Assembly (NCBI GenBank): GCA_002869895.2 | Contig: NEWP02000011.1 | Coordinates: 1-64,000 of the forward strand | DNA: 64,000 bases | Source of the DNA: Nitrospira sp. CG24E | GTDB taxonomy: Bacteria > Nitrospirota > Nitrospiria > Nitrospirales > Nitrospiraceae | Reading direction: 5' to 3' | Shown: in pieces, positions 1 through 64,000 of the stretch | Position numbering within the stretch: the first letter of the stretch is position 1 | Layout of the letters: the number at the start of each line of letters is the position of its first letter | The notes under the pieces: model-generated | What the model was told of the DNA's origin: nothing | Seen by the model: the letters and a program-made list of their open reading frames with translations, nothing else | Databases searched by the model: none | Program-made: the position numbers and the translations under genes

Positions 1-2190
1 CAGGTCGGCAGCCTGGACCTGCATGTGACCGCCACGGACACCGGCAACCTCACGGTCTCGGATGTCTTTACCCTAACCGTGCAGAATGTAAACGAAACGC
101 CAACTGTGGCTGCGCCGTTGGCCGATCAGCAGGCGACAGAAGATGCGCTGTTCAGTCTGGTGGTGCCGGCCAACACCTTTGCGGATCAGGATCTGGGCGA
201 CAGTCTGACCTACAGCGCGACGTTGGCCGGCGGAGCGGCGTTGCCTATCTGGTTGAGCTTCAATGCGACAGCCCGCACCTTCAGCGGAACCCCGCTCAAT
301 GGCGATGTGGGCACCTTCAGCCTTGCGGTCACGGCGACCGATACGGGCGGCCTCAGTGCGACGGAGACGTTTGCGCTCACCGTCCAGAACGTCAACGATG
401 CGCCGACGGTGGTCGTGCCCTTGGCTGATCAACAGGCGACACAAGGCACGGCCTTCAACTTTGTGGTGGTGGCCGATACGTTCGCTGATGTGGACGCAGG
501 CGATGTGTTGGCCTACAGTGCGGCGCTCGCCGACGGCAATCCGCTGCCCGCCTGGCTCAGCGTTAATTCCGTGACCAGGACCTTGAGCGGCACGCCCGGC
601 AGCGGCGATGTCGGCACTCTCGAGGTGCGTGTCACCGCTACCGATACCGGCGCGCTCAGCGCGTCGGATGTCTTCGCCCTGACGGTGGACAGTCACGATC
701 AAGTCTTGACGGGAACCGTGGGTAACGATGTCCTCACCGGTGGAGTTGGCAACGATCAACTGTTTGGATTGGCCGGCAACGATAGCTTGAATGGTGGAGC
801 CGGCAATGATTTCCTCGACGGTGGCCCCGGCACTGATACGATGATTGGTGGCACCGGCAACGACACCTATGTCGTGGATGCAGTGGGCGATGTTGTGACT
901 GAACTGGCGAACGAAGGCATCGACACCATCCAGAGCGCGTTGTTGGCCTACACGCTGGGGGCCAATCTCGAAAACCTGACTCTGACCGGGACCGGGCCGA
1001 GCGCGGGGATCGGCAATGCCCTGAACAATGCGCTCATCGGCAACAGTGGCGCCAACCTCCTCGATGGGAAGGCCGGGGCTGACCAGATGAGCGGTGGAGC
1101 AGGAGACGATGTCTATAATGTGGACCACGTCGGCGATGTGGTGGTCGAACTGGCCGGAGAAGGCACGCTGGATACAGTGTCCAGTTCGGTGACCTATACG
1201 TTGAGCACAAACGTCGAACATCTCATCCTGACCGGAACTGCCGCGATCAACGGCACCGGCAACGCGTTGGACAACGTGCTGACCGGCAACAGCGCGGCCA
1301 ATGTGCTGACCGGTCGAGCGGGCAACGACACGTATCTTATTGGAACGGGCGATACCGTCGTGGAAGCGGCAAATGAAGGCGCCGATACCGTGATCAGCAC
1401 TCTCACGCATACGCTGGCTGCGAACGTGGAGAATCTGACGCTGGTCGGGTTCAGCAGCGCGAGTGGAACCGGCAACGCGCTGGAGAACGTGTTGAGCGGC
1501 CTGCTCAATCTTGGCGGCAATACCCTGATCGGCGGAGGCGGCAATGACACCTATATTCTCGGAAGCGGCGACACGGTGGTCGAAGCGGCCAACGGCGGCA
1601 CGGATACCGTCCAGACCCGGTTCTCGCATACGCTGGGCGCCAATGTGGAGAACCTGACGCTCACCCCTTCGACAGGCTCAGGGCAGGTCAATGGCACCGG
1701 CAACAGCCTGAACAATACGATGATCGGCAACAACGCCGCCAATGTGCTGAGCGGCGCCGGAGGCAACGATCAATTGCGCGGCGGGTTGGGCAACGATACG
1801 CTCAACGGTGGCGGTGGGAACGACACGTTCCTCTTCGGACGAGGCGAAGGACAGGATCTCGTGCAGGACAACAGTGGCACGGCGGACAAGCTACTCTACG
1901 ATACGGGCATCAACCCGCTCGACCTCGTGATCAGCCGGCAGGCGAACGATCTGCGGCTTTCGATCCATGGCTCGACCGATGCCGTCACTGTTCAAAATTG
2001 GTACGTCGGCACGACGAACCGGACAGAGACCATTCAAGCCGGCAACGGGCAAACGTTACTCAGTAAGCAGGTCGATCAGTTGATTCAAGCGATGGCGGGC
2101 TTCTCCGCGCAATCGGGCCTCACCTGGGATCAAGCCATTGATCAGCAGCCGCAGAATGTACAGACGGTCCTGGCCGCGAGCTGGCAGTAG
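1..2190 (+). CDS. RTX/Ig-repeat calcium-binding exoprotein, 5'-truncated
   Basis: The frame is open from base 1, so the N-terminus lies outside the window; about 729 C-terminal residues remain. In order: the end of one and two complete Ig/cadherin-like repeats of about 98 residues (to about nt 690), a block of RTX nonapeptides of the GGxGND type (nt 712-870), four divergent modules containing NDTYV-, VVELA- and ENLTLTG-like motifs (nt 870-1740), a second nonapeptide block (nt 1735-1830) and a C-terminal RTX-related domain. Proteins of this architecture bind Ca2+ outside the cell and leave by type I secretion; the HlyB-type exporter at 3012 fits. An 8-residue insertion (PSTGSGQV, near nt 1664) in one module is a REP-like sequence. 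Adhesin or exoenzyme role is unknown because the N-terminal part is missing. Confidence 0.9.
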   Translation, partial: QVGSLDLHVTATDTGNLTVSDVFTLTVQNVNETPTVAAPLADQQATEDALFSLVVPANTFADQDLGDSLTYSATLAGGAALPIWLSFNATARTFSGTPLNGDVGTFSLAVTATDTGGLSATETFALTVQNVNDAPTVVVPLADQQATQGTAFNFVVVADTFADVDAGDVLAYSAALADGNPLPAWLSVNSVTRTLSGTPGSGDVGTLEVRVTATDTGALSASDVFALTVDSHDQVLTGTVGNDVLTGGVGNDQLFGLAGNDSLNGGAGNDFLDGGPGTDTMIGGTGNDTYVVDAVGDVVTELANEGIDTIQSALLAYTLGANLENLTLTGTGPSAGIGNALNNALIGNSGANLLDGKAGADQMSGGAGDDVYNVDHVGDVVVELAGEGTLDTVSSSVTYTLSTNVEHLILTGTAAINGTGNALDNVLTGNSAANVLTGRAGNDTYLIGTGDTVVEAANEGADTVISTLTHTLAANVENLTLVGFSSASGTGNALENVLSGLLNLGGNTLIGGGGNDTYILGSGDTVVEAANGGTDTVQTRFSHTLGANVENLTLTPSTGSGQVNGTGNSLNNTMIGNNAANVLSGAGGNDQLRGGLGNDTLNGGGGNDTFLFGRGEGQDLVQDNSGTADKLLYDTGINPLDLVISRQANDLRLSIHGSTDAVTVQNWYVGTTNRTETIQAGNGQTLLSKQVDQLIQAMAGFSAQSGLTWDQAIDQQPQNVQTVLAASWQ

Positions 2191-2222
2191 GGGACTGGCT
2201 CCGCGCAAGCGGTGCCTGTCCC
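2191..2222. repeat. REP-type hairpin directly after the RTX stop codon
   Basis: The arms GGGACTGGCTCCGC and GCGGTGCCTGTCCC pair with only two T-T mismatches around a GCAA tetraloop. It begins one base after the stop codon. The form resembles REP sequences spread by RAYT (REP-associated tyrosine transposase) enzymes, but no RAYT gene is in the window. It may also end transcription, though no T tract follows. Confidence 0.6.
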
Positions 2223-2260
2223 GCTACTCGGAATAAGAAGATGTGAAACATTAAGCGTAA

Positions 2261-2334
2261 GGGGTAAAGGGTAAGGGGTGAGGGGGGGGTAGAGGGGTAG
2301 GGGATAAGAATAGAAGACGGGAAACGGGAGGGGT
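2261..2334 (+). repeat. G-run tract with G-quadruplex potential
   Basis: At least seven runs of three or more G (one of eight) separated by 2-4 nt of A/T-rich sequence lie between the convergent ends of the RTX and Uma2 genes. The spacing suits a G-quadruplex on the plus strand. No coding potential is seen. Confidence 0.5.
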
Positions 2335-2368
2335 AAGACGTGAGGCGTCTGGTTGGGGAGGAAGAGGA

Positions 2369-2917
2369 TTATTCCAGAAGCCTGGCTAGGTTGAGGACCA
2401 GCCCCGGCAGCAGTGGCGACGCGCATTCAGTCGGCCGCGTCGCTCGGCAGATGTGCACATACGTTCCGTCCTGTAACGCGAGGATCTCAAGGCTGTTCTG
2501 GTCGGGGTCAACCAACCAATACTCCTGGACGCCGAACCGCTCGTACCGCTTGTGTTTCAAGCCGCGATCTCGGGCGGCTGTGCCGGGCGACAGCACTTCC
2601 ATGACGATATCCGGCGGACCCTGGACGTTTTTCTCCGTGATGCGGGCACGGCCGTTTGTCAACACCAGGATGAGATCTGGTTCAAGGATATCCGTCTCGC
2701 TGAGCACCACATCGTAGGGCGCGGTGAACACAGTTCCGATGGGGTTGGTTTCAAGATAGGTCATGAGGTGATGGAGGAACCGTCCGACGACAAGCTGATG
2801 CCGAGTGACAGGCGACGGGGTCACGAACAGATCTCCATCCAGAATCTCGTACCGCTTCCCGTCGTCCGGCAGGAGCAGATAATCATGATAGGTCAGCTTT
2901 GTAGTCGCCAGATTCAT
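2369..2917 (-). CDS. Uma2 family (DUF820) endonuclease-like protein
   Basis: 182 residues, the usual size of the Uma2 family, which has a PD-(D/E)xK nuclease fold. Visible family marks are LTYHDYLLLPDDGKRYEILDG at the N-terminus, EPDLILVL, the PDIVMEVLSPGT strand and HKRYERFGVQEYWLVDP. Members are abundant in cyanobacteria and other environmental bacteria and are often found near mobile DNA; their cellular role is not established. The gene is solitary and on the opposite strand to the RTX and hlyB genes it separates, so it probably entered this secretion locus secondarily. Confidence 0.9.
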   Translation of the reverse strand: MNLATTKLTYHDYLLLPDDGKRYEILDGDLFVTPSPVTRHQLVVGRFLHHLMTYLETNPIGTVFTAPYDVVLSETDILEPDLILVLTNGRARITEKNVQGPPDIVMEVLSPGTAARDRGLKHKRYERFGVQEYWLVDPDQNSLEILALQDGTYVHICRATRPTECASPLLPGLVLNLARLLE

Positions 2918-3011
2918 CCGAGCCCCCGTCCATTGTCATTACGATACTCAAAGCCCTTGTTCCTGTCAACGTTGAGATGGCACATCACCGCGAACATCCG
3001 GGGAATCTGTC

Positions 3012-5285
3012 GTGTCTCACCCTGACAAGCAGCTAAACTCCTTGCCCCAACAGACCGACACGGGCCTGATCTGTCTCTTGATCTTGGCCCGGTTCTACGA
3101 CTTGCCGGCGGATGGGGCGCAGCTGCGCCATCAGTTTGCGCAATCCAACCAGCTGCTCTCAGACACCGAACTCCTCCGCGCGGCGAAACATCTCGGGCTC
3201 AAAGCCGGCGTGCTGAAGAGCCAATGGAGCAAGCTGCCTGGGACGCCGTTTCCTGCTCTGGCGAAGCGCTCAGACGGCCGCTATGTCGTGCTCGCGAAGA
3301 TCGAGGGCGACAAGGTTCTCATTCAGGACCCTGTTGAGGCGCGCCCGCTGGTGCTCTCTCGCGAGCAGTTCGAGCCGGCCTGGACGGGAGAGCTGCTGCT
3401 CTTTACCAAGCGGGCGAACCTTCGTCTGCAAGACCTGAAGTTCGATTTCACCTGGTTCATTCCTGCCATTGTGAAGTATCGGACACTGCTGGGCGAGGTG
3501 CTGATCGCGTCGTTCTTCTTGCAGCTCTTCGCCCTGCTGACGCCGCTGTTCACCCAAGTTGTCATCGACAAGGTGCTCGTTCATAAGGGCTTCACCACAC
3601 TCTATGTGTTGGCGGTCGGCATGATTGCCCTGGCCATCTTCGATGCGGTTTTGGGCGGGCTGCGGACCTATCTCTTTGCTCATACGACGAACCGGATCGA
3701 TGTCGGTCTTGGCGCCCAGTTGTTCCGCCATGTCCTGGCGCTCCCGCTGGCGTACTTTGAAGCGCGCCGGGTGGGAGACACGGTGGCCCGGGTGCGTGAG
3801 CTGGAACATATCCGCCAGTTCTTGACGAGCCATTCCGTCACGGTGGTGCTGGATCTGTTCTTCACGGTCGTCTTTCTCGCGGTCATGTGGTTCTACAGTC
3901 CTATCCTCACGCTCGTGGTCATGGGCTCGTTGCCGCTCTATGCGTTGTTGTCTGTCGTCATTACGCCGGCGATCAGGGCCAGGCTGCATGAGAAATTCAA
4001 TCGTGGCGCGGAGAACCAGTCGTTTCTGGTCGAGTCGATCAGCGGGATTCAAACGGTGAAGGCCCTGGCGGTGGAGCCTCCTCTGTTACGGAAGTGGGAA
4101 GAACAGTTGGCCGGCTATGTGAAGGCCAGCTTTCGCGCGACGAGTGTGATGACGGTCGCCAGTCAAACGGCCACCTGCATTCAAAAAGTAACCGTCGTGG
4201 CTGTGCTGTGGGTGGGAGCCTATCGGGTCATCGACGGGGATTTGACCATCGGGCAATTGATTGCCTTCAATATGCTTTCGGCGCAAGTGACGGGTCCGCT
4301 GCTGCGGCTGGTCAATTTGTGGCAGGAGTTTCAGCAAGTCGGGATCTCGGTGCAGCGCTTGGGGGATATTCTGAATACGCAGCCGGAGCCTTCCTACAAT
4401 CCAAATCGGACCACGCTTCCTCAAGTCCACGGCCATATCGTCTTCGAGGACGTGACGTTTCGCTATCGTCCCGATGGTTCGGAAGTGCTCCGCAAGGTGT
4501 TGTTCACGGTGGCGCCAGGACAGGTGATTGGGCTTGTCGGGCGGTCCGGGTCCGGCAAGAGTACCATCGCCAAGTTACTTCAACGGCTGTATGTGCCTGA
4601 GCGTGGGCGCATTCTGGTGGATGGAGTGGACCTCGCGCAGGTGGACCCGGCGTGGCTGCGACGGCAAGTCGGCGTCGTGCTTCAGGAGAATTTTCTCTTC
4701 AATTGTTCCGTGCGCGACAACATTGCGCTGGCCGATCCGGGGTTGGCGATGGAACAGGTGATGCAGGCGGCCAAGCTGGCCGGTGCGCACGAATTCATTC
4801 TGGAATTGCCGGAAGGTGACGACACGATGGTGGGAGAGCATGGTTGCTCGCTATCCGGTGGGCAACGGCAGCGGGTCGCGATCGCGAGGGCGTTGGTTGC
4901 GAATCCGCGCATCCTGATTTTTGACGAAGCGACCAGCGCGTTGGACTATGAGTCTGAGGCCATCATTCAGCAGAACATGGCGCAGATCAGTCGGGGGCGC
5001 ACGGTCTTTATCATCGCCCATCGGCTGAGCACCGTGCGGCCGGCGCATCGGATTGATGTGGTGGAACGGGGCGAGATTGTCGAGCAGGGGTCTCATGAGG
5101 AGTTACTGCGGATGAAGGGGTTTTACGCGCGGCTGCAGTCGCACCAGGATGGCAATTTAACGGTCGCCGTCACTCGTGGCGCAAGGGGAGTAAGCTCTTC
5201 CGATCTTGAGGAGAGAAGAGCGATTAAGAAAGTCAGTGTGGCCCACTGCTCCCGGAGCATGAGAGGTGAAGGGCGGCTCCAGTAA
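3012..5285 (+). CDS. HlyB-type type I secretion ABC transporter
   Basis: 757 residues from a GTG start; similar in sequence order to E. coli HlyB over its whole length. An N-terminal C39-peptidase-like domain (about residues 1-130) has Thr17 where active peptidases carry Cys, so it should bind but not cleave substrate. Six-helix membrane domain about 150-420, then the ATPase: Walker A GRSGSGKST (510-518), signature LSGGQ (about 615) and Walker B ILIFDEATSAL (about 633). It exports unfolded RTX proteins across both membranes with an HlyD adaptor and TolC; no hlyD gene lies next to it. The C-terminal 45 residues or so are not HlyB-like and run into a hairpin repeat (5268-5367), suggesting the original stop was lost. 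Confidence 0.92.
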   Translation: MSHPDKQLNSLPQQTDTGLICLLILARFYDLPADGAQLRHQFAQSNQLLSDTELLRAAKHLGLKAGVLKSQWSKLPGTPFPALAKRSDGRYVVLAKIEGDKVLIQDPVEARPLVLSREQFEPAWTGELLLFTKRANLRLQDLKFDFTWFIPAIVKYRTLLGEVLIASFFLQLFALLTPLFTQVVIDKVLVHKGFTTLYVLAVGMIALAIFDAVLGGLRTYLFAHTTNRIDVGLGAQLFRHVLALPLAYFEARRVGDTVARVRELEHIRQFLTSHSVTVVLDLFFTVVFLAVMWFYSPILTLVVMGSLPLYALLSVVITPAIRARLHEKFNRGAENQSFLVESISGIQTVKALAVEPPLLRKWEEQLAGYVKASFRATSVMTVASQTATCIQKVTVVAVLWVGAYRVIDGDLTIGQLIAFNMLSAQVTGPLLRLVNLWQEFQQVGISVQRLGDILNTQPEPSYNPNRTTLPQVHGHIVFEDVTFRYRPDGSEVLRKVLFTVAPGQVIGLVGRSGSGKSTIAKLLQRLYVPERGRILVDGVDLAQVDPAWLRRQVGVVLQENFLFNCSVRDNIALADPGLAMEQVMQAAKLAGAHEFILELPEGDDTMVGEHGCSLSGGQRQRVAIARALVANPRILIFDEATSALDYESEAIIQQNMAQISRGRTVFIIAHRLSTVRPAHRIDVVERGEIVEQGSHEELLRMKGFYARLQSHQDGNLTVAVTRGARGVSSSDLEERRAIKKVSVAHCSRSMRGEGRLQ

Positions 5286-5367
5286 TCCTCTGTGCTCGCG
5301 GAACCCCCACGATGAAGCAGTGGTCGTTCGACGCGCGCAGTGGAGGATCACTGGAGACCGCCCTTTC
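5268..5367 (+). repeat. Conserved-core hairpin element, family 1, copy A
   Basis: Left arm 5268-5290 and right arm 5343-5367 are reverse complements apart from one mismatch and two bulged bases. They enclose a 52-nt core beginning TGTGCTCGCGGAAC and ending GTTCGACGCGCGCAGTG. The core matches those at 51476-51526, 51657-51706 and 62794-62845, while the arms differ at every locus. The hlyB stop codon lies in the left arm. No T tract follows. Confidence 0.75.
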
Positions 5368-5534
5368 GAGTGAGAAGTAACAAACGAACTTGGAGGGGCC
5401 ATTCTGAAGGTGAGCTGTGGATACGCATTGGACTTTGCAGTAGACTTGCCCACAACGGATTCCTGAGACCGCATTGCTATGCTACACAGGTAGACTGCGG
5501 CAGACCTAATAGCTAGATATCGCCCAATATCACT

Positions 5535-6638
5535 ATGGCTTACTACATCGATCTTTTTTCACCTGAAACGTACGAAGCCTTTGGCCGCTCGACCCAAGAC
5601 ATATCGGGCTTCCGAATGCGGCACAAGGGAATGGCTGATCGAATCAAGTCAGGCGATATATTTGCGTGCTACGTAACCCGGGTATCGCGCTGGTGCGGAC
5701 TTATCGAGATCCTTGAAGGCCCCTTCATCGATAACAAGCCGATCTTCCTTCCAGAGAACGACCCTTTTGTTGTTCGCTTCCGCGTCCGACCCAAGGTGTG
5801 GCTACCAATTGACCAAGCACTCCCCATTCACAATGACAAAGTCTGGAATGGCCTTGCGTTCACTCGATCGCTGGAAAAGGGATCCATTGGGTGGACCGGT
5901 AAGGTCCGCGGTAGCCTTGTTAAGCTTGACGACAAGGACGGCAAGTTCTTGGCGGATGCGCTGACCACGCAGGCTAACTCCCACCAGGTCTACGCGCTTG
6001 ACGAAGCCGAGCGGAAGAAATTGGCAACGCACACCGTCAACCGGCCTGACAAAGTAGTCACAGTATCCGTTCCTGAAGATGCAGCTCCCACCGAAGATGT
6101 GTCAGCGCCACAGGAAGCAGAAACCCGAGAGTCAATTCGAATCCAATCCCTCATCGCGCAGATCGGAGCACGAATGGGCATGTCCATCTGGATTCCCCGC
6201 GCCGACCGCGGTGGCGTGCTTAAGGAGTGGAGGAACGATGGCCAACTCTTACTAGAGCGCCGACCGCTCAACTACGACGACACCACACTTCGTACGATCG
6301 AACAGATCGATGTTATATGGCTACGTGGTCGGTCTATCGTCCGCGCATTCGAGGTTGAGCACACTACTGCCGTTTACTCCGGCCTCCTGAGAATGGCAGA
6401 TCTGTTGGCTCTTCAACCCAACATGGACATCAAACTTCACATAGTTGCCCCTATCGCCAAGCGAGATAAGGTCTTCCAAGAGATACGCCGCCCTGTGTTT
6501 TCCCTGCTCGAAAAAGGCCCACTCGCTGAAAGCTGCACATACCTATCCTATGACAGTTTGCGTGAGCTGGCAGGGCAAAAGCATGTCGCCCATCTCTCAG
6601 ACACTGTACTCGACGAGTACGCAGAAGAAGCGGAATAG
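5535..6638 (+). CDS. EVE-domain protein fused to a nuclease-like domain
   Basis: 367 residues. Residues 1-150 look like an EVE/PUA-like domain (YYIDLFSPETYEAF, GDIFACYVTRVSRWCGLIEI, a late FRVRPKVWL strand); such domains recognise modified bases. A Pro/Glu-rich linker follows (about 180-205). The C-terminal half has a core like PD-(D/E)xK enzymes: Asp259 in IDVIWLRG and E273-V-E275-H in AFEVEHT, with the usual lysine absent. This layout suggests modification-dependent restriction, but that is inference. The next gene on the same strand is HEPN-like, 89 bp downstream. No clear Shine-Dalgarno is visible before the ATG. A non-defence role cannot be excluded. Confidence 0.6.
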   Translation: MAYYIDLFSPETYEAFGRSTQDISGFRMRHKGMADRIKSGDIFACYVTRVSRWCGLIEILEGPFIDNKPIFLPENDPFVVRFRVRPKVWLPIDQALPIHNDKVWNGLAFTRSLEKGSIGWTGKVRGSLVKLDDKDGKFLADALTTQANSHQVYALDEAERKKLATHTVNRPDKVVTVSVPEDAAPTEDVSAPQEAETRESIRIQSLIAQIGARMGMSIWIPRADRGGVLKEWRNDGQLLLERRPLNYDDTTLRTIEQIDVIWLRGRSIVRAFEVEHTTAVYSGLLRMADLLALQPNMDIKLHIVAPIAKRDKVFQEIRRPVFSLLEKGPLAESCTYLSYDSLRELAGQKHVAHLSDTVLDEYAEEAE

Positions 6639-6727
6639 ACTCGACAGCTAACTCCTCCATCGAGTAGACAGCCCCGGCAATCCGATGTCTGCCGCTCAGG
6701 TCAAATGTTAGCCGGTAAAGACAAATC

Positions 6728-7231
6728 ATGGATGCTCGTATTGTGACCACGCGGCATTGGTTTCAGAGGATCTATCTGGGAGGCATTCCCCAGATGATTC
6801 GAGACGAGACTGCATTCCTGTCGTTCATCTGCACCCTTTCCGCCATTGAAGCTCTTGCCGGCTATCGATATCAAGAGACAGGCGACACGGCACGTCCTGG
6901 ATCTCGCTTTCAACGTTTCGTTTCGGACTACTTTGCTCAGGAGTACTCTGAGCTGGCATCAGATTTGTGGAACTTCCGGAATGGGATGATCCACGGTTTC
7001 TGCCCGCGCCGTTTTGCGCTGACTCACTACCAGAGCCATCGCCATCTTCAAACCTCATCTGATTCAACTACCTTTCTCAACGCCGAAGATTTCTATGCTG
7101 CATTGGTCCAGGCTTCTGGAGCCTTCTTCCAAGAACTTGAGGGCTCAACAGAGCTTCAGGAGAACTTCTTGGCTCGGCTGAATAGCTCGCAGGGTGGCGG
7201 AATCGCCGTTGGCCCGGTCGAAGCGACATGA
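6728..7231 (+). CDS. HEPN-like protein
   Basis: 167 residues, mostly helical. The only motif I recognise is Arg84-N-G-M-I-His89 inside LWNFRNGMIHGF, which fits the Rx4-6H signature of HEPN RNases and their relatives. HEPN proteins occur as toxins and as effectors of defence systems; some only bind nucleotides. It lies 89 bp after the EVE-nuclease gene on the same strand, so the two may be co-transcribed. The C-terminal 60 residues show no known motif. Assignment rests on one motif and predicted helicity. Confidence 0.5.
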   Translation: MDARIVTTRHWFQRIYLGGIPQMIRDETAFLSFICTLSAIEALAGYRYQETGDTARPGSRFQRFVSDYFAQEYSELASDLWNFRNGMIHGFCPRRFALTHYQSHRHLQTSSDSTTFLNAEDFYAALVQASGAFFQELEGSTELQENFLARLNSSQGGGIAVGPVEAT

Positions 7232-7249
7232 AGGGTGAAATATAAGGGT

Positions 7250-7272
7250 CGGGAGTCTTTTCTTGACTCCTG
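7250..7272 (+). terminator. Short hairpin after the HEPN-like gene
   Basis: GGAGTC (7252-7257) and GACTCC (7265-7270) form a stem around a T-rich loop 20 bp after the stop codon. Without a downstream T run it is at best a weak terminator. Confidence 0.35.
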
Positions 7273-7538
7273 CCACACCGACACGTGACTCTGATCTAAG
7301 CCGACGACCCGTGCTTGCCGTGTAGCTGAATACTGAAAATAGGGAGAATGAGTGTCTGGCGTGAGTTTTGACTTATTTATGTGAGAAAGAGATGGGGTCG
7401 TTACTTGACCTTGTACTTGGCCAACCTTATAGCAGCTTGAGCGAGCAAGGTCTGTGCAGGCAACCAACCGACTCTTCCCTACCCTAAGCCGTCTACACTG
7501 AACAATCCCGGTGACCATACCGTAAGCAGTTCCTTTTC

Positions 7539-7739
7539 GGCGCGAGGGGGGAACGGGTCAGCACCCGTTGTCGGAGGGCCGGGGACCCACCGAGGCGTGA
7601 CCGAAGTGGAAAGCCGGAACTGACCAATGCACCGCGATCACTTGATCGCGGCTGCGGGAATTCCGGAAGGATTCCACGAGGTCACGCCCGGAATGGTCGC
7701 CCCGGGAGGCACGAGGGCTGACCCGCTCCCCCTCGCGCC
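7539..7739. repeat. About 200-bp imperfect palindrome
   Basis: The two halves pair along nearly their whole length: outer arms GGCGCGAGGGGGG (7539) with CCCCCTCGCGCC (to 7739), then CGGGTCAGC with GCTGACCCG, GGCGTGACC with GGTCACGCC, and a perfect apical hairpin CCGCGATCA-CT-TGATCGCGG (7632-7651). It fills much of the 637-bp gap between the HEPN-like gene and the methyltransferase, which otherwise shows no gene. It could be a MITE-like element, a structured RNA or a fold-back remnant. Confidence 0.7.
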
Positions 7740-7868
7740 CCCTCACCTTTCATCTGACTTGTCCTCAATTGTTTGTTGGTGCTACGGTGCGCTCCTGCAT
7801 TGGCAACATGCAGAAAATTGACACGTTAGATCGGGCGGCCACGCAAATTCATTTTTAGGGAGACTCTT

Positions 7869-8885
7869 ATGGCCAAGAAGCTGTCACCACCGGAAGTCAT
7901 GCGGAACCTTGCCATTGGATACTGGGTCGCGCGTCTTGTCCATATCGCCGCGAAACTCAAACTGGCCGACTTGTTGAAGAAGGGGCCTCGCACCGTTGAA
8001 GATTTGGCGACAGCCGCAGGCATCCAACCGCAAGCCCTCTACCGAATTCTCCGTGCACTGGCGAGTGTGGGCGTCTTCGCAGAAACCAAGAATCAACGGT
8101 TCAAACTCACGCCGCTCGCCGCAACGCTTCAGACAGGCATCCCCGCCTCCATGCATGCCTGGGCGCTCATGATCAACGACAACTGGGGCTGGGACGCCTG
8201 GAAGGAACTCCTCCATGGAGCCAAGACTGGCGAGATACCGTTCCTCAAGGCCCACGGCGTTCCGCTCTTCGAGTATTTTGAGAAGCACACCGAGGACCTC
8301 CAGGTCTTTGGCGAATCGATGACCAGTATCTCCGTAACCGAGAACCCCGCCATCGCAGCCGCGTATAAGTTCTCCGGAATCAGTACGCTGGTGGATGTCG
8401 GCGGCGGACATGGCAGCCTCCTGGCCACCATCCTCAAAACGAACCCAACGCTGAAGGGCGTGCTCTACGACCAGCCCTCTGTGATCGCCCGCGCTGAGAA
8501 GGACCAGCACGTGACCGCGAAAGGTATTGTGGAACGCTGCAGGCTCGAATCCGGCAACTTCTTCGAAGCAGTACCAAAGGGCGGCGACGCTTACATCATG
8601 AAGTACATCCTCCACGACTGGAACGACGAGGCCTGCGTAAAACTCCTTTCGAACTGCCGTGCCTCAATGAATGAAAAGGGGAAGGTGCTCGTCGTCGACA
8701 ACGTCATCGCTCCCGGCAACAACCCAAGCTGGGGTAAACTCCTCGACATTCAAATGCTCATCATCGGAGGGCGCGAGCGCACGAAAAAAGAGTTCGCCGC
8801 GATGTTTGCCGAAGCCGGGTTGAAATTGACTCGAGTGGTGCCGACCAAGGGGCCCCTCAGCATCGTCGAAGGAGTCCGAGCGTGA
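7869..8885 (+). CDS. SAM-dependent O-methyltransferase
   Basis: 338 residues with the plan of small-molecule O-methyltransferases (Methyltransf_2 family, as in hydroxyneurosporene and polyketide enzymes). A winged-helix dimerisation domain spans about residues 10-90 (VEDLATAAGIQPQALYRILR). The SAM site is D176-VGGGHG, and the catalytic-region motif YILHDWND lies near residue 248. These enzymes methylate hydroxyl groups of secondary metabolites, quinones or carotenoids; the substrate here cannot be read from sequence. A start at the ATG is supported by GGGAGAC eight bases upstream. It stands alone between repeats and toxin-antitoxin remnants, so it may be a transferred gene. Confidence 0.88.
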   Translation: MAKKLSPPEVMRNLAIGYWVARLVHIAAKLKLADLLKKGPRTVEDLATAAGIQPQALYRILRALASVGVFAETKNQRFKLTPLAATLQTGIPASMHAWALMINDNWGWDAWKELLHGAKTGEIPFLKAHGVPLFEYFEKHTEDLQVFGESMTSISVTENPAIAAAYKFSGISTLVDVGGGHGSLLATILKTNPTLKGVLYDQPSVIARAEKDQHVTAKGIVERCRLESGNFFEAVPKGGDAYIMKYILHDWNDEACVKLLSNCRASMNEKGKVLVVDNVIAPGNNPSWGKLLDIQMLIIGGRERTKKEFAAMFAEAGLKLTRVVPTKGPLSIVEGVRA

Positions 8886-8893
8886 CAGGCTGG

Positions 8894-8918
8894 CCTGACC
8901 GTAGGAACTGGGGTCAGG
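8894..8918 (+). terminator. Hairpin after the methyltransferase
   Basis: CCTGACC and GGTCAGG pair around a 10-nt loop just after the stop codon. The GGGGTCAGG half also occurs at 11185, so it may be a REP-like remnant rather than a true terminator; no clean T tract follows. Confidence 0.35.
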
Positions 8919-9184
8919 TCTTGTAATCCAACATTTTGCGGCGCGGGATGGGGCAGCCTGCCAGTTCGTCATTCGTCTCTCCCCTCTCGTCGTTCGTGAA
9001 TTGTAAGCGAGACAAGCAAGACGTGCGCGACTCGCAGAGATGAAGCTTCCAACCCGTCCTGCGAGTCTCGCGAGTCCCGCTGAATAACGAGATACGCTTC
9101 ACGAGCGACGGTCTTCGCGCTGGCTTCTTTGCTGGATGCCCAGCCCGCCTTGTGGGAACGGCAGAAAAATGATACCGTGCCCCT

Positions 9185-9370
9185 ATGACCCAGCTCGCCC
9201 AGAAACTTGACAAAAAACTCGCCAGCTGATGGCCTGAAGTCGCGCCTCAAGTGGAGCAGATCGTGGCCGACGTGATCGAATTGACCGACACCGACACACT
9301 GGACCTGCTGCCCTCACGGGCCGTTGTGCAAGAAGTCCTCGATGCCCTCGATGAACGCCAAGCTGGGTGA
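9185..9370 (+). pseudogene. Broken antitoxin gene (partner of MazF-like toxin)
   Basis: A 61-codon frame reads MTQLAQKLDKKLAS, then an in-frame TGA (9227-9229), then WPEVAPQVEQIVADVIEL and continues to the TGA at 9368. The last 20 bp overlap the start of the MazF-like frame, the usual antitoxin-toxin arrangement. A single base change would restore the frame. Without readthrough only 14 residues are made; a downstream GTG restart is possible. I infer an antitoxin from position and size, not from a recognised fold. Confidence 0.5.
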
Positions 9371-9669
9371 GATCTGGCTGGCCGATCTCGGGCTAGCTGC
9401 CAAAACCAGACCTGTTCTCATTATCTCCCATCACGATCCAGAAGCCCCCCCGTGCACTCCTCATTTACTTTCCACTGACCACCCAACACCGTGGCAGTCG
9501 CTATGAAGTGCCCGTGGGACCCCTTCCGTTCTTACATCAACCGTCCGTCGTGAACGTGCAAGGCATCGGAACTTTGGTCGCACCTCGGTCGGAACGCAGG
9601 CTGGGACAACTTCCAAATAAGACCATGATTAAGGTCAAAGACGCCATTCGCTTTGCCTTGGATCTCTAG
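9351..9669 (+). pseudogene. Frameshifted MazF/PemK-like toxin
   Basis: The frame starts MNAKLGEIWLADLG and LAAKTRPVLIIS, the N-terminal strands of MazF/PemK ribonucleases, and then hits a run of seven C (9445-9451). Removing one C joins it to RALLIYFPLTTQHRGSRYEV, then VNVQGIGTLV and a KVKDAIRFALDL tail, giving an intact toxin of about 105 residues. As written, the product stops at 9506 without the C-terminal half. A homopolymer slip or a sequencing error could both explain this; the upstream antitoxin is also broken. Confidence 0.72.
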
Positions 9670-9673
9670 CCAA

Positions 9674-9808
9674 CACGGGTTTCGACTGGCAGCGTATCTC
9701 CAGCATGACCTGTCGCTTACCGGCCTTGTTGCCTGGGCTGAACCCGCCATGATGGAGGGCAAATTTGATCCTCAACACTTCACGGCTATCGGCGATTTAG
9801 TCGGTGCC
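9674..9808 (+). pseudogene. Fragment of an unknown small protein
   Basis: About 45 codons (LAAYLQHDLSLTGLVAWAE, then MMEGKFDPQHFTAIGDLVG) have the composition of a real helical protein but no start of their own; the nearest ATG lies within the broken MazF gene, and the sense is lost after GDLVG. It is probably the N-terminal part of a protein whose end was deleted. I do not recognise the family. Confidence 0.3.
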
Positions 9809-9844
9809 ACGATGAAGCGGACAGAAACAGAGGTTGACCACCGT

Positions 9845-10141
9845 TCAGTTTCTTCGGCTAGGGTCGCTGAGCAACGCCTGTAATTCCTCGTAGACCGACC
9901 GGCGTGCTCCGACAAACACGACGTCGATCGTTGCCCCTTGATCGTTGATACGATAGATAATTCGGTAGGTGCGCACACGAAAAGACCTGTATCCGTCGAG
10001 GTCGAAATGCAAGGGGTGCCCGGCCAGCGGAGACTCACACACTTCTCGAATACCTTGTTTGATGTCTGACTTAATGTGCGGGTGTAGCCTTCGGATCAGC
10101 GCTGCTGCCTCGGATGTGTACCGAGCCCGAAACTTCTTCAT
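9845..10141 (-). CDS. RelE/ParE family toxin
   Basis: 98 residues, typical for the RelE/ParE superfamily. Typical features are the N-terminal FRARYTSEAAALIRRL helix segment, the SPLAGHPLHFDLDGYRSFRV strand region, and TYRIIYRI and ATIDVVFVGARRSVYEEL near the end, as in the RelE-like group that cleaves mRNA on the ribosome or the ParE group that poisons gyrase. It overlaps the preceding antitoxin by 4 bp (ATGA), so the two are translationally coupled. Target type cannot be decided from the sequence. Confidence 0.88.
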   Translation of the reverse strand: MKKFRARYTSEAAALIRRLHPHIKSDIKQGIREVCESPLAGHPLHFDLDGYRSFRVRTYRIIYRINDQGATIDVVFVGARRSVYEELQALLSDPSRRN

Positions 10142-10416
10142 GTCTGATCTTGGCCAAAGACCTTATTGTGCGCAACCCACTTGCCGGCGCGCGCTTGTTT
10201 CAGTGACCGCTTAAGGGACGGCCGGGTCCTCGCGTCGCTCAGTATCTCGATCGTCTCTGTCAATCCTTCGAACTGCTCCATGCTCAGCAGCACGGCAGAG
10301 GGGACCCCGTCCCGAGTAATGGCCACAACCTGGTGCCTCCGTTTGATGTTGCGGACGAGATCAAGGAGCTTGTTTTTTGCCTCCGTGATCGACACAAATT
10401 GATCGACTTGCGCCAT
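10138..10416 (-). CDS. Phd/YefM family antitoxin
   Basis: 92 residues. The N-terminal half is a Phd/YefM DNA-binding domain (VSITEAKNKLLDLVRNI, then QVVAITRDGVPSAVLLSMEQ), and the charged C-terminal part should wrap the toxin. A purine-rich GAAGGAGGCAGCTT precedes the ATG. It is the first gene of the pair with the RelE-like toxin, and such antitoxins normally repress their own promoter, which should lie in 10417-10480. All key parts are intact, unlike the MazEF-like pair 500 bp away. Confidence 0.88.
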   Translation of the reverse strand: MAQVDQFVSITEAKNKLLDLVRNIKRRHQVVAITRDGVPSAVLLSMEQFEGLTETIEILSDARTRPSLKRSLKQARAGKWVAHNKVFGQDQT

Positions 10417-10561
10417 AAGCTGCCTCCTTCATAGGCCAATAACTGGCCATTATATAAGCTAGTCACTACTCGTACAAGGGCAGTGGTAAGGAAAGAGTCT
10501 CTTCCCCTACCCCCCAATACGTAGGATAGCGGTTTCTACGTTGCTGCCGTATTCTCGCACT

Positions 10562-11014
10562 ATGGTGACTAGAATTCAGTCTGTCCAGTGGCGAGCGATT
10601 ATGCAGGGGGTCGCCATCGTATATGGTGTCACCTTCGTATCTGGACTGCTGTTGGCCTTCAGCGGAATTACCCCGCAGACCAATCATGTCGCCTATCCAA
10701 TCCTCGCACTAGTCACGGGAGCGGTGGGAGTGGCGATCGCACTTCGAGTGGCTGAAACGACAAGGCTTTTGTATCTTGTGGCACTTGGTTTCGGAGTCTG
10801 GCTCCTCAGCTCGACCAGCGTGTTGATTGGAGCGCAGACGGTGACTGCATGGCTAGATAGTAGCCTGTTCATCGTAACTACGGTCATCCTCGGACGGCTT
10901 CTCCTGGGAAGAGACCTCGAATCCTTATCCACATCCGACCTCTCTCATTCACGAACGATCTCCAAGAGCAACTCAAATCTACCGGCGCAGCAGAACATGA
11001 GATCGACTCTGTAG
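10562..11014 (+). CDS. Small four-helix membrane protein, unknown
   Basis: About 150 residues from the ATG at 10562 (a TTG at 10541 would add seven). Four hydrophobic segments are clear: GVAIVYGVTFVSGLLLAF, YPILALVTGAVGVAIAL, LLYLVALGFGVWLLSS and LFIVTTVILGRLLLG, followed by a polar Ser/Asn-rich tail of about 30 residues. The layout is like TIGR04086-type or YrzE-like small membrane proteins, but I do not recognise a specific family. No Shine-Dalgarno is obvious. It stands alone. Confidence 0.6.
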   Translation: MVTRIQSVQWRAIMQGVAIVYGVTFVSGLLLAFSGITPQTNHVAYPILALVTGAVGVAIALRVAETTRLLYLVALGFGVWLLSSTSVLIGAQTVTAWLDSSLFIVTTVILGRLLLGRDLESLSTSDLSHSRTISKSNSNLPAQQNMRSTL

Positions 11015-11184
11015 CCAAATAACTTCTGATGCCTCGTTTGAGATATTGTCAGTTTACCTCTCAGCTCTAGGGTCTGCGCCGTATACCCCTCGGGCTGACT
11101 ATTGCATAGACTGCAGATTGGGTCATTCGGATGGGTTAAAAACTGGCAAGGAATCGATCAGGTGCACTGAGACAGAAATGAACT

Positions 11185-11226
11185 GGGGTCAGCCACAGCC
11201 TGACTATCAAGACTGTGCCTGACCCC
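11185..11226. repeat. Inverted repeat with GGGGTCAG arms
   Basis: GGGGTCAGCCACAG and CTGTGCCTGACCCC pair with one mismatch around a 14-nt loop. It lies between the membrane protein gene at 10562 and the minus-strand mini-gene at 11255, both of which end here, and could terminate either. The same half sequence is seen at 8911. Confidence 0.5.
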
Positions 11227-11254
11227 ACCTCGTAAGACCCACTTCGATCAGGGA

Positions 11255-11359
11255 TTATTTCCCTGCAACCATGCCCATGCCCATCGCTAAGACCCCGACC
11301 AGCATGGCGATCGAGACTCCCGCGTATAACATGCCATTGATCAATATCATCGTTGTCAT
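11255..11359 (-). CDS. 34-residue membrane miniprotein
   Basis: A frame of 34 codons starts MTTMILINGMLYAGVSIAML and ends GMVAGK. It is preceded by a strong Shine-Dalgarno (GGGAGGAGG, with 6 nt to the ATG). The product is one uninterrupted hydrophobic helix rich in Met (eight residues) and Gly. Such leader-strength ribosome sites before tiny hydrophobic frames usually mark real small membrane proteins. Function is unknown. It is transcribed away from the broken sigma-54 activator on the same strand, 309 bp upstream. Confidence 0.6.
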   Translation of the reverse strand: MTTMILINGMLYAGVSIAMLVGVLAMGMGMVAGK

Positions 11360-11503
11360 CTGTTCCTCCTCCCTGAGGACCTATTCATCCAAACTCGCCA
11401 GAATGATGAGTTGAAACGTCCTTGCTGTCATGTCGGCTACAGCACAAGCCGTGCCATTCAATATTTGCTCGAATATAATCACTAACCTATTGAAATACTG
11501 AGA

Positions 11504-11600
11504 CTGAATTTTTATCTTTCGAAAAATTCAGTACGAGGGCCTAAGCTACCCCCACGATAGTTCGTGGGCAGTCGTGGGCGCACCCACGATGAATCGTGGG
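11504..11600. promoter_or_regulatory. Cluster of three hairpins/palindromes
   Basis: Three structures lie in the gap 11360-11667. A perfect 10-bp stem CTGAATTTTT/AAAAATTCAG spans 11504-11531. CCCACGA-TAGT-TCGTGGG spans 11551-11568, and the palindrome CCCACGAT-GA-ATCGTGGG spans 11583-11600, with a further CGTGGG half-site between them. The first looks like a bidirectional terminator for the sigma-54 gene; the two CCCACGA palindromes could be operators or a second terminator. The rest of the gap shows nothing. Confidence 0.45.
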
Positions 11601-11667
11601 CTGCTGATTTTGGCTGAGTAGATGTCGGGAAAGATATTCGACGGTAAGAAAAGACGTTCTATTTTCT

Positions 11668-12976
11668 TCAGCCGGCAGCCGGTCGCTTCATTCCAAACTG
11701 CTTCATTCGGCTGCGCAATGTGCTGGGAGGAATCCCCAAGCGGGCAGCAGCGCCATCGGAACCTTCGATGTGCCAATCAGTAAGCGTGAGGGTCTGCAGA
11801 ATATGCTTCCGTTCAAGTTCTTTAAGGCCTGCCGGAGGCGAGGCGCCGTTGGAGACGGAGACCTGCGAGCCTAAAATCTGCTCATCCACACGCAACAGAG
11901 GTCCATGAGAAAGAATGAGCGCCCGCTCGATCACATTTTCCAGCTCACGGACGTTGCCGGGCCAGGTATAGCGCATCAACCCCTCTAGAGATTTTTGATC
12001 GATATCCTTGCACGAACGATTGAACTTTACACAGTATTGCCTGATGAAGTGCCGGGCCAATTCTGGGATATCCTCCCCCGATTTCGTCCAAAAATAGACT
12101 GCCCCCATGAGCCAATTCAAAGCGGCCCTCGCGGGCTCGGTCGGCTCCGGTAAATGCGCCTCGTTCATGCCCAAACAATTCGCTTTCGACCAACCCGGCC
12201 GGGAAGGCGGCACAGTTGACCCGCACCAGGGGCTTCCGATGCCGCGGACTCCAATCATGGATCGCTTGCGCAATCAGTTCCTTGCCGGTTCCAGTCTCAC
12301 CCAAAATGAGCACAGTTGTAGGAGTCGGCGCAGCCTCTCGTGCAAGAGTTATCACAGTCTGAAAGGCCAGGCTCTTCCCCAGCAAGGAGTCGCTGTTCTT
12401 CGTGAGTTTCAGTTCTTCGATCAAGTAAACGTTTTCTTTGTCCAGTTGGGCGCGTAGCTGATCGATCTGTTCGTAGGCCTGAACATGATCGATCGCATAG
12501 GCTATTTGCATCGCCACTTGCGTTAGAAACTCAAGGTCCCCCGGGTCCGGCACTCCTGATTCGATGCTGCCGATATTGAGAATGCCTAGACACTTGTCTC
12601 CCACTAGCAGAGGGAGATTGATGATTCTTCCAAGGCCTTCTTGCACATACATTTTGTCTTCAGGAAAGACTTGCACCCGTTTCAGCTCAGGACGGCAGTG
12701 GACTATTTTGTGATCGTAGGCCCATCCCATCCCGCTTCCGACACGTGGGATCACGGCATCGCGTTGGAGTACCACCTGCGTCATTGTCGTAGCAAAAACA
12801 TAAAACCTGAACCCATCGACCTCGGGATCGTAGAGAGTGACCGTCGCCCTTGCCCAGGGAATCACCTTGGTGATCTCAGCGGTAATCGCTTCCCACAGGC
12901 TGTGCATCACGCGCTGCGAATTGAGCACCACAGCGACAGCCAAGAGGGCTCGATAGTTTACTTCAATCCGATCCAT
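11668..12976 (-). pseudogene. Sigma-54 activator (GAF-AAA+-Fis) with internal deletion
   Basis: Reading from the ATG at 12976 (Shine-Dalgarno GAGG; the in-frame extension to 13048 is repeat DNA): a GAF sensor domain (residues about 5-170), then the AAA+ domain with Walker [12 protein letters not shown], the loop [13 protein letters not shown] and Walker [10 protein letters not shown]. There the frame jumps directly into [15 protein letters not shown] of the other frame, followed by [11 protein letters not shown] and a Fis-type helix-turn-helix. About 70 codons normally found between DEIG and REDIP (sensor I, R finger) are missing, and the frame is lost at about 12072-12081. The product cannot be a working activator. 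Confidence 0.82.
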
Positions 12977-13001
12977 GGGATTTCCTCGCACTCTCTTACC
13001 A

Positions 13002-13144
13002 GAAGGCTGTTGAGAAAGTTCGCCAGCGTCGTTCCCTGCCTCCGCCAAAGCACTTCGCGCAGGCAGGTCGCATCCTTCAGACCCTCAACGTACCACAAGG
13101 GTACGCCTCGGGCCTTCACTCGCTGCGGCCTTGCTGGACAGCCT
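13002..13144 (-). repeat. Hairpin element, family 2, copy with internal insertion
   Basis: On the minus strand: outer arm AGGCTGTCCAGCAAGGCCGC, the hallmark GCGTACCC-TTGT-GGTACGTTGAGG, then AACGACGCTGG and the closing arm ending CTCAACAGCCT. The same order is found at 25711-25816 and 55011-55132, but this copy carries about 30 extra bases. It abuts the start of the broken sigma-54 gene and causes a false N-terminal extension of its frame. Confidence 0.7.
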
Positions 13145-13182
13145 GCTAAGTAAATTGAATCACAGCCACACACTTATGTCTA

Positions 13183-13365
13183 TCACTTCCCAGCGGAAAT
13201 CTCGATCCTCCGATAGATCATGCGCGAGCGACCATTCGACTCAGCCCAGAGGTAGCCGAATAGGCCCTTGCCGAGATAGGGCTGAGTAGCTCGTAAAAAG
13301 GGAAGCGGAAACAACCAGTCCCTGCGCGGTCTTACTCGTAGAACGCGCAGGGCAGTGAAGAGCAA
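13183..13365 (-). other. Doubtful open frame, possible gene remnant
   Basis: About 60 codons (LLFTALRVLRVRPRRDWLFP and FLRATQPYLGKGLFGYLW) read like part of a real protein but lack an ATG or ribosome site; the frame opens about 13470 after a stop. A hairpin CCTGCGCG/CGCGCAGG is inside it. I cannot name a family. The rest of 13366-13559 shows no gene. Confidence 0.25.
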
Positions 13366-13574
13366 CCAGGTCTTTCCCTCCGGGGACAGGAGCGGACCGG
13401 AATAGGCTGCGGATTGGCTGACAATTTCAAGAGCTAGAAGAGGGCAAAAGATTGAACAGGCAGCAGAGATTCAAGTAGACTGACCTCCCAGCAAATGCTC
13501 AGACTACCGTACAGTAATAGGCAACAGCCCACAGCCAACCGACTATTAGAATCGACGAGGTGAGGGTGTCCGGC

Positions 13575-13922
13575 ATGAGCGACGATGACCAGATCTTGAG
13601 GGCTTACGCCACCATCACCTCGATTCGGGCCAACGTCCCTGAGCGCCATGAAGTGGAGGAACGGTGGGTCAAGGAGTTCAATAGCGCGATCGAAAAACTT
13701 GAGCGGTCGCTGAACATCGATCTGCAGGAATTCAAGGTTCCTCAAGATGCGCTCAAACGATTTGTCGCTTCATGCAACAGCCTGACGAATGACGTGACCT
13801 ACCTCGAAGGTCTATGGTGCGAACGGGCTATTCTGATGCAGAAGCTCGACTCAGTACTGGTCTACTTCACGGGTCTACAGGACCGGGAAGAAAATCCGAT
13901 CGGTTTTCGGCCCTTCAAATAG
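13575..13922 (+). CDS. Hypothetical helical protein
   Basis: 115 residues from the ATG at 13575, chosen because AGGTGAGGG lies nine bases upstream; a GTG 15 bp earlier is possible. The protein is acidic, soluble and predicted mostly helical (HEVEERWVKEFNSAIEKLER), with two Cys and no recognised motif. The reading frame is clean with the codon choice of neighbouring genes. It precedes the folB fusion by 116 bp on the same strand. Confidence 0.6.
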   Translation: MSDDDQILRAYATITSIRANVPERHEVEERWVKEFNSAIEKLERSLNIDLQEFKVPQDALKRFVASCNSLTNDVTYLEGLWCERAILMQKLDSVLVYFTGLQDREENPIGFRPFK

Positions 13923-14038
13923 CCTCTATACCCCAGGCCAATCTCTAACCCTGTTCCGCTTCGTTCACGTTCCTCTCTTTCCGCACCCCATTGAACTATA
14001 AGTTGACAGCTGGAAATCCAATCCTTGAGAATGCCCCC

Positions 14039-14989
14039 ATGGCTGGAAAGATTATCATCGAGCGGTTGGAATTTCAGGGAAATTGCGGCGTGACCCTGGG
14101 GGAGCGTCGGCGACATCAGCCATTGGCGATAGACCTGGAACTGGAGTGCCAGACCGAGCCGGCTGCAACGTCGGATAACATCCGCCAAGCGGTCGACTAT
14201 GCCCAAGTAGCAGATCGCGTGATTGAGGTCGGAACAACACAGGATTGCGCGCTCCTTGAAACATTTGCGGAACGTCTCCTCACCATGCTCTTTTCAGAGT
14301 TTCCTATCGAACGCGCCAAGATTTGGGTACGGAAACTTGCGCCTCCACTAAAACATGCCACCGGCTCGGTGGGTGTGCAACTCGAACGATCGCGTCTGTC
14401 TCACCAGATTCAGGATGCGGGGCCGACTCCGGCTCAGTTTCTGACTCAGCAGCTCCATCGCTTGCCGAAAGGCAAGGCACTCGATGTTGCAGCCGGGTCT
14501 GGACGCCACTCGCTCTATCTGGCCTCGCATGGCTACCATGTCGATGCGATGGACCGAGACGAACAGGCCATGGCCCAGCTCGCTGTGACAGCCACGCGGC
14601 AAAATTTTCCCAATCTCCATGTCCGGACGATAGACCTCGAACGGGCGACCGACGAACGGACTGAATTTCCGAAACACGAATATGACGTGATCCTCGTATT
14701 TTTCTATCTCCACCGCGCACTCTTTCCCTCGCTCATCGAATCCCTGAAGCCCAACGGAGTCTTGATCTGCGAAACCTTCACTATCGACAACTATCTGCGC
14801 CATCACCATCCTCGCCGGTGGGAATTTTGTCTGGCGCAGAATGAATTGCTCCGGCTCACATCGACACTCAACGTATTGTCCTACGACGAAGGCGAACACA
14901 ACGGTAGTCATGGACCAGGCTCTGCCTATACTGCGCAACTCGTTGCCCAACAGGCGGGTACCGGGAGCCTCTCGCACGAGTCGTCATGA
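14039..14989 (+). CDS. FolB (dihydroneopterin aldolase)-methyltransferase fusion
   Basis: 316 residues. Residues 1-118 match dihydroneopterin aldolase: IIIERLEFQGNCGVTLGER, the CALLETFAERL segment with the substrate-binding Glu, and PPLKHATGSVGV with the catalytic Lys region. FolB converts 7,8-dihydroneopterin to 6-hydroxymethyl-dihydropterin in folate synthesis. Residues 125-316 are a class I SAM methyltransferase of the TehB/UbiE kind, with motif I ALDVAAGSGRHS (about 146-157), acidic AMDRDE and YDVILVFFYLHR. The two domains share one frame without a stop. It overlaps the PHP gene by 4 bp (ATGA). The methyl acceptor is unknown; a pterin is a tempting guess only. Confidence 0.82.
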   Translation: MAGKIIIERLEFQGNCGVTLGERRRHQPLAIDLELECQTEPAATSDNIRQAVDYAQVADRVIEVGTTQDCALLETFAERLLTMLFSEFPIERAKIWVRKLAPPLKHATGSVGVQLERSRLSHQIQDAGPTPAQFLTQQLHRLPKGKALDVAAGSGRHSLYLASHGYHVDAMDRDEQAMAQLAVTATRQNFPNLHVRTIDLERATDERTEFPKHEYDVILVFFYLHRALFPSLIESLKPNGVLICETFTIDNYLRHHHPRRWEFCLAQNELLRLTSTLNVLSYDEGEHNGSHGPGSAYTAQLVAQQAGTGSLSHESS

Positions 14990-15843
14990 GCAGCCTCGAC
15001 CTCCATCTTCATACGACCCATTCCGATGGAAGCCTCACGCCGGCTGAGGTGCTCAGACTCGCCCACAAGGTAGGGGTCACAGCTTTGGCCATTACGGACC
15101 ACGACATTGTGTCCGGTATTCCCGAAGCCTTAGCTGCCGGAGCGGAGGTGGGAATTGAAATCATTCCCGGCGTGGAAATCAGCTCCCACATCGGCAACAG
15201 CGAGCTTCATATCCTCGGCTATTGCATTCAGTGGGAAGACCCGGAGCTGAATCAACGCTTGGCTGCCTTGCGCGAGAGCCGGCACAGCCGCAATCCCCAG
15301 ATCGTCGAACGGCTGCGCTCATTGGGGCTGGACGTGACTTATGAAGAAGTGCGGGCTCTGGCCGGCACAGATTCGGTCGGCCGACCGCATATTGCGCGGC
15401 TCTTGATGGACAAAAAGTATGTGACGTCTGCCAAGGATGCCTTTGACCGATATCTGGCAGAAGGGCGCCCTGCTTATGTGGCGCGTGAACTACCCAAGCC
15501 GGCGGATGCTATCGCCTGGATCAGAGCCGCTGGCGGGGTCGCTGTGTTGGCCCATCCAACTTGGGCCAAGGTATCCGGAGAAGGACTGAACGGCCTCCTG
15601 ACGACATTGAAAGCTGAAGGCCTTGGCGGCATCGAAGTCCACTACAGTACCCACACAAAACGTCAGACGACGGAATACCTCGATCTGGCCAAGCGGTTAC
15701 ATTTATTGGTCACCGGGGGCAGCGATTTCCACGGCGTCACCAAGCCGGACATTGAAGTCGGTAGAGGCCGGGGCGATTTGAAAGTTTCCACAAAACTGCT
15801 CGATCCACTCAAGAAGGCAGCCCTCTCCGGCACTCATTCATAG
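14986..15843 (+). CDS. PHP-domain phosphoesterase (RNase AM/YciV-like)
   Basis: 285 residues. The metal-binding PHP motifs are intact: H7-L-H9 and D14 in LHLHTTHSDG, ITDHD about residue 38-42, PGVEIS, an AHPTW motif (near 187) and GSDFHG near the end. The layout is that of the YciV/TrpH group, whose E. coli member (RNase AM) is a 5'-3' exonuclease that also hydrolyses 3',5'-nucleoside bisphosphates such as pAp. The ATG overlaps the folB-fusion stop, so both are translated from one mRNA. Specific substrate is inferred from the family. Confidence 0.88.
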   Translation: MSSLDLHLHTTHSDGSLTPAEVLRLAHKVGVTALAITDHDIVSGIPEALAAGAEVGIEIIPGVEISSHIGNSELHILGYCIQWEDPELNQRLAALRESRHSRNPQIVERLRSLGLDVTYEEVRALAGTDSVGRPHIARLLMDKKYVTSAKDAFDRYLAEGRPAYVARELPKPADAIAWIRAAGGVAVLAHPTWAKVSGEGLNGLLTTLKAEGLGGIEVHYSTHTKRQTTEYLDLAKRLHLLVTGGSDFHGVTKPDIEVGRGRGDLKVSTKLLDPLKKAALSGTHS

Positions 15844-15867
15844 CTCGTATCTCGTTGCTCGCAGTTT

Positions 15868-15906
15868 CTGGTTGCGAGTTTCGAGTTTCACGTTTCACGC
15901 GAAACG
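15868..15906. repeat. TTTCACG-type short repeats
   Basis: GAGTTTCGAGTTTCACG followed by TTTCACGCGAAACG: a heptamer-like ACGTTTC motif is repeated and partly palindromic. Similar arrays stand at 48808-48834 and 53120-53152, always in spacers beside a gene end. Confidence 0.5.
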
Positions 15907-15940
15907 AAGCTCGCCTCACTGATCGTTATCCCTCAATTCA

Positions 15941-15968
15941 TTGACTCTCCTATCCCATCCGCTACACT
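15941..15968 (+). promoter_or_regulatory. Sigma-70-type promoter of the kinase gene
   Basis: TTGACT and TACACT are separated by 16 bp, placing a transcription start about 15975, 27 bp before the ATG at 16002. This supports that start over an in-frame ATG/ATT region upstream. Confidence 0.5.
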
Positions 15969-16001
15969 TTGAGACATTCACAGACATCCCTACAGATTCT
16001 T

Positions 16002-17402
16002 ATGCCAAAATCCTGGACGTGGGTCGCTCCCTATACCTTTGCCATACTGGCCATGCTTCTCGCCGGTCCCCTACTAAGCGGCCTGGCTTCGGTCCAATCA
16101 ATCGCGATCCCCTATTTCCAGCTCAGTGGGCCCCAGGCCGTCCGACTGAGCGCACAGCTGCTCGCTCTGATCATCTTCTGGGTCCTCGCCTTCGTAATCA
16201 CTCGACACATCCCGGATAACGGCCGCGGATCGAGCTTTCTCCGCAACATCATCCTTCCGATTGTGACTCTCATCCTGGTCCTTTTCGCCAATAAATCGTT
16301 CAGGACAGTGGGCTTGCCATTGATTGAACAGGTCGGTCCTTCTCGATTTACCTTGGGCTATGCGATCTGCCTCCTCGGTTCCGGTCTCTGGCTTACGGCG
16401 GCCTGGATCCTTAACCGGAGTTCGCTGCGAGAAGCCCTCGCTCCTCCCAGCCAACCACAGAGACAGGGATCCCAAGCGCTCGTCCAGGACAAGGATGCAG
16501 AGCAAGAAGAAGAGGCCACCGCTCCATCGGAACCAAAGAATCCACAGGCCGCATCAACCATCGTCAGCTACACGCCGAACATGCTCGGGCGCTACAGGGT
16601 CTTGAAAGAACTCGGGCGTGGAGCCATGGGGCTTGTCTACTTGGGAAAAGATCCAACGATCCAGCGTTTTGTGGCCATCAAGACCATGCAACTCGACCCC
16701 GCCGATCAGGATGACAAGCTGCAAGACGTTAAGGCACGGTTTTTCCGCGAGGCGGAATCGACCGGACGTCTCTCCCACCCCAACATCGTGACGATCTACG
16801 ATGCCGGAGAAGAAAACGATTTGGGCTACATCGCAATGGAACTGATCGAAGGCACCCCGTTGAAACAGTGGGCCAGGAGGCCCAACTTGCTGCCGGTCAG
16901 CGAAGTCCTCCTGACTGTGGCGACTGTCGCAGATGCCATCGACTATGCCCATCAGCAAGGTGTCATCCATCGGGACATCAAGCCGGCGAACATCATGCTC
17001 ACGAAAGACCGCCTCGTGAAAGTCATGGATTTCGGCATTGCGAAGATCGCTTCGAGCAGCAAGACACAAACCAATATCGTGATGGGTACGCCAACATACA
17101 TGTCACCGGAACAAATCGCAGGCAAGAAAGTGGACGGACGCTCGGATATCTTTTCGCTCGGCATCGTGCTGTTCGAACTCCTTACAGGGCAGTTGCCCTT
17201 CACGGCAGACAATGTGTCGGCTGTGCTGTTCAGCATCGCCCATCACCCACATCCCACCATTCAGACCCTACGGCCGAACCTTCCCCCCATGGTGCAGGAG
17301 ATCGTAGATCGCGCGCTGCAGAAAGAAGTGGCCCACCGATATCGGCGAGCGGAAGATTTTGCTTGTGAACTACGCGCTTGCCTGCAGAGCCTCGCGGCCT
17401 GA
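16002..17402 (+). CDS. Membrane-anchored Ser/Thr protein kinase (Hanks type)
   Basis: 466 residues. Four hydrophobic segments fill residues about 5-150 at the N-terminus, then a Pro/Gln/Glu-rich linker (about 150-190) and a complete kinase domain: glycine loop LGRGAMGLVYLG (about 200), VAIK with Lys227, HRDIKPANIM with Asp325, DFG Asp343 and GTPTYMSPEQ in the activation segment. It ends soon after the kinase domain, with no PASTA or other sensor domain, so the membrane part is the likely input. Most PknB-type kinases have the membrane helix after the kinase, so this order is less usual. The PP2C phosphatase gene follows after 11 bp. Confidence 0.92.
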   Translation: MPKSWTWVAPYTFAILAMLLAGPLLSGLASVQSIAIPYFQLSGPQAVRLSAQLLALIIFWVLAFVITRHIPDNGRGSSFLRNIILPIVTLILVLFANKSFRTVGLPLIEQVGPSRFTLGYAICLLGSGLWLTAAWILNRSSLREALAPPSQPQRQGSQALVQDKDAEQEEEATAPSEPKNPQAASTIVSYTPNMLGRYRVLKELGRGAMGLVYLGKDPTIQRFVAIKTMQLDPADQDDKLQDVKARFFREAESTGRLSHPNIVTIYDAGEENDLGYIAMELIEGTPLKQWARRPNLLPVSEVLLTVATVADAIDYAHQQGVIHRDIKPANIMLTKDRLVKVMDFGIAKIASSSKTQTNIVMGTPTYMSPEQIAGKKVDGRSDIFSLGIVLFELLTGQLPFTADNVSAVLFSIAHHPHPTIQTLRPNLPPMVQEIVDRALQKEVAHRYRRAEDFACELRACLQSLAA

Positions 17403-17413
17403 GGAGGTGTCGT

Positions 17414-18229
17414 CTGCCCCTCGATCGATCGCATAGCGCCAAATCCGATACCGGCCTCAAACGACCGCACAATGAGGATTGTTTCGTGGCCGATCCGTCA
17501 CTCGGACTCTACGTCGTCTGCGACGGCATGGGAGGCGGGAATGCCGGAGAAATTGCCAGTACCCTCGCAGTCGAAGCGATTCATGCACATCTGGTCGAAG
17601 CAGTCCAAGATAGAGATCTCCCCTTGATCGGCCCCTTCGATCACAGGATGTCGCCTTCTGCCAATCGTCTCGCCAGTGCGATTCGTGCGGCAAACCACGT
17701 CATTTATCGCGAGTCACGGAGCAGACCAGGCTATGCAGGGATGGGTACGACCGTGGTTGCAGCACTGCTCTATGAAGAGGCCCTTGCCATTGCTCATGTC
17801 GGAGACAGCCGACTCTACCTGGTCCGCAATGGGACAATCCAACCCATCACCACAGACCATTCATGGGTCGCCGAACAGCTCCTCAAGGGATTCATCACAG
17901 AAGAAGAAGCCGAGCACTCCCCCAGCAAACACATCGTGACGAGAGCCCTCGGCGTGGAGAACAGCGTCGAAGTAGAATTGGCGGAGATTCCGGTCATGAA
18001 CGGAGACCTGCTGTTACTCTGCTCAGACGGACTCACCAGGGTGGTCCATACGAACGATGTCCTTCATATCCTCCGTGGATCGGAAGACCTCTTTGGCATG
18101 GCGGATCGCCTCATTTCCATGGCCAATGAGGCAGGTGGCGAGGACAACACGACCGTCGTCATTGTCGCCCTGCGGGATGAAATCCAAACTAGTTTGTGGA
18201 ATCGGCTCAAAAGGCGATTCGCCGCGTAA
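17414..18229 (+). CDS. PP2C-family Ser/Thr protein phosphatase
   Basis: 271 residues from the codon CTG at 17414, which follows a perfect AGGAGG (17402-17407) by six bases; no ATG, GTG or TTG in frame fits better, and the TTG at 17378 would lie inside the kinase gene. The metal-binding PP2C motifs are all present: SDTGLKRPHNEDCF, YVVCDGMGGG, AHVGDSRLYL, LCSDGLT and GGEDNTTVVIV. It should remove phosphate from targets of the upstream kinase. The two genes are translated from one mRNA with overlapping signals. Confidence 0.92.
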   Translation: MPLDRSHSAKSDTGLKRPHNEDCFVADPSLGLYVVCDGMGGGNAGEIASTLAVEAIHAHLVEAVQDRDLPLIGPFDHRMSPSANRLASAIRAANHVIYRESRSRPGYAGMGTTVVAALLYEEALAIAHVGDSRLYLVRNGTIQPITTDHSWVAEQLLKGFITEEEAEHSPSKHIVTRALGVENSVEVELAEIPVMNGDLLLLCSDGLTRVVHTNDVLHILRGSEDLFGMADRLISMANEAGGEDNTTVVIVALRDEIQTSLWNRLKRRFAA

Positions 18230-18300
18230 TGGGTCAGAGGAACGTAGGCATCAGACAAGAATCGGCAAGGTCATAGCGCCCTTCACGTACGTCCACCAGG

Positions 18301-18933
18301 CTATTTGACGAAGAATGTGCCCTTTGGAAATGTCTGGTAGCATCTGTCGGAGACCTCCTGCCCATGCGATTGGAGGCATTGAAGAATCTCCCCGCTTCCA
18401 GATGGTAGCACTCTGCAGAACCGCTTGATATCCTCATCACAGGCTGCGACCAACCGGCTTCGATCTTCCCTCCACTTCACAAAACGCTCCTGCAACTGGC
18501 TCTGACATGGAGGCGGAAGTCGTTTGGCCCGCTGTGCCTGACAGCGGGCACGGGCAGAGCCGTCCGGAGACTCAGGACACAATTGTTCGATCTCCGCTTC
18601 ACACTTCAACCTGGTAGCCTGTACGGTAGAAGAATCCAACCCTGTCGTGACCGAAGCCTCAATAGCGGAATCGCGCGACCGCTCATCGTTCGGCCTGTGC
18701 ATGGCTACATCTGAAGGTAGTGGAGGAGAGGTGGGAATGGTTAAATCCAATGTCGGTCGAGAAGTCTGCGAAGCCGACCGACCTGCAGCTTCACGAGCCT
18801 GAGCCGGCGCCTCGTCCGAAGTCAACTCTTCCTGTGACGGGAAATTGGCGACCACAGTCATCCACACAAGCCCAAGTCCCAGAATGGTGACTATACTGGA
18901 GAGAATCCCGCTTGAGGACTGTTGCTGCGCCAT
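18301..18933 (-). CDS. Membrane protein with cysteine-rich GLG1-type repeats
   Basis: 210 residues. One N-terminal transmembrane helix (ILSSIVTILGLGLVWMTVVA), a Pro/Ser-rich stretch, and a C-terminal domain with paired-cysteine repeats: CEAEIEQLCPES...CQAQ...PPPC then CDEDIKRFCRVL, ILQCLQSHGQ and CYQ. The spacing resembles the Cys-rich repeat of Golgi apparatus protein 1 (GLG1) as also seen in bacterial secreted proteins. The cysteines would be disulfide-bonded in the periplasm. AGGGAG lies six bases before the ATG. The function of bacterial members is not known. It converges with the PP2C gene. Confidence 0.7.
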   Translation of the reverse strand: MAQQQSSSGILSSIVTILGLGLVWMTVVANFPSQEELTSDEAPAQAREAAGRSASQTSRPTLDLTIPTSPPLPSDVAMHRPNDERSRDSAIEASVTTGLDSSTVQATRLKCEAEIEQLCPESPDGSARARCQAQRAKRLPPPCQSQLQERFVKWREDRSRLVAACDEDIKRFCRVLPSGSGEILQCLQSHGQEVSDRCYQTFPKGTFFVK

Positions 18934-19096
18934 GGTCGCTCCCTATCCTGACCAGACCCAGCATAGGGTACGCCGTCGAAAAAATCGACGAATTGTCCGG
19001 TTTCAACCAGCAGCACTCGCAACACCCGTGAAGCGTATCTCGTAGGGGACAAGAGCGTATGGCGTATAGCTGATGGCAAAAAGGACCAGGAGGCAG

Positions 19097-20110
19097 TTAG
19101 TTTTCTGGAGTTTCGACGATGTGGTTTTCGAACCTGGTGCAGCCTTCGGCAAGCAACCGATTGGTGAGCATTTCTCCAGGCCATTCGATGGGTAAATCCG
19201 CAGTAAAGATCCATACATCGGGGGAGGTCCACACGGGGCCGTGGCCTTCGGGCAATTCGGGGTCAAACAGATCGGTCCAGACAGGCATGTACACGCCGTT
19301 CCCACATTGTGTATGGAGGTGCACAATCGTGCGGGCACGGACGAGCGGGTCCAGATCACGCCAGACTGCCGCGGTCTCATCTGCCAGTCGATGGAGACGC
19401 ACAGCATTTTGCGCGTCAAACATGGCATAGGCGGCGTAGACCGGTGGTTCGATCATATCGGGAGCCAGCGCCAACTCAGGACATTGTCCCACGAGGCCTT
19501 CAAGGAGAGCCCGACGATGCCGATCTTCCAGCGAATCAGGCAATCCAGAGTCCGGCACACCGATCAATTCAAAAAAGAGAAAGGCGGTGCTCTCGACAGG
19601 CGGATACAGCCGCGCAGCTATCGAGGTGGCCCGCTGGGAATCCGCCACCGTGCTCAAATGATCGTTCAAGCCCTGCAGGCTGAGCGGTTCCAGCGTCGAA
19701 TCGGTCAAGAGGCGCGACTCCACACGCACCACCGTCCCGGCGGAAAGCTGGAGGTGGCGGTGCAACAGATCGGCTGTCGCAATCGGGTCGATTTTCAACT
19801 GAAGTGGATGGGCCAGATTCGCTTGGAGAGGAAGTTCCAAGGCTGCCATAACGGCATAGGACAATTTGTCATCGACCGGCCCATCGATGAGCACGGAGCA
19901 GGATGCCTCAGCGAGAAGATCGAAGAGCCATTCCGCCATGTCCTCATCCAACGCTGCCAACACCGTGAGGAGATCATACTCCCGCCCCTGCTCCAAGAAG
20001 GCCTGCAACGTATCGATTGCCGCATCGGTATCACCATGGTCATGGCGCCGGGCGTTGATCAAATGAACGAGATCTCTTGTGAGGGGATCAGGACGAGACC
20101 AACTCAACAT
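19097..20110 (-). CDS. Hypothetical protein, 337 residues
   Basis: The start at ATG 20110 has GGAG eight bases upstream; a TTG at 20161 would add 17 residues. The protein is acidic and soluble, mixed helical (TDAAIDTLQAFLEQGREYD, LSYAVMAALELPLQ), with no signal peptide and no motif I can place. The long plus-strand frame lying opposite is its shadow: its composition is Arg/Gln-rich and unlike a natural protein. The C-terminal third is rich in Trp and Pro (VWTDLFDPELPEGHGPVWTS). Confidence 0.65.
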   Translation of the reverse strand: MLSWSRPDPLTRDLVHLINARRHDHGDTDAAIDTLQAFLEQGREYDLLTVLAALDEDMAEWLFDLLAEASCSVLIDGPVDDKLSYAVMAALELPLQANLAHPLQLKIDPIATADLLHRHLQLSAGTVVRVESRLLTDSTLEPLSLQGLNDHLSTVADSQRATSIAARLYPPVESTAFLFFELIGVPDSGLPDSLEDRHRRALLEGLVGQCPELALAPDMIEPPVYAAYAMFDAQNAVRLHRLADETAAVWRDLDPLVRARTIVHLHTQCGNGVYMPVWTDLFDPELPEGHGPVWTSPDVWIFTADLPIEWPGEMLTNRLLAEGCTRFENHIVETPEN

Positions 20111-20236
20111 ACAGAGCACTCCTGCCGCGAAACCATGGATGACACCCGCCCATGTTGTCAAACTTTCGTGATGGTAGCAAGCGCTCGAGCATTTTTTTTC
20201 CGCAGGGTGTGCGACCCCGACCAGACGACAAAATGA

Positions 20237-20650
20237 TCACGATCCAATCACCTTCACTAACACGCGCTTGCGTCTCATCCCGTCGAACTCTCCGTAGAAA
20301 ATCTGTTCCCAGGGACCGAAGTCCAACCGGCCTTCGGTAATTGCCACGACGACTTCTCGTCCCATCAGTTGCCGTTTGATATGGGCGTCGCCGTTATCTT
20401 CTCCCGTCTCGTTGTGCCGATATGTCGCATCCTGAGGAACGAGCGTCTCCAAGAATCGGTCATAATCTTTCAGGAGGCCAAGTTCGTCGTCATTAATGTA
20501 GACACTGGCCGTAATATGCATGGCATTCACCAGCACAAGCCCCTCTTGGACACCGCTCTTCTTGACTACCTCCTCAACCTGCTTCGTGATGTTGAGGTAG
20601 GCACGCCGCGTTTTCGTTTCGAGCCAGAGTTCTTCACGATAGGATTTCAT
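20237..20650 (-). CDS. YjbQ/UPF0047 family protein
   Basis: 137 residues, the normal size of the YjbQ family, which folds as a small barrel and has been reported to have weak thiamine-phosphate synthase activity in E. coli. Signature segments are visible: [20 protein letters not shown] near residue 40-58, [20 protein letters not shown] and [16 protein letters not shown] at the end. The conserved His and Asp residues are kept. It is solitary; its true cellular role is unclear for the family. Confidence 0.92.
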
Positions 20651-20850
20651 AACCGCCAGTCAGTGGGCGCTCATTCTGCCGAACTGGATACTCAAGATGC
20701 AAGCCGCTCCTCGTTCCCATAGCATCAGTCAATTTCGGAACTATGAAGCGGCGCAATTCTTCAACAAAATTGACACAACAGGATGATGGTGATAAGTATT
20801 TTCACAGATTAGCCCAGATAGGATTCAATCGTTCAGTAGGGAGGTGCTCG

Positions 20851-21591
20851 ATGGCTGCGCTTGCTGGGAACCTGACATCGGTCGGGAGTCTATTTAATTG
20901 GACTCTCCTCTTCGCCCGCCAGCCAGAACCGGATTTGGAGTTCACCGAAGAGGAACTCGATCAAACAACTTCCATACGTTCAACCGGCCCACTGAACCCA
21001 CGCAAAAGATCCAGCGGGGGACGCCCAATCCTCTGGATAATTCTCTTGGCCCTCATCGGAGGCGTGGCCTATGTCTCCACTATGGAACCGGAGATGTTGG
21101 CTGAATGGCTGGCCCCCTATCTGGGCGAAAGTGCCGCACCTCCAGTGGCCATGAAACCGAAACCCATACCCCCAGAGCCCGTAGCTCCACCGGTACCAGT
21201 ACCACAGGCCGCCCCGATTCAAAGTAGCGAGGCTTCAGCTCCCGTGGCTCCAGCAACTTCTCCCGCTGCTACCTCAGCCCCCGTGGACCCAGTCGTCGCT
21301 CCACCGCCTCAGACGGCAGCAAGAACCGCCACTCCGGTCGTACCCCCTCTCGACCCGATGTTCAGCGAAGGCCAGAAAGTGACCGTCACAGCAGACGAAA
21401 TGGCTCCCGGCGGAAGTATTCCGTTGTTTGCAGATTCAGCAAGCAGCAGGCCAGGACCAACCGTGCGTCCCGGAGTTTCGCTGACAGTCGTCGATGGAGA
21501 CCTACAGCCAGGCGGCTGGATGTATTTCGTCCGCACCGAAGAAGGTGTCAATGGGTGGGTGACGGAGAAACGGCTTCGTCTGAAGTTCTGA
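20851..21591 (+). CDS. Membrane protein with C-terminal SH3-like domain
   Basis: 246 residues from the ATG at 20851, which has GGGAGG six bases upstream; an earlier in-frame ATG at 20743 lacks a ribosome site. One transmembrane helix (PILWIILLALIGGVAYVS), then a long Pro/Ala-rich linker of about 80 residues, then a C-terminal SH3b-like domain (about 175-246) with GWMYFVRTEEGVNGWVTE. Such proteins bind cell-wall peptides or act as envelope adaptors. A polar cytoplasmic stretch precedes the helix. Target unknown. Confidence 0.7.
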   Translation: MAALAGNLTSVGSLFNWTLLFARQPEPDLEFTEEELDQTTSIRSTGPLNPRKRSSGGRPILWIILLALIGGVAYVSTMEPEMLAEWLAPYLGESAAPPVAMKPKPIPPEPVAPPVPVPQAAPIQSSEASAPVAPATSPAATSAPVDPVVAPPPQTAARTATPVVPPLDPMFSEGQKVTVTADEMAPGGSIPLFADSASSRPGPTVRPGVSLTVVDGDLQPGGWMYFVRTEEGVNGWVTEKRLRLKF

Positions 21592-21658
21592 CCGTCACAC
21601 GTTCTATCACTGGTAGTCTGTCCCAGCCATATTCTCGCCTGTTCAGCCGAGTCTGCTG

Positions 21659-21667
21659 TGCTATAAT
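21659..21667 (+). promoter_or_regulatory. Extended -10 promoter element before the HAD gene
   Basis: TGCTATAAT is a perfect extended -10 box, 50 bp before the ATG at 21717. No good -35 box is seen at the proper distance, which an extended -10 can tolerate. Confidence 0.45.
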
Positions 21668-21716
21668 CCGCCCGTTTTCTATCCCATAACCACGCCCTCA
21701 CTCTCGAGACGATTCG

Positions 21717-22412
21717 ATGGCCGCACTGACTGCGATTATTTTCGATTTTGATGGCGTGATTGCGGACACGGAACCGCTCCATTTTGCTGGCTTTCGGCAG
21801 ACGTTGGCTGAAATCGGCGTCGACCTGACTGAATCGGACTACTATGCCAACTACTTGGGATACGACGACCGTGGCTGCTTCATCGCAGCGCTCGCGGCAC
21901 ACCAACGTCCTACCGACTCTTCCGCCCTTGCGCAGCTCATGCAACGCAAGGCCCATGCGTATTTGGAGTCGGTGAACAATCATTTGGTCGTTTTCCCAGG
22001 CGTGCGGGAGTTTGTGCGTGAGGCCGCTGCTGCCTACCCCTTGGCGATCGCATCCGGCGCCCTCCGCCATGAAATTGAAGTGATTCTTGAACAGGCGGGA
22101 CTTCGAAAAGAATTTCTTCACATCACCAGCGCCGAAGACGTCACCAGAGGAAAACCCGATCCACAACCCTTTCTCCACGCCCTGAGTTCATTGAATCGAC
22201 AACGCCGGGAGCAGACCATCCTCGCTGAATCATGCCTGGTAATCGAGGACTCGATCCCTGGTATTCGCAGCGCAAGAACTGCCGGGATGAAGGTCCTTGC
22301 CGTGGCAAATACTCACACTGCCCAAGATCTGCATGAAGCCCATGCGGTCATCCAGAGTCTGTCGGAAATTCGCCTGAATGAACTCCGTGAACAATTGTGG
22401 CCAGTCGATTAA
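21717..22412 (+). CDS. HAD-superfamily hydrolase (beta-phosphoglucomutase-like)
   Basis: 231 residues. The catalytic motif DFDGVIADTEPLH is near the N-terminus (nucleophile Asp10, acid/base Asp12), with a helical cap, then motif II SGALRHEI, a Lys in KPDPQPF and motif IV VIEDSIPGIRSARTAGM. This is the layout of the phosphoglucomutase/phosphoglycolate phosphatase subgroup. Substrate cannot be decided. It lies upstream of the BtuF-like gene by 12 bp on the same strand. Confidence 0.88.
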   Translation: MAALTAIIFDFDGVIADTEPLHFAGFRQTLAEIGVDLTESDYYANYLGYDDRGCFIAALAAHQRPTDSSALAQLMQRKAHAYLESVNNHLVVFPGVREFVREAAAAYPLAIASGALRHEIEVILEQAGLRKEFLHITSAEDVTRGKPDPQPFLHALSSLNRQRREQTILAESCLVIEDSIPGIRSARTAGMKVLAVANTHTAQDLHEAHAVIQSLSEIRLNELREQLWPVD

Positions 22413-22424
22413 GGATCGAGTAGT

Positions 22425-23351
22425 ATGAGAATCTGCTCACTGCTTCCCAGCGCGACCGAAGTGATCGCCTTGCTGGGCCTGAGCGATGAGCTGGTCGGAA
22501 TCAGTCACGAATGCGACTACCCGCCATCCGTCAGAAACGTGCCCATCATGGTCGAACCGATGGTTTCTCCCCATGGGCTGACCAGCGCCGACATCGACAG
22601 TCAAGTGAGCCAACTAGTGGCCTCAGGACAACGCCTCTATCGGCTGAAGGATCACTTGTTACAGCAGGCGCAACCGGATCTGATTGTATCCCAAGACCTT
22701 TGTCATGTCTGCGCCATTACCCCGAGCCAACTTCACGAGGCCATTGGCTCTATGCCCCGACAGCCAACCCTCCTGACATTGAACCCCAGCACAGTCCAGG
22801 ATGTGATCAACGACGTCGTTCGAATCGGCGATGCCGCCGATCGGTCGGTGGAGGCGCATCTCCTTGCCACGCAATTGCGCGACCGGCTCGACGCGCTGCA
22901 CAGTCGCACCCAAGGCATTACGCATCGCCCTCGCGTCGTCTGTATCGAATGGCTCTTTCCACTGTATGTCGCAGGCCATTGGGTGCCTGAAATGGTCCAG
23001 CTCGCCGGGGGCCAGGATGTCCTCGCACAGCCTGGCAGCCCATCTCGGGTCGTACTGTGGGATGAGGTCCTGGCCGCAGCGCCAGATGTTCTCATCATCA
23101 TGCCCTGCGGCTTTTTCGTTGAACGAACGCACAGAGAGTTGCAGCAGCTGATGGGGCAACCGGGCCAATGGCCGCTATCAGACGATCTGGCGCAGCGCAC
23201 ATTTTTGGTGGACGCCTCCTCCTATTTCAGCCGACCAGGTCCTCGATTGATCGACGGCATTGAGCTCTTGGCAACCCTCCTGCACCCGTCGGATGATGAT
23301 CAGATTGACGAATCCAAGGCCCGCCGCCTTGGGCCGGTACCGATTCACTGA
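22425..23351 (+). CDS. BtuF-like cobalamin-binding protein without signal peptide
   Basis: 308 residues of the type III substrate-binding fold (BtuF/FhuD group): an N-terminal lobe RICSLLPSATEVIALLGLSD, a long linking helix, and the C-terminal lobe with VVCIEWLFPLYVAGHWVPE, GG and PDVLIIMPCGFF. The mature protein starts directly at the fold; no signal peptide or lipobox is present, so it appears cytoplasmic, and no BtuCD genes are nearby. AAGGAT precedes the ATG. Related cytoplasmic proteins are annotated as cobalamin-binding; ligand here is inferred. Confidence 0.8.
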   Translation: MRICSLLPSATEVIALLGLSDELVGISHECDYPPSVRNVPIMVEPMVSPHGLTSADIDSQVSQLVASGQRLYRLKDHLLQQAQPDLIVSQDLCHVCAITPSQLHEAIGSMPRQPTLLTLNPSTVQDVINDVVRIGDAADRSVEAHLLATQLRDRLDALHSRTQGITHRPRVVCIEWLFPLYVAGHWVPEMVQLAGGQDVLAQPGSPSRVVLWDEVLAAAPDVLIIMPCGFFVERTHRELQQLMGQPGQWPLSDDLAQRTFLVDASSYFSRPGPRLIDGIELLATLLHPSDDDQIDESKARRLGPVPIH

Positions 23352-23356
23352 CACCC

Positions 23357-24226
23357 ATGACGTCACCCTCTATCACTGACGCACAAGCTTACTGCACAGC
23401 CCTTACCAAGAAGAGCGGGAGCAATTTCTATTATTCATTTCTCTTTCTCCCTAAAAAAAGACGCGCAGCGATGTACACCGTCTATGCGTTTTGCAAAGAA
23501 GTCGATAATGCGGTCGATGAACCACCGGCAGGAAGCAACCCCCAGGAAGAACTGTTGCGATGGCAGAACGAGCTGGACGCTGCCTACCGTGGCACGCCGA
23601 CATTCCCAGTCACCATCAGTCTGGCAGACCATATAAAGGAACTGTCGATTCCACGAGCCTATTTCGTCGAGCTGATCAAGGGGGTGGAAATGGATCTCGT
23701 GGCCTCACGGTACCCCTCGTTTCAAGACCTCTCCCTCTACTGCTATCGTGTCGCATCGGTTGTGGGACTGATTTGCCTCCATATCTTCGGCCCCACATCT
23801 GCCAGGGCGCAAGACTACGCCGTCAATCTCGGAATGGCATTCCAGCTCACGAATATTCTACGGGACATCGGAACCGACGCAGCCCAAGGCCGCGTCTATC
23901 TGCCGCAAGACGATCTCGAAAAATTCGGCTGCACCGATCAGGCAATCCTCCAGCGGCAGGAGAGCACGGAGCTTTGCAAGTTGCTCCACTTCGAGGCTGC
24001 GAGAGCCCATGAGTACTACGCAAAAGCACAAGCGGCTTTCGAGGCTCTGCCCCCGCAAGACCAACGGGCGCTAACTGTCGCTGAAATCATGCGCGCCGTG
24101 TATTTCCGCATTCTGAAAAAAATCGAAGAGCCGGGGCATCGAATATTCGGCCAACGGGCTCGGCTCGGAACAGTTCGTCGCCTGGCTGTAGCCGTCGGAG
24201 TCTGGCTCCGCTCCCGATCCTCGTGA
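23357..24226 (+). CDS. hpnD: Presqualene diphosphate synthase
   Basis: 289 residues of the squalene/phytoene synthase family. It joins two farnesyl diphosphates to presqualene diphosphate in the HpnCDE route. Visible features are SFLFLPKKRRAAMYTVYAFC, the first Asp-rich motif EVDNAVDE, YCYRVASVVGLICLHIFG and the second, ILRDIGTDAAQGRVYLPQDD. The next gene, hpnE, starts within its stop codon. HpnC, a third enzyme that turns the intermediate into hydroxysqualene, is not visible in the window. The products lead to hopanoids. Confidence 0.9.
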   Translation: MTSPSITDAQAYCTALTKKSGSNFYYSFLFLPKKRRAAMYTVYAFCKEVDNAVDEPPAGSNPQEELLRWQNELDAAYRGTPTFPVTISLADHIKELSIPRAYFVELIKGVEMDLVASRYPSFQDLSLYCYRVASVVGLICLHIFGPTSARAQDYAVNLGMAFQLTNILRDIGTDAAQGRVYLPQDDLEKFGCTDQAILQRQESTELCKLLHFEAARAHEYYAKAQAAFEALPPQDQRALTVAEIMRAVYFRILKKIEEPGHRIFGQRARLGTVRRLAVAVGVWLRSRSS

Positions 24227-25557
24227 TACCCAGCGCCACTCAGTCCGTCTTGATTCTCGGTGGAGGCCTTGCCGGCCTGACCGCCGCCTACCGTCTCTCC
24301 CATCTTGGCTATCGAGTGACCATCATCGAAAAGCGCCCTCTGGTCGGAGACCGCATCATCAGTGGATACCATGACGACGCTTCAAGCCCCTTCACCGTCT
24401 TAGGGTGCCATCGCGCAACGCAGGCCCTACTGCATTCGCTGCATCCAGATCATCGGCAGCCCCTAACTAGCGAGATTCCGCTCGAGTTCCAACTCCCTGA
24501 CAATTCCCTCGCTCATTATCCACGCACCAATTTTCCCGCTCCTCTACATTCCTGGGTGAATCTCTTAAAATTTTCCGGAATCCCCTGGAAAGAACGATGG
24601 CGACTGGCATCATGGGTGGAGCAGCTATGGGAAGGCGATGCAGAGCTGCCTGCCGACCTGGAGCACCGCACCGCCGAGGAATGGCTTGCGTCAATCGGGC
24701 AAACCACGCAAACCAGTCGCGTCGTCTGGAATCCTCTCGCCCGATGGCTGACCGGCAATGAACTCTCCACCATGTCAGCCGATGCCTTCGTCACATCGAT
24801 AAGGCCTTTCTTCCTAAAAACTCCCTCAGACAGCCGTATCTCGGTAGTGCAGGACTCACTCAACGCCTGTTTTGTGCAACCGATCACCGACGCTCTGACC
24901 CAGGTCGGCACTACCATTTTAGGCAATTCGGAAGCCACACAGCTCCGATATGAGCGAGAACACATTTCAGGCGTTCTTCTGCGGGATGGTTCTCTACTGC
25001 AAGCGGATTGGTACGTGGCAGCCCTACCCCCCCAACAGCTCACACCCCTACTGCCGGAGCGATGGCTGACCCGCTATGCCTATTTTCAACAACTCGTGGA
25101 ATTACGATCAAGCGACTGCACGATCTTCCACCTCCAGGCTGAACAACCCTGTGCCACCCCTCGCCTTATCCTCTTGAATGACACAGCATTTCACTCGGTG
25201 TTCGCCACAAGGGCAACAGCCGATCGCACGCACTTCTCTCTCATCACGACCGACAATCAATTCTCGCAGGCTCCACCAGACTCAACCCCCAATACCGCAA
25301 TCCCCGATCTACTTAGATCATTACGGCTCCTCGTGCCTGGGAGCAACATCGCATCGACCAGCCGTCGAACCATTCCCAACTCCATCCTCTCACTCAAGCC
25401 CGGAACAAAATTACATCGGCCCATACAACGCAGTCCGATTGCCAACTTGCTGCTGGCTGGTAGTTGGACCGATACAGGATGGCCTCCCAACCTCGAAAGC
25501 GCCATTGTCAGCGGCAACCGCTGCGCCGACGCGATCGCGTCCGGTACGTCAGCTTGA
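24223..25557 (+). CDS. hpnE: Hydroxysqualene dehydroxylase, FAD-dependent
   Basis: 444 residues starting at GTG, overlapping hpnD by 4 bp, so coupled. The N-terminal FAD site is the VLILGGGLAGLTAAYRL motif followed by the acidic IIEKRP segment; the C-terminal end has LLLAGSWTDTGWPPNLESAI, the second flavin-contact motif. HpnE reduces hydroxysqualene to squalene in hopanoid synthesis. The hpnD-hpnE pair strongly supports this over a generic amine oxidase or phytoene desaturase. Confidence 0.87.
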   Translation: MIPSATQSVLILGGGLAGLTAAYRLSHLGYRVTIIEKRPLVGDRIISGYHDDASSPFTVLGCHRATQALLHSLHPDHRQPLTSEIPLEFQLPDNSLAHYPRTNFPAPLHSWVNLLKFSGIPWKERWRLASWVEQLWEGDAELPADLEHRTAEEWLASIGQTTQTSRVVWNPLARWLTGNELSTMSADAFVTSIRPFFLKTPSDSRISVVQDSLNACFVQPITDALTQVGTTILGNSEATQLRYEREHISGVLLRDGSLLQADWYVAALPPQQLTPLLPERWLTRYAYFQQLVELRSSDCTIFHLQAEQPCATPRLILLNDTAFHSVFATRATADRTHFSLITTDNQFSQAPPDSTPNTAIPDLLRSLRLLVPGSNIASTSRRTIPNSILSLKPGTKLHRPIQRSPIANLLLAGSWTDTGWPPNLESAIVSGNRCADAIASGTSA

Positions 25558-25589
25558 CGATGATCCGTTCCGATGGTAGGTCTATCAAT

Positions 25590-26093
25590 ATGAGAACGCT
25601 GTTCGTGAGAAACATTCTTCTGGGAGCACCAACAGCCCGTAGAAAAGCTATGTGGGCACGCGAAAATTTCAATGGCTTCCGCGTGTGGCGTAACAGAGGA
25701 ACACTCCCGCAGGATGCTCAAAAAGACCTCCCAGCAAGGCCGCAGGCGTACCCTCTGGGGTACGTTGAGGACCTGTTCAAGGCGAGAACGAAGCTGGAGG
25801 GCTTTTTCAGCATCCTGATCGTGCTCGCGCTCACTGGATGCGCTGCCAGTCCCTACGAGCGTGGGGGCAATCCGCAAGGACTCAGTCAACGGGATGTGGA
25901 ACGGGATTATATGGAGTGTGAGTACAAGGCAAGACTCGCCAACGGAAATTCCTTCTACAACCAAAGCACACCCTTTCCCTTCGGCCCAGGCCCCCAAAGT
26001 CCCAGCGACCACGCACGAGCACTGCATGGAATTTCGAGCATCAACGCGATGAGGGATACCTGCTTAGCCGCGAAGGGATATAGAGTGGAATAG
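25590..26093 (+). CDS. Lipoprotein whose N-terminus is encoded by a repeat
   Basis: The frame from ATG 25590 gives 167 residues, but only the last 90 or so look like an original protein: a hydrophobic FFSILIVLALTGC signal with lipobox LTGC, then a small secreted domain (LSQRDVERDYMECEYKAR and MRDTCLAAKGYRVE, with two Cys). Family 2 repeat (25711-25816) lies upstream in frame and its closing arm encodes the FFSIL part of the signal. The original start seems lost or replaced. AGG lies about 10 bases before the ATG; start uncertain. Confidence 0.55.
   Translation: MRTLFVRNILLGAPTARRKAMWARENFNGFRVWRNRGTLPQDAQKDLPARPQAYPLGYVEDLFKARTKLEGFFSILIVLALTGCAASPYERGGNPQGLSQRDVERDYMECEYKARLANGNSFYNQSTPFPFGPGPQSPSDHARALHGISSINAMRDTCLAAKGYRVE
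25711..25816 (+). repeat. Hairpin element, family 2, inside a lipoprotein frame
   Basis: AGGATGCTCAAAAAGACCTCC at the left pairs with GGAGGGCTTTTTCAGCATCCT at the right. Conserved interior: CAGCAAGGCCGCAGGC, the hairpin GTACCC-TCTG-GGGTAC, GTTGAGG and GAGAACGAAGC. The same interior occurs at 13002-13144 and 55011-55132 with different outer arms. Confidence 0.8.
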
Positions 26094-26185
26094 GTAACCA
26101 TTTTCTGGGCGCTCCTCTTCCATTGACAAGAAAAGTCGGCCCGCCTAAACTCCTGCAAACGTTTTAACCTCTTCACGTCATTATC

Positions 26186-26842
26186 ATGACGCTCCTTGAG
26201 CTCAACAAATCACTCCACGACTGCCAACGTTGTAAATTGTCGAAGCTGGGGCGTCATCAGGTTGTCTTCGGCGTCGGGAATCTGAACGCGACGGTGATGT
26301 TCGTAGGGGAAGCGCCTGGCTTCCATGAAGACCAACGAGGAGAGCCGTTTGTCGGAGCTGCGGGGAAACTCTTGAACGACTTGCTGCAATCTGCGGGATT
26401 GTCACGCGGCGATATCTACATCGCGAACGTCATCAAATGCCGCCCGCCGAACAATCGCGACCCGGAACCGGATGAAGTCGAGACGTGCAAACCGTTTTTG
26501 ATGCAGCAGATCGCGATGATCCATCCGAAACTGGTCTGCACATTGGGGAATTGGGCCACGCAAACATTGCTGGAACGGAAGGTGGGGATTACAAAGGTTC
26601 GCGGTCAGGCCTTCTACTTGAAAGACTTTGTCCTCTTTCCCCTGCTTCATCCCGCCGCAGCCCTACACCAGGGCAACATGCTCGAACCGCTTCGTGAGGA
26701 CTTTATCAAACTGAGAGCGTTTCTTGACCGTCAGTCGAAACCGGTCACACCAGCTGAAGCGACAACCACACCAATAGCTCCCACCGTAGCTCCCACCGTG
26801 CAGATCGACCAGCCGCAACCGGCGCAGATGGAACTGTTCTAA
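26186..26842 (+). CDS. Type 4 uracil-DNA glycosylase (Fe-S)
   Basis: 218 residues. The [4Fe-4S] ligands Cys13, Cys16, Cys85 and Cys101 have the spacing of family 4 UDGs. GEAPGFHEDQRGEPFVG is the uracil-recognition loop and LLHPAAALHQ the second active-site motif. These enzymes remove uracil from DNA, starting base-excision repair. A Pro/Thr-rich tail of about 25 residues ends with QMELF, which resembles a sliding-clamp (PCNA/beta) binding peptide; this is inference. It stands alone. Confidence 0.9.
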   Translation: MTLLELNKSLHDCQRCKLSKLGRHQVVFGVGNLNATVMFVGEAPGFHEDQRGEPFVGAAGKLLNDLLQSAGLSRGDIYIANVIKCRPPNNRDPEPDEVETCKPFLMQQIAMIHPKLVCTLGNWATQTLLERKVGITKVRGQAFYLKDFVLFPLLHPAAALHQGNMLEPLREDFIKLRAFLDRQSKPVTPAEATTTPIAPTVAPTVQIDQPQPAQMELF

Positions 26843-26898
26843 TCGGCTCGGCGAAGGGGCAGGACCTCCAGCTCGGAACCGGTCCTCTCCAAATGACG

Positions 26899-27357
26899 TT
26901 ACGTCTTTTCGACCTTTGCAGAAGAAGTTGGCTCGGGTTCCGTCGCTGACTCCCCTTTTGATTCTGCCGGATTTTCTTCCTCTAGGACATCGAACCAGGA
27001 CACAAGCATCTCATCCCACCAGGCCTCATCGATCTCTTTCCCAGGATCACTGCCGAGAAACGCGACATCGTCCTTCGTGATATCGGGACCAACCAGCTGA
27101 GGCTGGAACTTCGCTCGTTCGATGACTTCTTTCGTAGCATAGCCTCCGATGACCCAGGAATCCGGATCGGCGCGGCGGGATTTATATGCCTTGAGCCCGA
27201 TCTTAAGATACATGAAGATCTGCTGCTGCACAGGATCCCCGACACCGGATTGCGTTAGACCTAAAGTCTTTTCAATCTTCTTGCGCCAATGCCGATCGTC
27301 GTACCGCGACGTAATCAATTGGAGCATGGTCCTTCCAATTTCAGCATCGAGCGGCAT
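26899..27357 (-). CDS. Hypothetical soluble protein
   Basis: 152 residues, unknown. It contains LQLITSRYDDRHWRKKIEKT, PDSWVIGGYATKEVIER and a very acidic, Ser/Glu-rich tail of about 35 residues with predicted disorder. The frame shares codon use with neighbours, and the gene reads in the same direction as the PEBP genes 27391 and 28027, with 33 bp to the upstream gene; the three may be one operon. No motif supports a function. Confidence 0.6.
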   Translation of the reverse strand: MPLDAEIGRTMLQLITSRYDDRHWRKKIEKTLGLTQSGVGDPVQQQIFMYLKIGLKAYKSRRADPDSWVIGGYATKEVIERAKFQPQLVGPDITKDDVAFLGSDPGKEIDEAWWDEMLVSWFDVLEEENPAESKGESATEPEPTSSAKVEKT

Positions 27358-27390
27358 GATGATGTTTCCTTGTGTATTTCCGAACGGTTG

Positions 27391-27948
27391 CTACTTGCGT
27401 CCGTACAGTCCCGTGAACGAGGCCTTCGCGATGGCATTCTGATTCAGATAATACCCCACCATCGCCCCAGACGCCTCCGACTTCAACGGTAACTGATCCA
27501 CCTTCAATGCGAAGCCCGTAAAAATGTAGCGGTGCGGTTTGTCGCCCTGCGGAGGACAGGGTCCGCCAAAACCAGGATGCCCGAAATCTGTCACGCTCTG
27601 GATCGCCCCTTGCGGCATACCGATGCTGTCCGATTTCCCCGCACCGGCAGGTAACGAATTGACGCTTGGGGGAATATTGAAAATGAGCCAATGCCACCAT
27701 CCGCTGCCGGTAGGTGCATCCGGATCGTACACCGTCACGGCGAAACTCTTCGTGTCCTTCGGCGCGTTCGACCATTGCAGTTCCGGCGAGACGTTGCCAC
27801 CGGTACAACCGAACCCGTTGAAGACGTGCTCGTTGCCGATCGTGGCCATGTTCTTGATCGTCGGGCTGGTGAGCTGAAAATCAGCGGAACTGCTTACGCT
27901 AGGAAATGCTACAAACGCTAGTAAAATCACGCTCCATGCGAATCGCAT
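27391..27948 (-). CDS. Secreted PEBP/YbhB family protein
   Basis: 185 residues. An N-terminal signal peptide (WSVILLAFVAFPSVSSSADF) precedes a phosphatidylethanolamine-binding/RKIP-like domain. Family motifs: FNGFGCTGGNVSPELQWSNA, VTVYDPDAPTGSGWWHWLIF and HPGFGGPCPPQGDKPHRYIF. Bacterial YbhB/YbcL proteins bind small anionic ligands; biological role is not settled. GAGAGG before the ATG is a good ribosome site. A second, unexported paralogue is encoded next, at 28027-28491. Confidence 0.9.
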   Translation of the reverse strand: MRFAWSVILLAFVAFPSVSSSADFQLTSPTIKNMATIGNEHVFNGFGCTGGNVSPELQWSNAPKDTKSFAVTVYDPDAPTGSGWWHWLIFNIPPSVNSLPAGAGKSDSIGMPQGAIQSVTDFGHPGFGGPCPPQGDKPHRYIFTGFALKVDQLPLKSEASGAMVGYYLNQNAIAKASFTGLYGRK

Positions 27949-28026
27949 AACCTATTCCTCTCCTTGTGCTATTCAATCTCCCACGATCTTCATCTCGCGG
28001 GTTTCCGTGCTCCGTAGGAGGAAATA

Positions 28027-28491
28027 TCACCGGCCCTTTTGATAGGTCCCCATCAACTGCGCCTCGCCGATAATGTGGCCTTGCATGGCCTCTTCCAGCT
28101 TGGCCTTGGTCGGTTGCTTCAAGTCAGCCAGCACGGTGTCGAGCACGTAAAGCTTATGGAAATAGCGGTGGCGGCCGATGGGTGGACAGGGTCCGCCGTA
28201 ACCAGTTCGTCTCCAATCATTCACCCCTTCCATCGTTCCATCGGGGAGCGTCTTCATGCCTTCTGGAAGCCAGCCATTCGTGGCCGGCAGATTATAGAGA
28301 ACCCAGTGGACCCAGGTCATTTTCGGTGCAGCCGGGTCAGGGGCATCCGGATCATCGACAATCAGCGCAAGGCTCTTGGCACCAGCCGGGATATCCCTCC
28401 ACTCCAGCGGAGGCGATATGTCTTTCCCTTCGCAGGTATACAGCGTTGGAATGGCGCCCTGGTGGCTGAATGCCGTGGAAGTGATCCGCAT
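28027..28491 (-). CDS. Cytoplasmic PEBP/YbhB family protein
   Basis: 154 residues, the normal size. No signal peptide. Motifs parallel the secreted neighbour: YTCEGKDISPPLEWRDIP, LIVDDPDAPDP, WVHWVLYNLP and GYGGPCPPIGRHRYFHKLY. AGGAGGGG lies five bases before the ATG. The pair forms a cytoplasm/periplasm duo of the same fold, likely an old duplication. Confidence 0.9.
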   Translation of the reverse strand: MRITSTAFSHQGAIPTLYTCEGKDISPPLEWRDIPAGAKSLALIVDDPDAPDPAAPKMTWVHWVLYNLPATNGWLPEGMKTLPDGTMEGVNDWRRTGYGGPCPPIGRHRYFHKLYVLDTVLADLKQPTKAKLEEAMQGHIIGEAQLMGTYQKGR

Positions 28492-28639
28492 GCTACCCCT
28501 CCTTGCGAGCCAAAGCCGCCGCTACAGTCATGGTCGCAATGAAACCACTGCGATCAATGCGGCGTGGCTCTGTCTCGCCCATGACATCGCCGGCTACTGC
28601 TCTCAGCCATCTGCTATTCCGCTCGTATCATCGACGCAG

Positions 28640-30007
28640 TTAGTTGCCCGCCACCATCATCTCTCCAAGCTTCACGGTCGGACTGGCAATGCGCCCGCGA
28701 AACACGAGATCGCTGCCGATCATCTCGATCCCTGCAAACATATCTTTCAGATTGCCCGCAATCGTGATCTCTTCCACGGGATAAGCCAACTCGCCGCCTT
28801 CGATCCAAAACCCGGCGGCCCCCCGTGAATAATCACCGGTCACCATGTTGATGCCGAACCCGATGAGGTCCGTGACATACAGACCCTGCTTCACCGTCTT
28901 GATCATGTCTTGCGCTGTCTTCGACCCTGGTGCGAGATAGAAATTCGTGGGACCGACCGACGGATTTTCCCCGACACCGCGCGAGGCATTGCCGGTCGAT
29001 GCGAACCCGAGCTTCCTCCCTGAGTAGGTATCGAGCAGGTAGCTCTTCAACACCCCTCGTTCTACCACTGTCGTCCTCCTAGTCGGCAGACCTTCTCCAT
29101 CGAACGGTCGAGAGCCCAGCCCTCCGACCATTCGTCCATCGTCATAGATCGTCACGAATTCAGGGGCCAGCGGTTTGTCCAATAGGCCTGCCAAGAACGA
29201 GGCTCCTTTGTAGAGTGAGTAGCCTGACACCGCGCTGCAAAGATTCCCCATGAGACTTCCGGCCGCCTCGGAGTCAAAAACGACAGGAACTCGTTGGGTT
29301 GACACTTTCCTCGCTCCGAGCTTTCGCACTGTCCGCCGCGCCGCTTCCAATCCTACCGCCTCCGGGGAATCCAGCTTGGCAAATTTCCGCTGCACCGCAT
29401 ACCAAGAATCGCGCTGCATGGCTCCGCTCTCTGGATCGGTCGCAACAGGCGACACGGATATCGAGAAACTGGAACTCTGGTACTCCCCCAAGAATCCGTG
29501 ACTGTTGCCCAGCACCACACGCCCCGAGGAGGAGTCGAAGTCGCCTCCCTCAGAGTTCGTCACGCGCTCGTCCGAAGACATGGCGGCAGCCTCTGCACGT
29601 TTGGCCAATTCGATCTGCTGTTCCGTATTCAGTCGGGTGGAATCGTAGAGATCCAAATCCGGCCTCTCCCCCGCCATCTGATCCACCGCCGGCAAGCCGG
29701 ACACCGGATCTTCCACGACGGCCTTCGCGAGAATGCAGGTCTCGGCGACGAGTTGGTTCAAGGAATCCGCTGAGAAATCGGAGGTGGAGGTACTGGCGGA
29801 ACGTTTCCCGACAAACACGCGTAAGCCGAGATGCTTCTCTCGCGCTTTCGTGAGGCGATCGACCGCGCCCAACCGGACTTGCACCGAAAAGGTTTCGCCG
29901 TCGGCAATAATGATGTCCGCTTCCGTCGCCCCGCTGAGCTTCGCCTTGGCCAAGAGATCCACGGCAAGCTGGCTATACCCCTCGCGCTGTTGTATTTGCT
30001 GACTCAT
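28640..30007 (-). CDS. pmbA: PmbA/TldE-like metalloprotease partner
   Basis: 455 residues, similar along the length to TldE/PmbA (about 450). It lacks the HExxxH zinc motif of TldD. Marks: VQVRLGAVDRLTKAREKHLG, VVFDSEAAGSLMGNLCSAVS, GRKLGFASTGNASRGVGENP and a GEMMVAGN end. TldD and TldE form a complex that proteolytically processes antitoxin CcdA, microcin and RiPP peptides in the species studied. Its ATG overlaps the tldD stop (ATGA), so the pair is translated together. Confidence 0.9.
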   Translation of the reverse strand: MSQQIQQREGYSQLAVDLLAKAKLSGATEADIIIADGETFSVQVRLGAVDRLTKAREKHLGLRVFVGKRSASTSTSDFSADSLNQLVAETCILAKAVVEDPVSGLPAVDQMAGERPDLDLYDSTRLNTEQQIELAKRAEAAAMSSDERVTNSEGGDFDSSSGRVVLGNSHGFLGEYQSSSFSISVSPVATDPESGAMQRDSWYAVQRKFAKLDSPEAVGLEAARRTVRKLGARKVSTQRVPVVFDSEAAGSLMGNLCSAVSGYSLYKGASFLAGLLDKPLAPEFVTIYDDGRMVGGLGSRPFDGEGLPTRRTTVVERGVLKSYLLDTYSGRKLGFASTGNASRGVGENPSVGPTNFYLAPGSKTAQDMIKTVKQGLYVTDLIGFGINMVTGDYSRGAAGFWIEGGELAYPVEEITIAGNLKDMFAGIEMIGSDLVFRGRIASPTVKLGEMMVAGN

Positions 30008-31434
30008 CCTTGCGTCCCGCCTACTGTGATTTCGTCGATTCGAATGGTCGGCAGACCGACGCCCACCGGAACGGACTGCCCTTCCTTGCCACAGGTACCG
30101 ATGCCCTCGTCGAGTTTGAGGTCGTGCCCGACCATCGAGACTTTGGTGAGAATCTCTGGACCGCTACCGATCAATGTGGCCCCCTTGACCGGCCTCGTCA
30201 CCTTTCCTCCCTCGATCAAGTAGGCTTCGCTGGCGGAAAATACGAACTTCCCGTTGGTGATATCCACCTGTCCGCCACCGAACGACACGGCATACAGCCC
30301 GTGATCGACCGAACGGATGATCTCTTCAGGGTCTGATGTCCCAGCCAACATAAAGGTATTCGTCATTCTCGGCAGCACCACGCTTTGATAACTTTCTCGC
30401 CGCCCATTGCCGGTCACAGGAATACCCATCAGGCGCGCATTTAACTTATCGGTAATATAGCCCCGCAGAATTCCATGCTCGATGAGCACCGTACGACCAG
30501 TCGGGGTCCCTTCATCATCCATGTTGAGCGAGCCCCGCCGGCCCGGCAACGTTCCATCATCGACAATCGTACAGACGTCGGACGCCACTCGTTTACCGAG
30601 GAGATGGGAGAATGCTGAGGTTTTCTTGCGATTGAAGTCCGCCTCCAGGCCATGGCCAATGGCTTCGTGCAACAAAATCCCCGGCCACCCTCCGCCCAAC
30701 ACGACCGGCATGACACCGGCCGGCGCTTCCACGGCAGAGAGATTGAGAATCGCTTCTCGTGCCGCTTCTCGTGCAAACCTCAGATACCGATCACCCTCGT
30801 GATAGAACTCAAACCCGACTCGGCCGCCACCGCCGAACGAGCCGGATTGGCGTTGGCCGTTCTCTTCGGCAATACAGGTCACTTGCAGCCTCGACAGTGG
30901 CTGCACATCCCCGATCAGCGTCCCATCCGAGGCGGCAACCATCACCACCTTATATTCCGTGTTAAACGAGGCCATGACATTCTTGATGCGTGGGTCGTAT
31001 CGACGCGCCTCAGCATCGATCGCATTCAGTAGGGACACGCGATCTGCCGTGGCGACTTCAGCTTGTGCCCGTTCGATCGGATAGAGATCTCGCGTTGGGC
31101 ACTGGCGGACAGGTACCGGAACCGCATCGGCCCCACTCGGTGAATTGGCGATATATCTGGCTGTATCGGCCGCGAGTTCAAGCGCCGGTTTTGTCAATTC
31201 ATCCGAATAGGCAAAACCGGTTTTCTCCCCCGCTGTCGCTCGTATCCCTACCCCCTGCGACACACTTTTCGTCGCCCGCTTAACGAGAGATTCTTCCATC
31301 GAGACCGATTCCGACACGCAGGACTCGAAGTAGAGATCTGCATAGTCAACAGCACGAACTTTGACTCGCCCAAGCGCCCCAATCACATCTCCTTCAGTCA
31401 GACCAAAGGACGTCAGCTGAACAAGTTCACCCAT
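30004..31434 (-). CDS. tldD: TldD metalloprotease
   Basis: 476 residues from ATG 31434 (GAGG upstream); a longer frame to 31500 is unsupported. The zinc-binding motif is His256-E-A-I-G-His261 (HEAIGHGLEADF). TAGEKTGFAYSDELT, GSFGGGGRVGFEFY and the C-terminal ATLIGSGPEILTKVSMVG fit the family. It is the catalytic half of the TldD/E protease, acting in the cytoplasm. Its substrates here are unknown. It faces away from uppS. Confidence 0.92.
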   Translation of the reverse strand: MGELVQLTSFGLTEGDVIGALGRVKVRAVDYADLYFESCVSESVSMEESLVKRATKSVSQGVGIRATAGEKTGFAYSDELTKPALELAADTARYIANSPSGADAVPVPVRQCPTRDLYPIERAQAEVATADRVSLLNAIDAEARRYDPRIKNVMASFNTEYKVVMVAASDGTLIGDVQPLSRLQVTCIAEENGQRQSGSFGGGGRVGFEFYHEGDRYLRFAREAAREAILNLSAVEAPAGVMPVVLGGGWPGILLHEAIGHGLEADFNRKKTSAFSHLLGKRVASDVCTIVDDGTLPGRRGSLNMDDEGTPTGRTVLIEHGILRGYITDKLNARLMGIPVTGNGRRESYQSVVLPRMTNTFMLAGTSDPEEIIRSVDHGLYAVSFGGGQVDITNGKFVFSASEAYLIEGGKVTRPVKGATLIGSGPEILTKVSMVGHDLKLDEGIGTCGKEGQSVPVGVGLPTIRIDEITVGGTQG

Positions 31435-31558
31435 GGTTGATAGATCCTCGCGATGGCTGGCATACAAATAGACGGGGAAGTATAGCTGATCGATTTCCAA
31501 AGGCGCAATGAGAATTCATCCAACTCTTCGCTTTTACAGGAGTTTTACGAAAAATAAT

Positions 31559-31587
31559 TTGACATTCCTTCTCCTCATCAGTAGACT
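31559..31587 (+). promoter_or_regulatory. Sigma-70 promoter of the uppS operon
   Basis: TTGACA and TAGACT with a 17-bp spacer, the ideal distance. The start of transcription would be about 31594, 49 bp before the uppS ATG. This should drive uppS-cdsA-dxr-rseP-proS. Confidence 0.7.
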
Positions 31588-31642
31588 TTGGCCACCTACC
31601 ATACGACCCCTGTGAAAGGGAATCTTTACCGACAGTACTTTT

Positions 31643-32428
31643 ATGGACACAAAAGACTTGCCGTCCGTAGATCAGCTATCCATCGAAGAGCTAACCGCAA
31701 AACTCGAACCAGACCTCTTACCCAAGCACATCGCTATTATCATGGATGGCAATGGACGCTGGGCAGAAATGCAACATCTCTCGCGCGTTGCCGGCCATCA
31801 GGAAGGGATCAAGTCTGTCCGGGAGATGATCACGGTCTGTTTGGAGCTCGGCATCAACGCCCTCACAATTTACGCGTTTTCACAGGAAAATTGGAACCGT
31901 CCCGTTCAGGAAATTTCCTCGCTCATGGGTTTGCTCGAGTACTACCTCTCGACGGAACGAGCCAAACTCATTGAGCAGGGCGTCCGGTTACGCACAATCG
32001 GTCGACTGGACTCTCTCCCGGCATCTGCTCTCCAATGGGTTCGGACTGCCGAACAGGAAACTTCCCACCTCGACAGACTACATCTCACAGTCGCCCTTAG
32101 CTATGGAGGCCGGGCTGAAATCGTAGACGCGGTGCGCGAACTCCTGCATGAAGCACAAGACGGAAATCTTCGACCGGACGACGTGGACGAGTCCCGTATT
32201 CAACACTATCTGTACACCCATGAACTGCCCGACCCGGACCTGTTGATTCGCACCAGCGGCGAAACGCGAATCAGTAACTTTCTCCTCTGGCAACTCGCCT
32301 ATACCGAACTCTATTTCACGCCAACCCTGTGGCCCGACTTCCGCCGCCGTGAACTCTTGCTGGCCTTGCTGGAATACCAGCGACGCGAACGGCGATTCGG
32401 TCGCGTACTCAGCACCGTTTCTACATAG
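31643..32428 (+). CDS. uppS: Undecaprenyl diphosphate synthase
   Basis: 261 residues of the cis-prenyltransferase family. The catalytic IAIIMDGNGRWAE motif is at about residue 32-44, with AFSQENWNRP and the C-terminal DLLIRTSGETRISNFLLWQL, then YTELYFTPTLWPDF. It lengthens farnesyl diphosphate to the C55 lipid carrier needed for cell wall and LPS. First gene of the envelope/isoprenoid operon; the next gene starts within its stop codon. Confidence 0.95.
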   Translation: MDTKDLPSVDQLSIEELTAKLEPDLLPKHIAIIMDGNGRWAEMQHLSRVAGHQEGIKSVREMITVCLELGINALTIYAFSQENWNRPVQEISSLMGLLEYYLSTERAKLIEQGVRLRTIGRLDSLPASALQWVRTAEQETSHLDRLHLTVALSYGGRAEIVDAVRELLHEAQDGNLRPDDVDESRIQHYLYTHELPDPDLLIRTSGETRISNFLLWQLAYTELYFTPTLWPDFRRRELLLALLEYQRRERRFGRVLSTVST

Positions 32429-33324
32429 TGGTCGACCTCAACCTCTCCATGCAGGAATATAAAACCACCGGCCAACAGCAGGCTGACCCAACTCCGGTAA
32501 CCGCGCCTCGGTTCGATCCACGTCGGATCTATACCATTCTGGTCCTGGCCCCGCTCGTGTATGCCGTCATTCGCTACCTCCCGCCCCTCGCATTTTCCGG
32601 TGTCGTGGTGCTGGCTGGATCACTCGCCCTCTTCGAGTTCTACCGAATATGCTTCGGCGAGCGTGGTCACGCATGGCTGACGGGAATCGGCATGACAGGA
32701 TTCACCGCTGTGATTCTTGGAACACACAGGCCGGAGATCATCGGTCCAGCCCTCCTGGCCACACTAGTCTGTATCATTTCGGTCCCACTCTTTAGCCGCT
32801 CGCCCCTCGAACAGAGCCTGAAGGATGGAGCCCTCACCCTGTTTGGCGTTCTCTACCTGGGCCTCACGCTCGGTACGCTCTCCATGACGAGGCTCCTACC
32901 AGAGGGAGAATGGCTGATCTTCTTCCTTCTACTGGTAACCTGGGCTTCCGATACCGTCGCATACTATGTCGGCACACTTTTCGGACGGCATCCCTTGGCT
33001 CCCAGAATCAGTCCTAAAAAAACCGTTGAGGGCTTGGTCGGCGGCTTAATTGGTGCCATAATCGTCGCGTATATCGCTCGTTGGTGGTTTCTCCCCGATC
33101 TATCAGGTCTTGACTGTCTGGTCCTGGCTGTCCTGTTGACCGTGACAGGCCTCTGGGGTGACCTGACTGAATCAGTTATGAAACGCAGTGTCGGCATGAA
33201 GGACTCCGGCGGAATCCTGCCAGGCCATGGCGGTATGCTTGACCGTCTGGATAGTCTCTTGTTCGCCGCCCCTGCCTTCTACTACTATGTAACCTTGGCA
33301 AGCCGGCTACGTGTCAGTGAGTGA
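32428..33324 (+). CDS. cdsA: Phosphatidate cytidylyltransferase
   Basis: 298 residues starting at a GTG that shares one base with the uppS stop; an ATG 21 bp further is possible. Multiple membrane helices, and the family signature at the C-terminus: WGDLTESVMKRSVGMKDSG, then LPGHGGMLDRLDS. It makes CDP-diacylglycerol from phosphatidic acid and CTP, the precursor used by PgsA (52410). Translation is probably coupled to uppS and dxr. Confidence 0.95.
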   Translation: MVDLNLSMQEYKTTGQQQADPTPVTAPRFDPRRIYTILVLAPLVYAVIRYLPPLAFSGVVVLAGSLALFEFYRICFGERGHAWLTGIGMTGFTAVILGTHRPEIIGPALLATLVCIISVPLFSRSPLEQSLKDGALTLFGVLYLGLTLGTLSMTRLLPEGEWLIFFLLLVTWASDTVAYYVGTLFGRHPLAPRISPKKTVEGLVGGLIGAIIVAYIARWWFLPDLSGLDCLVLAVLLTVTGLWGDLTESVMKRSVGMKDSGGILPGHGGMLDRLDSLLFAAPAFYYYVTLASRLRVSE

Positions 33325-33334
33325 AGGAGCGCCT

Positions 33335-34495
33335 ATGAAAACCATCGCTATTCTCGGATCTACAGGGTCGATCGGAACCAACACCCTCGATATTGTGGAA
33401 CGGTTTCCAGAAGAGTTTCGCGTCGCAGGGCTGACTGCCGGCTGCAACGATGAAAAACTTGAGGACCAGATCCGTCTGTTCAAACCCCGCATGGTAGCCC
33501 TCTCGGATGCTTCTGCTGCTGCCAGGCTCCGGCAACGTTGTACAGATCTGCCCGTCGAAATCTTATCTGGAGAAGAGGGCTTGGTTCAGGTGGCTACGGC
33601 TCCGGAAGCGGAACTTGTCATCTCCGCTATCGTCGGTGGAGCCGGTCTTGTGCCGACCCTTGCGGCAATTAGAAGCGGGAAACAAATCGCCTTGGCCAAT
33701 AAAGAGCCGATGGTCATGGCCGGAAAACTGATGCAGGACGAGGCGCGGCGGCATGGCGTTCGTATCTTCCCAGTCGATAGCGAACACAGCGCGATCTTCC
33801 AGTCATTGGAGGGTCATCGCAAGGAGGATGTCCGCCGATTGATCTTAACCGCTTCCGGAGGGGCTCTCTGGACCCTGGGCCGGGAGGAGTTGCAGGATGT
33901 CACACCGGAGCGGGCACTCCAACATCCTAACTGGAAAATGGGCGCCAAAATCACGATCGATTCCGCTACCCTGATGAACAAGGGGCTCGAAGTCGTCGAG
34001 GCCCGGTGGCTCTTCGACATCCCTGAATCCCAGATCGAGGTTATGATCCACCGGGAAAGCATCATTCACTCTCTGGTAGAATATCAGGACCGTTCAATGA
34101 TCGCACAGTTGGGATTGCCGGATATGAGAACGCCTATTTCTTACGCCATGCACCACCCGGGACGACTGCCACTCGATCTCCCTTCCTTGGATCTCACGGA
34201 AATCGCAAAATTGACCTTCTGCAAACCGGATCATGAACGGTTTCCCTGTTTGAGCCTCGGATATGAGTCACTCCGCATCGGTGGTACGATGCCTGCCACA
34301 ATGAATGCTGCGAACGAAATCGCGGTCGATGCATTCTTAAATGGCGGCATCCGGTTTAGCAACATTGTAGAAATCATCCGCAGCACGATGGACGACCACA
34401 GCCCCAGAGAGATCGAAACGTTGGAAGACGCGCTGGAGGCAGATCGCTGGGCCAGGGAAAAAGCCGAATCGCTGGTCGTATCGTTAGCACCCTAG
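33335..34495 (+). CDS. dxr: 1-deoxy-D-xylulose-5-phosphate reductoisomerase
   Basis: 386 residues from the ATG at 33335, preceded by GAAGGAG. The NADPH-binding GSTGSIGTNTLDIV motif is at the N-terminus; ALANKEPMVMAG, PVDSEHSAIFQSLEG and MHRESIIHSLVEY are the metal- and substrate-binding segments. It makes MEP, the first committed intermediate of the isoprenoid route that supplies uppS and squalene synthesis. Confidence 0.95.
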   Translation: MKTIAILGSTGSIGTNTLDIVERFPEEFRVAGLTAGCNDEKLEDQIRLFKPRMVALSDASAAARLRQRCTDLPVEILSGEEGLVQVATAPEAELVISAIVGGAGLVPTLAAIRSGKQIALANKEPMVMAGKLMQDEARRHGVRIFPVDSEHSAIFQSLEGHRKEDVRRLILTASGGALWTLGREELQDVTPERALQHPNWKMGAKITIDSATLMNKGLEVVEARWLFDIPESQIEVMIHRESIIHSLVEYQDRSMIAQLGLPDMRTPISYAMHHPGRLPLDLPSLDLTEIAKLTFCKPDHERFPCLSLGYESLRIGGTMPATMNAANEIAVDAFLNGGIRFSNIVEIIRSTMDDHSPREIETLEDALEADRWAREKAESLVVSLAP

Positions 34496-34518
34496 GTCTA
34501 CACGAAGGAGCATACACC

Positions 34519-35913
34519 GTGTTCATGGCATTCACCTGGTCCCCCGATACCATCTGGTTGTTGTTACAGAAGGCGTGGTGGTTCCTGATCGTTCTGGGCG
34601 TGCTCGTCGCATTCCATGAACTCGGGCATTTCTTGGCCGCCCGCTGGGTCGGTGTGAAGGTTCTTAAGTTTTCACTGGGGTTCGGACCAAAAATTTTCGG
34701 CCGCCAGATGGGTGAGACCGAATATCTCCTCTCCGCCATTCCACTCGGTGGCTATGTCAAACTGTTCGGCGAAGATGAAGCAGAGGCAACCACACAGGAG
34801 GATCGTGCACGATCGTTTGCGCATAAGAGCCTATGGGGCAAAGTACTGATCGTCGCCGCAGGACCCGGGTTCAACTTCATTCTGGCCTATTTTATTTTTG
34901 CCGGGTGGCTTGCAACCGGTGCGCCACTACCCATTCCGACATTTCAGGATCTCACACCGGATATCGAAGCCATGGCCCCCGGCTCTCCCGCCGACACCGC
35001 AGGCATCCAGGTCGGAGACCGTATCAGCCGGATCAACGGACAGGACATTTCAACACGGGGGGAACTGTTCGACGCCGTGGCAAAGAGTAAAGGGCAGGCG
35101 CTCACCCTCGAGATCAAGCGGGGCGAGCAGATCAAGACGCTGACGGTTACACCCTCAGCCGCCCCAGGACCACAGGCCGCTGGACAGGAGCCGGGATACT
35201 ACCTCGGTGTGGAAGAAGCACCTCCGCTCGTCACCTCGGTCGCGCAAAATTCCCCTGCGGCGAAAGCTGGGCTTGAAGCCGGAGACCATGTGGTCAAGAT
35301 CGGAAACCAGACGATCCATACATGGTCCCAGATGACCGGTATTGTGAAAGAAAGTCCCAACCGCGAGCTGCCGATAGAGGTGTTGCGCGAAGGGCGTCGA
35401 GTCTCGCTGACCGTGACACCCTCCGCTGAAAAGACAACGGTCAACGGTCAGTCGGTCGAAGTCGGCAAGATCGGAATTGCAGGACCCGGCGGCCGTTCGA
35501 TCATGCGCTCGAGCACCCCTCTGCTGTCGCTCTATGACGGCTTTAGAGCCACATGGGGCTTGACCGAGCTGACCATCGTCGGTCTCTACAAGATGATCGT
35601 GGGAGACATCTCTAGCAAAAATATCGGCGGCCCGCTGACAATCGCCAATATATCCGGAGAAGCTGCGGCGCAAGGAGCCTCCAATGTCATCTATCTCATC
35701 GCCATTTTGAGTATCAATTTGGGCGTCCTTAACTTGCTCCCCATTCCCATTCTCGATGGAGGGCATCTGTTATTTTTCTTGATAGAGGGTATTCTCAGGA
35801 AACCTCTCGGCGAACGACAAAGAGAACTTGCACAACAGGCAGGCCTCGTACTATTGGTGGGAGTCATGATCTTTGCCTTTTGGAACGACCTTGAGCGGAT
35901 CTTCATCCGTTAG
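34519..35913 (+). CDS. rseP: Site-2 intramembrane metalloprotease RseP
   Basis: 464 residues starting at GTG (AGGAG nine bases upstream). The zinc-binding site HELGHF lies in the first transmembrane segment (VLVAFHELGHFLAARW), and the second metal ligand is in NLLPIPILDGGHLLFFLIEG near the C-terminus. Two tandem PDZ domains lie between (about 130-215 and 225-310). It cleaves anti-sigma factors and other membrane proteins after a first cut. Four membrane segments. Position between dxr and proS is conserved in many bacteria. Confidence 0.95.
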   Translation: MFMAFTWSPDTIWLLLQKAWWFLIVLGVLVAFHELGHFLAARWVGVKVLKFSLGFGPKIFGRQMGETEYLLSAIPLGGYVKLFGEDEAEATTQEDRARSFAHKSLWGKVLIVAAGPGFNFILAYFIFAGWLATGAPLPIPTFQDLTPDIEAMAPGSPADTAGIQVGDRISRINGQDISTRGELFDAVAKSKGQALTLEIKRGEQIKTLTVTPSAAPGPQAAGQEPGYYLGVEEAPPLVTSVAQNSPAAKAGLEAGDHVVKIGNQTIHTWSQMTGIVKESPNRELPIEVLREGRRVSLTVTPSAEKTTVNGQSVEVGKIGIAGPGGRSIMRSSTPLLSLYDGFRATWGLTELTIVGLYKMIVGDISSKNIGGPLTIANISGEAAAQGASNVIYLIAILSINLGVLNLLPIPILDGGHLLFFLIEGILRKPLGERQRELAQQAGLVLLVGVMIFAFWNDLERIFIR

Positions 35914-35955
35914 CAGATGCCACAACCCCTCTCAAGATCACTCTATCCATAGCCC

Positions 35956-37656
35956 ATGCGAACCTCTCAGCTCTTAATCCCCACATTGCGGGAAGACCCG
36001 GGCGAGGCGGAAACTGCCAGCCATAAGCTCCTGCTCCGAGCCGGGCTCATTCGCAAGGTAGCGGCAGGCATCTACACCTATCTCCCGCTTGGCCTCCGGG
36101 TTATCAGAAAGGTTGAACAGATCATTCGAGAGGAAATGAACCGGGCTGGCGCTCAGGAACTCCTCATGCCCATTGCCTCTCCAGCAGAATTGTGGCAGGA
36201 AACCGGTCGATGGAACTTCTATGGCAAAGAGCTGTTGCGCTTTCAGGATCGCCATGAGCGCGACTTCTGCTTAGGGCCGACCCATGAGGAAGTCATTACG
36301 GATTTATTTCGACGTGAGGTCCGTTCCTATCGGCAGATGCCGCTGAACTTCTATCAAATTCAAACGAAGTTTCGTGACGAAATACGCCCTCGCTTCGGTC
36401 TCATGCGGGGACGCGAGTTTATCATGAAGGATGCCTATAGCTTTGACCAAGACGAGGCAAGCGCCAAGCTCAGCTACCAGAAAATGTACGACGCCTATCA
36501 TCGTATTTTCACACGCTGCGGCCTGACCTTCCGTGCCGTGGAGGCCGACACCGGTTTAATCGGTGGGAGTTCATCGCATGAGTTCATGGTGCTCGCCGAT
36601 ACCGGCGAAAACACCATCGTCTACAGCGATGGCGGCGCCTATGCTGCCAACGTCGAACAGGCTGAAGTATTGCCCCCCACTGACATGGACACCGAGGCCC
36701 CGCGTCCTCTACAGACGGTGCAAACGCCTGGCTGCAGGACGGTCGAAGAGGTCACGAAATTTTTGACCCTCTCCCCTACGCGCCTTGTCAAAACACTTCT
36801 CTATTCGACAGGGAACAGCGCGGTTGCCCTGTTGCTACGGGGGGACCACGAGGCAAATGAGGTGAAAATACGACGACTCCTCGGAGTGACGGATCTTGAG
36901 CTTGCAACCCCCAGCGTCGTCGAACAGATCACTGGCGCGCCAGTAGGGTTTGCCGGTCCCATCGGCCTCAAAGACATTCGTATTATTGCCGACCATGCGA
37001 TCAAAGCCTTACGCAACGTAGTCGTCGGCGGCAATCGAGACGATACGCACTATGTCGATGCAAATTGGGATCGCGATTTTCAGATAGAGCAGTTTGCCGA
37101 TCTCCGTAGCGCTTGCGCAGGAGATCCGTCTCCGAGAAAGGACGGAACATTACGTGCGACAAGAGGCATTGAAGTCGGACATGTCTTCATGCTCGGAACC
37201 AAGTACAGTGAAAGCATGAACGCTTCTTTCCTGGATCTACACGGCAAGGAATGCCTCGCCGTCATGGGTTGCTACGGCATCGGTGTCGGACGTACAGCGG
37301 CAGCGGCAATCGAGCAGAATCACGACGCGAAAGGGATTATCTGGCCCTTCCCGATTGCACCGTTCCACGTGCATCTCCTTCCCCTCACTCAGTCAGCCCA
37401 AACGGCTCAAGTCACCGCGCAACTCTATGCCGAACTGCAAACAGCAGGATTCGAAGTACTTTGGGATGATCGAGACGAACGAGCTGGGGTGAAGTTCAAC
37501 GATGCGGATCTTATGGGAGCCCCCTTCCAGATCGTCGTCGGAGACAAGGGGCTTGCCGATGGAGTCGTCGAGGTCAAGACCCGTAAAGACGGGATGAAGC
37601 TCAAACTGCCTCCCGCTCAAGTCGCCGCCCATCTGACCCGCACACAGGCGATCTGA
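35956..37656 (+). CDS. proS: Prolyl-tRNA synthetase, bacterial type with editing domain
   Basis: 566 residues. Class II motifs are visible: [20 protein letters not shown], motif 2 [22 protein letters not shown] and motif 3 region [16 protein letters not shown]. The central insertion (about 225-390) is the YbaK-like domain that hydrolyses alanyl-tRNA(Pro). Charges tRNA(Pro). Last gene of the operon. Confidence 0.95.
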
Positions 37657-37730
37657 GAATCCCATTGTCCAGAGCGGATTTGTCTATCGTGCCGCTTCGG
37701 TAACATTGCCAGTCCGAAACAGCCTTTTCC

Positions 37731-37758
37731 TTGCCTTCCATCCCTGATCAGCTAGACT
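37731..37758 (+). promoter_or_regulatory. Putative promoter of the pilus ATPase gene
   Basis: TTGCCT and TAGACT with 16 bp between; same -10 as the uppS promoter. The expected transcript start is about 37765, 105 bp before the ATG at 37870. Confidence 0.4.
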
Positions 37759-37869
37759 GAACTTCAATCGCTGCCTTAGAACACGTGTGGTCGCGTGGAT
37801 CACACTCGCTCCACACTGGGCATAGGAATCAGGCGTCGCCCTTCGTGTCGATGGTCAGGAGCCCATGTA

Positions 37870-40194
37870 ATGCAGGCCAATCCCATCCCGCAAAATCTTC
37901 AAGAACTTCAGCAGAAAGTGGCATTCGCCGAAAACGTCAAACGAATTACGGAACAGATCCTCGCGGCCAGCGATCTCGACCATATTCTTCTCGATATGCG
38001 CAAAGAAATTCTCAGCATATTCGATGCTGAAGCCGTCAACATCTTTGCCTTCGATCCGGACAAAAAAGAAATCTTCTCAAAGGTAACTCATATCGACAGT
38101 GTCGAAGAATTTCGCATTCCCATTACAGAACAAAGCTTGGCTGGGTTCTGCGCAAAGTATCTCCGCCCTGTGAGTATTGCCGACGCCTACAACATACCTG
38201 AGCTCCAAGCAGTACATCCCTCTCTCATCCATGACAGTTCCTACGACAAACGAACAGGATTCAAGACAAAACAAGTCCTGACCTACCCGATCGTAGCGGA
38301 TAACAAGTATTTGATGGGTGTGTTTCAGCTCCTTAATAAGAAAAGCGGGACACGATTCACACGCAAAGATGAAGAATCGGTCGCGGAAATCTCGAAGGCA
38401 CTTGGCATCGCCCTCTTCAATTTACGGAAAATCGCAAAAAAGAACCCAACCAAGTTCGACCTTCTCGTCACAAGCAACCGCATTACGCAGAACGACTTGG
38501 ATCAGGCGATTGCCGAGTCAAAAAAAGGCGTATCGGATTTTGAAAGTATTCTGATCGAGCGATACAAGGTACCGAAACTCGAAATCGGCAAGTCACTCGC
38601 TCAGTTTCACAAATGCCCTTACATTGAGTACAGCGATCGAACCCTGGTCGATATCGAACTTCTGAAAAATTTGAACGTCGATTATCTCAAGAAAAATCAT
38701 TGGATGCCTCTCAAGCGGGACCGGACCGCCATCGAGATTTTGACGGACGACCCGAGCGATCTTGACCGTGTCGCAGATATTAAGAGAACCTTCCCCGGTC
38801 TTAACATTCGCTTTGCGATCAGCCTACGCCGTGATATCTCCCAATTCCTCGGCTCCGCCACAGGACAAGGGCAAAGCGATACAGGCAGTACAAGGAAGCT
38901 AGACGAAAACGTCTCCGATATTCTCGGCGAACTCGTCAACGAAGCCCAGGAGGCATCCGCTGCGGATGAGTCAGGAGGCGGGCTCGACGAAAACGACAAT
39001 GCTATCGTGCGATTGGCCAATCAGATCATCGCCGATGCCTATCGACAGGGCGCTTCCGATATTCACGTAGAGCCTTACGGCGAAAAACGTGAAACGCTTG
39101 TCCGTTTCCGTGTCGACGGCGACTGTTTCGAATACATGAAGATTCCGCAAAGCTATCGACGCGCTATCGTATCGCGACTGAAAATTATGGCCAGCCTCGA
39201 CATCGCAGAACGGCGCAAACCCCAGGACGGCAAGATCAAATTCAAACTGTCTGACAGCAAGGAAATCGAGCTGCGCGTCGCAACTATTCCAACCGCCGGC
39301 TATAACGAGGACGTGGTCATGCGTCTACTTGCAGCGAGTGAGCCTTTGCCCCTCGACAAGATGGGGTTTTCGGACCGGAATCTCGCAGCAATCAAGGTTA
39401 TCGCAGCGAAACCCTACGGCATCATTCTCTGCGTCGGTCCAACCGGGTCAGGGAAAACCACCACCCTGCACTCCGTGCTCGGGTTCATCAACACACCAGA
39501 CATTAAGATCTGGACAGCGGAAGATCCCGTCGAAATCACGCAATACGGACTCCGGCAGGTTCAAGTTCAGCCGAAAATTGATTTCACTTTTGCCAAAGCA
39601 ATGCGCGCATTTCTCCGAGCCGACCCAGACGTGATCATGGTCGGTGAAATGAGAGACAAAGAAACCGCCGAGATCGGCATCGAGGCCTCATTGACCGGAC
39701 ACCTTGTCATGAGCACCCTCCATACAAACAGTGCGGTGGAGACCGTCACGCGACTGTTGGATATGGGCTGCGATTCGTTTAGTTTTGCCGATGCGATGTT
39801 GGGAGTCCTTGCCCAGCGCCTTACCCGAAGGATTTGCAAAGACTGCAAGGAACAGTACGTGGGGACAGCCATAGAATATGAAGAAATCCGCCAGGGCTAT
39901 GGCCCAGAACATTGGGACAAACTCGGCATCCCACAAGACAACACATTTCGCCTGGCCCGTGGGAAGGGATGTGAAACCTGCAATCGCACCGGCTTCAAAG
40001 GACGCGTGGCCCTGCACGAGTTGCTACTGGGATCGGACAATGTTAAACGCATGATACAGGCGAAAGCGAAGACCGAAGAAATGCTACAGGCTGCTATTCA
40101 AGAGGGTATGACCACCCTCATGCAAGATGGAGTGCAGAAGGCCCTACTCGGCCAGACCACGTTCAAAGAAGTCAAGGCCGTGGCAATTAAGTAG
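37870..40194 (+). CDS. GspE/PilB-type secretion or pilus ATPase with GAF domain
   Basis: 774 residues from the ATG at 37870 (AGGAG nine bases upstream). A GAF-like domain at about 25-190, an MshEN/T2SSE N-terminal domain about 200-330, then the ATPase: Walker A GPTGSGKTTTLHS, AEDPVEI and the Asp box, GEMRDKETAEI with Walker B, and a zinc-binding pair CKDC/CETC near the C-terminus. This is the assembly ATPase of type IV pili or type II secretion. An N-terminal GAF is unusual and suggests control by a small ligand such as a cyclic nucleotide. Solitary here; the PilZ gene nearby fits this. Confidence 0.9.
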   Translation: MQANPIPQNLQELQQKVAFAENVKRITEQILAASDLDHILLDMRKEILSIFDAEAVNIFAFDPDKKEIFSKVTHIDSVEEFRIPITEQSLAGFCAKYLRPVSIADAYNIPELQAVHPSLIHDSSYDKRTGFKTKQVLTYPIVADNKYLMGVFQLLNKKSGTRFTRKDEESVAEISKALGIALFNLRKIAKKNPTKFDLLVTSNRITQNDLDQAIAESKKGVSDFESILIERYKVPKLEIGKSLAQFHKCPYIEYSDRTLVDIELLKNLNVDYLKKNHWMPLKRDRTAIEILTDDPSDLDRVADIKRTFPGLNIRFAISLRRDISQFLGSATGQGQSDTGSTRKLDENVSDILGELVNEAQEASAADESGGGLDENDNAIVRLANQIIADAYRQGASDIHVEPYGEKRETLVRFRVDGDCFEYMKIPQSYRRAIVSRLKIMASLDIAERRKPQDGKIKFKLSDSKEIELRVATIPTAGYNEDVVMRLLAASEPLPLDKMGFSDRNLAAIKVIAAKPYGIILCVGPTGSGKTTTLHSVLGFINTPDIKIWTAEDPVEITQYGLRQVQVQPKIDFTFAKAMRAFLRADPDVIMVGEMRDKETAEIGIEASLTGHLVMSTLHTNSAVETVTRLLDMGCDSFSFADAMLGVLAQRLTRRICKDCKEQYVGTAIEYEEIRQGYGPEHWDKLGIPQDNTFRLARGKGCETCNRTGFKGRVALHELLLGSDNVKRMIQAKAKTEEMLQAAIQEGMTTLMQDGVQKALLGQTTFKEVKAVAIK

Positions 40195-40507
40195 TCAGAT
40201 TTGGAAACGCGCGTCTCACCAACCACGGGGAACACGTTATCCTATAACTTCACCTCACGCCCATACCCGCTCGCCCCTTCGCTTACATCGTTACAACGGT
40301 ACGAGCCGCGAACTGGTCAAGCGATCTGATCTATTTCTCACCCACCCCATCGGCATAGATAGGCATATTGGTTCTGCCTAGCAACTTGACGCATGACTGG
40401 GGCGCTCCCCACTCTGTCCCTCATGAGAAGACGGGCTACAAAGAACTGTAGGTAAGAATCAACCTATTCCAGGCTGTGGGGCAGGTGAAGAAACTTACGC
40501 CACAAGG
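40195..40507. other. Spacer between convergent genes
   Basis: 313 bp between the ends of the ATPase and PilZ genes. I see no gene, no convincing hairpin and no repeat. Confidence 0.4.
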
Positions 40508-40891
40508 CTAGGCGGCGGTTGCTGACAAGATAGCCACGTACTTCTTGAGACGAATCTGTGCTGCAGGCGACAATTCTGTAAACGCCAGTCCGCAGAACTG
40601 ATCCTTTGTCCATCGTACTGTGGCAACCGCGATATCCGCAGGCTTGATTTGCTTGGGAAGATGCAGGCTCAATGTGACTTCGTCTCCTGGTCTGATCTCT
40701 GCCTCCGTACTCACTCGGGCGCCGCGTACGGAAAGATCATAGACCACGCCCAAGTCGATACCAGCCCTCCTTAACCAACGACGAGGCTGGCAATGGGACA
40801 GAGCACAGACAAACGGAGCAGAGATGCGGACACGAGGATGCTTGCGGAATCTATTCAACACAATAGATCGTTGTGAGGTCTGTTCCATCAA
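40508..40891 (-). CDS. PilZ-domain protein
   Basis: 127 residues. The c-di-GMP motif is present: FRKHPRVR (Rx3R) at the N-terminus, and VVYDLSVRGARVSTEAEI (the DxSxxG-like strand), then LPKQIKPADIAVATVRW. It should bind cyclic di-GMP and act on motility, pili or polysaccharide. It converges with the pilus ATPase gene. A long upstream spacer (40892-41528) may hold its promoter. Confidence 0.85.
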   Translation of the reverse strand: MMEQTSQRSIVLNRFRKHPRVRISAPFVCALSHCQPRRWLRRAGIDLGVVYDLSVRGARVSTEAEIRPGDEVTLSLHLPKQIKPADIAVATVRWTKDQFCGLAFTELSPAAQIRLKKYVAILSATAA

Positions 40892-41528
40892 GCGTCCCCT
40901 ACCACGATTCTACCGTACATCAGAAATTGTCATTCGCAAAAACAAATCTCAAATGAAACAACCAATTATTCGCGCGCAGTGATGAGCTTCTCTGCCAGAC
41001 CATCCGTTCAAAGTCTCTACCCGCACGGGTTCTCCCTTACTAAATTTGACTTCTGACGCCTCTACCCCGATACCGTTTCAACCCCTGGTGCCTTGGTGAT
41101 TACGCTCTTGCCATTCCACCAACCACGGAATTATGAGTACTACTTGCCGGCCTTCGTGCAAGTATTCTAACGCTTGAATCAATTGAGGCCCGTTGGCGGC
41201 ACCGTGAACAAGGAAAGGGTCAATACCGTCAACAAGAGGTTTAGCAAATTTTTTATATACTTAGCTAAATACCCTATTTGACTCATCACCATAGCCCATG
41301 GTATTGTGACTGACTAAATGAGCTAGCATTACCCCGCGCGCGCCTCTAGTTTACTCGATTGTCTCAGCGCGATCTTGCAGAGATGTTCCTCAACGTTCCT
41401 CTATTTCTTGCATCTGCGTATATGGCAGGAAGATGGGTGGAATGATTTTGGTCTTTTAATCTGATATCCACATCTCCTTCCATTCGATGTTCACGCTTGG
41501 AGATGCCAGGTTCTACTAAGGAGCACAC
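40892..41528. other. 637-bp spacer, AT-rich
   Basis: A low-GC spacer between divergent genes. It holds a short inverted repeat ACCAT-AGCCC-ATGGT (about 41288) but no frame of note. Two AT-rich stretches (40915-40970 and 41240-41290) probably contain promoters for the flanking genes. Nothing else stands out. Confidence 0.35.
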
Positions 41529-41816
41529 ATGAAGCTATCCACTGGGTGGCGCGCCGACAAGACGAGGAAGAACCGAGCCCGGGCAACACGGAAACCAAAA
41601 ATCCGATGGGAAGTGCTCGGACTTCCAGGCCCTTTGGATACCAGTCTAACCACGTCTATGGAAGATATTCGCCAACAGGTCTCCAACATGGCAAGCCGTG
41701 GGTTCGGCCAAGGTACCCGTGCTCGTACAGCTGAACGAGAAGCAAAAGCCGTTAATTACGTTCCTGTGCCAGGCGGCAAAAGACGTCGTGGAGCGACGGA
41801 ATCGTCCAAATCCTAG
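41529..41816 (+). CDS. Small basic hypothetical protein
   Basis: 95 residues, very basic at both ends (GWRADKTRKNRARATRKPKI and PGGKRRRGATESSK). The middle is a short amphipathic segment (SMEDIRQQVSNMASRGFGQG). AAGGAG lies seven bases before the ATG. Charge suggests nucleic-acid or ribosome binding, but no family is recognised. A second small basic frame follows at 41883. Confidence 0.6.
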   Translation: MKLSTGWRADKTRKNRARATRKPKIRWEVLGLPGPLDTSLTTSMEDIRQQVSNMASRGFGQGTRARTAEREAKAVNYVPVPGGKRRRGATESSKS

Positions 41817-41882
41817 GGCTAACAACCTTAACTAGCAGGCGATCCGCGACTCAATACGAGTCGCCACGCAAAGGAGGGCATC

Positions 41883-42071
41883 ATCGGACGAGCAGGAAAA
41901 ACAACAATCGCAAAACGAGACCGCGAAAAAGCGAAGCAAATGCAGCGGCGCGAGAAAGATACCCGTCGTGAACTGCGCAAAACTGAAAAGCCCGCTCGCC
42001 CCGTGAATACCGAGGGAGAAGATCCTGATTTGGCAGGACTGCAGTGGGGCCCACAGGAACCGCTGTATTAG
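41883..42071 (+). CDS. Small charged protein with an ATC start
   Basis: 62 codons, open to the TAG at 42069: GRAGKTTIAKRDREKAKQMQ, RREKDTRRELRKTEKPARPV, then a hydrophobic/acidic end GEDPDLAGLQWGPQEPLY. It is preceded by a perfect AAGGAGG, with five bases to an ATC (41883) but no ATG, GTG or TTG in the right place. Either this is a gene with a rare AUC start, an ATG mutated to ATC, or a sequencing error. Function unknown; coiled-coil-like basic helix. Confidence 0.5.
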   Translation: MGRAGKTTIAKRDREKAKQMQRREKDTRRELRKTEKPARPVNTEGEDPDLAGLQWGPQEPLY

Positions 42072-42201
42072 GGAATACTGTACGTGGCAACCCACGGTTT
42101 AAATCATTCCCCGCTTAGCATGAACACCGGGCTGACAACCTGAGCAACGCCAAAACTCTCTAAGCTGTCATCTCCCAACCCTAAACTCTGCCAGCAAAAA
42201 G

Positions 42202-43455
42202 CTAGCCTCTCTCCCGTACGGTAGGGCTCGGCTGGTGCTGACGCCGACCCTCACCTGGACGCCCCCAGCGCTGGCGGCCATTTCCTGGCCCCTCAGTGCC
42301 AGCCCTGGAATGGGGACGATCACTTGGACGGGAACTCCCCTCAGCCAACGGCACGGGATGCCCCAGCAATGTTTCAATCGCACGCAACTGATCACGCTCC
42401 TCGGACGTCACAAAACTTGTGGCTCGCCCGGTCATCTTCATCCGCGCAGTCCGTCCGATACGATGGATATAATCCTCCGGACAATTCGGCAAGTCATAAT
42501 TCACAACATGACTGATATTCGCCACATCAATCCCACGGGCTGCAATATCCGTCGCGACGAGAATTCTGACCTGCCCTCGTTTAAATCCGTTGAGAGCACG
42601 AAGTCGCTGAGGCAAACTGAGGTCTCCGTGGATAACCGCGACGCGCTGACCGGCCTGTTCAAGCGTCTGGCCGAGTCGATCAACCCGACTCTTCGTCCGA
42701 GCGAATACGAGGACAGTCCCTCGTTCCGCTACCAGCAAAGACACCAACAGATTCGTCTTCTCATGGGAGGCGGTGTGGTACACCGCCTGAGATACACCCT
42801 CAGCGGTTGTTGAGGGGGGGGTAATCATCACATGAACGGCACTGTTCAGGCTTGCTTGAACGAGGCGGGTGACATCCGTCGGAATCGTGGCGGAAAATAG
42901 CAACGTCTGTCTTTCGATCGGCAATGCGTCAAGAATTTGATTAATCTGTGGAGCAAATCCCATATCAAGCATGCGGTCTGCCTCATCCAGAACCAGGATT
43001 TTAATCGGGGCTAAATTGACCGTGCCGTTCCACATATGGTCTAACAAGCGCCCCGGCGTGGCAACCAGTATATTGGGCTGTTGGCGTAATCCTCTTATCT
43101 GGGCTTGCATATCGCTCCCTCCGACAATAACCGTGGCCGAGATGCCATGGCTCCGACCGAGTTTTTCGATCGTACCGAGAATCTGCAAGGCCAGCTCACG
43201 TGTCGGCGAAAGAACCAAGGCCTGCGGTTGACCTTTTGGTAAGCCCGCGAGGCGTTCGATCATAGGGATCACAAATGCTGCGGTCTTTCCTGTACCGGTT
43301 TGCGCACAACCGATGACATCTCGGCCCTCAAGAGCCGGCGGAATGGCCTGCGCTTGAATGGGAGTGGGAACCAGCAAACCGGCTGTCGTCAAGTCCCGCA
43401 AGAGCGGTTCAGACAGACCGAGGGTGTGAAAACTCGTGTGAACAGACGTATCCAC
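42202..43455 (-). CDS. DEAD-box RNA helicase (RhlE-like)
   Basis: 417 residues. All helicase motifs are seen: AQTGTGKTAA, PTRELA, VLDEADRML, FSATIP, LVFARTKSR, ATDIAARGID and HRIGRTAR. The tail (about 370-417) is Gly/Arg-rich and disordered, as in RhlE. It unwinds RNA in ribosome assembly or mRNA decay. The presence of two RRM proteins nearby (46438, 47356) suggests a cold-adaptation RNA group. Transcribed toward 41883; the insertion sequence lies just upstream of its start. Confidence 0.92.
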   Translation of the reverse strand: MDTSVHTSFHTLGLSEPLLRDLTTAGLLVPTPIQAQAIPPALEGRDVIGCAQTGTGKTAAFVIPMIERLAGLPKGQPQALVLSPTRELALQILGTIEKLGRSHGISATVIVGGSDMQAQIRGLRQQPNILVATPGRLLDHMWNGTVNLAPIKILVLDEADRMLDMGFAPQINQILDALPIERQTLLFSATIPTDVTRLVQASLNSAVHVMITPPSTTAEGVSQAVYHTASHEKTNLLVSLLVAERGTVLVFARTKSRVDRLGQTLEQAGQRVAVIHGDLSLPQRLRALNGFKRGQVRILVATDIAARGIDVANISHVVNYDLPNCPEDYIHRIGRTARMKMTGRATSFVTSEERDQLRAIETLLGHPVPLAEGSSRPSDRPHSRAGTEGPGNGRQRWGRPGEGRRQHQPSPTVRERG

Positions 43456-43661
43456 TACACTATCCTTTCAGTGTGATCGCATTAAGACGGGATCAGAGAG
43501 CCGAGGGGGGAGAAACCGAGAAGGCATCAACTCCGACAGGACCTGGTCGCGATGCGATCGCGAAGTCCGTTATGGTGTATACAGTCGTGCCACCGGACTA
43601 CTGCGACAACGATGTAGCACGACTGTACAGCATACCCTCCTATGCGTCAACTCTTAGCCTC

Positions 43662-45092
43662 TTCCAATATGAAATGAGTCTGAACGGGGGTGCGTATTTC
43701 CAACGGGAAATGAGTCTGAGCGACTGACGGTCTGAATCGGTCATGATGCCCGGCATGGTGATCGACATGGATGAAGTGAAGCTGCATACAGTGGCGCAGG
43801 TCAAAGCGTTTCTAGCTGGGACGCCTGACCTGGCGCTGACGGTGCCCAAGGCGGAACACTATGGATTCATTGAGCGAGTGTTGAAGCGATTCGGCTATCC
43901 CCCGCTGTCGCGGCCCGACAAAGGCGTGGTGCTGCGCTATCTTGTACGCATGACTGGCCTGTCGCGGCAGCAGGTGACACGGCTGGTCCAACGCTATCGC
44001 CAACACGGGCGGGTGGTGAAGCGGTATCGTCCTCCCACGCACGGGTTCCCCCGCCGCTTTGATGCCACGGACACAGCCCTACTGGCCGAGATGGACGCGC
44101 TGCACAGTACGCTCTCGGGCCCAGCCACCAAGAAGCTGATGGAACGCGCCTTCCTGGTATTTGGCGAAGCGCGATTCGCACGGCTGGCGGGGATCTCGGT
44201 CTCGCATCTGTACAACTTGCGTGGGGGGAAGGCGTATCGGGACACACGGCGGCATTGGACGAAGACGCGCCCGACCGGGATCCCCATTGGACAACGCCGC
44301 GCCCCACAGCCGAAGGGAGCGCCAGGCTACATCCGCATTGACAGTGTGCATCAAGGCGATCAGGACGGGAAGAAAGGGGTGTACCACATCAATGCGGTGG
44401 ACGGTGTGACCCAGTTCCAGCTTGTCGCCACCTGCGAAAAGATCAGCGAGGCGTATCTGCTCCCGGTCATCCGGCAACTGCTGGAGGAGTTTCCGTTCGT
44501 CATCCTGGGATTTCACGCGGACAACGGATCAGAATACGTCAACTACCAAGTCGCCACGCTGCTGGAGAAGCTGCGCATTGAGTTCACCAAGTCGCGGCCA
44601 CGGCACGCCAACGATAACGCACTGGCGGAGTCCAAGAACGGGGCGGTGGTCCGCAAACATCTGGGCTACGCCCATATCCCGCAACAGTATGCGGGCAGGG
44701 TCAATGTGTTCTGTGCGGAGGTCCTGAATCCCTACGTCAACTTCCACCGCCCCTGCTTCTTTCCAGAGACCATCACGGACGAGAAGGGGAAAGAGCGGAA
44801 GCGGTATCGCTATGCGCAGATGATGACGCCCTATGACAAGCTGAGATCGTTGCCGGAGGCGGCGGGATATCTCAAGCCGGGCGTGACGTTTACATGTCTG
44901 GATGCAACGGCCTCACGAATGAGCGACAATGAGGCGGCGACAGCGCTCAACACAGCGCGACGGCAGGCAATTGCGCGTGAGCGAACCACGCACGCAAGAC
45001 GGACGAAGCAAGGTACGAACCAGACCGAGACAGAACCGGGTACAGAGACTCAGATTCACCGATCGTCGTTCAGACTCATTCCTGTATTGGAA
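43662..45092 (+). mobile_element. Insertion sequence with rve-type transposase
   Basis: Left end TTCCAATATGAAATGAGTCTG (43662) and right end CAGACTCATTCCTGTATTGGAA (to 45092) are imperfect inverted repeats of about 25 bp. A second direct copy of the left repeat occurs at 43698-43722. About 1431 bp, one long transposase frame. No target duplication could be confirmed. It stands between the helicase and a 347-bp spacer. Confidence 0.72.
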
Positions 45093-45128
45093 AATACTCT
45101 CTTTCAAAGGAAAAAACTTCGAAGATGA
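43743..45128 (+). CDS. DDE (rve) integrase-type transposase
   Basis: 461 residues. An N-terminal helix-turn-helix (GVVLRYLVRMTGLSRQQVTR), then the rve catalytic core: IRIDSVHQGDQDGKKG (first Asp), FHADNGSEYVNYQ (second Asp) and ALAESKNG (Glu). This is the integrase-like class used by IS481/IS3-type and ISNCY-like elements; I cannot assign the exact family. The last 20 residues or so are encoded beyond the right inverted repeat, so the stop codon at 45126 belongs to host DNA. Confidence 0.85.
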   Translation: MMPGMVIDMDEVKLHTVAQVKAFLAGTPDLALTVPKAEHYGFIERVLKRFGYPPLSRPDKGVVLRYLVRMTGLSRQQVTRLVQRYRQHGRVVKRYRPPTHGFPRRFDATDTALLAEMDALHSTLSGPATKKLMERAFLVFGEARFARLAGISVSHLYNLRGGKAYRDTRRHWTKTRPTGIPIGQRRAPQPKGAPGYIRIDSVHQGDQDGKKGVYHINAVDGVTQFQLVATCEKISEAYLLPVIRQLLEEFPFVILGFHADNGSEYVNYQVATLLEKLRIEFTKSRPRHANDNALAESKNGAVVRKHLGYAHIPQQYAGRVNVFCAEVLNPYVNFHRPCFFPETITDEKGKERKRYRYAQMMTPYDKLRSLPEAAGYLKPGVTFTCLDATASRMSDNEAATALNTARRQAIARERTTHARRTKQGTNQTETEPGTETQIHRSSFRLIPVLENTLFQRKKLRR

Positions 45129-45326
45129 ATAGCGAACGTATAACTTGGTCTCTACCTTCAGATTATTGGGCATCTATAAGAACTGCCACATTCGCTATCC
45201 CAGCCAGGCTGTGCTAAGGTAGCTCTAAACAAAGTCCGGTCACTACTCTATCCCTCGCGCCTTCCCTTCCCTCCTCTAATTTCTGCGCGACTGATTCTCT
45301 AGTTTCCGCCGTGCTGCGGGCACAAG

Positions 45327-45373
45327 TTTGCACAGAGCCTCGCAGTTCACCAGTCCGTTCGGCCCTGTGCAAA
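45327..45373. promoter_or_regulatory. 13-bp inverted repeat upstream of the desaturase
   Basis: TTTGCACAGAGCC and GGCCCTGTGCAAA pair with one mismatch around a 21-nt loop, about 100 bp before the desaturase start, within the 45129-45475 spacer. It could be an operator for a fatty-acid regulator or an RNA hairpin; the rest of the spacer shows nothing. Confidence 0.45.
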
Positions 45374-45475
45374 TAGCTTGATCGGCAAACACAACGTGAC
45401 GGTGCAGTGATTGATCGAGACAGAATCGCAGTTGGTGGCTCTTAGCGCTGTACGGCTACGAGACGACTATCCTGG

Positions 45476-46417
45476 ATGAAAGGCCCAATGTCCCAATCGC
45501 TGCAACAGCAGATGAGTCCCTCATCTTTGACGGTCCTTACCGCCGCAGAAAATATGCCGACTTCGATCGGCAGACCACGCCACGCAATCTGGAATATCAT
45601 ACTTTTTTGCGCCATCGGACTCTGTGTGATGATTGGAGTCCCTCTCTACGGATATCTATACCACTACACCTGGTTAGACTGGTCGCTGTTCGGCATACTC
45701 TACGTCATCAGCGGGCTCGGCATCACGGTCGGGTATCATCGATTGGCGTCACATCGGAGCTTTGAATGCCCGAACTGGGTCAAAGGGGCACTCTTGATCG
45801 CCGGCGCCTGGGCGTTACAAAACTCGGCCATCAAATGGACATCCGATCATCTGCGCCACCATGCTCACTGTGACGAGGAAAAAGATCCCTACAATGCGCA
45901 GCGAGGGTTCTGGCATAGCCACTGTGGATGGCTCTTTACCCCCGATCAATACCAGGATCAAAAATATGCGACACGCATCGCAAACGATCCAGTCGCAATC
46001 TGGCAACAAAAACACTATCCCCTCCTGGTTCTCGCTGGCCTGGGCGGCACGTTTCTCATCGGTTTTATTCACAACGGTATTATGGGCGGAGTGGGATGCT
46101 TTCTTCTCGCCGGTGTAGGGCGCACCTTTGCCGTGCTCAATTCAACCTTTTGCATCAACTCCGTCTGCCATCTGTGGGGACAACAGCCACATGGAACGTC
46201 AGATTCCAGCCGAGATAGCTGGCTAGTCTCCCTCGTGACATTTGGAGAGGGCTACCACAATTACCATCACATGTATCCGACCGATTTTCGAAATGGGGTC
46301 CGCTGGTATCACTTTGATCCCTCAAAATGGCTTATCCTCGGGCTCTATAGGCTAAGACTCGCGACATCGTTGCGGAGAGGCACCTACGTCGAGACCTCAC
46401 CCGCTCCAATGACCTGA
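45476..46417 (+). CDS. Membrane fatty acid desaturase (delta-9 type)
   Basis: 313 residues. The three His boxes of acyl-CoA/acyl-lipid desaturases are intact: HRLASHRSF, HLRHHAHCD and HNYHHMYP. Hydrophobic segments before and between them give four membrane helices. The His residues hold the di-iron centre that inserts a double bond in fatty acyl chains, which regulates membrane fluidity. The start at 45476 has a second in-frame ATG at 45488. The RNA-binding protein gene 46438 follows by 20 bp, so they may share an mRNA and a cold response. Confidence 0.9.
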   Translation: MKGPMSQSLQQQMSPSSLTVLTAAENMPTSIGRPRHAIWNIILFCAIGLCVMIGVPLYGYLYHYTWLDWSLFGILYVISGLGITVGYHRLASHRSFECPNWVKGALLIAGAWALQNSAIKWTSDHLRHHAHCDEEKDPYNAQRGFWHSHCGWLFTPDQYQDQKYATRIANDPVAIWQQKHYPLLVLAGLGGTFLIGFIHNGIMGGVGCFLLAGVGRTFAVLNSTFCINSVCHLWGQQPHGTSDSSRDSWLVSLVTFGEGYHNYHHMYPTDFRNGVRWYHFDPSKWLILGLYRLRLATSLRRGTYVETSPAPMT

Positions 46418-46437
46418 CCAGTCAGGAAGGGAATACC

Positions 46438-46701
46438 GTGGGGAAACGCATCCTATATGTGGGAGGACTTCCGGACAACGTCTCAGACTGCGAGCTGCGT
46501 GGCATCTTCACTCCCTATGGCCTAGTCGCCAGAGCCTACGTGGTCCGCTTCAAACATACGGGTAAGTCGGCCGGATATGGATTTGTCGAAATGGGTTCCG
46601 GCGAACAGGCCCTACAGGCGGTTGGCACCCTTGAAGGAACCAAATGGGAAGGGCATCTCCTCAGGCTCTATGTCACTCCCTACGCAAACCAAGCCGTATA
46701 G
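46438..46701 (+). CDS. RRM RNA-binding protein
   Basis: 87 residues, a single RNA recognition motif: RNP2 ILYVGGL and RNP1 KSAGYGFVEM, with the LEGTKWEG region. GTG start with GGAAGGGAA upstream. Such single-RRM proteins are cold-induced RNA chaperones in many bacteria. Lies 20 bp after the desaturase stop and precedes an unknown 100-residue gene. Paralogue of 47356 without the glycine tail. Confidence 0.9.
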   Translation: MGKRILYVGGLPDNVSDCELRGIFTPYGLVARAYVVRFKHTGKSAGYGFVEMGSGEQALQAVGTLEGTKWEGHLLRLYVTPYANQAV

Positions 46702-46729
46702 GGCGTGCATCAGGAAAAAGGAGTAAGAC

Positions 46730-47032
46730 ATGAGTCGTACGAACTTGGACCCAATCATGACATTTCCGGATGGATCACACCTCTTGATCAGCACCGCCTG
46801 CTCAAAAGAGGGCAGCTTTTCCTGTGCCCTCTATACGGCAACCATCACAGCGGATGACCAAGGGGCCTTCCGCATTGTATCCAACCACCTCTCCGCAGCG
46901 ACCTGCTTGATCGCGCAAGAAGATGCCTACAGTTATGCGCAACGCCTCTACCCTCGTTCAGCCGAAGCAATGAAAAAGCCGCCCTATCTTATCTGGCCCG
47001 GCCCAGGCCCCACTGGCAATGCGGATGTGTAG
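46730..47032 (+). CDS. Hypothetical protein, 100 residues
   Basis: AAAAGGAG lies seven bases before the ATG. Contains MTFPDGSHLLISTACSKEGS, FSCALYTATITADDQGAFRI and a Tyr-rich end; three Cys. No membrane helix or known motif. The small size and position between two RRM genes suggest co-expression; function is unknown. Confidence 0.6.
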   Translation: MSRTNLDPIMTFPDGSHLLISTACSKEGSFSCALYTATITADDQGAFRIVSNHLSAATCLIAQEDAYSYAQRLYPRSAEAMKKPPYLIWPGPGPTGNADV

Positions 47033-47167
47033 CGTGATGGCCTGACCATCCTCCGCCAGAAAATGGACTCGACTCTCGACCTGACTACCCAAACACCGCG
47101 TGCCCTGCATGCTCGAGAAAAAATTAGAGCTATAGCTTTTCATCTACACCTCTGTTACCATGTCTTT

Positions 47168-47195
47168 GTTTCACGCGGTGGGCCTCGCATGAAAC
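47168..47195 (+). other. Hairpin in the leader of the second RRM gene
   Basis: GTTTCA and TGAAAC close a stem with CGCG inside, about 165 nt upstream of the 47356 ATG, within a 323-bp spacer with no gene (47033-47355). It may be part of a long structured leader, as found in cold-shock genes; the rest of the spacer shows nothing. Confidence 0.3.
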
Positions 47196-47355
47196 GGCAA
47201 ACAGAACGGCCTATCACCGATATTGATTGGTACCGAGAATCTGATCGGAAGCTCGACCCAAGCCGCTCCATCGTTCGCGTCTTCGGCCCGTCCCTTCCCC
47301 TCGTGAGTATGTTCTCGAGTCTCAGACAATATCAATTTCAGAAGGAGGAACCCCC

Positions 47356-47691
47356 ATGGGTTCAAAACTATATGTCGGCGGGTTGCCCTATGCGGCAACT
47401 GAATCACAGCTCACCACCCTCTTCGCCGCGCACGGCACCGTCGAGTCTGCGCGTGTGATCACGGACAAGTTCACCGGCCAATCACGAGGCTTCGGCTTCG
47501 TTGAAATGGCCACACCGGAAGAAGCCAAGGCTGCGATTACCGCGCTGAACGGCTCACAGATGGACGGACGTCCACTGACTGTCAACGAAGCCAAGCCACA
47601 AGAACCCCGCACGGGCGGCGGTGGTGGCGGCGGCGGTCGTTTCGGTGGCGGTGGTGGCGGCGGGGATCGCGGCGGTCGCGGTCGCTTCTAA
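47356..47691 (+). CDS. Glycine-rich RRM RNA-binding protein
   Basis: 111 residues. RRM of about 80 residues (RNP2 LYVGGLPYAATES, RNP1 RGFGFVEMATPEEAK) followed by an Arg/Gly-rich tail, like cyanobacterial Rbp proteins. AAGGAGG lies eight bases before the ATG. It is followed by a terminator at 47721. Probably an RNA chaperone in cold response. Confidence 0.93.
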   Translation: MGSKLYVGGLPYAATESQLTTLFAAHGTVESARVITDKFTGQSRGFGFVEMATPEEAKAAITALNGSQMDGRPLTVNEAKPQEPRTGGGGGGGGRFGGGGGGGDRGGRGRF

Positions 47692-47720
47692 CTAAACGCC
47701 AGCAAGCTATAGCTGCAGGA

Positions 47721-47747
47721 GGGGCGCTTCAACTGAAGCGCCCCTTT
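47721..47747 (+). terminator. Rho-independent terminator of the RRM gene
   Basis: GGGGCGCTTCA and TGAAGCGCCCC form a perfect 11-bp stem followed by TTTCC, 29 bp after the stop codon. The 300 bp beyond (to 48049) shows no gene. Confidence 0.75.
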
Positions 47748-48049
47748 CCATTGGCCCCGCTCCTCAGCCACACTGTAATCTGCCGTAATCCGCGACTCCC
47801 AGTCTGAATCAGTTCCTCTCATCGTAGCCGCAGTCTTAACCTGAATAGACTCGCGCGCTTGTACCGTTATGGAATTACGCTGGGCTGACGCTGTTGTCGT
47901 CGCACGGGCCAACAAGTAACGACATGCTGTTTGATTGGTGCAGCCACTCCCAAACCTCACCTTTATGAAGCAAGCGGTCCGAATGGGTGAGAATTCTTGG
48001 TGGAATCGTCGATTTGCGTCACAATGGATCTACTACCGAGAGATCCCAC

Positions 48050-48625
48050 ATGCGTTCCACTCGACAATCCCGTCTCCTATATCTGGTCCTCACCCTTTGC
48101 TTTTCCGCATTGCATTGCACAACGAGCCTTGCAAGAGATATCACCCTCCTGAGTGTCGGCCCTCGCATTGGCTTCAGTGGGAAAACCCCTATATTAGGAA
48201 AAGAGCAACAGTATTTTTTCCACATGGCTGATGTCGCAGGAGTCTTCAGACTCCCCTGGGCATGGCCTCTCGGTGGAGATTCGTGGGAACTGGAGACCAG
48301 ACTCATCACAAGCGCTGGTCTACTGCAAGCAGCAGATGAGAGCGGTCTGATCATGACGGTCGTACCGGTTCTTGCTCTGAACGGCTGGGGAGAGCTCGTC
48401 ACCTTCGATGCTGGAGCAGGAGCAGGATTCTTCAGCAACTATAAGTTCGGCGTGCAAGACTTCGGAGGTCCGGTTCAAATTGTGGCGACTGCAGGGGTTC
48501 GCCTAAATCCATTCGCTCATGCCTATACGGGATTTCGTGCCCAACACTTCTCCGACGCAGGTCTGTACGGGCCATCCAGTCTCGGCGTGGACATGTACAT
48601 CGTAGAAATCGGATATCGGTTCTAG
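48050..48625 (+). CDS. PagL-like lipid A deacylase / outer membrane barrel
   Basis: 191 residues from ATG 48050 (chosen for its signal peptide RLLYLVLTLCFSALHC; an upstream in-frame start at 47987 lacks one). The C-terminal FRAQHFSDAGLYGPSSLGVDM has the His-x-Ser spacing of PagL, which removes the 3-acyl chain of lipid A in the outer membrane, and it ends in IGYRF, the usual barrel terminal Phe. N-terminal region shows alternating beta strands. Confidence is limited because PagL similarity is low outside the active site. Confidence 0.6.
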   Translation: MRSTRQSRLLYLVLTLCFSALHCTTSLARDITLLSVGPRIGFSGKTPILGKEQQYFFHMADVAGVFRLPWAWPLGGDSWELETRLITSAGLLQAADESGLIMTVVPVLALNGWGELVTFDAGAGAGFFSNYKFGVQDFGGPVQIVATAGVRLNPFAHAYTGFRAQHFSDAGLYGPSSLGVDMYIVEIGYRF

Positions 48626-48692
48626 CCTGGACGGACCAGAGAGCTATCCATTCTGGAGCAAAGAATCGCACACCCTCCTACTTCTCTAACGC

Positions 48693-48712
48693 AGGATACT
48701 CAAAAAACTGCC
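48693..48712 (+). repeat. Half of a family 2 element
   Basis: AGGATACTCAAAAAACTGCC matches the left arm start of family 2 (AGGATGCTCAAAAAG) but lacks the interior. The rest of 48626-48838 shows no gene. Confidence 0.4.
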
Positions 48713-48807
48713 ATCGCACCTGCCCGCCCTGAGTCTTTCACGACACTCTCTTTGTCCAGGGACAACCCTATTCCGATCAGCGCTGCAGCTCCAAAGCGAA
48801 CCCTCGA

Positions 48808-48834
48808 TTCACGTTTCACGCCTTACGTTTCACG
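48808..48834 (+). repeat. TTTCACG-type short repeats
   Basis: ATTCACGTTTCACG followed by CCTTACGTTTCACGG. Same motif as at 15868 and 53120, lying directly at the 3' end of the methyltransferase gene. Confidence 0.5.
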
Positions 48835-48838
48835 GCAC

Positions 48839-49642
48839 CTACCATGGCTTCCACCCTGACAACACACACCTCTGCGCAATCAGTGGCGTGAAGCTCTGCA
48901 CATCTTCCGAGATCCTCGTCATAATCTCATCTGCCAGCCCCTGATCATCGAAACATTCATAGGCATCGTCAAGAAAGCCACCCCGAAGCAGTGGATGGTG
49001 GAGAAACACTTGGCCGGGGCCAGTCGCCACGGTCAACGGGTACTCGGTCACAGCAATGCGCGTGAGTCGAAGCTTCTCCAGCCATCCGTGCCCCTCTTCC
49101 GCCGACGGCCGTTCAGCGACATAGGCTTCAAGCCGGCGGCGTTCCGCCAGGCGGCCATGCACCGCCATCTCCTGATCGATCCGACGCCAGAGCGAATCGA
49201 ACGTACCGAGCGAAGGGAAGGTCAGTACCAGCTGGCCACCAGGCTTGAGATGTTCCACCAACCCTTGGACTGCATCGAACCGGTTGGGACGGAAAAACAT
49301 AAGGGAAAGATTGCCAGTAATACGGTCGAAACAAGGCAGCTGCTGAGGCAGGGCGCGCATATCCAGACGTTCGAACCGCAACCACGGGAGTAACGCCCCT
49401 TGAATCGATCGCGCATGCTCGACTTGACTTTCACTCAAATCGATGGCCAAAACCTGCCCCGTGGGCCCCACCTGCTCCGCCAGATAGAAAGCCGGGATTC
49501 CATGGCCGGAGGCAATATCAAGGATGGAGGCCCCAGGACAAAGATCCAGATGCTGAAGCAACGATTCAGCGAAGGGGGTGGACCAATAGTCGTGGCTCGG
49601 GAGAGGCCAATGAAGGCCCTTATCACCTCGTTGTTCGATCAT
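48839..49642 (-). CDS. Class I SAM-dependent methyltransferase
   Basis: 267 residues from ATG 49642, which has AGAGGA eight bases upstream. The SAM-binding motif ILDIASGHGIPAFYLAEQ (about residue 36) and the acidic AIDLSE and LDMR segments are clear; then ITGNLSLMFFRPNRFD. Layout is like UbiE/COQ5-type enzymes. No substrate motif seen; no partner gene. Solitary on the minus strand. Confidence 0.82.
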   Translation of the reverse strand: MIEQRGDKGLHWPLPSHDYWSTPFAESLLQHLDLCPGASILDIASGHGIPAFYLAEQVGPTGQVLAIDLSESQVEHARSIQGALLPWLRFERLDMRALPQQLPCFDRITGNLSLMFFRPNRFDAVQGLVEHLKPGGQLVLTFPSLGTFDSLWRRIDQEMAVHGRLAERRRLEAYVAERPSAEEGHGWLEKLRLTRIAVTEYPLTVATGPGQVFLHHPLLRGGFLDDAYECFDDQGLADEIMTRISEDVQSFTPLIAQRCVLSGWKPW

Positions 49643-49849
49643 GCAGCTATTCCTCTTCGGCAATACTGGAAAATCATATTCTGCCAGCCTACCGAAAACC
49701 AGCTGACAGGACAGGATGGAAGGACGGCTGACGGCCCAAATGATTGTGGCAGGAACTCTTTGAAAGTGATTTTATGGGCCGCAGTGAAACGAACATCACC
49801 GCAAATTCGGCAGGTCGTGACTGAATATACCGCCCCCACCCTGAGCGTC

Positions 49850-50050
49850 TTATGACGATGATTTCGGTTGGCGTTTCGGATGCAGGCCCTTGTCGCTCTT
49901 GCTCATTGGCCTGCTGGACTCGCCCTCAGAGAGGATGTCCTCCATCTGGGATTCGCTGCACGTGAGATCCCCATCCGCTAGTATCCGTGACGGATTGTCG
50001 GCCGGCTTGGCTGCGGCATGAGCCTTCTTATCTTTTGCAGCATCCGTCAT
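49850..50050 (-). CDS. Small hydrophilic hypothetical protein
   Basis: 66 residues, preceded by GAAGGAGG. Highly polar and charged: DAAKDKKAHAAAKPADNPSR and DKGLHPKRQPKSSS. Likely disordered. The single Cys and the absence of hydrophobic core argue against an enzyme. Function unknown. Confidence 0.5.
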   Translation of the reverse strand: MTDAAKDKKAHAAAKPADNPSRILADGDLTCSESQMEDILSEGESSRPMSKSDKGLHPKRQPKSSS

Positions 50051-50185
50051 GATGGTAGTCCTCCTTCTCCGTGAGTCTGTCCCGCTGAGGACGATACATT
50101 ACCGAGAGCGGTTGAGGGATTGCGACGCGCTTTCGCGTGTTTCGTAAAGACCGCGAATGATTCAGTCCTATCGAACCTGCCGCCA

Positions 50186-50380
50186 CTATACCCCAGCTGT
50201 CACGGCTGTAGCACCCTGCGGAGGCTGCGCAACAGCCGCAGGCGCCGTCTGCATGGAGCCCTTCAGATCCTCAATCGCCTTCTCCACATCCAATTCCGTC
50301 GATCCAAACCGATCTCCCATTACCTTGATAGCCTGCGTTATCGCTTTCTTCATCTTTGTGATCTGTTCTGCATCTGTCAC
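50186..50380 (-). CDS. Small helical hypothetical protein
   Basis: 64 residues starting at a GTG with AAGGAG eight bases upstream. The helix DAEQITKMKKAITQAIKVMG is amphipathic, followed by a Pro/Ala-rich tail. Clean ribosome site supports it as a real gene. Function unknown. Confidence 0.5.
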   Translation of the reverse strand: MTDAEQITKMKKAITQAIKVMGDRFGSTELDVEKAIEDLKGSMQTAPAAVAQPPQGATAVTAGV

Positions 50381-50744
50381 CGGCGGTCTCCTTATTGGTT
50401 GAGGATACTGGTTGATCGATCCAGGTACGTCGGAAATACTCTGGCACAGGAGCGGCGGAGACTGGAGAATCAGACGCGCAGGAAGGAAACGGCAGCGCGA
50501 GGGATAGGACAGTCAGCGAAGCTCAGTACAGCACGTCTCTATGCTAGACGGCCACAGAGAGCCCGGTCAAGTTGTATTAACAGGGTAATGAAAAGTTCAT
50601 CCTGCAGGCTATAGTATCAAACGAATGGTGATGCCCTGACTCAATATCGATCAGTCCCTTGCTTGCTCAGCCTTGCCCTCAACCTTAACCTTCCGATAAT
50701 ACTGGCATTTTTCAGCATTCTGCTGGGCAGCCCTCGTCGGACAC
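50381..50744. other. 364-bp spacer without a gene
   Basis: Between two minus-strand genes. I see no hairpin or repeat; the frames lying here are broken and without ribosome sites. Confidence 0.35.
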
Positions 50745-51311
50745 TCATTTTGAGAATTGCTTTTTCAAATTCACATGCAAGGTCTTCATCTCAGCTCCAC
50801 CGACGAAATTATGCGCCTTGCCCGCCAACGATAGTTTCCCTCCGCCAAACGTCCAGTTTTCCTTACAACCCATCTTGCCAAATTCCACCGCATAGACGAG
50901 TGAGGCTGTGATGGGCACTTTGTTCTCCTGGTCCGGAGTCGGCTTCGTTTCCTGCGCTTCAAGAGGGAACTTCTTGCTCTCAACCTGGCTACCCTGTTCA
51001 CACGTATACTGGACGTTGCCATTTAAAGTGACATCCTTCACACCGCTGTTGAGATCTTCAACTGCCAGCGTCAGCACGTACTGTTCACCAGCCGGCACAT
51101 CCAGAGACTGACCGTCTTTCACAATCTGTCCGCTCTCCTTCGTCAGCATATTGTATGTCTGCCAGACCATGGTTGGCGGAGTGGCATCAGAACCTGGAAT
51201 CGAAACCCTGGGTATCGGCTGAGGACAGCCAAGCAAGGAAAAACCCAAGACGACAATGGATACAGGGAATCCAAACCGAACCAGATACGAATGCCATGCC
51301 GTACCCTTCAT
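50745..51311 (-). CDS. Lipoprotein, unknown function
   Basis: 188 residues from ATG 51311 (GAGGAGG eight bases before it). A type II signal peptide ends with lipobox SLLGC (about residue 28), so the mature protein is lipid-anchored. The remainder is a mixed beta domain (PAGEQYVLTLAVEDLNSGVK, VTLNGNVQYTC, ASLVYAVEFGKMGC) with three Cys besides the lipobox. An upstream frame extension to 51686 is repeat DNA and not translated. Family not recognised. Confidence 0.7.
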   Translation of the reverse strand: MKGTAWHSYLVRFGFPVSIVVLGFSLLGCPQPIPRVSIPGSDATPPTMVWQTYNMLTKESGQIVKDGQSLDVPAGEQYVLTLAVEDLNSGVKDVTLNGNVQYTCEQGSQVESKKFPLEAQETKPTPDQENKVPITASLVYAVEFGKMGCKENWTFGGGKLSLAGKAHNFVGGAEMKTLHVNLKKQFSK

Positions 51312-51440
51312 CACCACATCCTCCTCGTAAAATCCAAAGTGCTCGCAAGAACGCCCGTTGTTTCGTCGAAAGGTAGTCCGTCCGAAAAGACGTGTCAATG
51401 GCCGGGACATGGACCGAAACCCAAGAAGATCCCGCGCCCG

Positions 51441-51560
51441 AAGCAGAGGAAGGAATGGGGCATGATTGATCTTCCACTGCGCGCATCCAACGACGGCTTT
51501 CTGAAGTGGCGCGTTGCACGAGCACAGGAGATCATTAGGCTCCATCCCCTCCTCTGCTCC
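51441..51560 (-). repeat. Conserved-core hairpin element, family 1, copy B
   Basis: Outer arms of about 34 bp (51441-51475 and 51527-51560) are near-perfect reverse complements: AGCAGAGGAAGGAATGGGGC against the reverse of GCTCCATCCCCTCCTCTGCT. The core on the minus strand reads TGTGCTCGTGCAACGCGCC and ends GTTGGATGCGCGCAGT, matching the other family 1 cores. Oriented opposite to copies A and D. Confidence 0.75.
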
Positions 51561-51632
51561 GTGATCAAGAGGAGGGCTAGGCTGCCCAATCTCCCCTTTC
51601 CCTCTTTCCCCCAAAGTAAGATAGAGAGCGGT

Positions 51633-51730
51633 AGGACTGGCGGCTATGTTGGTTCTACTGCGGCCGTCGAACGAGCACATTCTCATTGTGCGCGTTCCGG
51701 GAGCAAAGAACCGACATAGCTGTCAGTCCT
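51633..51730 (-). repeat. Conserved-core hairpin element, family 1, copy C
   Basis: Arms AGGACTGGCGGCTATGTTGG (51633) and CCGACATAGCTGTCAGTCCT (to 51730) are reverse complements with few mismatches. Core on the minus strand: TTGCTCCCGGAACGCGCAC and TGCTCGTTCGACGGCCGCAGT. The plsY stop codon (51723-51725) lies in the outer arm. Confidence 0.78.
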
Positions 51731-52328
51731 TCTTTTTCCCGATCTTACTTTCCGTCCCCTTCCAGAGCCTGACAATATTATCCTTATGCTTGACCCAGAT
51801 CAGCGCACTGACAATCAGGGAAAAGACAAAAAACTCCTGTCGCTGTTCGTTCACAATCGCCACGACAGGAAGGCATGCAAAGGCTGCCAGCGCGCCACCA
51901 GATGAATAGCGCCAGATTGCGACGGTGCCCAGCCAGATTAGTAATACAAGGAGCCCTATCGAGGGAGAGAGGCCCAGCACCGCTCCCACGGCAGTCGCTA
52001 CACCCTTCCCTCCTTTAAAACCCAGAAACGGCGAGAAGAGGTGTCCAAGGATCGGCGAGATCGCCACGACCATGATGAAGGATTCCACTGTGAGCCAATG
52101 CATCGCAGCCCAGGCCAGCACCCACCCCTTGCCCAGATCGCCAAGAAGCGTGAGAATCCCGGCAGTCTTGCCGGACACACGCAGCACGTTCGTGAAGCCG
52201 ACGTTCTTGCTTCCGGCTGTTCGGGGATCGGGCAGGCCCATCGCCTTCGATACGACCACGCCAAAGTGAACGCCCCCCAGCAGATAGCCAACGAGCGCGA
52301 ACAGTGCGACCAACCCTGGATGATCCAT
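51723..52328 (-). CDS. plsY: Glycerol-3-phosphate acyltransferase PlsY
   Basis: 201 residues, an integral membrane protein with five hydrophobic segments. Catalytic motifs: GSKNVGFTNVLR (about 40), GHLFSPFLGFKGGKGVAT (about 96-113) and the C-terminal WVKHKDNIVRLWKGTE. It acylates glycerol-3-phosphate from acyl-phosphate, the first step of phospholipid synthesis. The last residues (GKKKD) and the stop lie against a family 1 hairpin. It lies 81 bp after pgsA on the same strand. Confidence 0.93.
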   Translation of the reverse strand: MDHPGLVALFALVGYLLGGVHFGVVVSKAMGLPDPRTAGSKNVGFTNVLRVSGKTAGILTLLGDLGKGWVLAWAAMHWLTVESFIMVVAISPILGHLFSPFLGFKGGKGVATAVGAVLGLSPSIGLLVLLIWLGTVAIWRYSSGGALAAFACLPVVAIVNEQRQEFFVFSLIVSALIWVKHKDNIVRLWKGTESKIGKKKD

Positions 52329-52409
52329 GAAAAATTGCCTGAGGAAGTCAGACTCAATGAACTATAGGGTATTCATACTAGCAGGAGATGATGAAAGGTC
52401 CGCATACTA

Positions 52410-53006
52410 TCAAAGCCCCTTTGCCACGACTTGCTTCCAAAAGCTCCAGATGTATTGACCGCCTGAGACATAGCCGAGCAGCAGCGAAAGATAGAGTGTG
52501 ACGATGCCGGCAAGATGCAGGTTCCCGAGGTCGGACAGGAACGTGTCTTCGAGGATCAACAGCACGATCGCCACAACCTGCAGCGCCATCTTGTATTTGC
52601 CCGTCGTCTCAGCCGCGATCACCATCCCTTCACCTGCCGCAATGGCGCGAACGCCAGTAACCGCAACTTCGCGCGCGATGATCAGGATCGCGACCAACGC
52701 ACTCACGCGATCGACATTGACCAGCAATATCAAGGCAGAAAGGACCAACAACTTATCTGCGATAGGGTCGAGCAACTTCCCGAGTGTGGTCACTTGGCCA
52801 TTACGACGGGCCAGATAACCATCCAATAAATCCGTGACAGCCGCGACGACAAAGACGAGCGCTGCGCTGAGGGATCGTTCCGGAGTCGGCACGACAAACA
52901 GCACCACGAAAACAGGGATCAAGAGGATCCGTGTGAGCGTAATGGCATTCGGCAGATTGAACGATTCCTGCCCAACCGATTTCCATACTGCCAATACGCG
53001 ATTCAT
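52410..53006 (-). CDS. pgsA: CDP-diacylglycerol-glycerol-3-phosphate phosphatidyltransferase
   Basis: 198 residues, membrane protein. The CDP-alcohol phosphotransferase signature D-x2-DG-x2-AR-x8-G-x3-D-x3-D is present as TDLLDGYLARRNGQ then TLGKLLDPIADK. It makes phosphatidylglycerol-phosphate from CDP-diacylglycerol supplied by CdsA. It shares the plsY neighbourhood as a phospholipid pair. Start ATG 53006. Confidence 0.93.
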   Translation of the reverse strand: MNRVLAVWKSVGQESFNLPNAITLTRILLIPVFVVLFVVPTPERSLSAALVFVVAAVTDLLDGYLARRNGQVTTLGKLLDPIADKLLVLSALILLVNVDRVSALVAILIIAREVAVTGVRAIAAGEGMVIAAETTGKYKMALQVVAIVLLILEDTFLSDLGNLHLAGIVTLYLSLLLGYVSGGQYIWSFWKQVVAKGL

Positions 53007-53069
53007 CAGTAACCTATCCCACCCGATTGTTGAAAAACCACTGCGTTGACACGAAAGAGTAGCCCGGCA

Positions 53070-53102
53070 GGATACTCAAAAAGTCCGTTCAGCAAGGCCG
53101 CA
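53070..53102 (+). repeat. Half of a family 2 element
   Basis: AGGATACTCAAAAAGTCCGT is followed by TCAGCAAGGCCGCA, as in the left half of family 2; the right half is missing. Confidence 0.6.
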
Positions 53103-53119
53103 ACTCTTCGACTGATCCT

Positions 53120-53152
53120 CGCTTCACGTTTCACGCTTCACCCTTCACGGTT
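53120..53152 (+). repeat. TTTCACG-type short repeats
   Basis: GCTTCACGTTTCACGCTTCA and CCCTTCACGG directly at the 3' end of kdsD; same motif as at 15868 and 48808. Confidence 0.5.
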
Positions 53153-54157
53153 CTAGACAATTCCATGTTTCAGCAAGTCATGCAGATGCACGACCCCAAT
53201 CATCCGCTTGGTATTGTCTGAGACGACAAGCGTCGTGATCGTATAGCGCTCCATCATTTCGACTGCTTTGGCTGCCAGTTCATCCGGTCCGATTAACTTG
53301 GGATGTCGCGAGGCCAAGGATCCAGCGGTGACCTTGGAGAAATCCCCTCCCTCCTGGACAAAGCGCCGAAGATCGCCGTCAGTAATGATCCCGAGAAGCA
53401 CTCCACTTCGATCGACCACCGTCGTCATGCCTAACTTTTTGGCCGACATTTCGAGAATGGCCACCGTCGCTGAGGCCGTCTCCTCTACCTGCGGCATCTC
53501 TTGCCCCTTATGCATAAGATCCCGTACTTTCACCAACAATCGGCGCCCAAGCGTTCCCCCTGGATGGAACTGCGCAAAGTCCTGTTCCTTGAACCCTCGC
53601 TTTTCGAGCAGCGCAACGGCCAAGGCGTCGCCCATTGCCAGAGCCACAGTCGTACTCGCCGTCGGTGCAAGCCCCATGGGGCAAGCCTCTTCTGCAACGG
53701 AAACATCCAGCGCAACAGCGCTATTTTTAGCCAGCGTCGAACCAGTGCGACCGACAATCGCCACAACCGGAATGCCCATACGATCCATGAAGGGCAGGAG
53801 CTGTAGAATTTCCTGTGTCTCTCCGCTATTCGAAATAGCAATGGACACATCCCGACGAGCCAACATCCCGAGATCGCCGTGAAGCCCTTCGGCTGGATGA
53901 AGAAAGAACGACGGCGTTCCAGTACTCGCCAGCGTTGCGGCGGTCTTCTGCCCGATCAACCCGGACTTGCCCATGCCCAAGACGACGACTTTCCCCTTGC
54001 AGCGATAGAGCAGATCCACGGCATCCGAAAACCCGTCATCGAGACGTTGGGCGAGAGCCTGGACCGCGCGGGCTTCGATATCCAATACGCGCCGACCCGC
54101 GTCAAGGCTGGTTCCACTCTTCGGCTTGATTACCTTCGAGGTTGCGATGCGTCGCAT
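53153..54157 (-). CDS. kdsD: Arabinose-5-phosphate isomerase
   Basis: 334 residues of the KpsF/GutQ/KdsD family. An SIS sugar isomerase domain (about 40-180) has [20 protein letters not shown] and [14 protein letters not shown]; two CBS domains (about 205-334) follow, including RDLMHKG and [20 protein letters not shown]. It turns ribulose-5-phosphate into arabinose-5-phosphate, the KDO precursor. It overlaps kdsA by 28 bp and follows it in the operon. KdsC phosphatase, often next to it, is not seen here. Confidence 0.94.
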
Positions 54158-54957
54158 ATCCGTATGACCCGTTCTAGCAAAGCTTGCAATTGATGGAGCG
54201 GCACCATGTTGGGTCCGTCCGATAAGGCCTGGTCTGGATTGGGATGGACTTCCATGAAGAAACCATCCACTCCTGCGCCGGCTGCCGCACAGGCCAGTGG
54301 TTCGACAAATTCTCGCTGGCCGCTGGATTTCGTGCCTCCGCCGCCCGGCAGCTGCACACTATGGGTGGCATCGAAGACTACCGGGTAGCCGAAGCTCCGC
54401 AGAACGGGAAAAGACCGCATGTCGACGACGAGATTATTATAGCCGAACGAGGACCCTCGTTCGGTCAGAATGATCCGTTTGTTTCCTGCCTCTTCGACTT
54501 TCTTGACCGCGTTACCCATTTCTTGGGGGGAGAGAAACTGCCCCTTTTTTACATTCACCACTTTGCCCGTCTTTGCCGCGGCAATGAGCAGGTCTGTCTG
54601 TCGGCAGAGAAAAGCGGGAATCTGCAGGATGTCCACAACCTTCCCTGCCTCGGTCGCCTGTTCTTCCGTATGGACATCGGTCAATACAGGAAGACCCAGT
54701 TGATCCTTCACCTTCTTCAGGACTGCCAGACCCTTTTCCAGACCCGGTCCACGATATGAAGTGATGGAGGTTCTGTTTGCCTTATCGAAAGACGATTTGA
54801 AGATATAGGGGATACCCAGAGACTTGGCAATCTCGGCAATACCCCTCGCCGTTTCCAGCACAAGCTGTTCACTCTCAATGACACAGGGTCCGGCAATCAA
54901 GAACGGCCGGTTGCCTGCACCGACGGTGAATGAACCAATGTGGACGTTGTGACTCAT
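54130..54957 (-). CDS. kdsA: KDO-8-phosphate synthase
   Basis: 275 residues. It condenses arabinose-5-phosphate and phosphoenolpyruvate to KDO-8-phosphate. Recognised by [61 protein letters not shown] and [13 protein letters not shown] near the C-terminus. Expected active-site Lys and His residues are kept. Its upstream gene is pyrG, with a family 2 repeat between. Confidence 0.95.
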
Positions 54958-55010
54958 CTTCTCATTTCTTCGCTACACGGGATACTCAAAGTTAACTTTC
55001 AGCTCCTGGT

Positions 55011-55132
55011 GAGATGCTCAAACCAGTTTTTCAGCAAGGCCGCAGGCGAGTCGAAACCGGAAGCGTACCCTCTGGGTACGTTGAGGATTTCGACGAACCG
55101 AGAACGACGCTGAAAGCTGGTTTCAGCATCTC
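55011..55132 (+). repeat. Hairpin element, family 2, between pyrG and kdsA
   Basis: Arms GAGATGCTCAAACCAG and CTGGTTTCAGCATCTC pair, with further pairing TTTTTCAGC/GCTGAAAGC. Interior CAGCAAGGCCGCAGGCGAG, GCGTACCC-TCT-GGGTACGTTGAGG and GAGAACGACGC is conserved with 25711-25816. The pyrG stop is four bases away. Half an older copy (GGATACTCAAAGTTAAC) precedes it at 54979. Confidence 0.8.
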
Positions 55133-55135
55133 ACC

Positions 55136-56737
55136 TCAGTGACCGCATTTGCGCCGCAAAGCCGCTCCTACAAAGCCACTAAATAACGGGTGTGGGTGGT
55201 GTGGCCGCGAATGATACTCCGGATGGAATTGCGTCGCCAGGAACCAGGGATGGTCTTTCAGTTCGATGATCTCGACAAGTCGTCCGTCCGGCGAAAGCCC
55301 GCTCAACACAAATCCCTTGGCGAGTAATGCCTCGCGGTACTGGTTGTTGAACTCGTATCGGTGCCGATGACGTTCCCGTACTTCGCTTACCCCGTACATC
55401 TTTTGGGCCAACGTTCCCTCTCCGAGCATACAGACATAGGACCCCAGCCGCATCGTCCCGCCCTTGTCGCTGACGGACTGTTGATCCGACATCAAATGAA
55501 TGACCGGATAGGGTGAGGCCTCGTCAAACTCGGCGCTGTTTGCGCCGGCCAGCCCTGCGACATTCCGGGCAAATTCGATCGTGGCGCATTGCATACCCAG
55601 ACAGAGGCCGAGAAACGGAATCTGATGTTCCCGTGCGTAACGAATGGCGGCGATTTTTCCTTCGATCCCGCGCGTGCCGAACCCGCCGGGAACCAGGATG
55701 CCATCGACCTCCCGCAGGATACGCTCGGTCCCTTCCCGTTCAATCTCCTCCGACTCAATCCACTGGATGTTCACCCGCGTTTCATGGTCGATGCCGCCAT
55801 GGACCAACGATTCGGAGAGACTCTTGTAACATTCCTTCAAACCCGCATACTTACCGACCAGCGCGATTGAGACTTCGTGCTTGGGATACTTGATCTTCTG
55901 AACCATCGCATCCCATTCGCGCAAGTTCGGCGGACCGGTCTTGAGCTGGAGCAGCCGCACGATCAGCTCGTCCAGCCCTTCCTTTCGAAACACGATCGGC
56001 ACCTCATAGATCGTCTCCACGTCCTTGGCCGTAATGACCGCGTCTTTCTCGACGTTACAAAACATTGCGATCTTGCCTTTGAGTTCTGGCGGCAGATAGC
56101 GATCGGTCCGGCAGAGAAGAATGTGCGGCTGAATACCGATCTCCCGGAGCTTGTTGACAGAGTGCTGTGTCGGTTTAGTCTTCAGCTCACCGGCTGTGCC
56201 GATGTAGGGTACCAGCGTGAGATGGACATAGAGCACGTTCTCACGGCCCACGTCATAGGGCATCTGACGAATCGCTTCGAGGAAGGGTAAGCTCTCGATG
56301 TCGCCAACCGTACCGCCGATCTCCACGATCGTTACGTCCATTCCCTGAGAAATGCGCATGATGCACTGTTTAATCTCGTCCGTAACATGCGGAACCACCT
56401 GCACGGTCCCGCCAAGGTAGTCGCCGCGGCGCTCTTTCGTGATGACCGAATGGTAGATCCTGCCGGTTGTATAGTTATTTTCTTTGGTGAGAGTCAGGGA
56501 GGTATATCGTTCATAATGGCCCAGATCCAGGTCTGTTTCCGCACCGTCGTTCGTTACGTAGACTTCCCCATGCTGATAGGGATTCATCGTGCCGGGATCG
56601 ACGTTGATGTAGGGATCGAGCTTCAGAAAGGTGATCTTGAGGCCGCGGCTCTCCATCAGATTGCCGATCGACGCCGAAGCCAACCCTTTTCCCAGGGATG
56701 AGACGACGCCACCGGTGACGAATATGAACTTGCTCAT
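55136..56737 (-). CDS. pyrG: CTP synthase
   Basis: 533 residues from ATG 56737 (GGAG six bases upstream). N-terminal synthase domain: [41 protein letters not shown]-terminal glutaminase with nucleophile [17 protein letters not shown] and HPEYHSRP. Makes CTP from UTP and glutamine. CTP is used by KdsB next door and by CdsA. Typical placing before kdsA. Confidence 0.95.
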
Positions 56738-56783
56738 CGTGGTCTCCATCCGTTGCGATCGGATAATTCTGACCCGCATCCTG

Positions 56784-57572
56784 TCATGATCGGATCGACG
56801 TTTGAGCCTGCCTGTTCAGCTCAAGCAGTCGCAATGTCTCGCTCACCGACACGGCATCCGCCGGGGTATCGACCCGCAGTGATTCCTGCTTGGTTTCCCA
56901 GACTCGAATGGGAATGCCATACTCCAGTGCGCGCAGCTGTTCCAACTTCTCTGCATCCTCCAGCACACCTGTCGGTAGCGCCGCTAGGTTCAACAGTGTC
57001 TCACGGGTATAGATGTAGACTCCCAAGTGGATATAGTGCAATCCTTCCCTGACTCGCCTGCTGGGATCATCACGCACCAGCGGAATCGGCGCGCGCGAAA
57101 AGTACAGAGCCTGGCCATGCGAATCGGTCACCACCTTAACGACGGCTGGATTCTGCAGATCGTCGCTGGACGTAATGGCACGCTTGAGCGTCCCCATCAC
57201 GGCACCGGACTCGACGAACGGTTCAATGAGATCCGCCAACAGTTCCGGGTCGACCGGAATCTCGTCCCCTTGCAGATCGACGAAGAGCCCACCTGTGCGA
57301 GAGCGGGCGACGGCAGCCACGCGGTCGGTCCCGGTTCGAAACTCGCCTGCCATCAAGATTGCTTGTCCGCCGAACTGCTCGACAACCTGCTTAATCCGCT
57401 CATCGTCGGTGGCGACTAAAACACCCGTGACCACAGGACAGGCTGCCGCCTGTTCATACACATGCTGGATCATAGGTTTCCGCCCGAGCATGGCAAGGGG
57501 CTTTCCCGGAAAACGGGAAGACCCGTAGCGGGCCGGAATCACCACCGTAACGGACGGTGACGCCTTAGTCAT
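56784..57572 (-). CDS. kdsB: CMP-KDO synthetase
   Basis: 262 residues from ATG 57572, which overlaps the rfaE1 stop by 8 bp. Motifs: [44 protein letters not shown] and [12 protein letters not shown]-like [15 protein letters not shown]. It activates KDO as CMP-KDO for lipid A core synthesis, using CTP from PyrG. Confidence 0.94.
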
Positions 57573-58626
57573 TACCGAGAGCCTCCGAGAGCTGCTGCGA
57601 CGAGAGGGTCGCAGTACCGACCATGCCGACAACGATGCCGGCTGCATGGTTGGCTAATATCGCGGCATCTTTCACGGAAGCGCCGGTCGACAGAGCAAGC
57701 GCCAATGTCCCAATCACCGTATCTCCGGCACCGGTGACATCGAACACTTGGCGGGCCTGCGTCGGAATGTGCCAAGAAGCACCCTCTCCCTCATAAAGAC
57801 TCATTCCCTTTTCTCCGCGTGTGATGAGCACCGCCTGGCACCCTAACCGCTGCCGTATGATTGCGCCTGCTTCATTGTTGGCCTGATCATCATCCCCATG
57901 CACACCGGCAGCCTGTGTCGCTTCAAGATGGTTCGGTGTGATGATCGTCGCCCCTTTATAGTAACTGAAGTGTTCGACTTTTGGATCGACGACCAACGGT
58001 ATTCCACGAGTTGTCGCGAGCCTGGTGATCTCCGACATCAGCGTGGCGCTCACCACCCCCTTGGCATAGTCCGAGACCACGAGACAGGACAATTCGCGCA
58101 GTCGAGACTCCACGTAACGCAAAATCCGCCGTTGCATCGCCGGCTTGAGTTCCGCGCGGCGCTCCACGTCGTACCGCACAATTTGCTGATTATGCGCAAT
58201 AACGCGAGACTTTCTGGTGGTCGGGCGGTCTTGGTCGATCACGACCCCTCCACGCGCTGCACGTGTCGTTCCCAGCTCTTTGAGGAGCATCCTGCCGCTT
58301 TCATCCGAACCGATGACGCCGCAGAGATCCGCCTTCCCCCCCAGAGCCAGGATGTTATTGAAGACATTCGCGGCGCCACCGAGCTTGAAGGACTCGGAAT
58401 CGACATGAACCACCGGAACCGGGGCTTCCGGCGAAATGCGGCTCACTCGGCCCCATATGTAATGGTCGAGAATCAGGTCTCCGATCACGAGCACGGAGGC
58501 TTGCGGAAACCTCGCGATGTATTGTCGAAGCACTTTAGGGGACGCCACAGTCCCGACCTGAGAGCCGGGACCCGATGCCGGGCGCGTGACTTTCCCTATT
58601 GGATTGCTTTGCCGAATCGATCCCAT
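57565..58626 (-). CDS. rfaE1: D-glycero-beta-D-manno-heptose-7-phosphate kinase
   Basis: 353 residues from ATG 58626 (GGAG eight bases before). A PfkB-family sugar kinase: VIGDLILDHYIWGRVSRISP, LGGAANVFNNILALGG, and the anion-hole/base motif DVTGAGDTVIGTLALAL. This is only the kinase half of bifunctional HldE; the adenylyltransferase half is absent. Supplies ADP-heptose for LPS core. Start overlaps lepB by 31 bp. Confidence 0.9.
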   Translation of the reverse strand: MGSIRQSNPIGKVTRPASGPGSQVGTVASPKVLRQYIARFPQASVLVIGDLILDHYIWGRVSRISPEAPVPVVHVDSESFKLGGAANVFNNILALGGKADLCGVIGSDESGRMLLKELGTTRAARGGVVIDQDRPTTRKSRVIAHNQQIVRYDVERRAELKPAMQRRILRYVESRLRELSCLVVSDYAKGVVSATLMSEITRLATTRGIPLVVDPKVEHFSYYKGATIITPNHLEATQAAGVHGDDDQANNEAGAIIRQRLGCQAVLITRGEKGMSLYEGEGASWHIPTQARQVFDVTGAGDTVIGTLALALSTGASVKDAAILANHAAGIVVGMVGTATLSSQQLSEALGND

Positions 58627-59375
58627 CTGACCCACTCCGTCAGTTGTCCCTGCCCATTCCATGACCAGTAAATACGAAACGCCTTCCCACGGATCTTCTC
58701 CTCGCGCACGAATCCCCAAAACCGGCTGTCCAGACTTTGGTCGCGGTTGTCGCCCATCACAAAATAGGCGCCATCAGGCACCGTCACCGGTCCAAAATTG
58801 TCGCGTGGATTGATCGTGCCATCGATGACTCCCGGATCGATCCGTTGCGTAAAGGGTTTATCATTGAGCTCCACTCCGTTCACCAACACGGCCTTATTAC
58901 GAAGCTGGACCGTATCGCCCGGCGTCCCGACAATCCGTTTAATGAAATCTTTTTCCTCGTCTTCTGGAAATCGAAATACAATGATGTCTCCCCGCTGCGG
59001 CTTGCCGAATTCGATAAGGGCTTGCGATGCAAAGCAGTTGATAGGCGGGAAGACCGCCTGGAACTTACATTGGCTGGGCCATTGAATGCCGTAGGACAAT
59101 TTGCTGACCAGGATATGGTCCCCAATCAATAACGTCGGAATCATCGAGCCGGAAGGAATCTTAAAGGCCTGGACAACGAACACCCGAATTGCAAAGGCCA
59201 GGAGCATGGCTACGACAATGGCCTCTGCATATTCGCGAAAGAGAGACTTCCTGCCGGAGGGCAACACAGCCGATGGTTCGGCGAAGACCACCGGCGCTCC
59301 TGGGACATCCGTCCGCCTCGGTTGGGCCGTGGGCCTGAGGTCGTCCGATGGAGGGAGTTTCGTCTCTCCGCTCAT
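58596..59375 (-). CDS. lepB: Signal peptidase I
   Basis: 259 residues. A transmembrane segment (about 40-62) is followed by the catalytic Ser region [20 protein letters not shown], the Lys region [19 protein letters not shown] and [16 protein letters not shown]. It removes signal peptides outside the inner membrane. A Pro-rich cytoplasmic N-terminus of 35 residues is longer than usual. ATG overlaps the lepA stop by 4 bp. Confidence 0.94.
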
Positions 59376-61171
59376 TCCTCACCGACTTTCAAGATGGCGA
59401 GAAAAGCCTCTTGCGGCACTTCCACGCTTCCCACCGATTTCATACGCTTTTTTCCTTCTTTCTGCTTCTCGAGGAGCTTGCGTTTTCGCGTAATATCGCC
59501 GCCGTAGCATTTTGCAAGCACGTTCTTCTTCATCGCACCGATCGTCTCACGCGCGATAATCTTGCTCCCAATCGCCGCCTGAATGGCGATCTCATACATC
59601 TGCCTGGGAATGAGTTCCTTCATTTTCTCGGCGAGCTGACGCCCGCGCTGAATCGAACGGTCTTTATGGGTGATAAACGACAAGGCATCGACGGCCTCGC
59701 CGTTCAATAAAATATCGAGTCTCACAAGATCGGACACCCGATAGCCAAGCACCTCATAGTCGAGCGACGCATAGCCCTGTGTGCGCGACTTGAGTTTGTC
59801 ATAGAAATCGAGAATCACTTCGTTGAGCGGCAACTCATAGCTGATCATCACCCGCGTCGGATCGAGAAAATGCATGCTCCGTTGAATACCCCGGCGTTCC
59901 TGACAGAGTTGGAGGATGGCCCCCATATACCGTTCCGGCGTGATGACCGAGGCCAGGATAAACGGCTCCTCAAATGAGTCGATGCTGCTGGGAGGAGGCA
60001 GCTGCGACGGATTATTGACCTCCAATACCTCACCCTTGGTCGTCAGCACACGGTAGACAACCGTTGGGGCGGTGGTAAGAAGCGTCAGATTATATTCGCG
60101 CTCGAGTCGCTCCTGAATAATTTCCATGTGCAGAAGACCTAAGAAACCGCAGCGAAACCCGAACCCAAGGGCGAGGGACGTCTCCGGCTCGTACACGAAC
60201 GAAGAATCGTTCAACCGTAGTTTGACCAGCGCATCCCGCAAATCCTCGTATCGGCCCGTGTCGGTGGGATAGAGCCCGCAAAAGACGAGCGGTTTCACTT
60301 CTTTGTACCCGGGGAAGGGAACATTCGTCGGCGATACCGCATCCGTTAGGGTATCACCGATCTTGACGTCTGCGACTTCCCGCATGTTCGCACAGAGATA
60401 GCCGACTTCGCCGGTCAGCAACTCGGTCTTCTTAGTCCGTTTTGGGGTGAATTGGCCGACTTCCATCACTTCGAAGGTCCGTTCATTCGACATGACTTTG
60501 ATCTTCATCCCAGGCCGCAGGGATCCGTCCACGACTCTCGTCAACACGATGACTCCCTGATAATTGTCGAACCAGGAGTCGAAAATGAGCGCCTTGAGCG
60601 GCGCTTGGGAATCGCCGGATGGCGGGGGAATCTTGGCGATAACCGCCTCCAGCACCTCCGGCACACCCCGTCCCTCTTTCGCGCTGATTGGCAACGCATC
60701 CGTGGAGTCCAGCATCAACACGTCGGAAATCGATTGTTTGGTGCCTTCCACATCGGCGCTCGCAAGATCGACCTTGTTGATGACCGGAATGATCGTCAGG
60801 TTATTGGCCATTGCCAGATTCACATTGGCAATCGTCTGGGCCTGGACCCCCTGGGTCGCATCGACGAGCAAGAGCGCTCCTTCGCATGCCGCCAAACTAC
60901 GCGAGACCTCATAGGTAAAGTCGACGTGACCCGGCGTATCGATCAGATGCAAGGCGTAGGTCTTCCCATCCTTCGCCCGATACTTGACCGCGACCGAATG
61001 GGCCTTGATCGTGATCCCTCGTTCACGCTCCAGGTCCATCGCATCGAGAATCTGGTCTTTCGATTCGCGGGCCGTGACAGCGCCCGTGGCTTCGAGGAAC
61101 CGGTCAGCGAGAGTAGATTTGCCGTGATCGATATGGGCAATAATCGAGAAATTGCGTATAAGGCTTTGCAA
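59372..61171 (-). CDS. lepA: Elongation factor 4 (LepA)
   Basis: 599 residues, the standard length. GTPase motifs: [14 protein letters not shown] (G1), [18 protein letters not shown] (G3) and [12 protein letters not shown] (G4); then EF-G-like domains and the LepA-specific C-terminal domain. It back-translocates or helps initiate ribosomes under stress. First gene of the lepA-lepB-rfaE1-kdsB-pyrG-kdsA-kdsD run on the minus strand. Confidence 0.96.
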
Positions 61172-61290
61172 ATCCTAACTCATTTCCCAATAAAATCGGT
61201 TCATTATAGTTACTGCCCCCGAAGTTGTCAAAGCAATCACCCCCCTCGTATACTCTCCATCGCACCTTATTCCTACGGACACTGTCAAAG

Positions 61291-61351
61291 GTCATTGGTC
61301 ATAGGTCCATCAGGCAAAAACTCCTTCCGGCCCTGACGATTGACCAATGAC
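61291..61351. promoter_or_regulatory. Inverted repeat between lepA and bioA
   Basis: GTCATTGGTC (61291-61300) and GACCAATGAC (61342-61351) are perfect 10-bp inverted repeats around 41 nt in the divergent spacer. They may be an operator for bioA or lepA, or leftover fold-back DNA; the sequence is not the E. coli BirA box. Confidence 0.4.
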
Positions 61352-61374
61352 TATTGACGCTCGACCCAACGATT

Positions 61375-62763
61375 ATGGCTCGACCACCTTCTACCAGACA
61401 GCTAATCGACTGGGATCGCCGATTCCTCTGGCACCCCTTTACCCAAATGCAGGAATGGGAACAGGAGGACCCGCTGATTATCGAACGTGGGAAGGGCTCC
61501 TACCTGATCGATACCCAAGGGAAACGGTATCTCGATGGAACCTCATCCATCTGGGTCAATCTCCATGGCCATCGCCATCCAACGCTCGACCGGGCGATCA
61601 AGCAGCAGCTGGATAAGATCGCCCATTCATCGCTGTTCGGGCTCTCCAACCCACCAGCAATTGAACTTGCGCGAGCATTGATTCGAATCGTGCCCAAAGG
61701 CCTGACGCGAGTATTTTACTCCGACGATGGATCGACCGCGGTCGAAATCGCCCTCAAAATGGCGGTCCAGTACTGGCAGCTACGACGGCCTGAAGCCGGC
61801 CCAAAAAACACGTTTCTCCATCTGAAGCTGGCCTACCATGGCGATACCGTCGGCGCCGTCAGCGTGGGTAACATCGACCTCTTCCATGGGCGATTCAAGT
61901 CGCTGCTGTTCCCCACCGCCGAAGCCGACCCACCCTATTGCTATCGTTGCCCGCTCAATCTGACCTTCCCTTCCTGCCGGATGGCCTGCGTCGATCCGAT
62001 TGAACGGATTCTCAAAGAACGTCACCGTGAGCTGGCGGGTTTCATCATCGAGCCGCTGGTACAAGCAGCTGCGGGGATGCTCACCTCTCCTCCCGGCTAT
62101 CTCAAAAAAATTCGCGAACTCTGCACCAAGTACAATGTCCTCCTCATTGCCGATGAAGTCGCCACCGGATTCGGGCGCACAGGGAAAATGTTCGCCTGCC
62201 AGCATGAGGGGGTTACGCCCGACTTGATGACGATCAGCAAAGGGTTGACCGGCGGCTACATGCCGTTGGCCGCCACGCTTACCACCGATGAAATCTACAA
62301 AGCTTTTCTCGGTAGATACGCAGACTTCAAAACCTTCTTTCACGGACACAGTTACACAGGCAATCCGCTCGGCTGCGCCGTGGCACTGGCCAATATCGAC
62401 ATCTTCCGGAAGGAAAAGACGCTCGCCAAGCTGCAACCCAAGATCAAGGCAATGGCGCGGCTACTCCAGCCGCTCCGGCAACTGCCCCATGTGGGGGAAA
62501 TCAGGCAACAGGGATTCATCGTGGCGATTGAGTTGGTGGAGGATAAGCAAACGAAGAAGCCCTATCGGCTCGAAGAGCGGGTCGGACATCGAGTATCGAT
62601 GGAGGCGCGTAGCCGAGGGCTCTTGCTCCGCCCCATCGGCAATGTCATCGTCCTCATGCCACCTCTCAGCACGTCACTCACAGAACTCAGAAACATGGTC
62701 GAAATTCTGAGGGAAGCCATCGAAGCCGTTACCGTTGCCCCTCAGGCTAATGTTGACTCATAA
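61375..62763 (+). CDS. bioA: Adenosylmethionine-8-amino-7-oxononanoate aminotransferase
   Basis: 462 residues from ATG 61375 (a TTG 21 bp upstream is possible). Class III aminotransferase with the BioA-type N-terminus LIDWDRRFLWHPFTQMQEW, YSDDGSTAVEIALKM, LIADEVATGFGRTGKMFAC and the PLP-binding Lys in TISKGLTGGYMPLA. It converts KAPA to DAPA in biotin synthesis. No other bio gene is in the window; a family 1 hairpin follows its stop. Confidence 0.92.
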   Translation: MARPPSTRQLIDWDRRFLWHPFTQMQEWEQEDPLIIERGKGSYLIDTQGKRYLDGTSSIWVNLHGHRHPTLDRAIKQQLDKIAHSSLFGLSNPPAIELARALIRIVPKGLTRVFYSDDGSTAVEIALKMAVQYWQLRRPEAGPKNTFLHLKLAYHGDTVGAVSVGNIDLFHGRFKSLLFPTAEADPPYCYRCPLNLTFPSCRMACVDPIERILKERHRELAGFIIEPLVQAAAGMLTSPPGYLKKIRELCTKYNVLLIADEVATGFGRTGKMFACQHEGVTPDLMTISKGLTGGYMPLAATLTTDEIYKAFLGRYADFKTFFHGHSYTGNPLGCAVALANIDIFRKEKTLAKLQPKIKAMARLLQPLRQLPHVGEIRQQGFIVAIELVEDKQTKKPYRLEERVGHRVSMEARSRGLLLRPIGNVIVLMPPLSTSLTELRNMVEILREAIEAVTVAPQANVDS

Positions 62764-62771
62764 AGCAAGAG

Positions 62772-62869
62772 GAGGGAGCGGCCAGGTGCCCTCCTTGCTC
62801 GCAGAACGCGCACGATAAAGCTATGCTCGTTCGATGCGCGCAGTAGAGGGCAGCCTTGACCGCTCCCTC
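62772..62869 (+). repeat. Conserved-core hairpin element, family 1, copy D
   Basis: Left arm GAGGGAGCGGCCAGGTGCCC (62772) and right arm GGGCAGCCTTGACCGCTCCC (to 62869) are reverse complements; the core TTGCTCGCAGAACGCGCAC ... GCTCGTTCGATGCGCGCAG is the family consensus. It begins nine bases after the bioA stop. Confidence 0.8.
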
Positions 62870-62898
62870 AAATCCACATTACTGAGGAAGAGAAAGGG

Positions 62899-62989
62899 AA
62901 GGCTGCCTGGCGATTCCCAGTGCTCACACAACGCGCGGTTGCAGACTCCCCTCGTTGATGCGCGCACATGTCATGGACCAAGATGCCCC
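62899..62989 (+). repeat. Conserved-core hairpin element, family 1, degraded copy E
   Basis: Core AGTGCTCACACAACGCGCGG ... CCTCGTTGATGCGCGCACA matches the consensus with several changes; outer arms pair poorly. Together with copy D it fills much of the 62764-63088 spacer, which holds no gene. Confidence 0.55.
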
Positions 62990-63088
62990 CGAAAAAGTAC
63001 AATGAGCTAGTTTCCTCACTGTGATCGCACTTTCAATTCGTGTCGGGATACGGGATGTCTCGGAAGGCCCCTCAATCAAAGGTAACGC

Positions 63089-64000
63089 ATGCAGCCTTTT
63101 TCCATTCGTCACAGTAAGGCACTTCTGGAACAGCGCATTCGGGTCTCGATGAAGGACCGTTTGCGCGTGCGCCTGTGGATGACCATCCAGAAATACAATG
63201 AGGGCTATTGGTACCAGCCAGACACCTCAGATAATTGGTCATCACAAACGAACCATCTCGAGCAAACAGAGGGTAAGTTGAAGCGGCTTCTTGGACTACC
63301 TGAACTGAGATCGCGCGCCGCCGAAGAAGCAGTTGGGATTGAAGGGTACTTCATGAAAGGATATCCATCATGTGCCCTTGAGGTAACCGAGCAATTCACA
63401 GAGGAATTAGCTACATACGGTGACTCTGGGAAGGAAAACGCGGCGAGGTTTCAAGCAGAAGTAAACGAAGCAATGATTGATTTCGAGTGTGCATGGCGCC
63501 TCTCTGATGGGCGATTTTTCCAAATCGATACTGAATTCTTTCACGGGGAGATCGTCCAGAAGGGCGAAGATGTGTTACGGGAGAAAGGCTTTGAGGGGGC
63601 CCACGATGAGTTTCGGGAATCCCGCGAGGATCTTTCGGACGGAAAAACCAAAGATGTCATTCTCAAGGCATTTAAAAGCTTCGAGAGTACGTTGAAGACT
63701 GTGACGAACAAGCAGAGCGGAGATGTAAGCGATTTACTCCGGCTGTTCCGAGAAGATGGATTTCTTGATGACATTTCAGAAGCACAGGCAAAGGCGATGG
63801 GCAAGCAAGTACTTGCGTCTATTGCGACGCTACGGAATGAGCTTGCGGGACACGGACAGGGAAATGCAATCTTAGAAGTGCCACGCCCATATGCTGTTCT
63901 TGCCTTACACTTAGCTGGATCTTTAAACCAATTCATCGTGGCTCAATATTTGAGAAAAGCAACCATGACGCCAAAAACATCAGGGCCAACCGAAAAATCT
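63089..64000 (+). CDS. Abortive infection-like protein with C-terminal HEPN motif, 3'-truncated
   Basis: The frame starts at ATG 63089 (MQPFSIRHSKALLEQRI) and is open to the window edge, 304 codons. The N-terminal part (RLRVRLWMTIQKYNEGYWYQ) resembles the AbiJ-type N-terminal domain, and the end has an Abi_C/HEPN-like ATLRNELAGHGQGNA with the RN...GHG motif of HEPN-type abortive infection proteins. Such proteins are thought to cleave RNA or halt growth upon phage attack. Codon choice is more AT-rich than neighbours, suggesting transfer. AAGG lies upstream. The stop lies outside, and no partner is visible. Confidence 0.65.
   Translation, partial: MQPFSIRHSKALLEQRIRVSMKDRLRVRLWMTIQKYNEGYWYQPDTSDNWSSQTNHLEQTEGKLKRLLGLPELRSRAAEEAVGIEGYFMKGYPSCALEVTEQFTEELATYGDSGKENAARFQAEVNEAMIDFECAWRLSDGRFFQIDTEFFHGEIVQKGEDVLREKGFEGAHDEFRESREDLSDGKTKDVILKAFKSFESTLKTVTNKQSGDVSDLLRLFREDGFLDDISEAQAKAMGKQVLASIATLRNELAGHGQGNAILEVPRPYAVLALHLAGSLNQFIVAQYLRKATMTPKTSGPTEKS

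Follow-up and report, generated by a model that had tools for sequence, protein, structure and literature searches.

Dihydroneopterin aldolase (FolB) is known as a part of larger, fused proteins. A FolB-FolK-FolP fusion of eukaryotes is described in PMC4224340, and pneumococcus possesses a bifunctional FolB-FolK (PDB 2cg8) in which FolB is joined to another enzyme, as in the gene product analyzed here. The partners of FolB in these proteins are the next folate enzymes, whereas the partner found in Nitrospirales is no folate enzyme. Its best structural match is Slr1183 of Synechocystis (PDB 3mer, 2kw5, 2n47), a stand-alone SAM methyltransferase which, unlike the fused protein, is without FolB; no paper on the function of Slr1183 was found among open-licence PMC papers. 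The fold is also that of the tellurite-resistance methyltransferase TehB (PDB 2xva). A search of open-licence PMC papers for FolB, methyltransferase, fusion and Nitrospira yielded no paper on a fusion of FolB with a methyltransferase. The protein is a new domain architecture built from known parts.

The window, i.e., the whole stretch of 64,000 nucleotides of Nitrospira sp. CG24E that was analyzed, harbors the following features.

14039..14989, plus strand: folB-methyltransferase fusion gene, one open frame of 316 aa plus stop
14051..14386, plus strand: FolB (dihydroneopterin aldolase) domain, residues 5-116, catalytic E22, Y54, E74 and K99 retained
14387..14428, plus strand: variable linker, about residues 117-130
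14429..14953, plus strand: TehB/Slr1183-type class I SAM methyltransferase domain, about residues 131-305
14986..15843, plus strand: PHP-domain phosphoesterase gene (PF02811, E 6.5e-12), overlapping the fusion gene by 4 nt

The fusion gene starts with ATG at 14039, and its stop codon ends at 14989; an alternative TTG at 13991 would lengthen the frame. Residues 5-116 scored above the cut-off of the FolB family PF02152 (E 7.7e-27; 94.5 bits, cut-off 31.8), and the score for TIGR00525 was also above its cut-off (82.2 bits, cut-off 72.15). In the methyltransferase half, which takes up about residues 125-308, residues 143-284 matched PF03848, TehB (E 2e-14; 53.9 bits, cut-off 20.4). FolB is truly fused to a class I SAM methyltransferase, as the preliminary description had stated. 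The equivalog models of TehB tellurite resistance scored far below their cut-offs, with 54.6 versus 218 bits for NF008405 and 53.7 versus 219.5 bits for TIGR00477. The methyltransferase of the window thus belongs to the broad PF03848 but differs from TehB in falling below the equivalogs and in a signature of its own, PRR.EFC..NELL. Fused and stand-alone methyltransferases were compared for the SAM motif and for this signature; the signature was present in most fused and stand-alone forms, and the SAM motif was common to both.

METHYLTRANSFERASE

Both sets of catalytic motifs proved to be intact, as had been proposed. E22, Y54, E74 and K99 of FolB were invariant in 23/23 fused proteins, which represent all four families of the order, and the catalytic residues also lined up with those of solved FolB enzymes in an alignment. 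We take the catalytic residues of S. aureus FolB to be E22, Y54, E74 and K100, and E22, Y54, E74 and K99 of the fused protein to be the same Glu, Tyr, Glu and Lys. Y53 and K98 of Yersinia pestis FolB, the residues altered in 7su4 and 7su6, lie opposite Y54 and K99. SAM motif I (the acidic-x-x-x-G-x-G region) reads ALDVAAGSGR, and its D149, G153 and G155 were likewise invariant in all 23 fused proteins. Apart from the added C-terminal methyltransferase of about 190 residues, the fused protein differs from known FolB proteins by KL after the catalytic lysine instead of the usual KP.

An AlphaFold model of the fused protein had a mean pLDDT of 85.3 and a pTM of 0.59; because of this pTM, the relative placing of the two domains is not fixed by the model. 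The predicted FolB part superimposed on 1sql with Z 18.5 (rmsd 1.6, 120 residues aligned), and FolB matches, with 3o1k among the PDB relatives, ranged from Z 17.9 to 18.5. The predicted C-terminal half matched 3mer with Z 23.3 (rmsd 1.9, 167 aligned, 28% identity) and 2xva with Z 22.7 (rmsd 2.5, 174 aligned). Linker residues 121-130 form a block with a pLDDT of 59, and the mean pairwise identity of residues 119-130 was 0.195 in an alignment of the 23 fused proteins.

Two separate genes joined by an assembly or sequencing error would also give such a frame, and the preliminary description had pointed to an independent assembly as the means to expose such an error. We searched 395 genomes of the phylum with the whole protein; 143 of them, counted by hand, belong to the order of the window, namely 14 of the same genus (own genome included), 96 others of the family and 33 from three other families. 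Both domains were found within one match in 140 of these 143 genomes. In genome G218, the two parts are found on two contigs, each at an end, and the first of them extends into the methyltransferase domain; the family members G288 (99% complete) and G380 (88%) gave no fusion match and contained no FolB at all. Stop codons were flagged in ten of the 140 matches; in each of these cases, a single open frame of 305-399 residues contains both domains. The identical junction occurs in single-contig genomes, G055, G108, G139 and G145 among others. The recurrence of the same junction in 140/143 genomes therefore excludes a fusion by sequencing error; the joining of two genes by an error of either kind was rejected on this recurrence and on the 10/10 flagged cases in one frame, and its probability is practically nil.

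The proposal to check whether Nitrospirota homologues keep the fusion received a divided answer: the order keeps it, and the genomes examined from the remainder of the phylum do not. No match covering both domains was obtained in 20/20 genomes of other orders of the same class; in one of these (G181), the FolB match is located 216 kb from the best methyltransferase match on the same contig. In the remainder of the phylum, an intact reading frame over both domains was absent from 28/28 genomes examined; the FolB matches of G035 and G011 there reach query residue 164 and 169, respectively, with 4 and 2 stop codons on the way.

Furthermore, named genomes were scanned with an alignment of stand-alone methyltransferases, which gave 80 loci. 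FolB was present in the same frame at 18 of them (in part at L141, which is located at a contig edge), and all 18 are attributable to the order of the window. The records are titled Nitrospira, Nitrospirales, Nitrospirae or Nitrospirota; L149 is titled Nitrospinota, yet is attributed to the order as well. The remaining 62 loci had no FolB in their flanks and belong to Chloroflexota, Planctomycetota, Acidobacteriota, Nitrospinota, Campylobacterota, Bdellovibrionota, haloarchaea and others, including some Nitrospirota. Thirty genomes with such unfused loci were searched whole, and 28 were without the fusion; the other two (G487 and G488, both titled Nitrospirota) possess the fusion as well as an additional stand-alone methyltransferase. 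This second methyltransferase (L168, L159) groups with Nitrospinota sequences. A fused case beyond the order was sought and found neither among the 80 named loci nor in these 28 of 30 whole genomes. The layout is indeed unusual, as initially described: the fusion is old, conserved across the order and confined to it in all genomes searched.

No FolB other than the fused one was found in the genome of the window. A single FolK (HPPK) is encoded elsewhere, on contig C27 (PF01288, 92.4 bits), and the product of FolB therefore has its usual next step; FolK together with a single FolB constitutes an ordinary folate route. A FolB match was obtained in 222 of 235 genomes of the order, with exactly one in 219 of the 222 and two in three. 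Among the matches listed, the FolB places of the order lie in open frames of at least 304 residues, with the exceptions of G376:C39, G428:C196 and G475:C506, the last two of which are located at contig ends. The genomes with two FolB are G428, where the fusion occurs twice and one copy is truncated at a contig end, G405, and G376, which has an extra stand-alone FolB besides its fused copy (L234:2224-2721, minus strand, a frame of 166 aa). The fused copy of G376 keeps the four catalytic residues and differs at L72 and S110, both invariant in the other 23. Since a second FolB is rare in the order and the catalytic residues of the fused one do not vary, the fused protein, judged by its sequence, most likely serves ordinary folate synthesis.

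The methyltransferase group is old and widespread as a single gene in bacteria and haloarchaea. A tree of 108 sequences built by a quick method united the 23 fused proteins in one group, with 1 change and a support of 77, and placed them among Nitrospirota stand-alone forms. No FolB match was found in 9 of 17 genomes of the phylum having the stand-alone methyltransferase, including G006 (98% complete), G333 (99%), G112 and G124 (both 100%). PTPS-III is named as a FolB substitute in PMC3223725. Some methyltransferases of FolB-less genomes are distant, with 32-36% identity to the query; stand-alone relatives with 45-47% identity occur in G006, G016 and G025 of family f19 (98, 92 and 89% complete), in which no FolB was detected.

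No partner gene recurs beside the stand-alone methyltransferase: no neighbor cluster appeared more than 5 times across the named loci, a count resting on 47 of the 62 loci, with the methyltransferase frame lost by the longest-ORF caller in 15. PrmA was the neighbor in one family; other families had either a 4Fe-4S ferredoxin or a ChaN/PDZ protein beside the methyltransferase. A PHROGs search matched two unnamed families only.

Comparison with 11 same-genus relatives gave dN/dS values of 0.058-0.149 for FolB (10 pairs, the remaining pair being saturated) and 0.074-0.122 for the methyltransferase part (11 pairs). Both domains are under purifying selection. The absence of a conserved partner of the stand-alone forms would fit a neutral fusion, in which the methyltransferase would serve FolB as an appendage for folding or assembly and its activity would be useless. 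This explanation is improbable: the methyltransferase part is more conserved than FolB (mean pairwise identity 0.577 versus 0.492 in the 23 fused proteins) and under similar purifying selection, and its SAM motif is invariant.

The surroundings of the fusion gene were analyzed by tblastn on 20 fused loci with wide flanks. This program was used for the neighbor counts because the longest-ORF caller gave false antisense ORFs (in some rows of cluster c0) and missed the fusion gene itself in L098, L100 and L101. The PHP gene follows in 16/20 fused loci and, in the window, overlaps by 4 nt, in agreement with the coupling to a PHP phosphoesterase noted earlier. Over nearly its whole length, the PHP protein best matched NF041577 (236.7 bits) and NF047791 (199.9 bits) and thus resembles 3',5'-nucleoside bisphosphate phosphatase/RNase AM, with scores below both cut-offs (400 and 375); on this comparison it does not resemble a known folate enzyme. 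Opposite the fusion gene, 16/20 loci have moaC, a ThiS/MoaD-MoaE fusion and moaA, accompanied in 14/20 by a FolC-like gene, so named from its motif; its 93-residue piece gave no Pfam match.

The MoaD-like (ThiS) and MoaE parts form one protein of 240 aa beside moaA and moaC, e.g., at L093:6213-6935 (minus strand) and at other loci of L092-L111. The moaC-moaDE-moaA-accD cluster is absent from the window (as noted at positions 6000-14039), though it lies opposite the fusion in most relatives; in L092, of the same genus, it starts about 3 kb away. Additionally, a protein of 337-354 aa is encoded downstream of the fusion in 17/20 loci (19097-20161, minus strand, in the window); its relative in L092 gave no Pfam match.

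These surroundings, together with the order-wide, single-copy fusion and the retention of both active sites, would suit a methyltransferase that converts the substrate or product of FolB, or else dihydroxanthopterin or another side product, to a methylated pterin, with the fusion coupling the steps. We regard such a coupling as unlikely. The stand-alone relatives with 45-47% identity occur in FolB-less genomes (G006, G016, G025), 0/62 named stand-alone loci have FolB in the flank, and PHP, Moa, AccD and FolC-like genes are absent at all 20 stand-alone loci of the phylum; moreover, FolK supplies the usual next step for the FolB product. Very doubtful is a version in which methyltransferase and PHP protein would form a compact pterin-tailoring unit beside the molybdopterin genes, the pterin of the FolB site being methylated on one particle and the PHP protein taking the last phosphate off dihydroneopterin monophosphate. 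If true, these nitrifiers would possess a previously undescribed methylated pterin.

Archaeal methanopterin synthesis also has a dihydroneopterin aldolase step, and this is the sole point in favor of a tetrahydromethanopterin-like cofactor branch. Beta-RFAP synthase (TIGR00144) gave 0 matches in the own genome, whereas the control matched in 4 of 14 known genomes; because this enzyme is missing, the branch was rejected, and it is extremely improbable. To our knowledge, methanopterin is methylated by radical SAM enzymes, not by class I methyltransferases, which also counts against it. Hence, the methylated-pterin or tetrahydromethanopterin branch hinted at in the preliminary description is not borne out: the synthase is lacking, FolK and the single FolB provide the usual way to folate, the methyltransferase comes from an old stand-alone family without folate neighbors that is present in FolB-less genomes, and the PHP protein stays below its model cut-offs. 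Nothing shows that the fusion makes a new cofactor.

With a probability of about two in three, the gene is best read as a clade-specific fusion of a normal FolB with a working methyltransferase acting on a small molecule, no shared substrate being needed. We infer a single fusion event in an ancestor of Nitrospirales, by which folB became linked to a SAM methyltransferase of the TehB/Slr1183 group that already existed as a stand-alone protein. The N-terminal domain would be the dihydroneopterin aldolase of the cell, converting dihydroneopterin to 6-hydroxymethyl-dihydropterin and glycolaldehyde for folate synthesis. The C-terminal domain would be an active SAM methyltransferase, carried on the FolB ring without need for a common substrate and acting on a small, probably soft-nucleophile (thiol or metalloid) molecule; this kind of acceptor is suggested by the likeness to TehB. 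In favor of the clade-specific fusion are the 140/143 fused genomes of the order, the 20/20 unfused genomes of the class, the single FolB in 219/222 genomes and the presence of FolK. Against it, order-wide retention hints at a functional link that a lack of shared substrate leaves unexplained, the moaC-moaDE-moaA and FolC-like surroundings (16 and 14 of 20 loci) are pterin-flavored, and the one-group result of the tree has a support of only 77.

The bacteria of the window are relatives of the nitrite-oxidizing Nitrospira, and the fusion can serve to mark the Nitrospirales clade. For the widespread Slr1183-like methyltransferase group, it is a clue of the Rosetta-stone type to the substrate. 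As nearly all these organisms have no FolB but the fused one, a link between folate and the methyltransferase is directly testable with one recombinant protein; if there is no such link, the case would caution against inferring pathway meaning from a fusion.

Follow-up and report, generated by a model that had tools for sequence, protein, structure and literature searches.

The locus comprises a lipoprotein-like ORF with a decayed full-length copy of a dispersed hairpin repeat, family 2, lying in frame in its signal peptide (Table 1). The predicted protein reads MRTLFVRNILLGA, then approximately 62 amino acids coded by the MITE, then IVLALTGCAASPYERGGN (IVLALTGC^AASPYERGG), with the MITE-coded residues FFSIL beside the lipobox. 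Orthologues in the relatives G009, G012, G007 and G013 are plain lipoproteins without the insert (e.g. MEKPFARYVVLGAVALMLSGCATSPYERGGN); the orthologue in G015 carries the same MITE insertion, also in frame and open. The copy in our genome has lost the left half of its middle stem through a deletion of approximately 17 nt, which avoids a stop codon that the full middle stem would give in frame, and it has no intact YTAR duplication. Its tail is similar to the 75-nt tail found in 41 other copies.

Family-2 copies and their anatomy

Within the window, the whole stretch of 64,000 nucleotides analysed, family-2 motifs occur in their shared order at 55009-55136 (+), 25709-25820 (+) and 13002-13147 (-), with covariance-model scores of 133.7, 107.0 and 42.1 bits respectively (the model was built from 22 family copies, with the 55009 copy in the training set and the other two outside it). 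The original prediction had counted three full copies here; motif order and model scores agree with this, but the 25711 copy lacks half of its middle stem, and a hairpin interrupts the 13002 copy, which is also missing a piece of one outer arm; its arm 'AGGCTGTCC' is accordingly a deletion product. Among the three half-copies proposed, that at 53070 is genuine, being left over from an element whose complete form occupies the orthologous site in other species, and those at 54979 and 48693 are arm-like fragments only. A TTCACGTTTCACG-type repeat lies beside both the 48693 and 53070 'half-copies' (48802-48835 and 53117-53150, 85% identical) and is present in the orthologous spacers too.

Table 1 Features in the window and recurrent inserts in family-2 copies.
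Feature	Position	Strand	Remarks
Lipoprotein-like ORF, MITE in frame in signal peptide	25590-26093	+	ATG 25590 in ORF 25464-26093
Decayed full-length family-2 MITE	25633-25816	-	tail 25633-25710, hairpin 25711-25816
Family-2 copy, nested 33-bp hairpin, outer arm partly deleted	13002-13147	+ (sense)	right end abuts CTAA
33-bp hairpin CCTGCCTGCGCGAAGTGCTTTGGCGGAGGCAGG inserted at CGA^GAACG of 13002 copy	13035-13067	-	
Family-2 hairpin, pyrG / DAHP/KDO8P-synthase-family gene spacer	55009-55136	-	occupied in 20/20 species examined
Family-2 remnant ('half-copy' 53070)	53064-53103	-	orthologous position complete in several relatives, empty in others
Arm-like fragment beside 55009 copy	54979-55003	-	
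Degenerate arm fragment only (CGCAGGATACTCAAAAAACTG)	48691-48712	-	
~50-nt C-rich tip-loop insert	L208:15023-15196, L232:3001-3174, L218:3001-3171, L191 and L198 pyrG-kdsA copies		
Other ~70-nt tip-loop insert (GCGCACGGTGCGACGAATAAGGAGCACC...), recurrent	L256:3001-3195, L206:8754-8947, L236:2996-3190		
Family 1 cores GAACGCGCAC...GTGCTCGTTCGA, long complementary arms	5289-5350, 51467-51532, 51654-51709, 62792-62847		

The core unit is a quasi-palindrome of approximately 126 nt, usually followed by a tail of approximately 75 nt ending in TTTTTCCGCAGCCTG, so the element extends further than first noted, with the tail on the left (+) side of many copies. Read in the sense direction, its layout is YTAR-CAGGATGCTGAAAAAG-(hairpin, ~126 nt)-(~75-nt tail)-TTTTTCCGCAGCCTG-YTAR, and a shorter tail-less form exists in which YTAR lies directly at the hairpin end (L132:4194 and L049:1874). 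Full-length copies are bounded by the terminal inverted repeats CAGGATGCTGAAAAA ... TTTTTCCGCAGCCTG, as in MITEs, and a dispersed element of 126-201 nt with no transposase gene falls within the size range of prokaryotic MITEs (below approximately 600 bp).

The outer stem of the hairpin consists of GCAGGATGCTCAAAAAG.CC.TCCAGC and its partner, and leads to a conserved asymmetric internal loop (AAGGCCGCA opposite GAGAACGAA). The middle stem is hypervariable between subfamilies, its complementarity being kept in all types (TGAAG.CC/GG.CTGAA, TCGAAACC/GGATTTCGA, AAAGCACC/GGATGCTTT, GAACGCACC/GGATGCGTTC, AGAGGC/GCCTCT and others), and encloses a conserved junction, CCGGAGG/TTGAGG; the tip is GCGTACCC/GGGTACGT (GTACCC/GGGTAC). 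A C.C mismatch is present in the outer stem of 213/231 copies and lies, in the sense direction, between the true terminal repeat (CTGAAAAAG) and its internal mirror (GCTCAAAAAG). The hairpin alignment contains invariant unpaired residues, and 15 pairs show double changes among 22 paralogues (RNAalifold), which bears out the predicted combination of conserved interior, complementary arms and covariation. The outer arms are complementary as predicted and their variants differ on both sides at once, but they are mostly not copy-specific, as most copies carry GCAGGATGCTCAAAAAG / CTTTTTCAGCATCCTG.

Family 2 is present in numbers far above chance. A DNA search returned 46 matches in the whole assembly, and the covariance model 123 matches at E<=1 in the 3.45-Mb genome (own-genome statistics cover 72 stretches and the window), 87 of which were good, near-complete and non-overlapping and were extracted; the interior motif is therefore dispersed genome-wide, as had been proposed. 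With the same model, each of 24 relatives in the genus has from 38 to at least 84 copies, and other families of the order have 0 to 76, scoring being capped at 84 candidates. Matches in a pattern scan across named genomes fell nearly all in Nitrospira. Literature searches, which did not cover ISfinder, found no prior description of the element, and this does not by itself prove novelty.

Target duplication and insertion at gene ends

The hairpin ends alone gave no target duplication above chance; the ~75-nt tail emerged from the comparison with empty sites. In sister species, empty sites carry a single YTAR and occupied sites one YTAR at each end, which indicates that the element is mobile and duplicates a 4-bp target. 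Thus, the empty site CCGTTAG-CCGATGAAACC (CCGTTAG-CCGATG) in L320 corresponds to CCGCTAG...CTAG-CCGATGAAACC around the copy at L132:6648, and ACTCCTAA-GCTATTTC in L330 to ACTCTTAG...CTAG-ACTATTTC around a copy in our own genome (L217:3001). The locus of the 53070 half-copy, at a SIS/CBS gene (kpsF-like), is empty in L183, L185 and L186 as compared with L187 and L195, the empty site reading GTCTAACGG (GTCTAA-CGGAAT), and the comparison of L089:2746 with L126 gives a further case, as do the short forms L132:4194 and L049:1874. Among the 55 recognised tails, 41 are 78-80 nt long with the flanking tetramer included. Left and right tetramers are identical in 16/55 cases, against 11.2 in shuffled sets (maximum 19), a difference that is not significant because CTAG dominates at both ends and many copies are old. 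The argument for a duplication is therefore based on the individual empty sites, some of which could be precise deletions.

An exact YTAR is found at only 111/272 left junctions. On the gene-sense strand the left end often directly follows YTAG/YTAA, and an in-frame gene stop, counted where the frame is open over 90 codons or more, lies exactly at the left junction in 103 of the 272 copies (TAG 78, TAA 20, TGA 5); the sense-left end of the 55009-55136 hairpin adjoins the TGA stop of pyrG. The TAG or TAA within YTAR makes gene ends natural targets, and since the duplication restores the stop codon, insertion at a gene end should be tolerated. We rejected the idea that the element supplies the stop codon, as at the loci followed the element-free orthologue already has a stop there; the stop is thus host-supplied and restored by the duplication.

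Constraint on the hairpin and nested inserts

In the spacer between pyrG, which encodes CTP synthase (Pfam), and its neighbour of the DAHP/KDO8P-synthase family, here called kdsA, the hairpin is at the orthologous place in all 20 species examined. Among the 16 alignable orthologues, 95.6% of cells are paired, against 31-43% when the partner is slid, and 16 pairs show double changes, with 71 such cells against 26 in shuffles. The hairpin is strongly constrained. Elsewhere occupancy varies: in 15 copies comparable between our genome and G023 (covered over approximately 1.04 of approximately 3.6 Mb), 6 are common, 7 are absent or remnant in G023 and 2 are ambiguous. The copies thus include old ones as well as ones that were gained recently or lost.

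Selection on the fold probably accounts for part of this constraint, acting either on an RNA in the 3' UTR or spacer or on a hairpin needed for mobility. The pairs at pyrG-kdsA switch in blocks with few G-U intermediates (61-70: CG 8, GC 8; 48-83: GC 9, AU 7) and in G023 the left arm is old and the right arm new, for which reasons conversion between copies probably helps to maintain the fold alongside selection. The same block switches and mixed arms would be expected if the covariation reflected arm-templated correction (quasi-palindrome repair or template switching) or block conversion, and not selection. However, arm-templated repair would erase both the C.C mismatch and the asymmetric internal loop, which are kept, and we consider this explanation less likely than not, though far from remote. 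It bears on the fold alone and is in keeping with family 2 being a MITE.

The internal loop is also the site of a second repeat. The 33-bp hairpin CCTGCCTGCGCGAAGCGCTTCGGCGNAGGCAGG occurs 39 times in a survey of 32 genomes of the genus and 246 sampled from the whole phylum, always in Nitrospiraceae, 11 of the occurrences being outside the genus but within the family. All 39 lie at CGA^GAACG, or a near match to it, in the family-2 internal loop and have the same orientation, and their carriers belong to six or more middle-stem subtypes. The pyrG-kdsA copies of G009 and G010 are distinguished by a clean 33-bp gain in the latter and by two substitutions. The 9-mer target site lies outside family-2 elements in 82 of its 341 occurrences in the sequence examined, all without the insert. 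The hairpin is thus a tiny module with single-nucleotide site specificity, for which we know of no mechanism; fold-guided site-specific insertion and short-tract conversion are possible alternatives. That it is a second ultra-small element, inserted in a structure-guided and site-specific manner into an extruded cruciform or single-stranded loop, is a tentative idea that we think rather unlikely; if true, it would call for an unknown enzyme and for a fold, in DNA or RNA, that really forms in vivo. Two further inserts recur in the tip loop (Table 1), and the C-rich one, with its GAGCTG...CAGCTC stem, is found in differing family-2 subtypes.

Origin of family 2 and relation to known elements

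A scan for paired terminal repeats around a long ORF yielded a 1.38-kb element in G023 (L331, 1376 bp), of which intact relatives were retrieved by protein search: L335 in G015 (1319 bp, TIR CAGGCTGCGGAAAAAC, CTAG/CTAG flanks), L340 in G008 (1318 bp, TIR CAGGCTGCGGAAAAAC, CTAG/TTAG flanks) and L334 (1326 bp, CAGGCTGTTGAAAAAC). L335 and L340 have TTTTTCCGCAGCCTG, the MITE right end, as their terminal repeat, and the ends and YTAR flanks of family 2 match those of L335, L340, L334 and L331. The transposases of L335, L340 and L334 have DUF772 and DDE_Tnp_1 domains and pass the NCBIfam IS5_4 model (280.6, 267.4 and 236.5 respectively; cut-off 140), and that of L331 is below the cut-offs for IS5_4 and IS1182. 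We had considered IS701 as the partner because YTAR is the IS701 target, and dropped it since the transposase models indicate IS5. No relation was found between the MITE interior and the IS5-family elements; as the two are alike only at their ends, it is from these that we infer mobilisation in trans. Any match to the IS was seen in 9/41 genomes, with intact copies rare, and the IS5-like transposase copy of our own genome is broken by internal stops (G000:C35:5497-6624, L332), so the likely motor may be dead there.

The presence in relatives of IS5-family elements with the same terminal repeats and YTAR flanks makes an IS5-mobilised MITE the best reading, and we consider it likely, with a probability of approximately 0.87, that family 2 is a Nitrospiraceae MITE moved in trans by a DDE transposase of the IS5 family. 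Such a transposase would act on the family-2 terminal repeats, each insertion duplicating a 4-bp YTAR target, often at a gene stop codon. Old copies remain in orthologous places throughout the genus, degenerate into half-copies or disappear, and the sequence of the hairpin drifts with its pairing kept, probably by selection on the fold and by conversion between copies. Ordinary MITEs usually lack such extensive compensatory change, which counts against this reading. The original prediction had set its proposal against fixed-sequence MITEs with ordinary terminal repeats and target duplications; family 2 does have ordinary terminal repeats and YTAR duplications, but its sequence is not fixed and its stems covary.

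The many hairpin copies outside genes, the conserved stem mismatch and one IS200-type gene approximately 510 bp from a family-2 copy (C28) would fit a REP/BIME-like palindrome moved by a RAYT or another Y1 (HUH) transposase, enzymes of the kind that had been suggested for family 2 together with IS200/IS605. However, a search for Y1_Tnp in our genome and 40 relatives gave no correlation with family-2 copies, and the domain is absent from G001, G004, G009, G011 and G018, complete or nearly complete genomes with approximately 84 or more copies each, which removes both RAYT and IS200/IS605. Moreover, the unit measures 126-201 nt, not 20-40, and family 2 shares DDE-type terminal repeats and YTAR flanks with IS5-family elements, so that we consider this origin most improbable. 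Derivation from IS200/IS605 was dropped on the same grounds, namely YTAR duplication, DDE-type TIRs and the lack of Y1 correlation. Integron attC sites, considered from anatomy only, were rejected since the ends are not attC-like and agree with the repeats of the IS5 family. A non-mobile family of structured regulatory RNAs or terminators, in which each copy keeps its position through its function, would account for the full occupancy and compensatory changes at pyrG-kdsA, for the invariant unpaired residues and for the placement of copies right after stop codons. It is nevertheless improbable in view of the clean presence/absence polymorphism with YTAR flanks, also seen in the comparison with G023, and of the lack of any Rfam match in the window at the gathering threshold. 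Intrinsic terminators were likewise rejected, as a pattern scan gave no match in the 55009 copy and a single weak one in the 25711 copy. Exaptation of some copies of the MITE is possible.

The original prediction had proposed that family 2 arose by a mechanism common to family 1, and this is not supported. The 94 family 1 cores recovered in the sequence examined are unrelated to family 2, and their arms recur as subfamilies (GGGAGCGGCCAGGTGCCC, GGGTAGCCTGGTCGTCCTCC, GATGGAGCCTGATGATCT) and are not unique to each copy; on brief inspection no YTAR/IS5 ends were seen in family 1. Nothing was seen to link the two beyond both being long hairpins. In L184 a family-2 element has had its interior replaced by a family 1 copy.

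Members of Nitrospira, whose genomes contain many undescribed repeats, have a key role in nitrite oxidation and in complete ammonia oxidation. Family 2 clearly exemplifies an element with the stop codon in its target motif, which may explain why more than 100 copies are tolerated. With one locus readable across 20 species, it is also among the cleaner datasets on selection on the fold of MITE hairpins. Annotation of Nitrospira genomes should allow for a possible MITE origin of gene ends and of lipoprotein signal peptides.

We regard family 2 as a MITE of the IS5 type whose fold is unusually well preserved. ERIC, Correia (NEMIS) and RUP elements are imperfect palindromes of approximately 100-200 bp, in high copy number, genus-wide and mainly intergenic. 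Family 2 resembles them in all these respects but differs in sequence, ends and target, and in its marked abutment on stop codons and block covariation. With REP/RAYT systems it shares dispersed hairpins, and it differs from them in length, ends and target and in lacking a Y1 transposase. The MITE class is reviewed in PMC10969869, where the Rickettsia palindromic elements are also described. As with these, a palindromic element lies in frame in a protein gene (the copy at 25633-25816), and the insertion is kept in the ORF in both our genome and G015; in contrast, this is the one clear family-2 case followed, it is kept open by an internal deletion and most family-2 copies lie outside genes, and we claim no sequence relation. 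For IS5 of E. coli, duplication of a 4-bp target of the CTAA/CTAG kind has been reported (PMC11677980; PMC10379815), and the IS5 family (NCBIfam NF033581) has in common with family 2 the CTAG/CTAA-type (YTAR) target and short terminal inverted repeats, the partners of family 2 being autonomous elements of approximately 1.3 kb with a DUF772 and DDE_Tnp_1 transposase. Unlike the IS5 family and IS-derived MITEs, family 2 has as its interior a unique covarying hairpin of approximately 126 nt, and its copies are far more numerous than the transposases.
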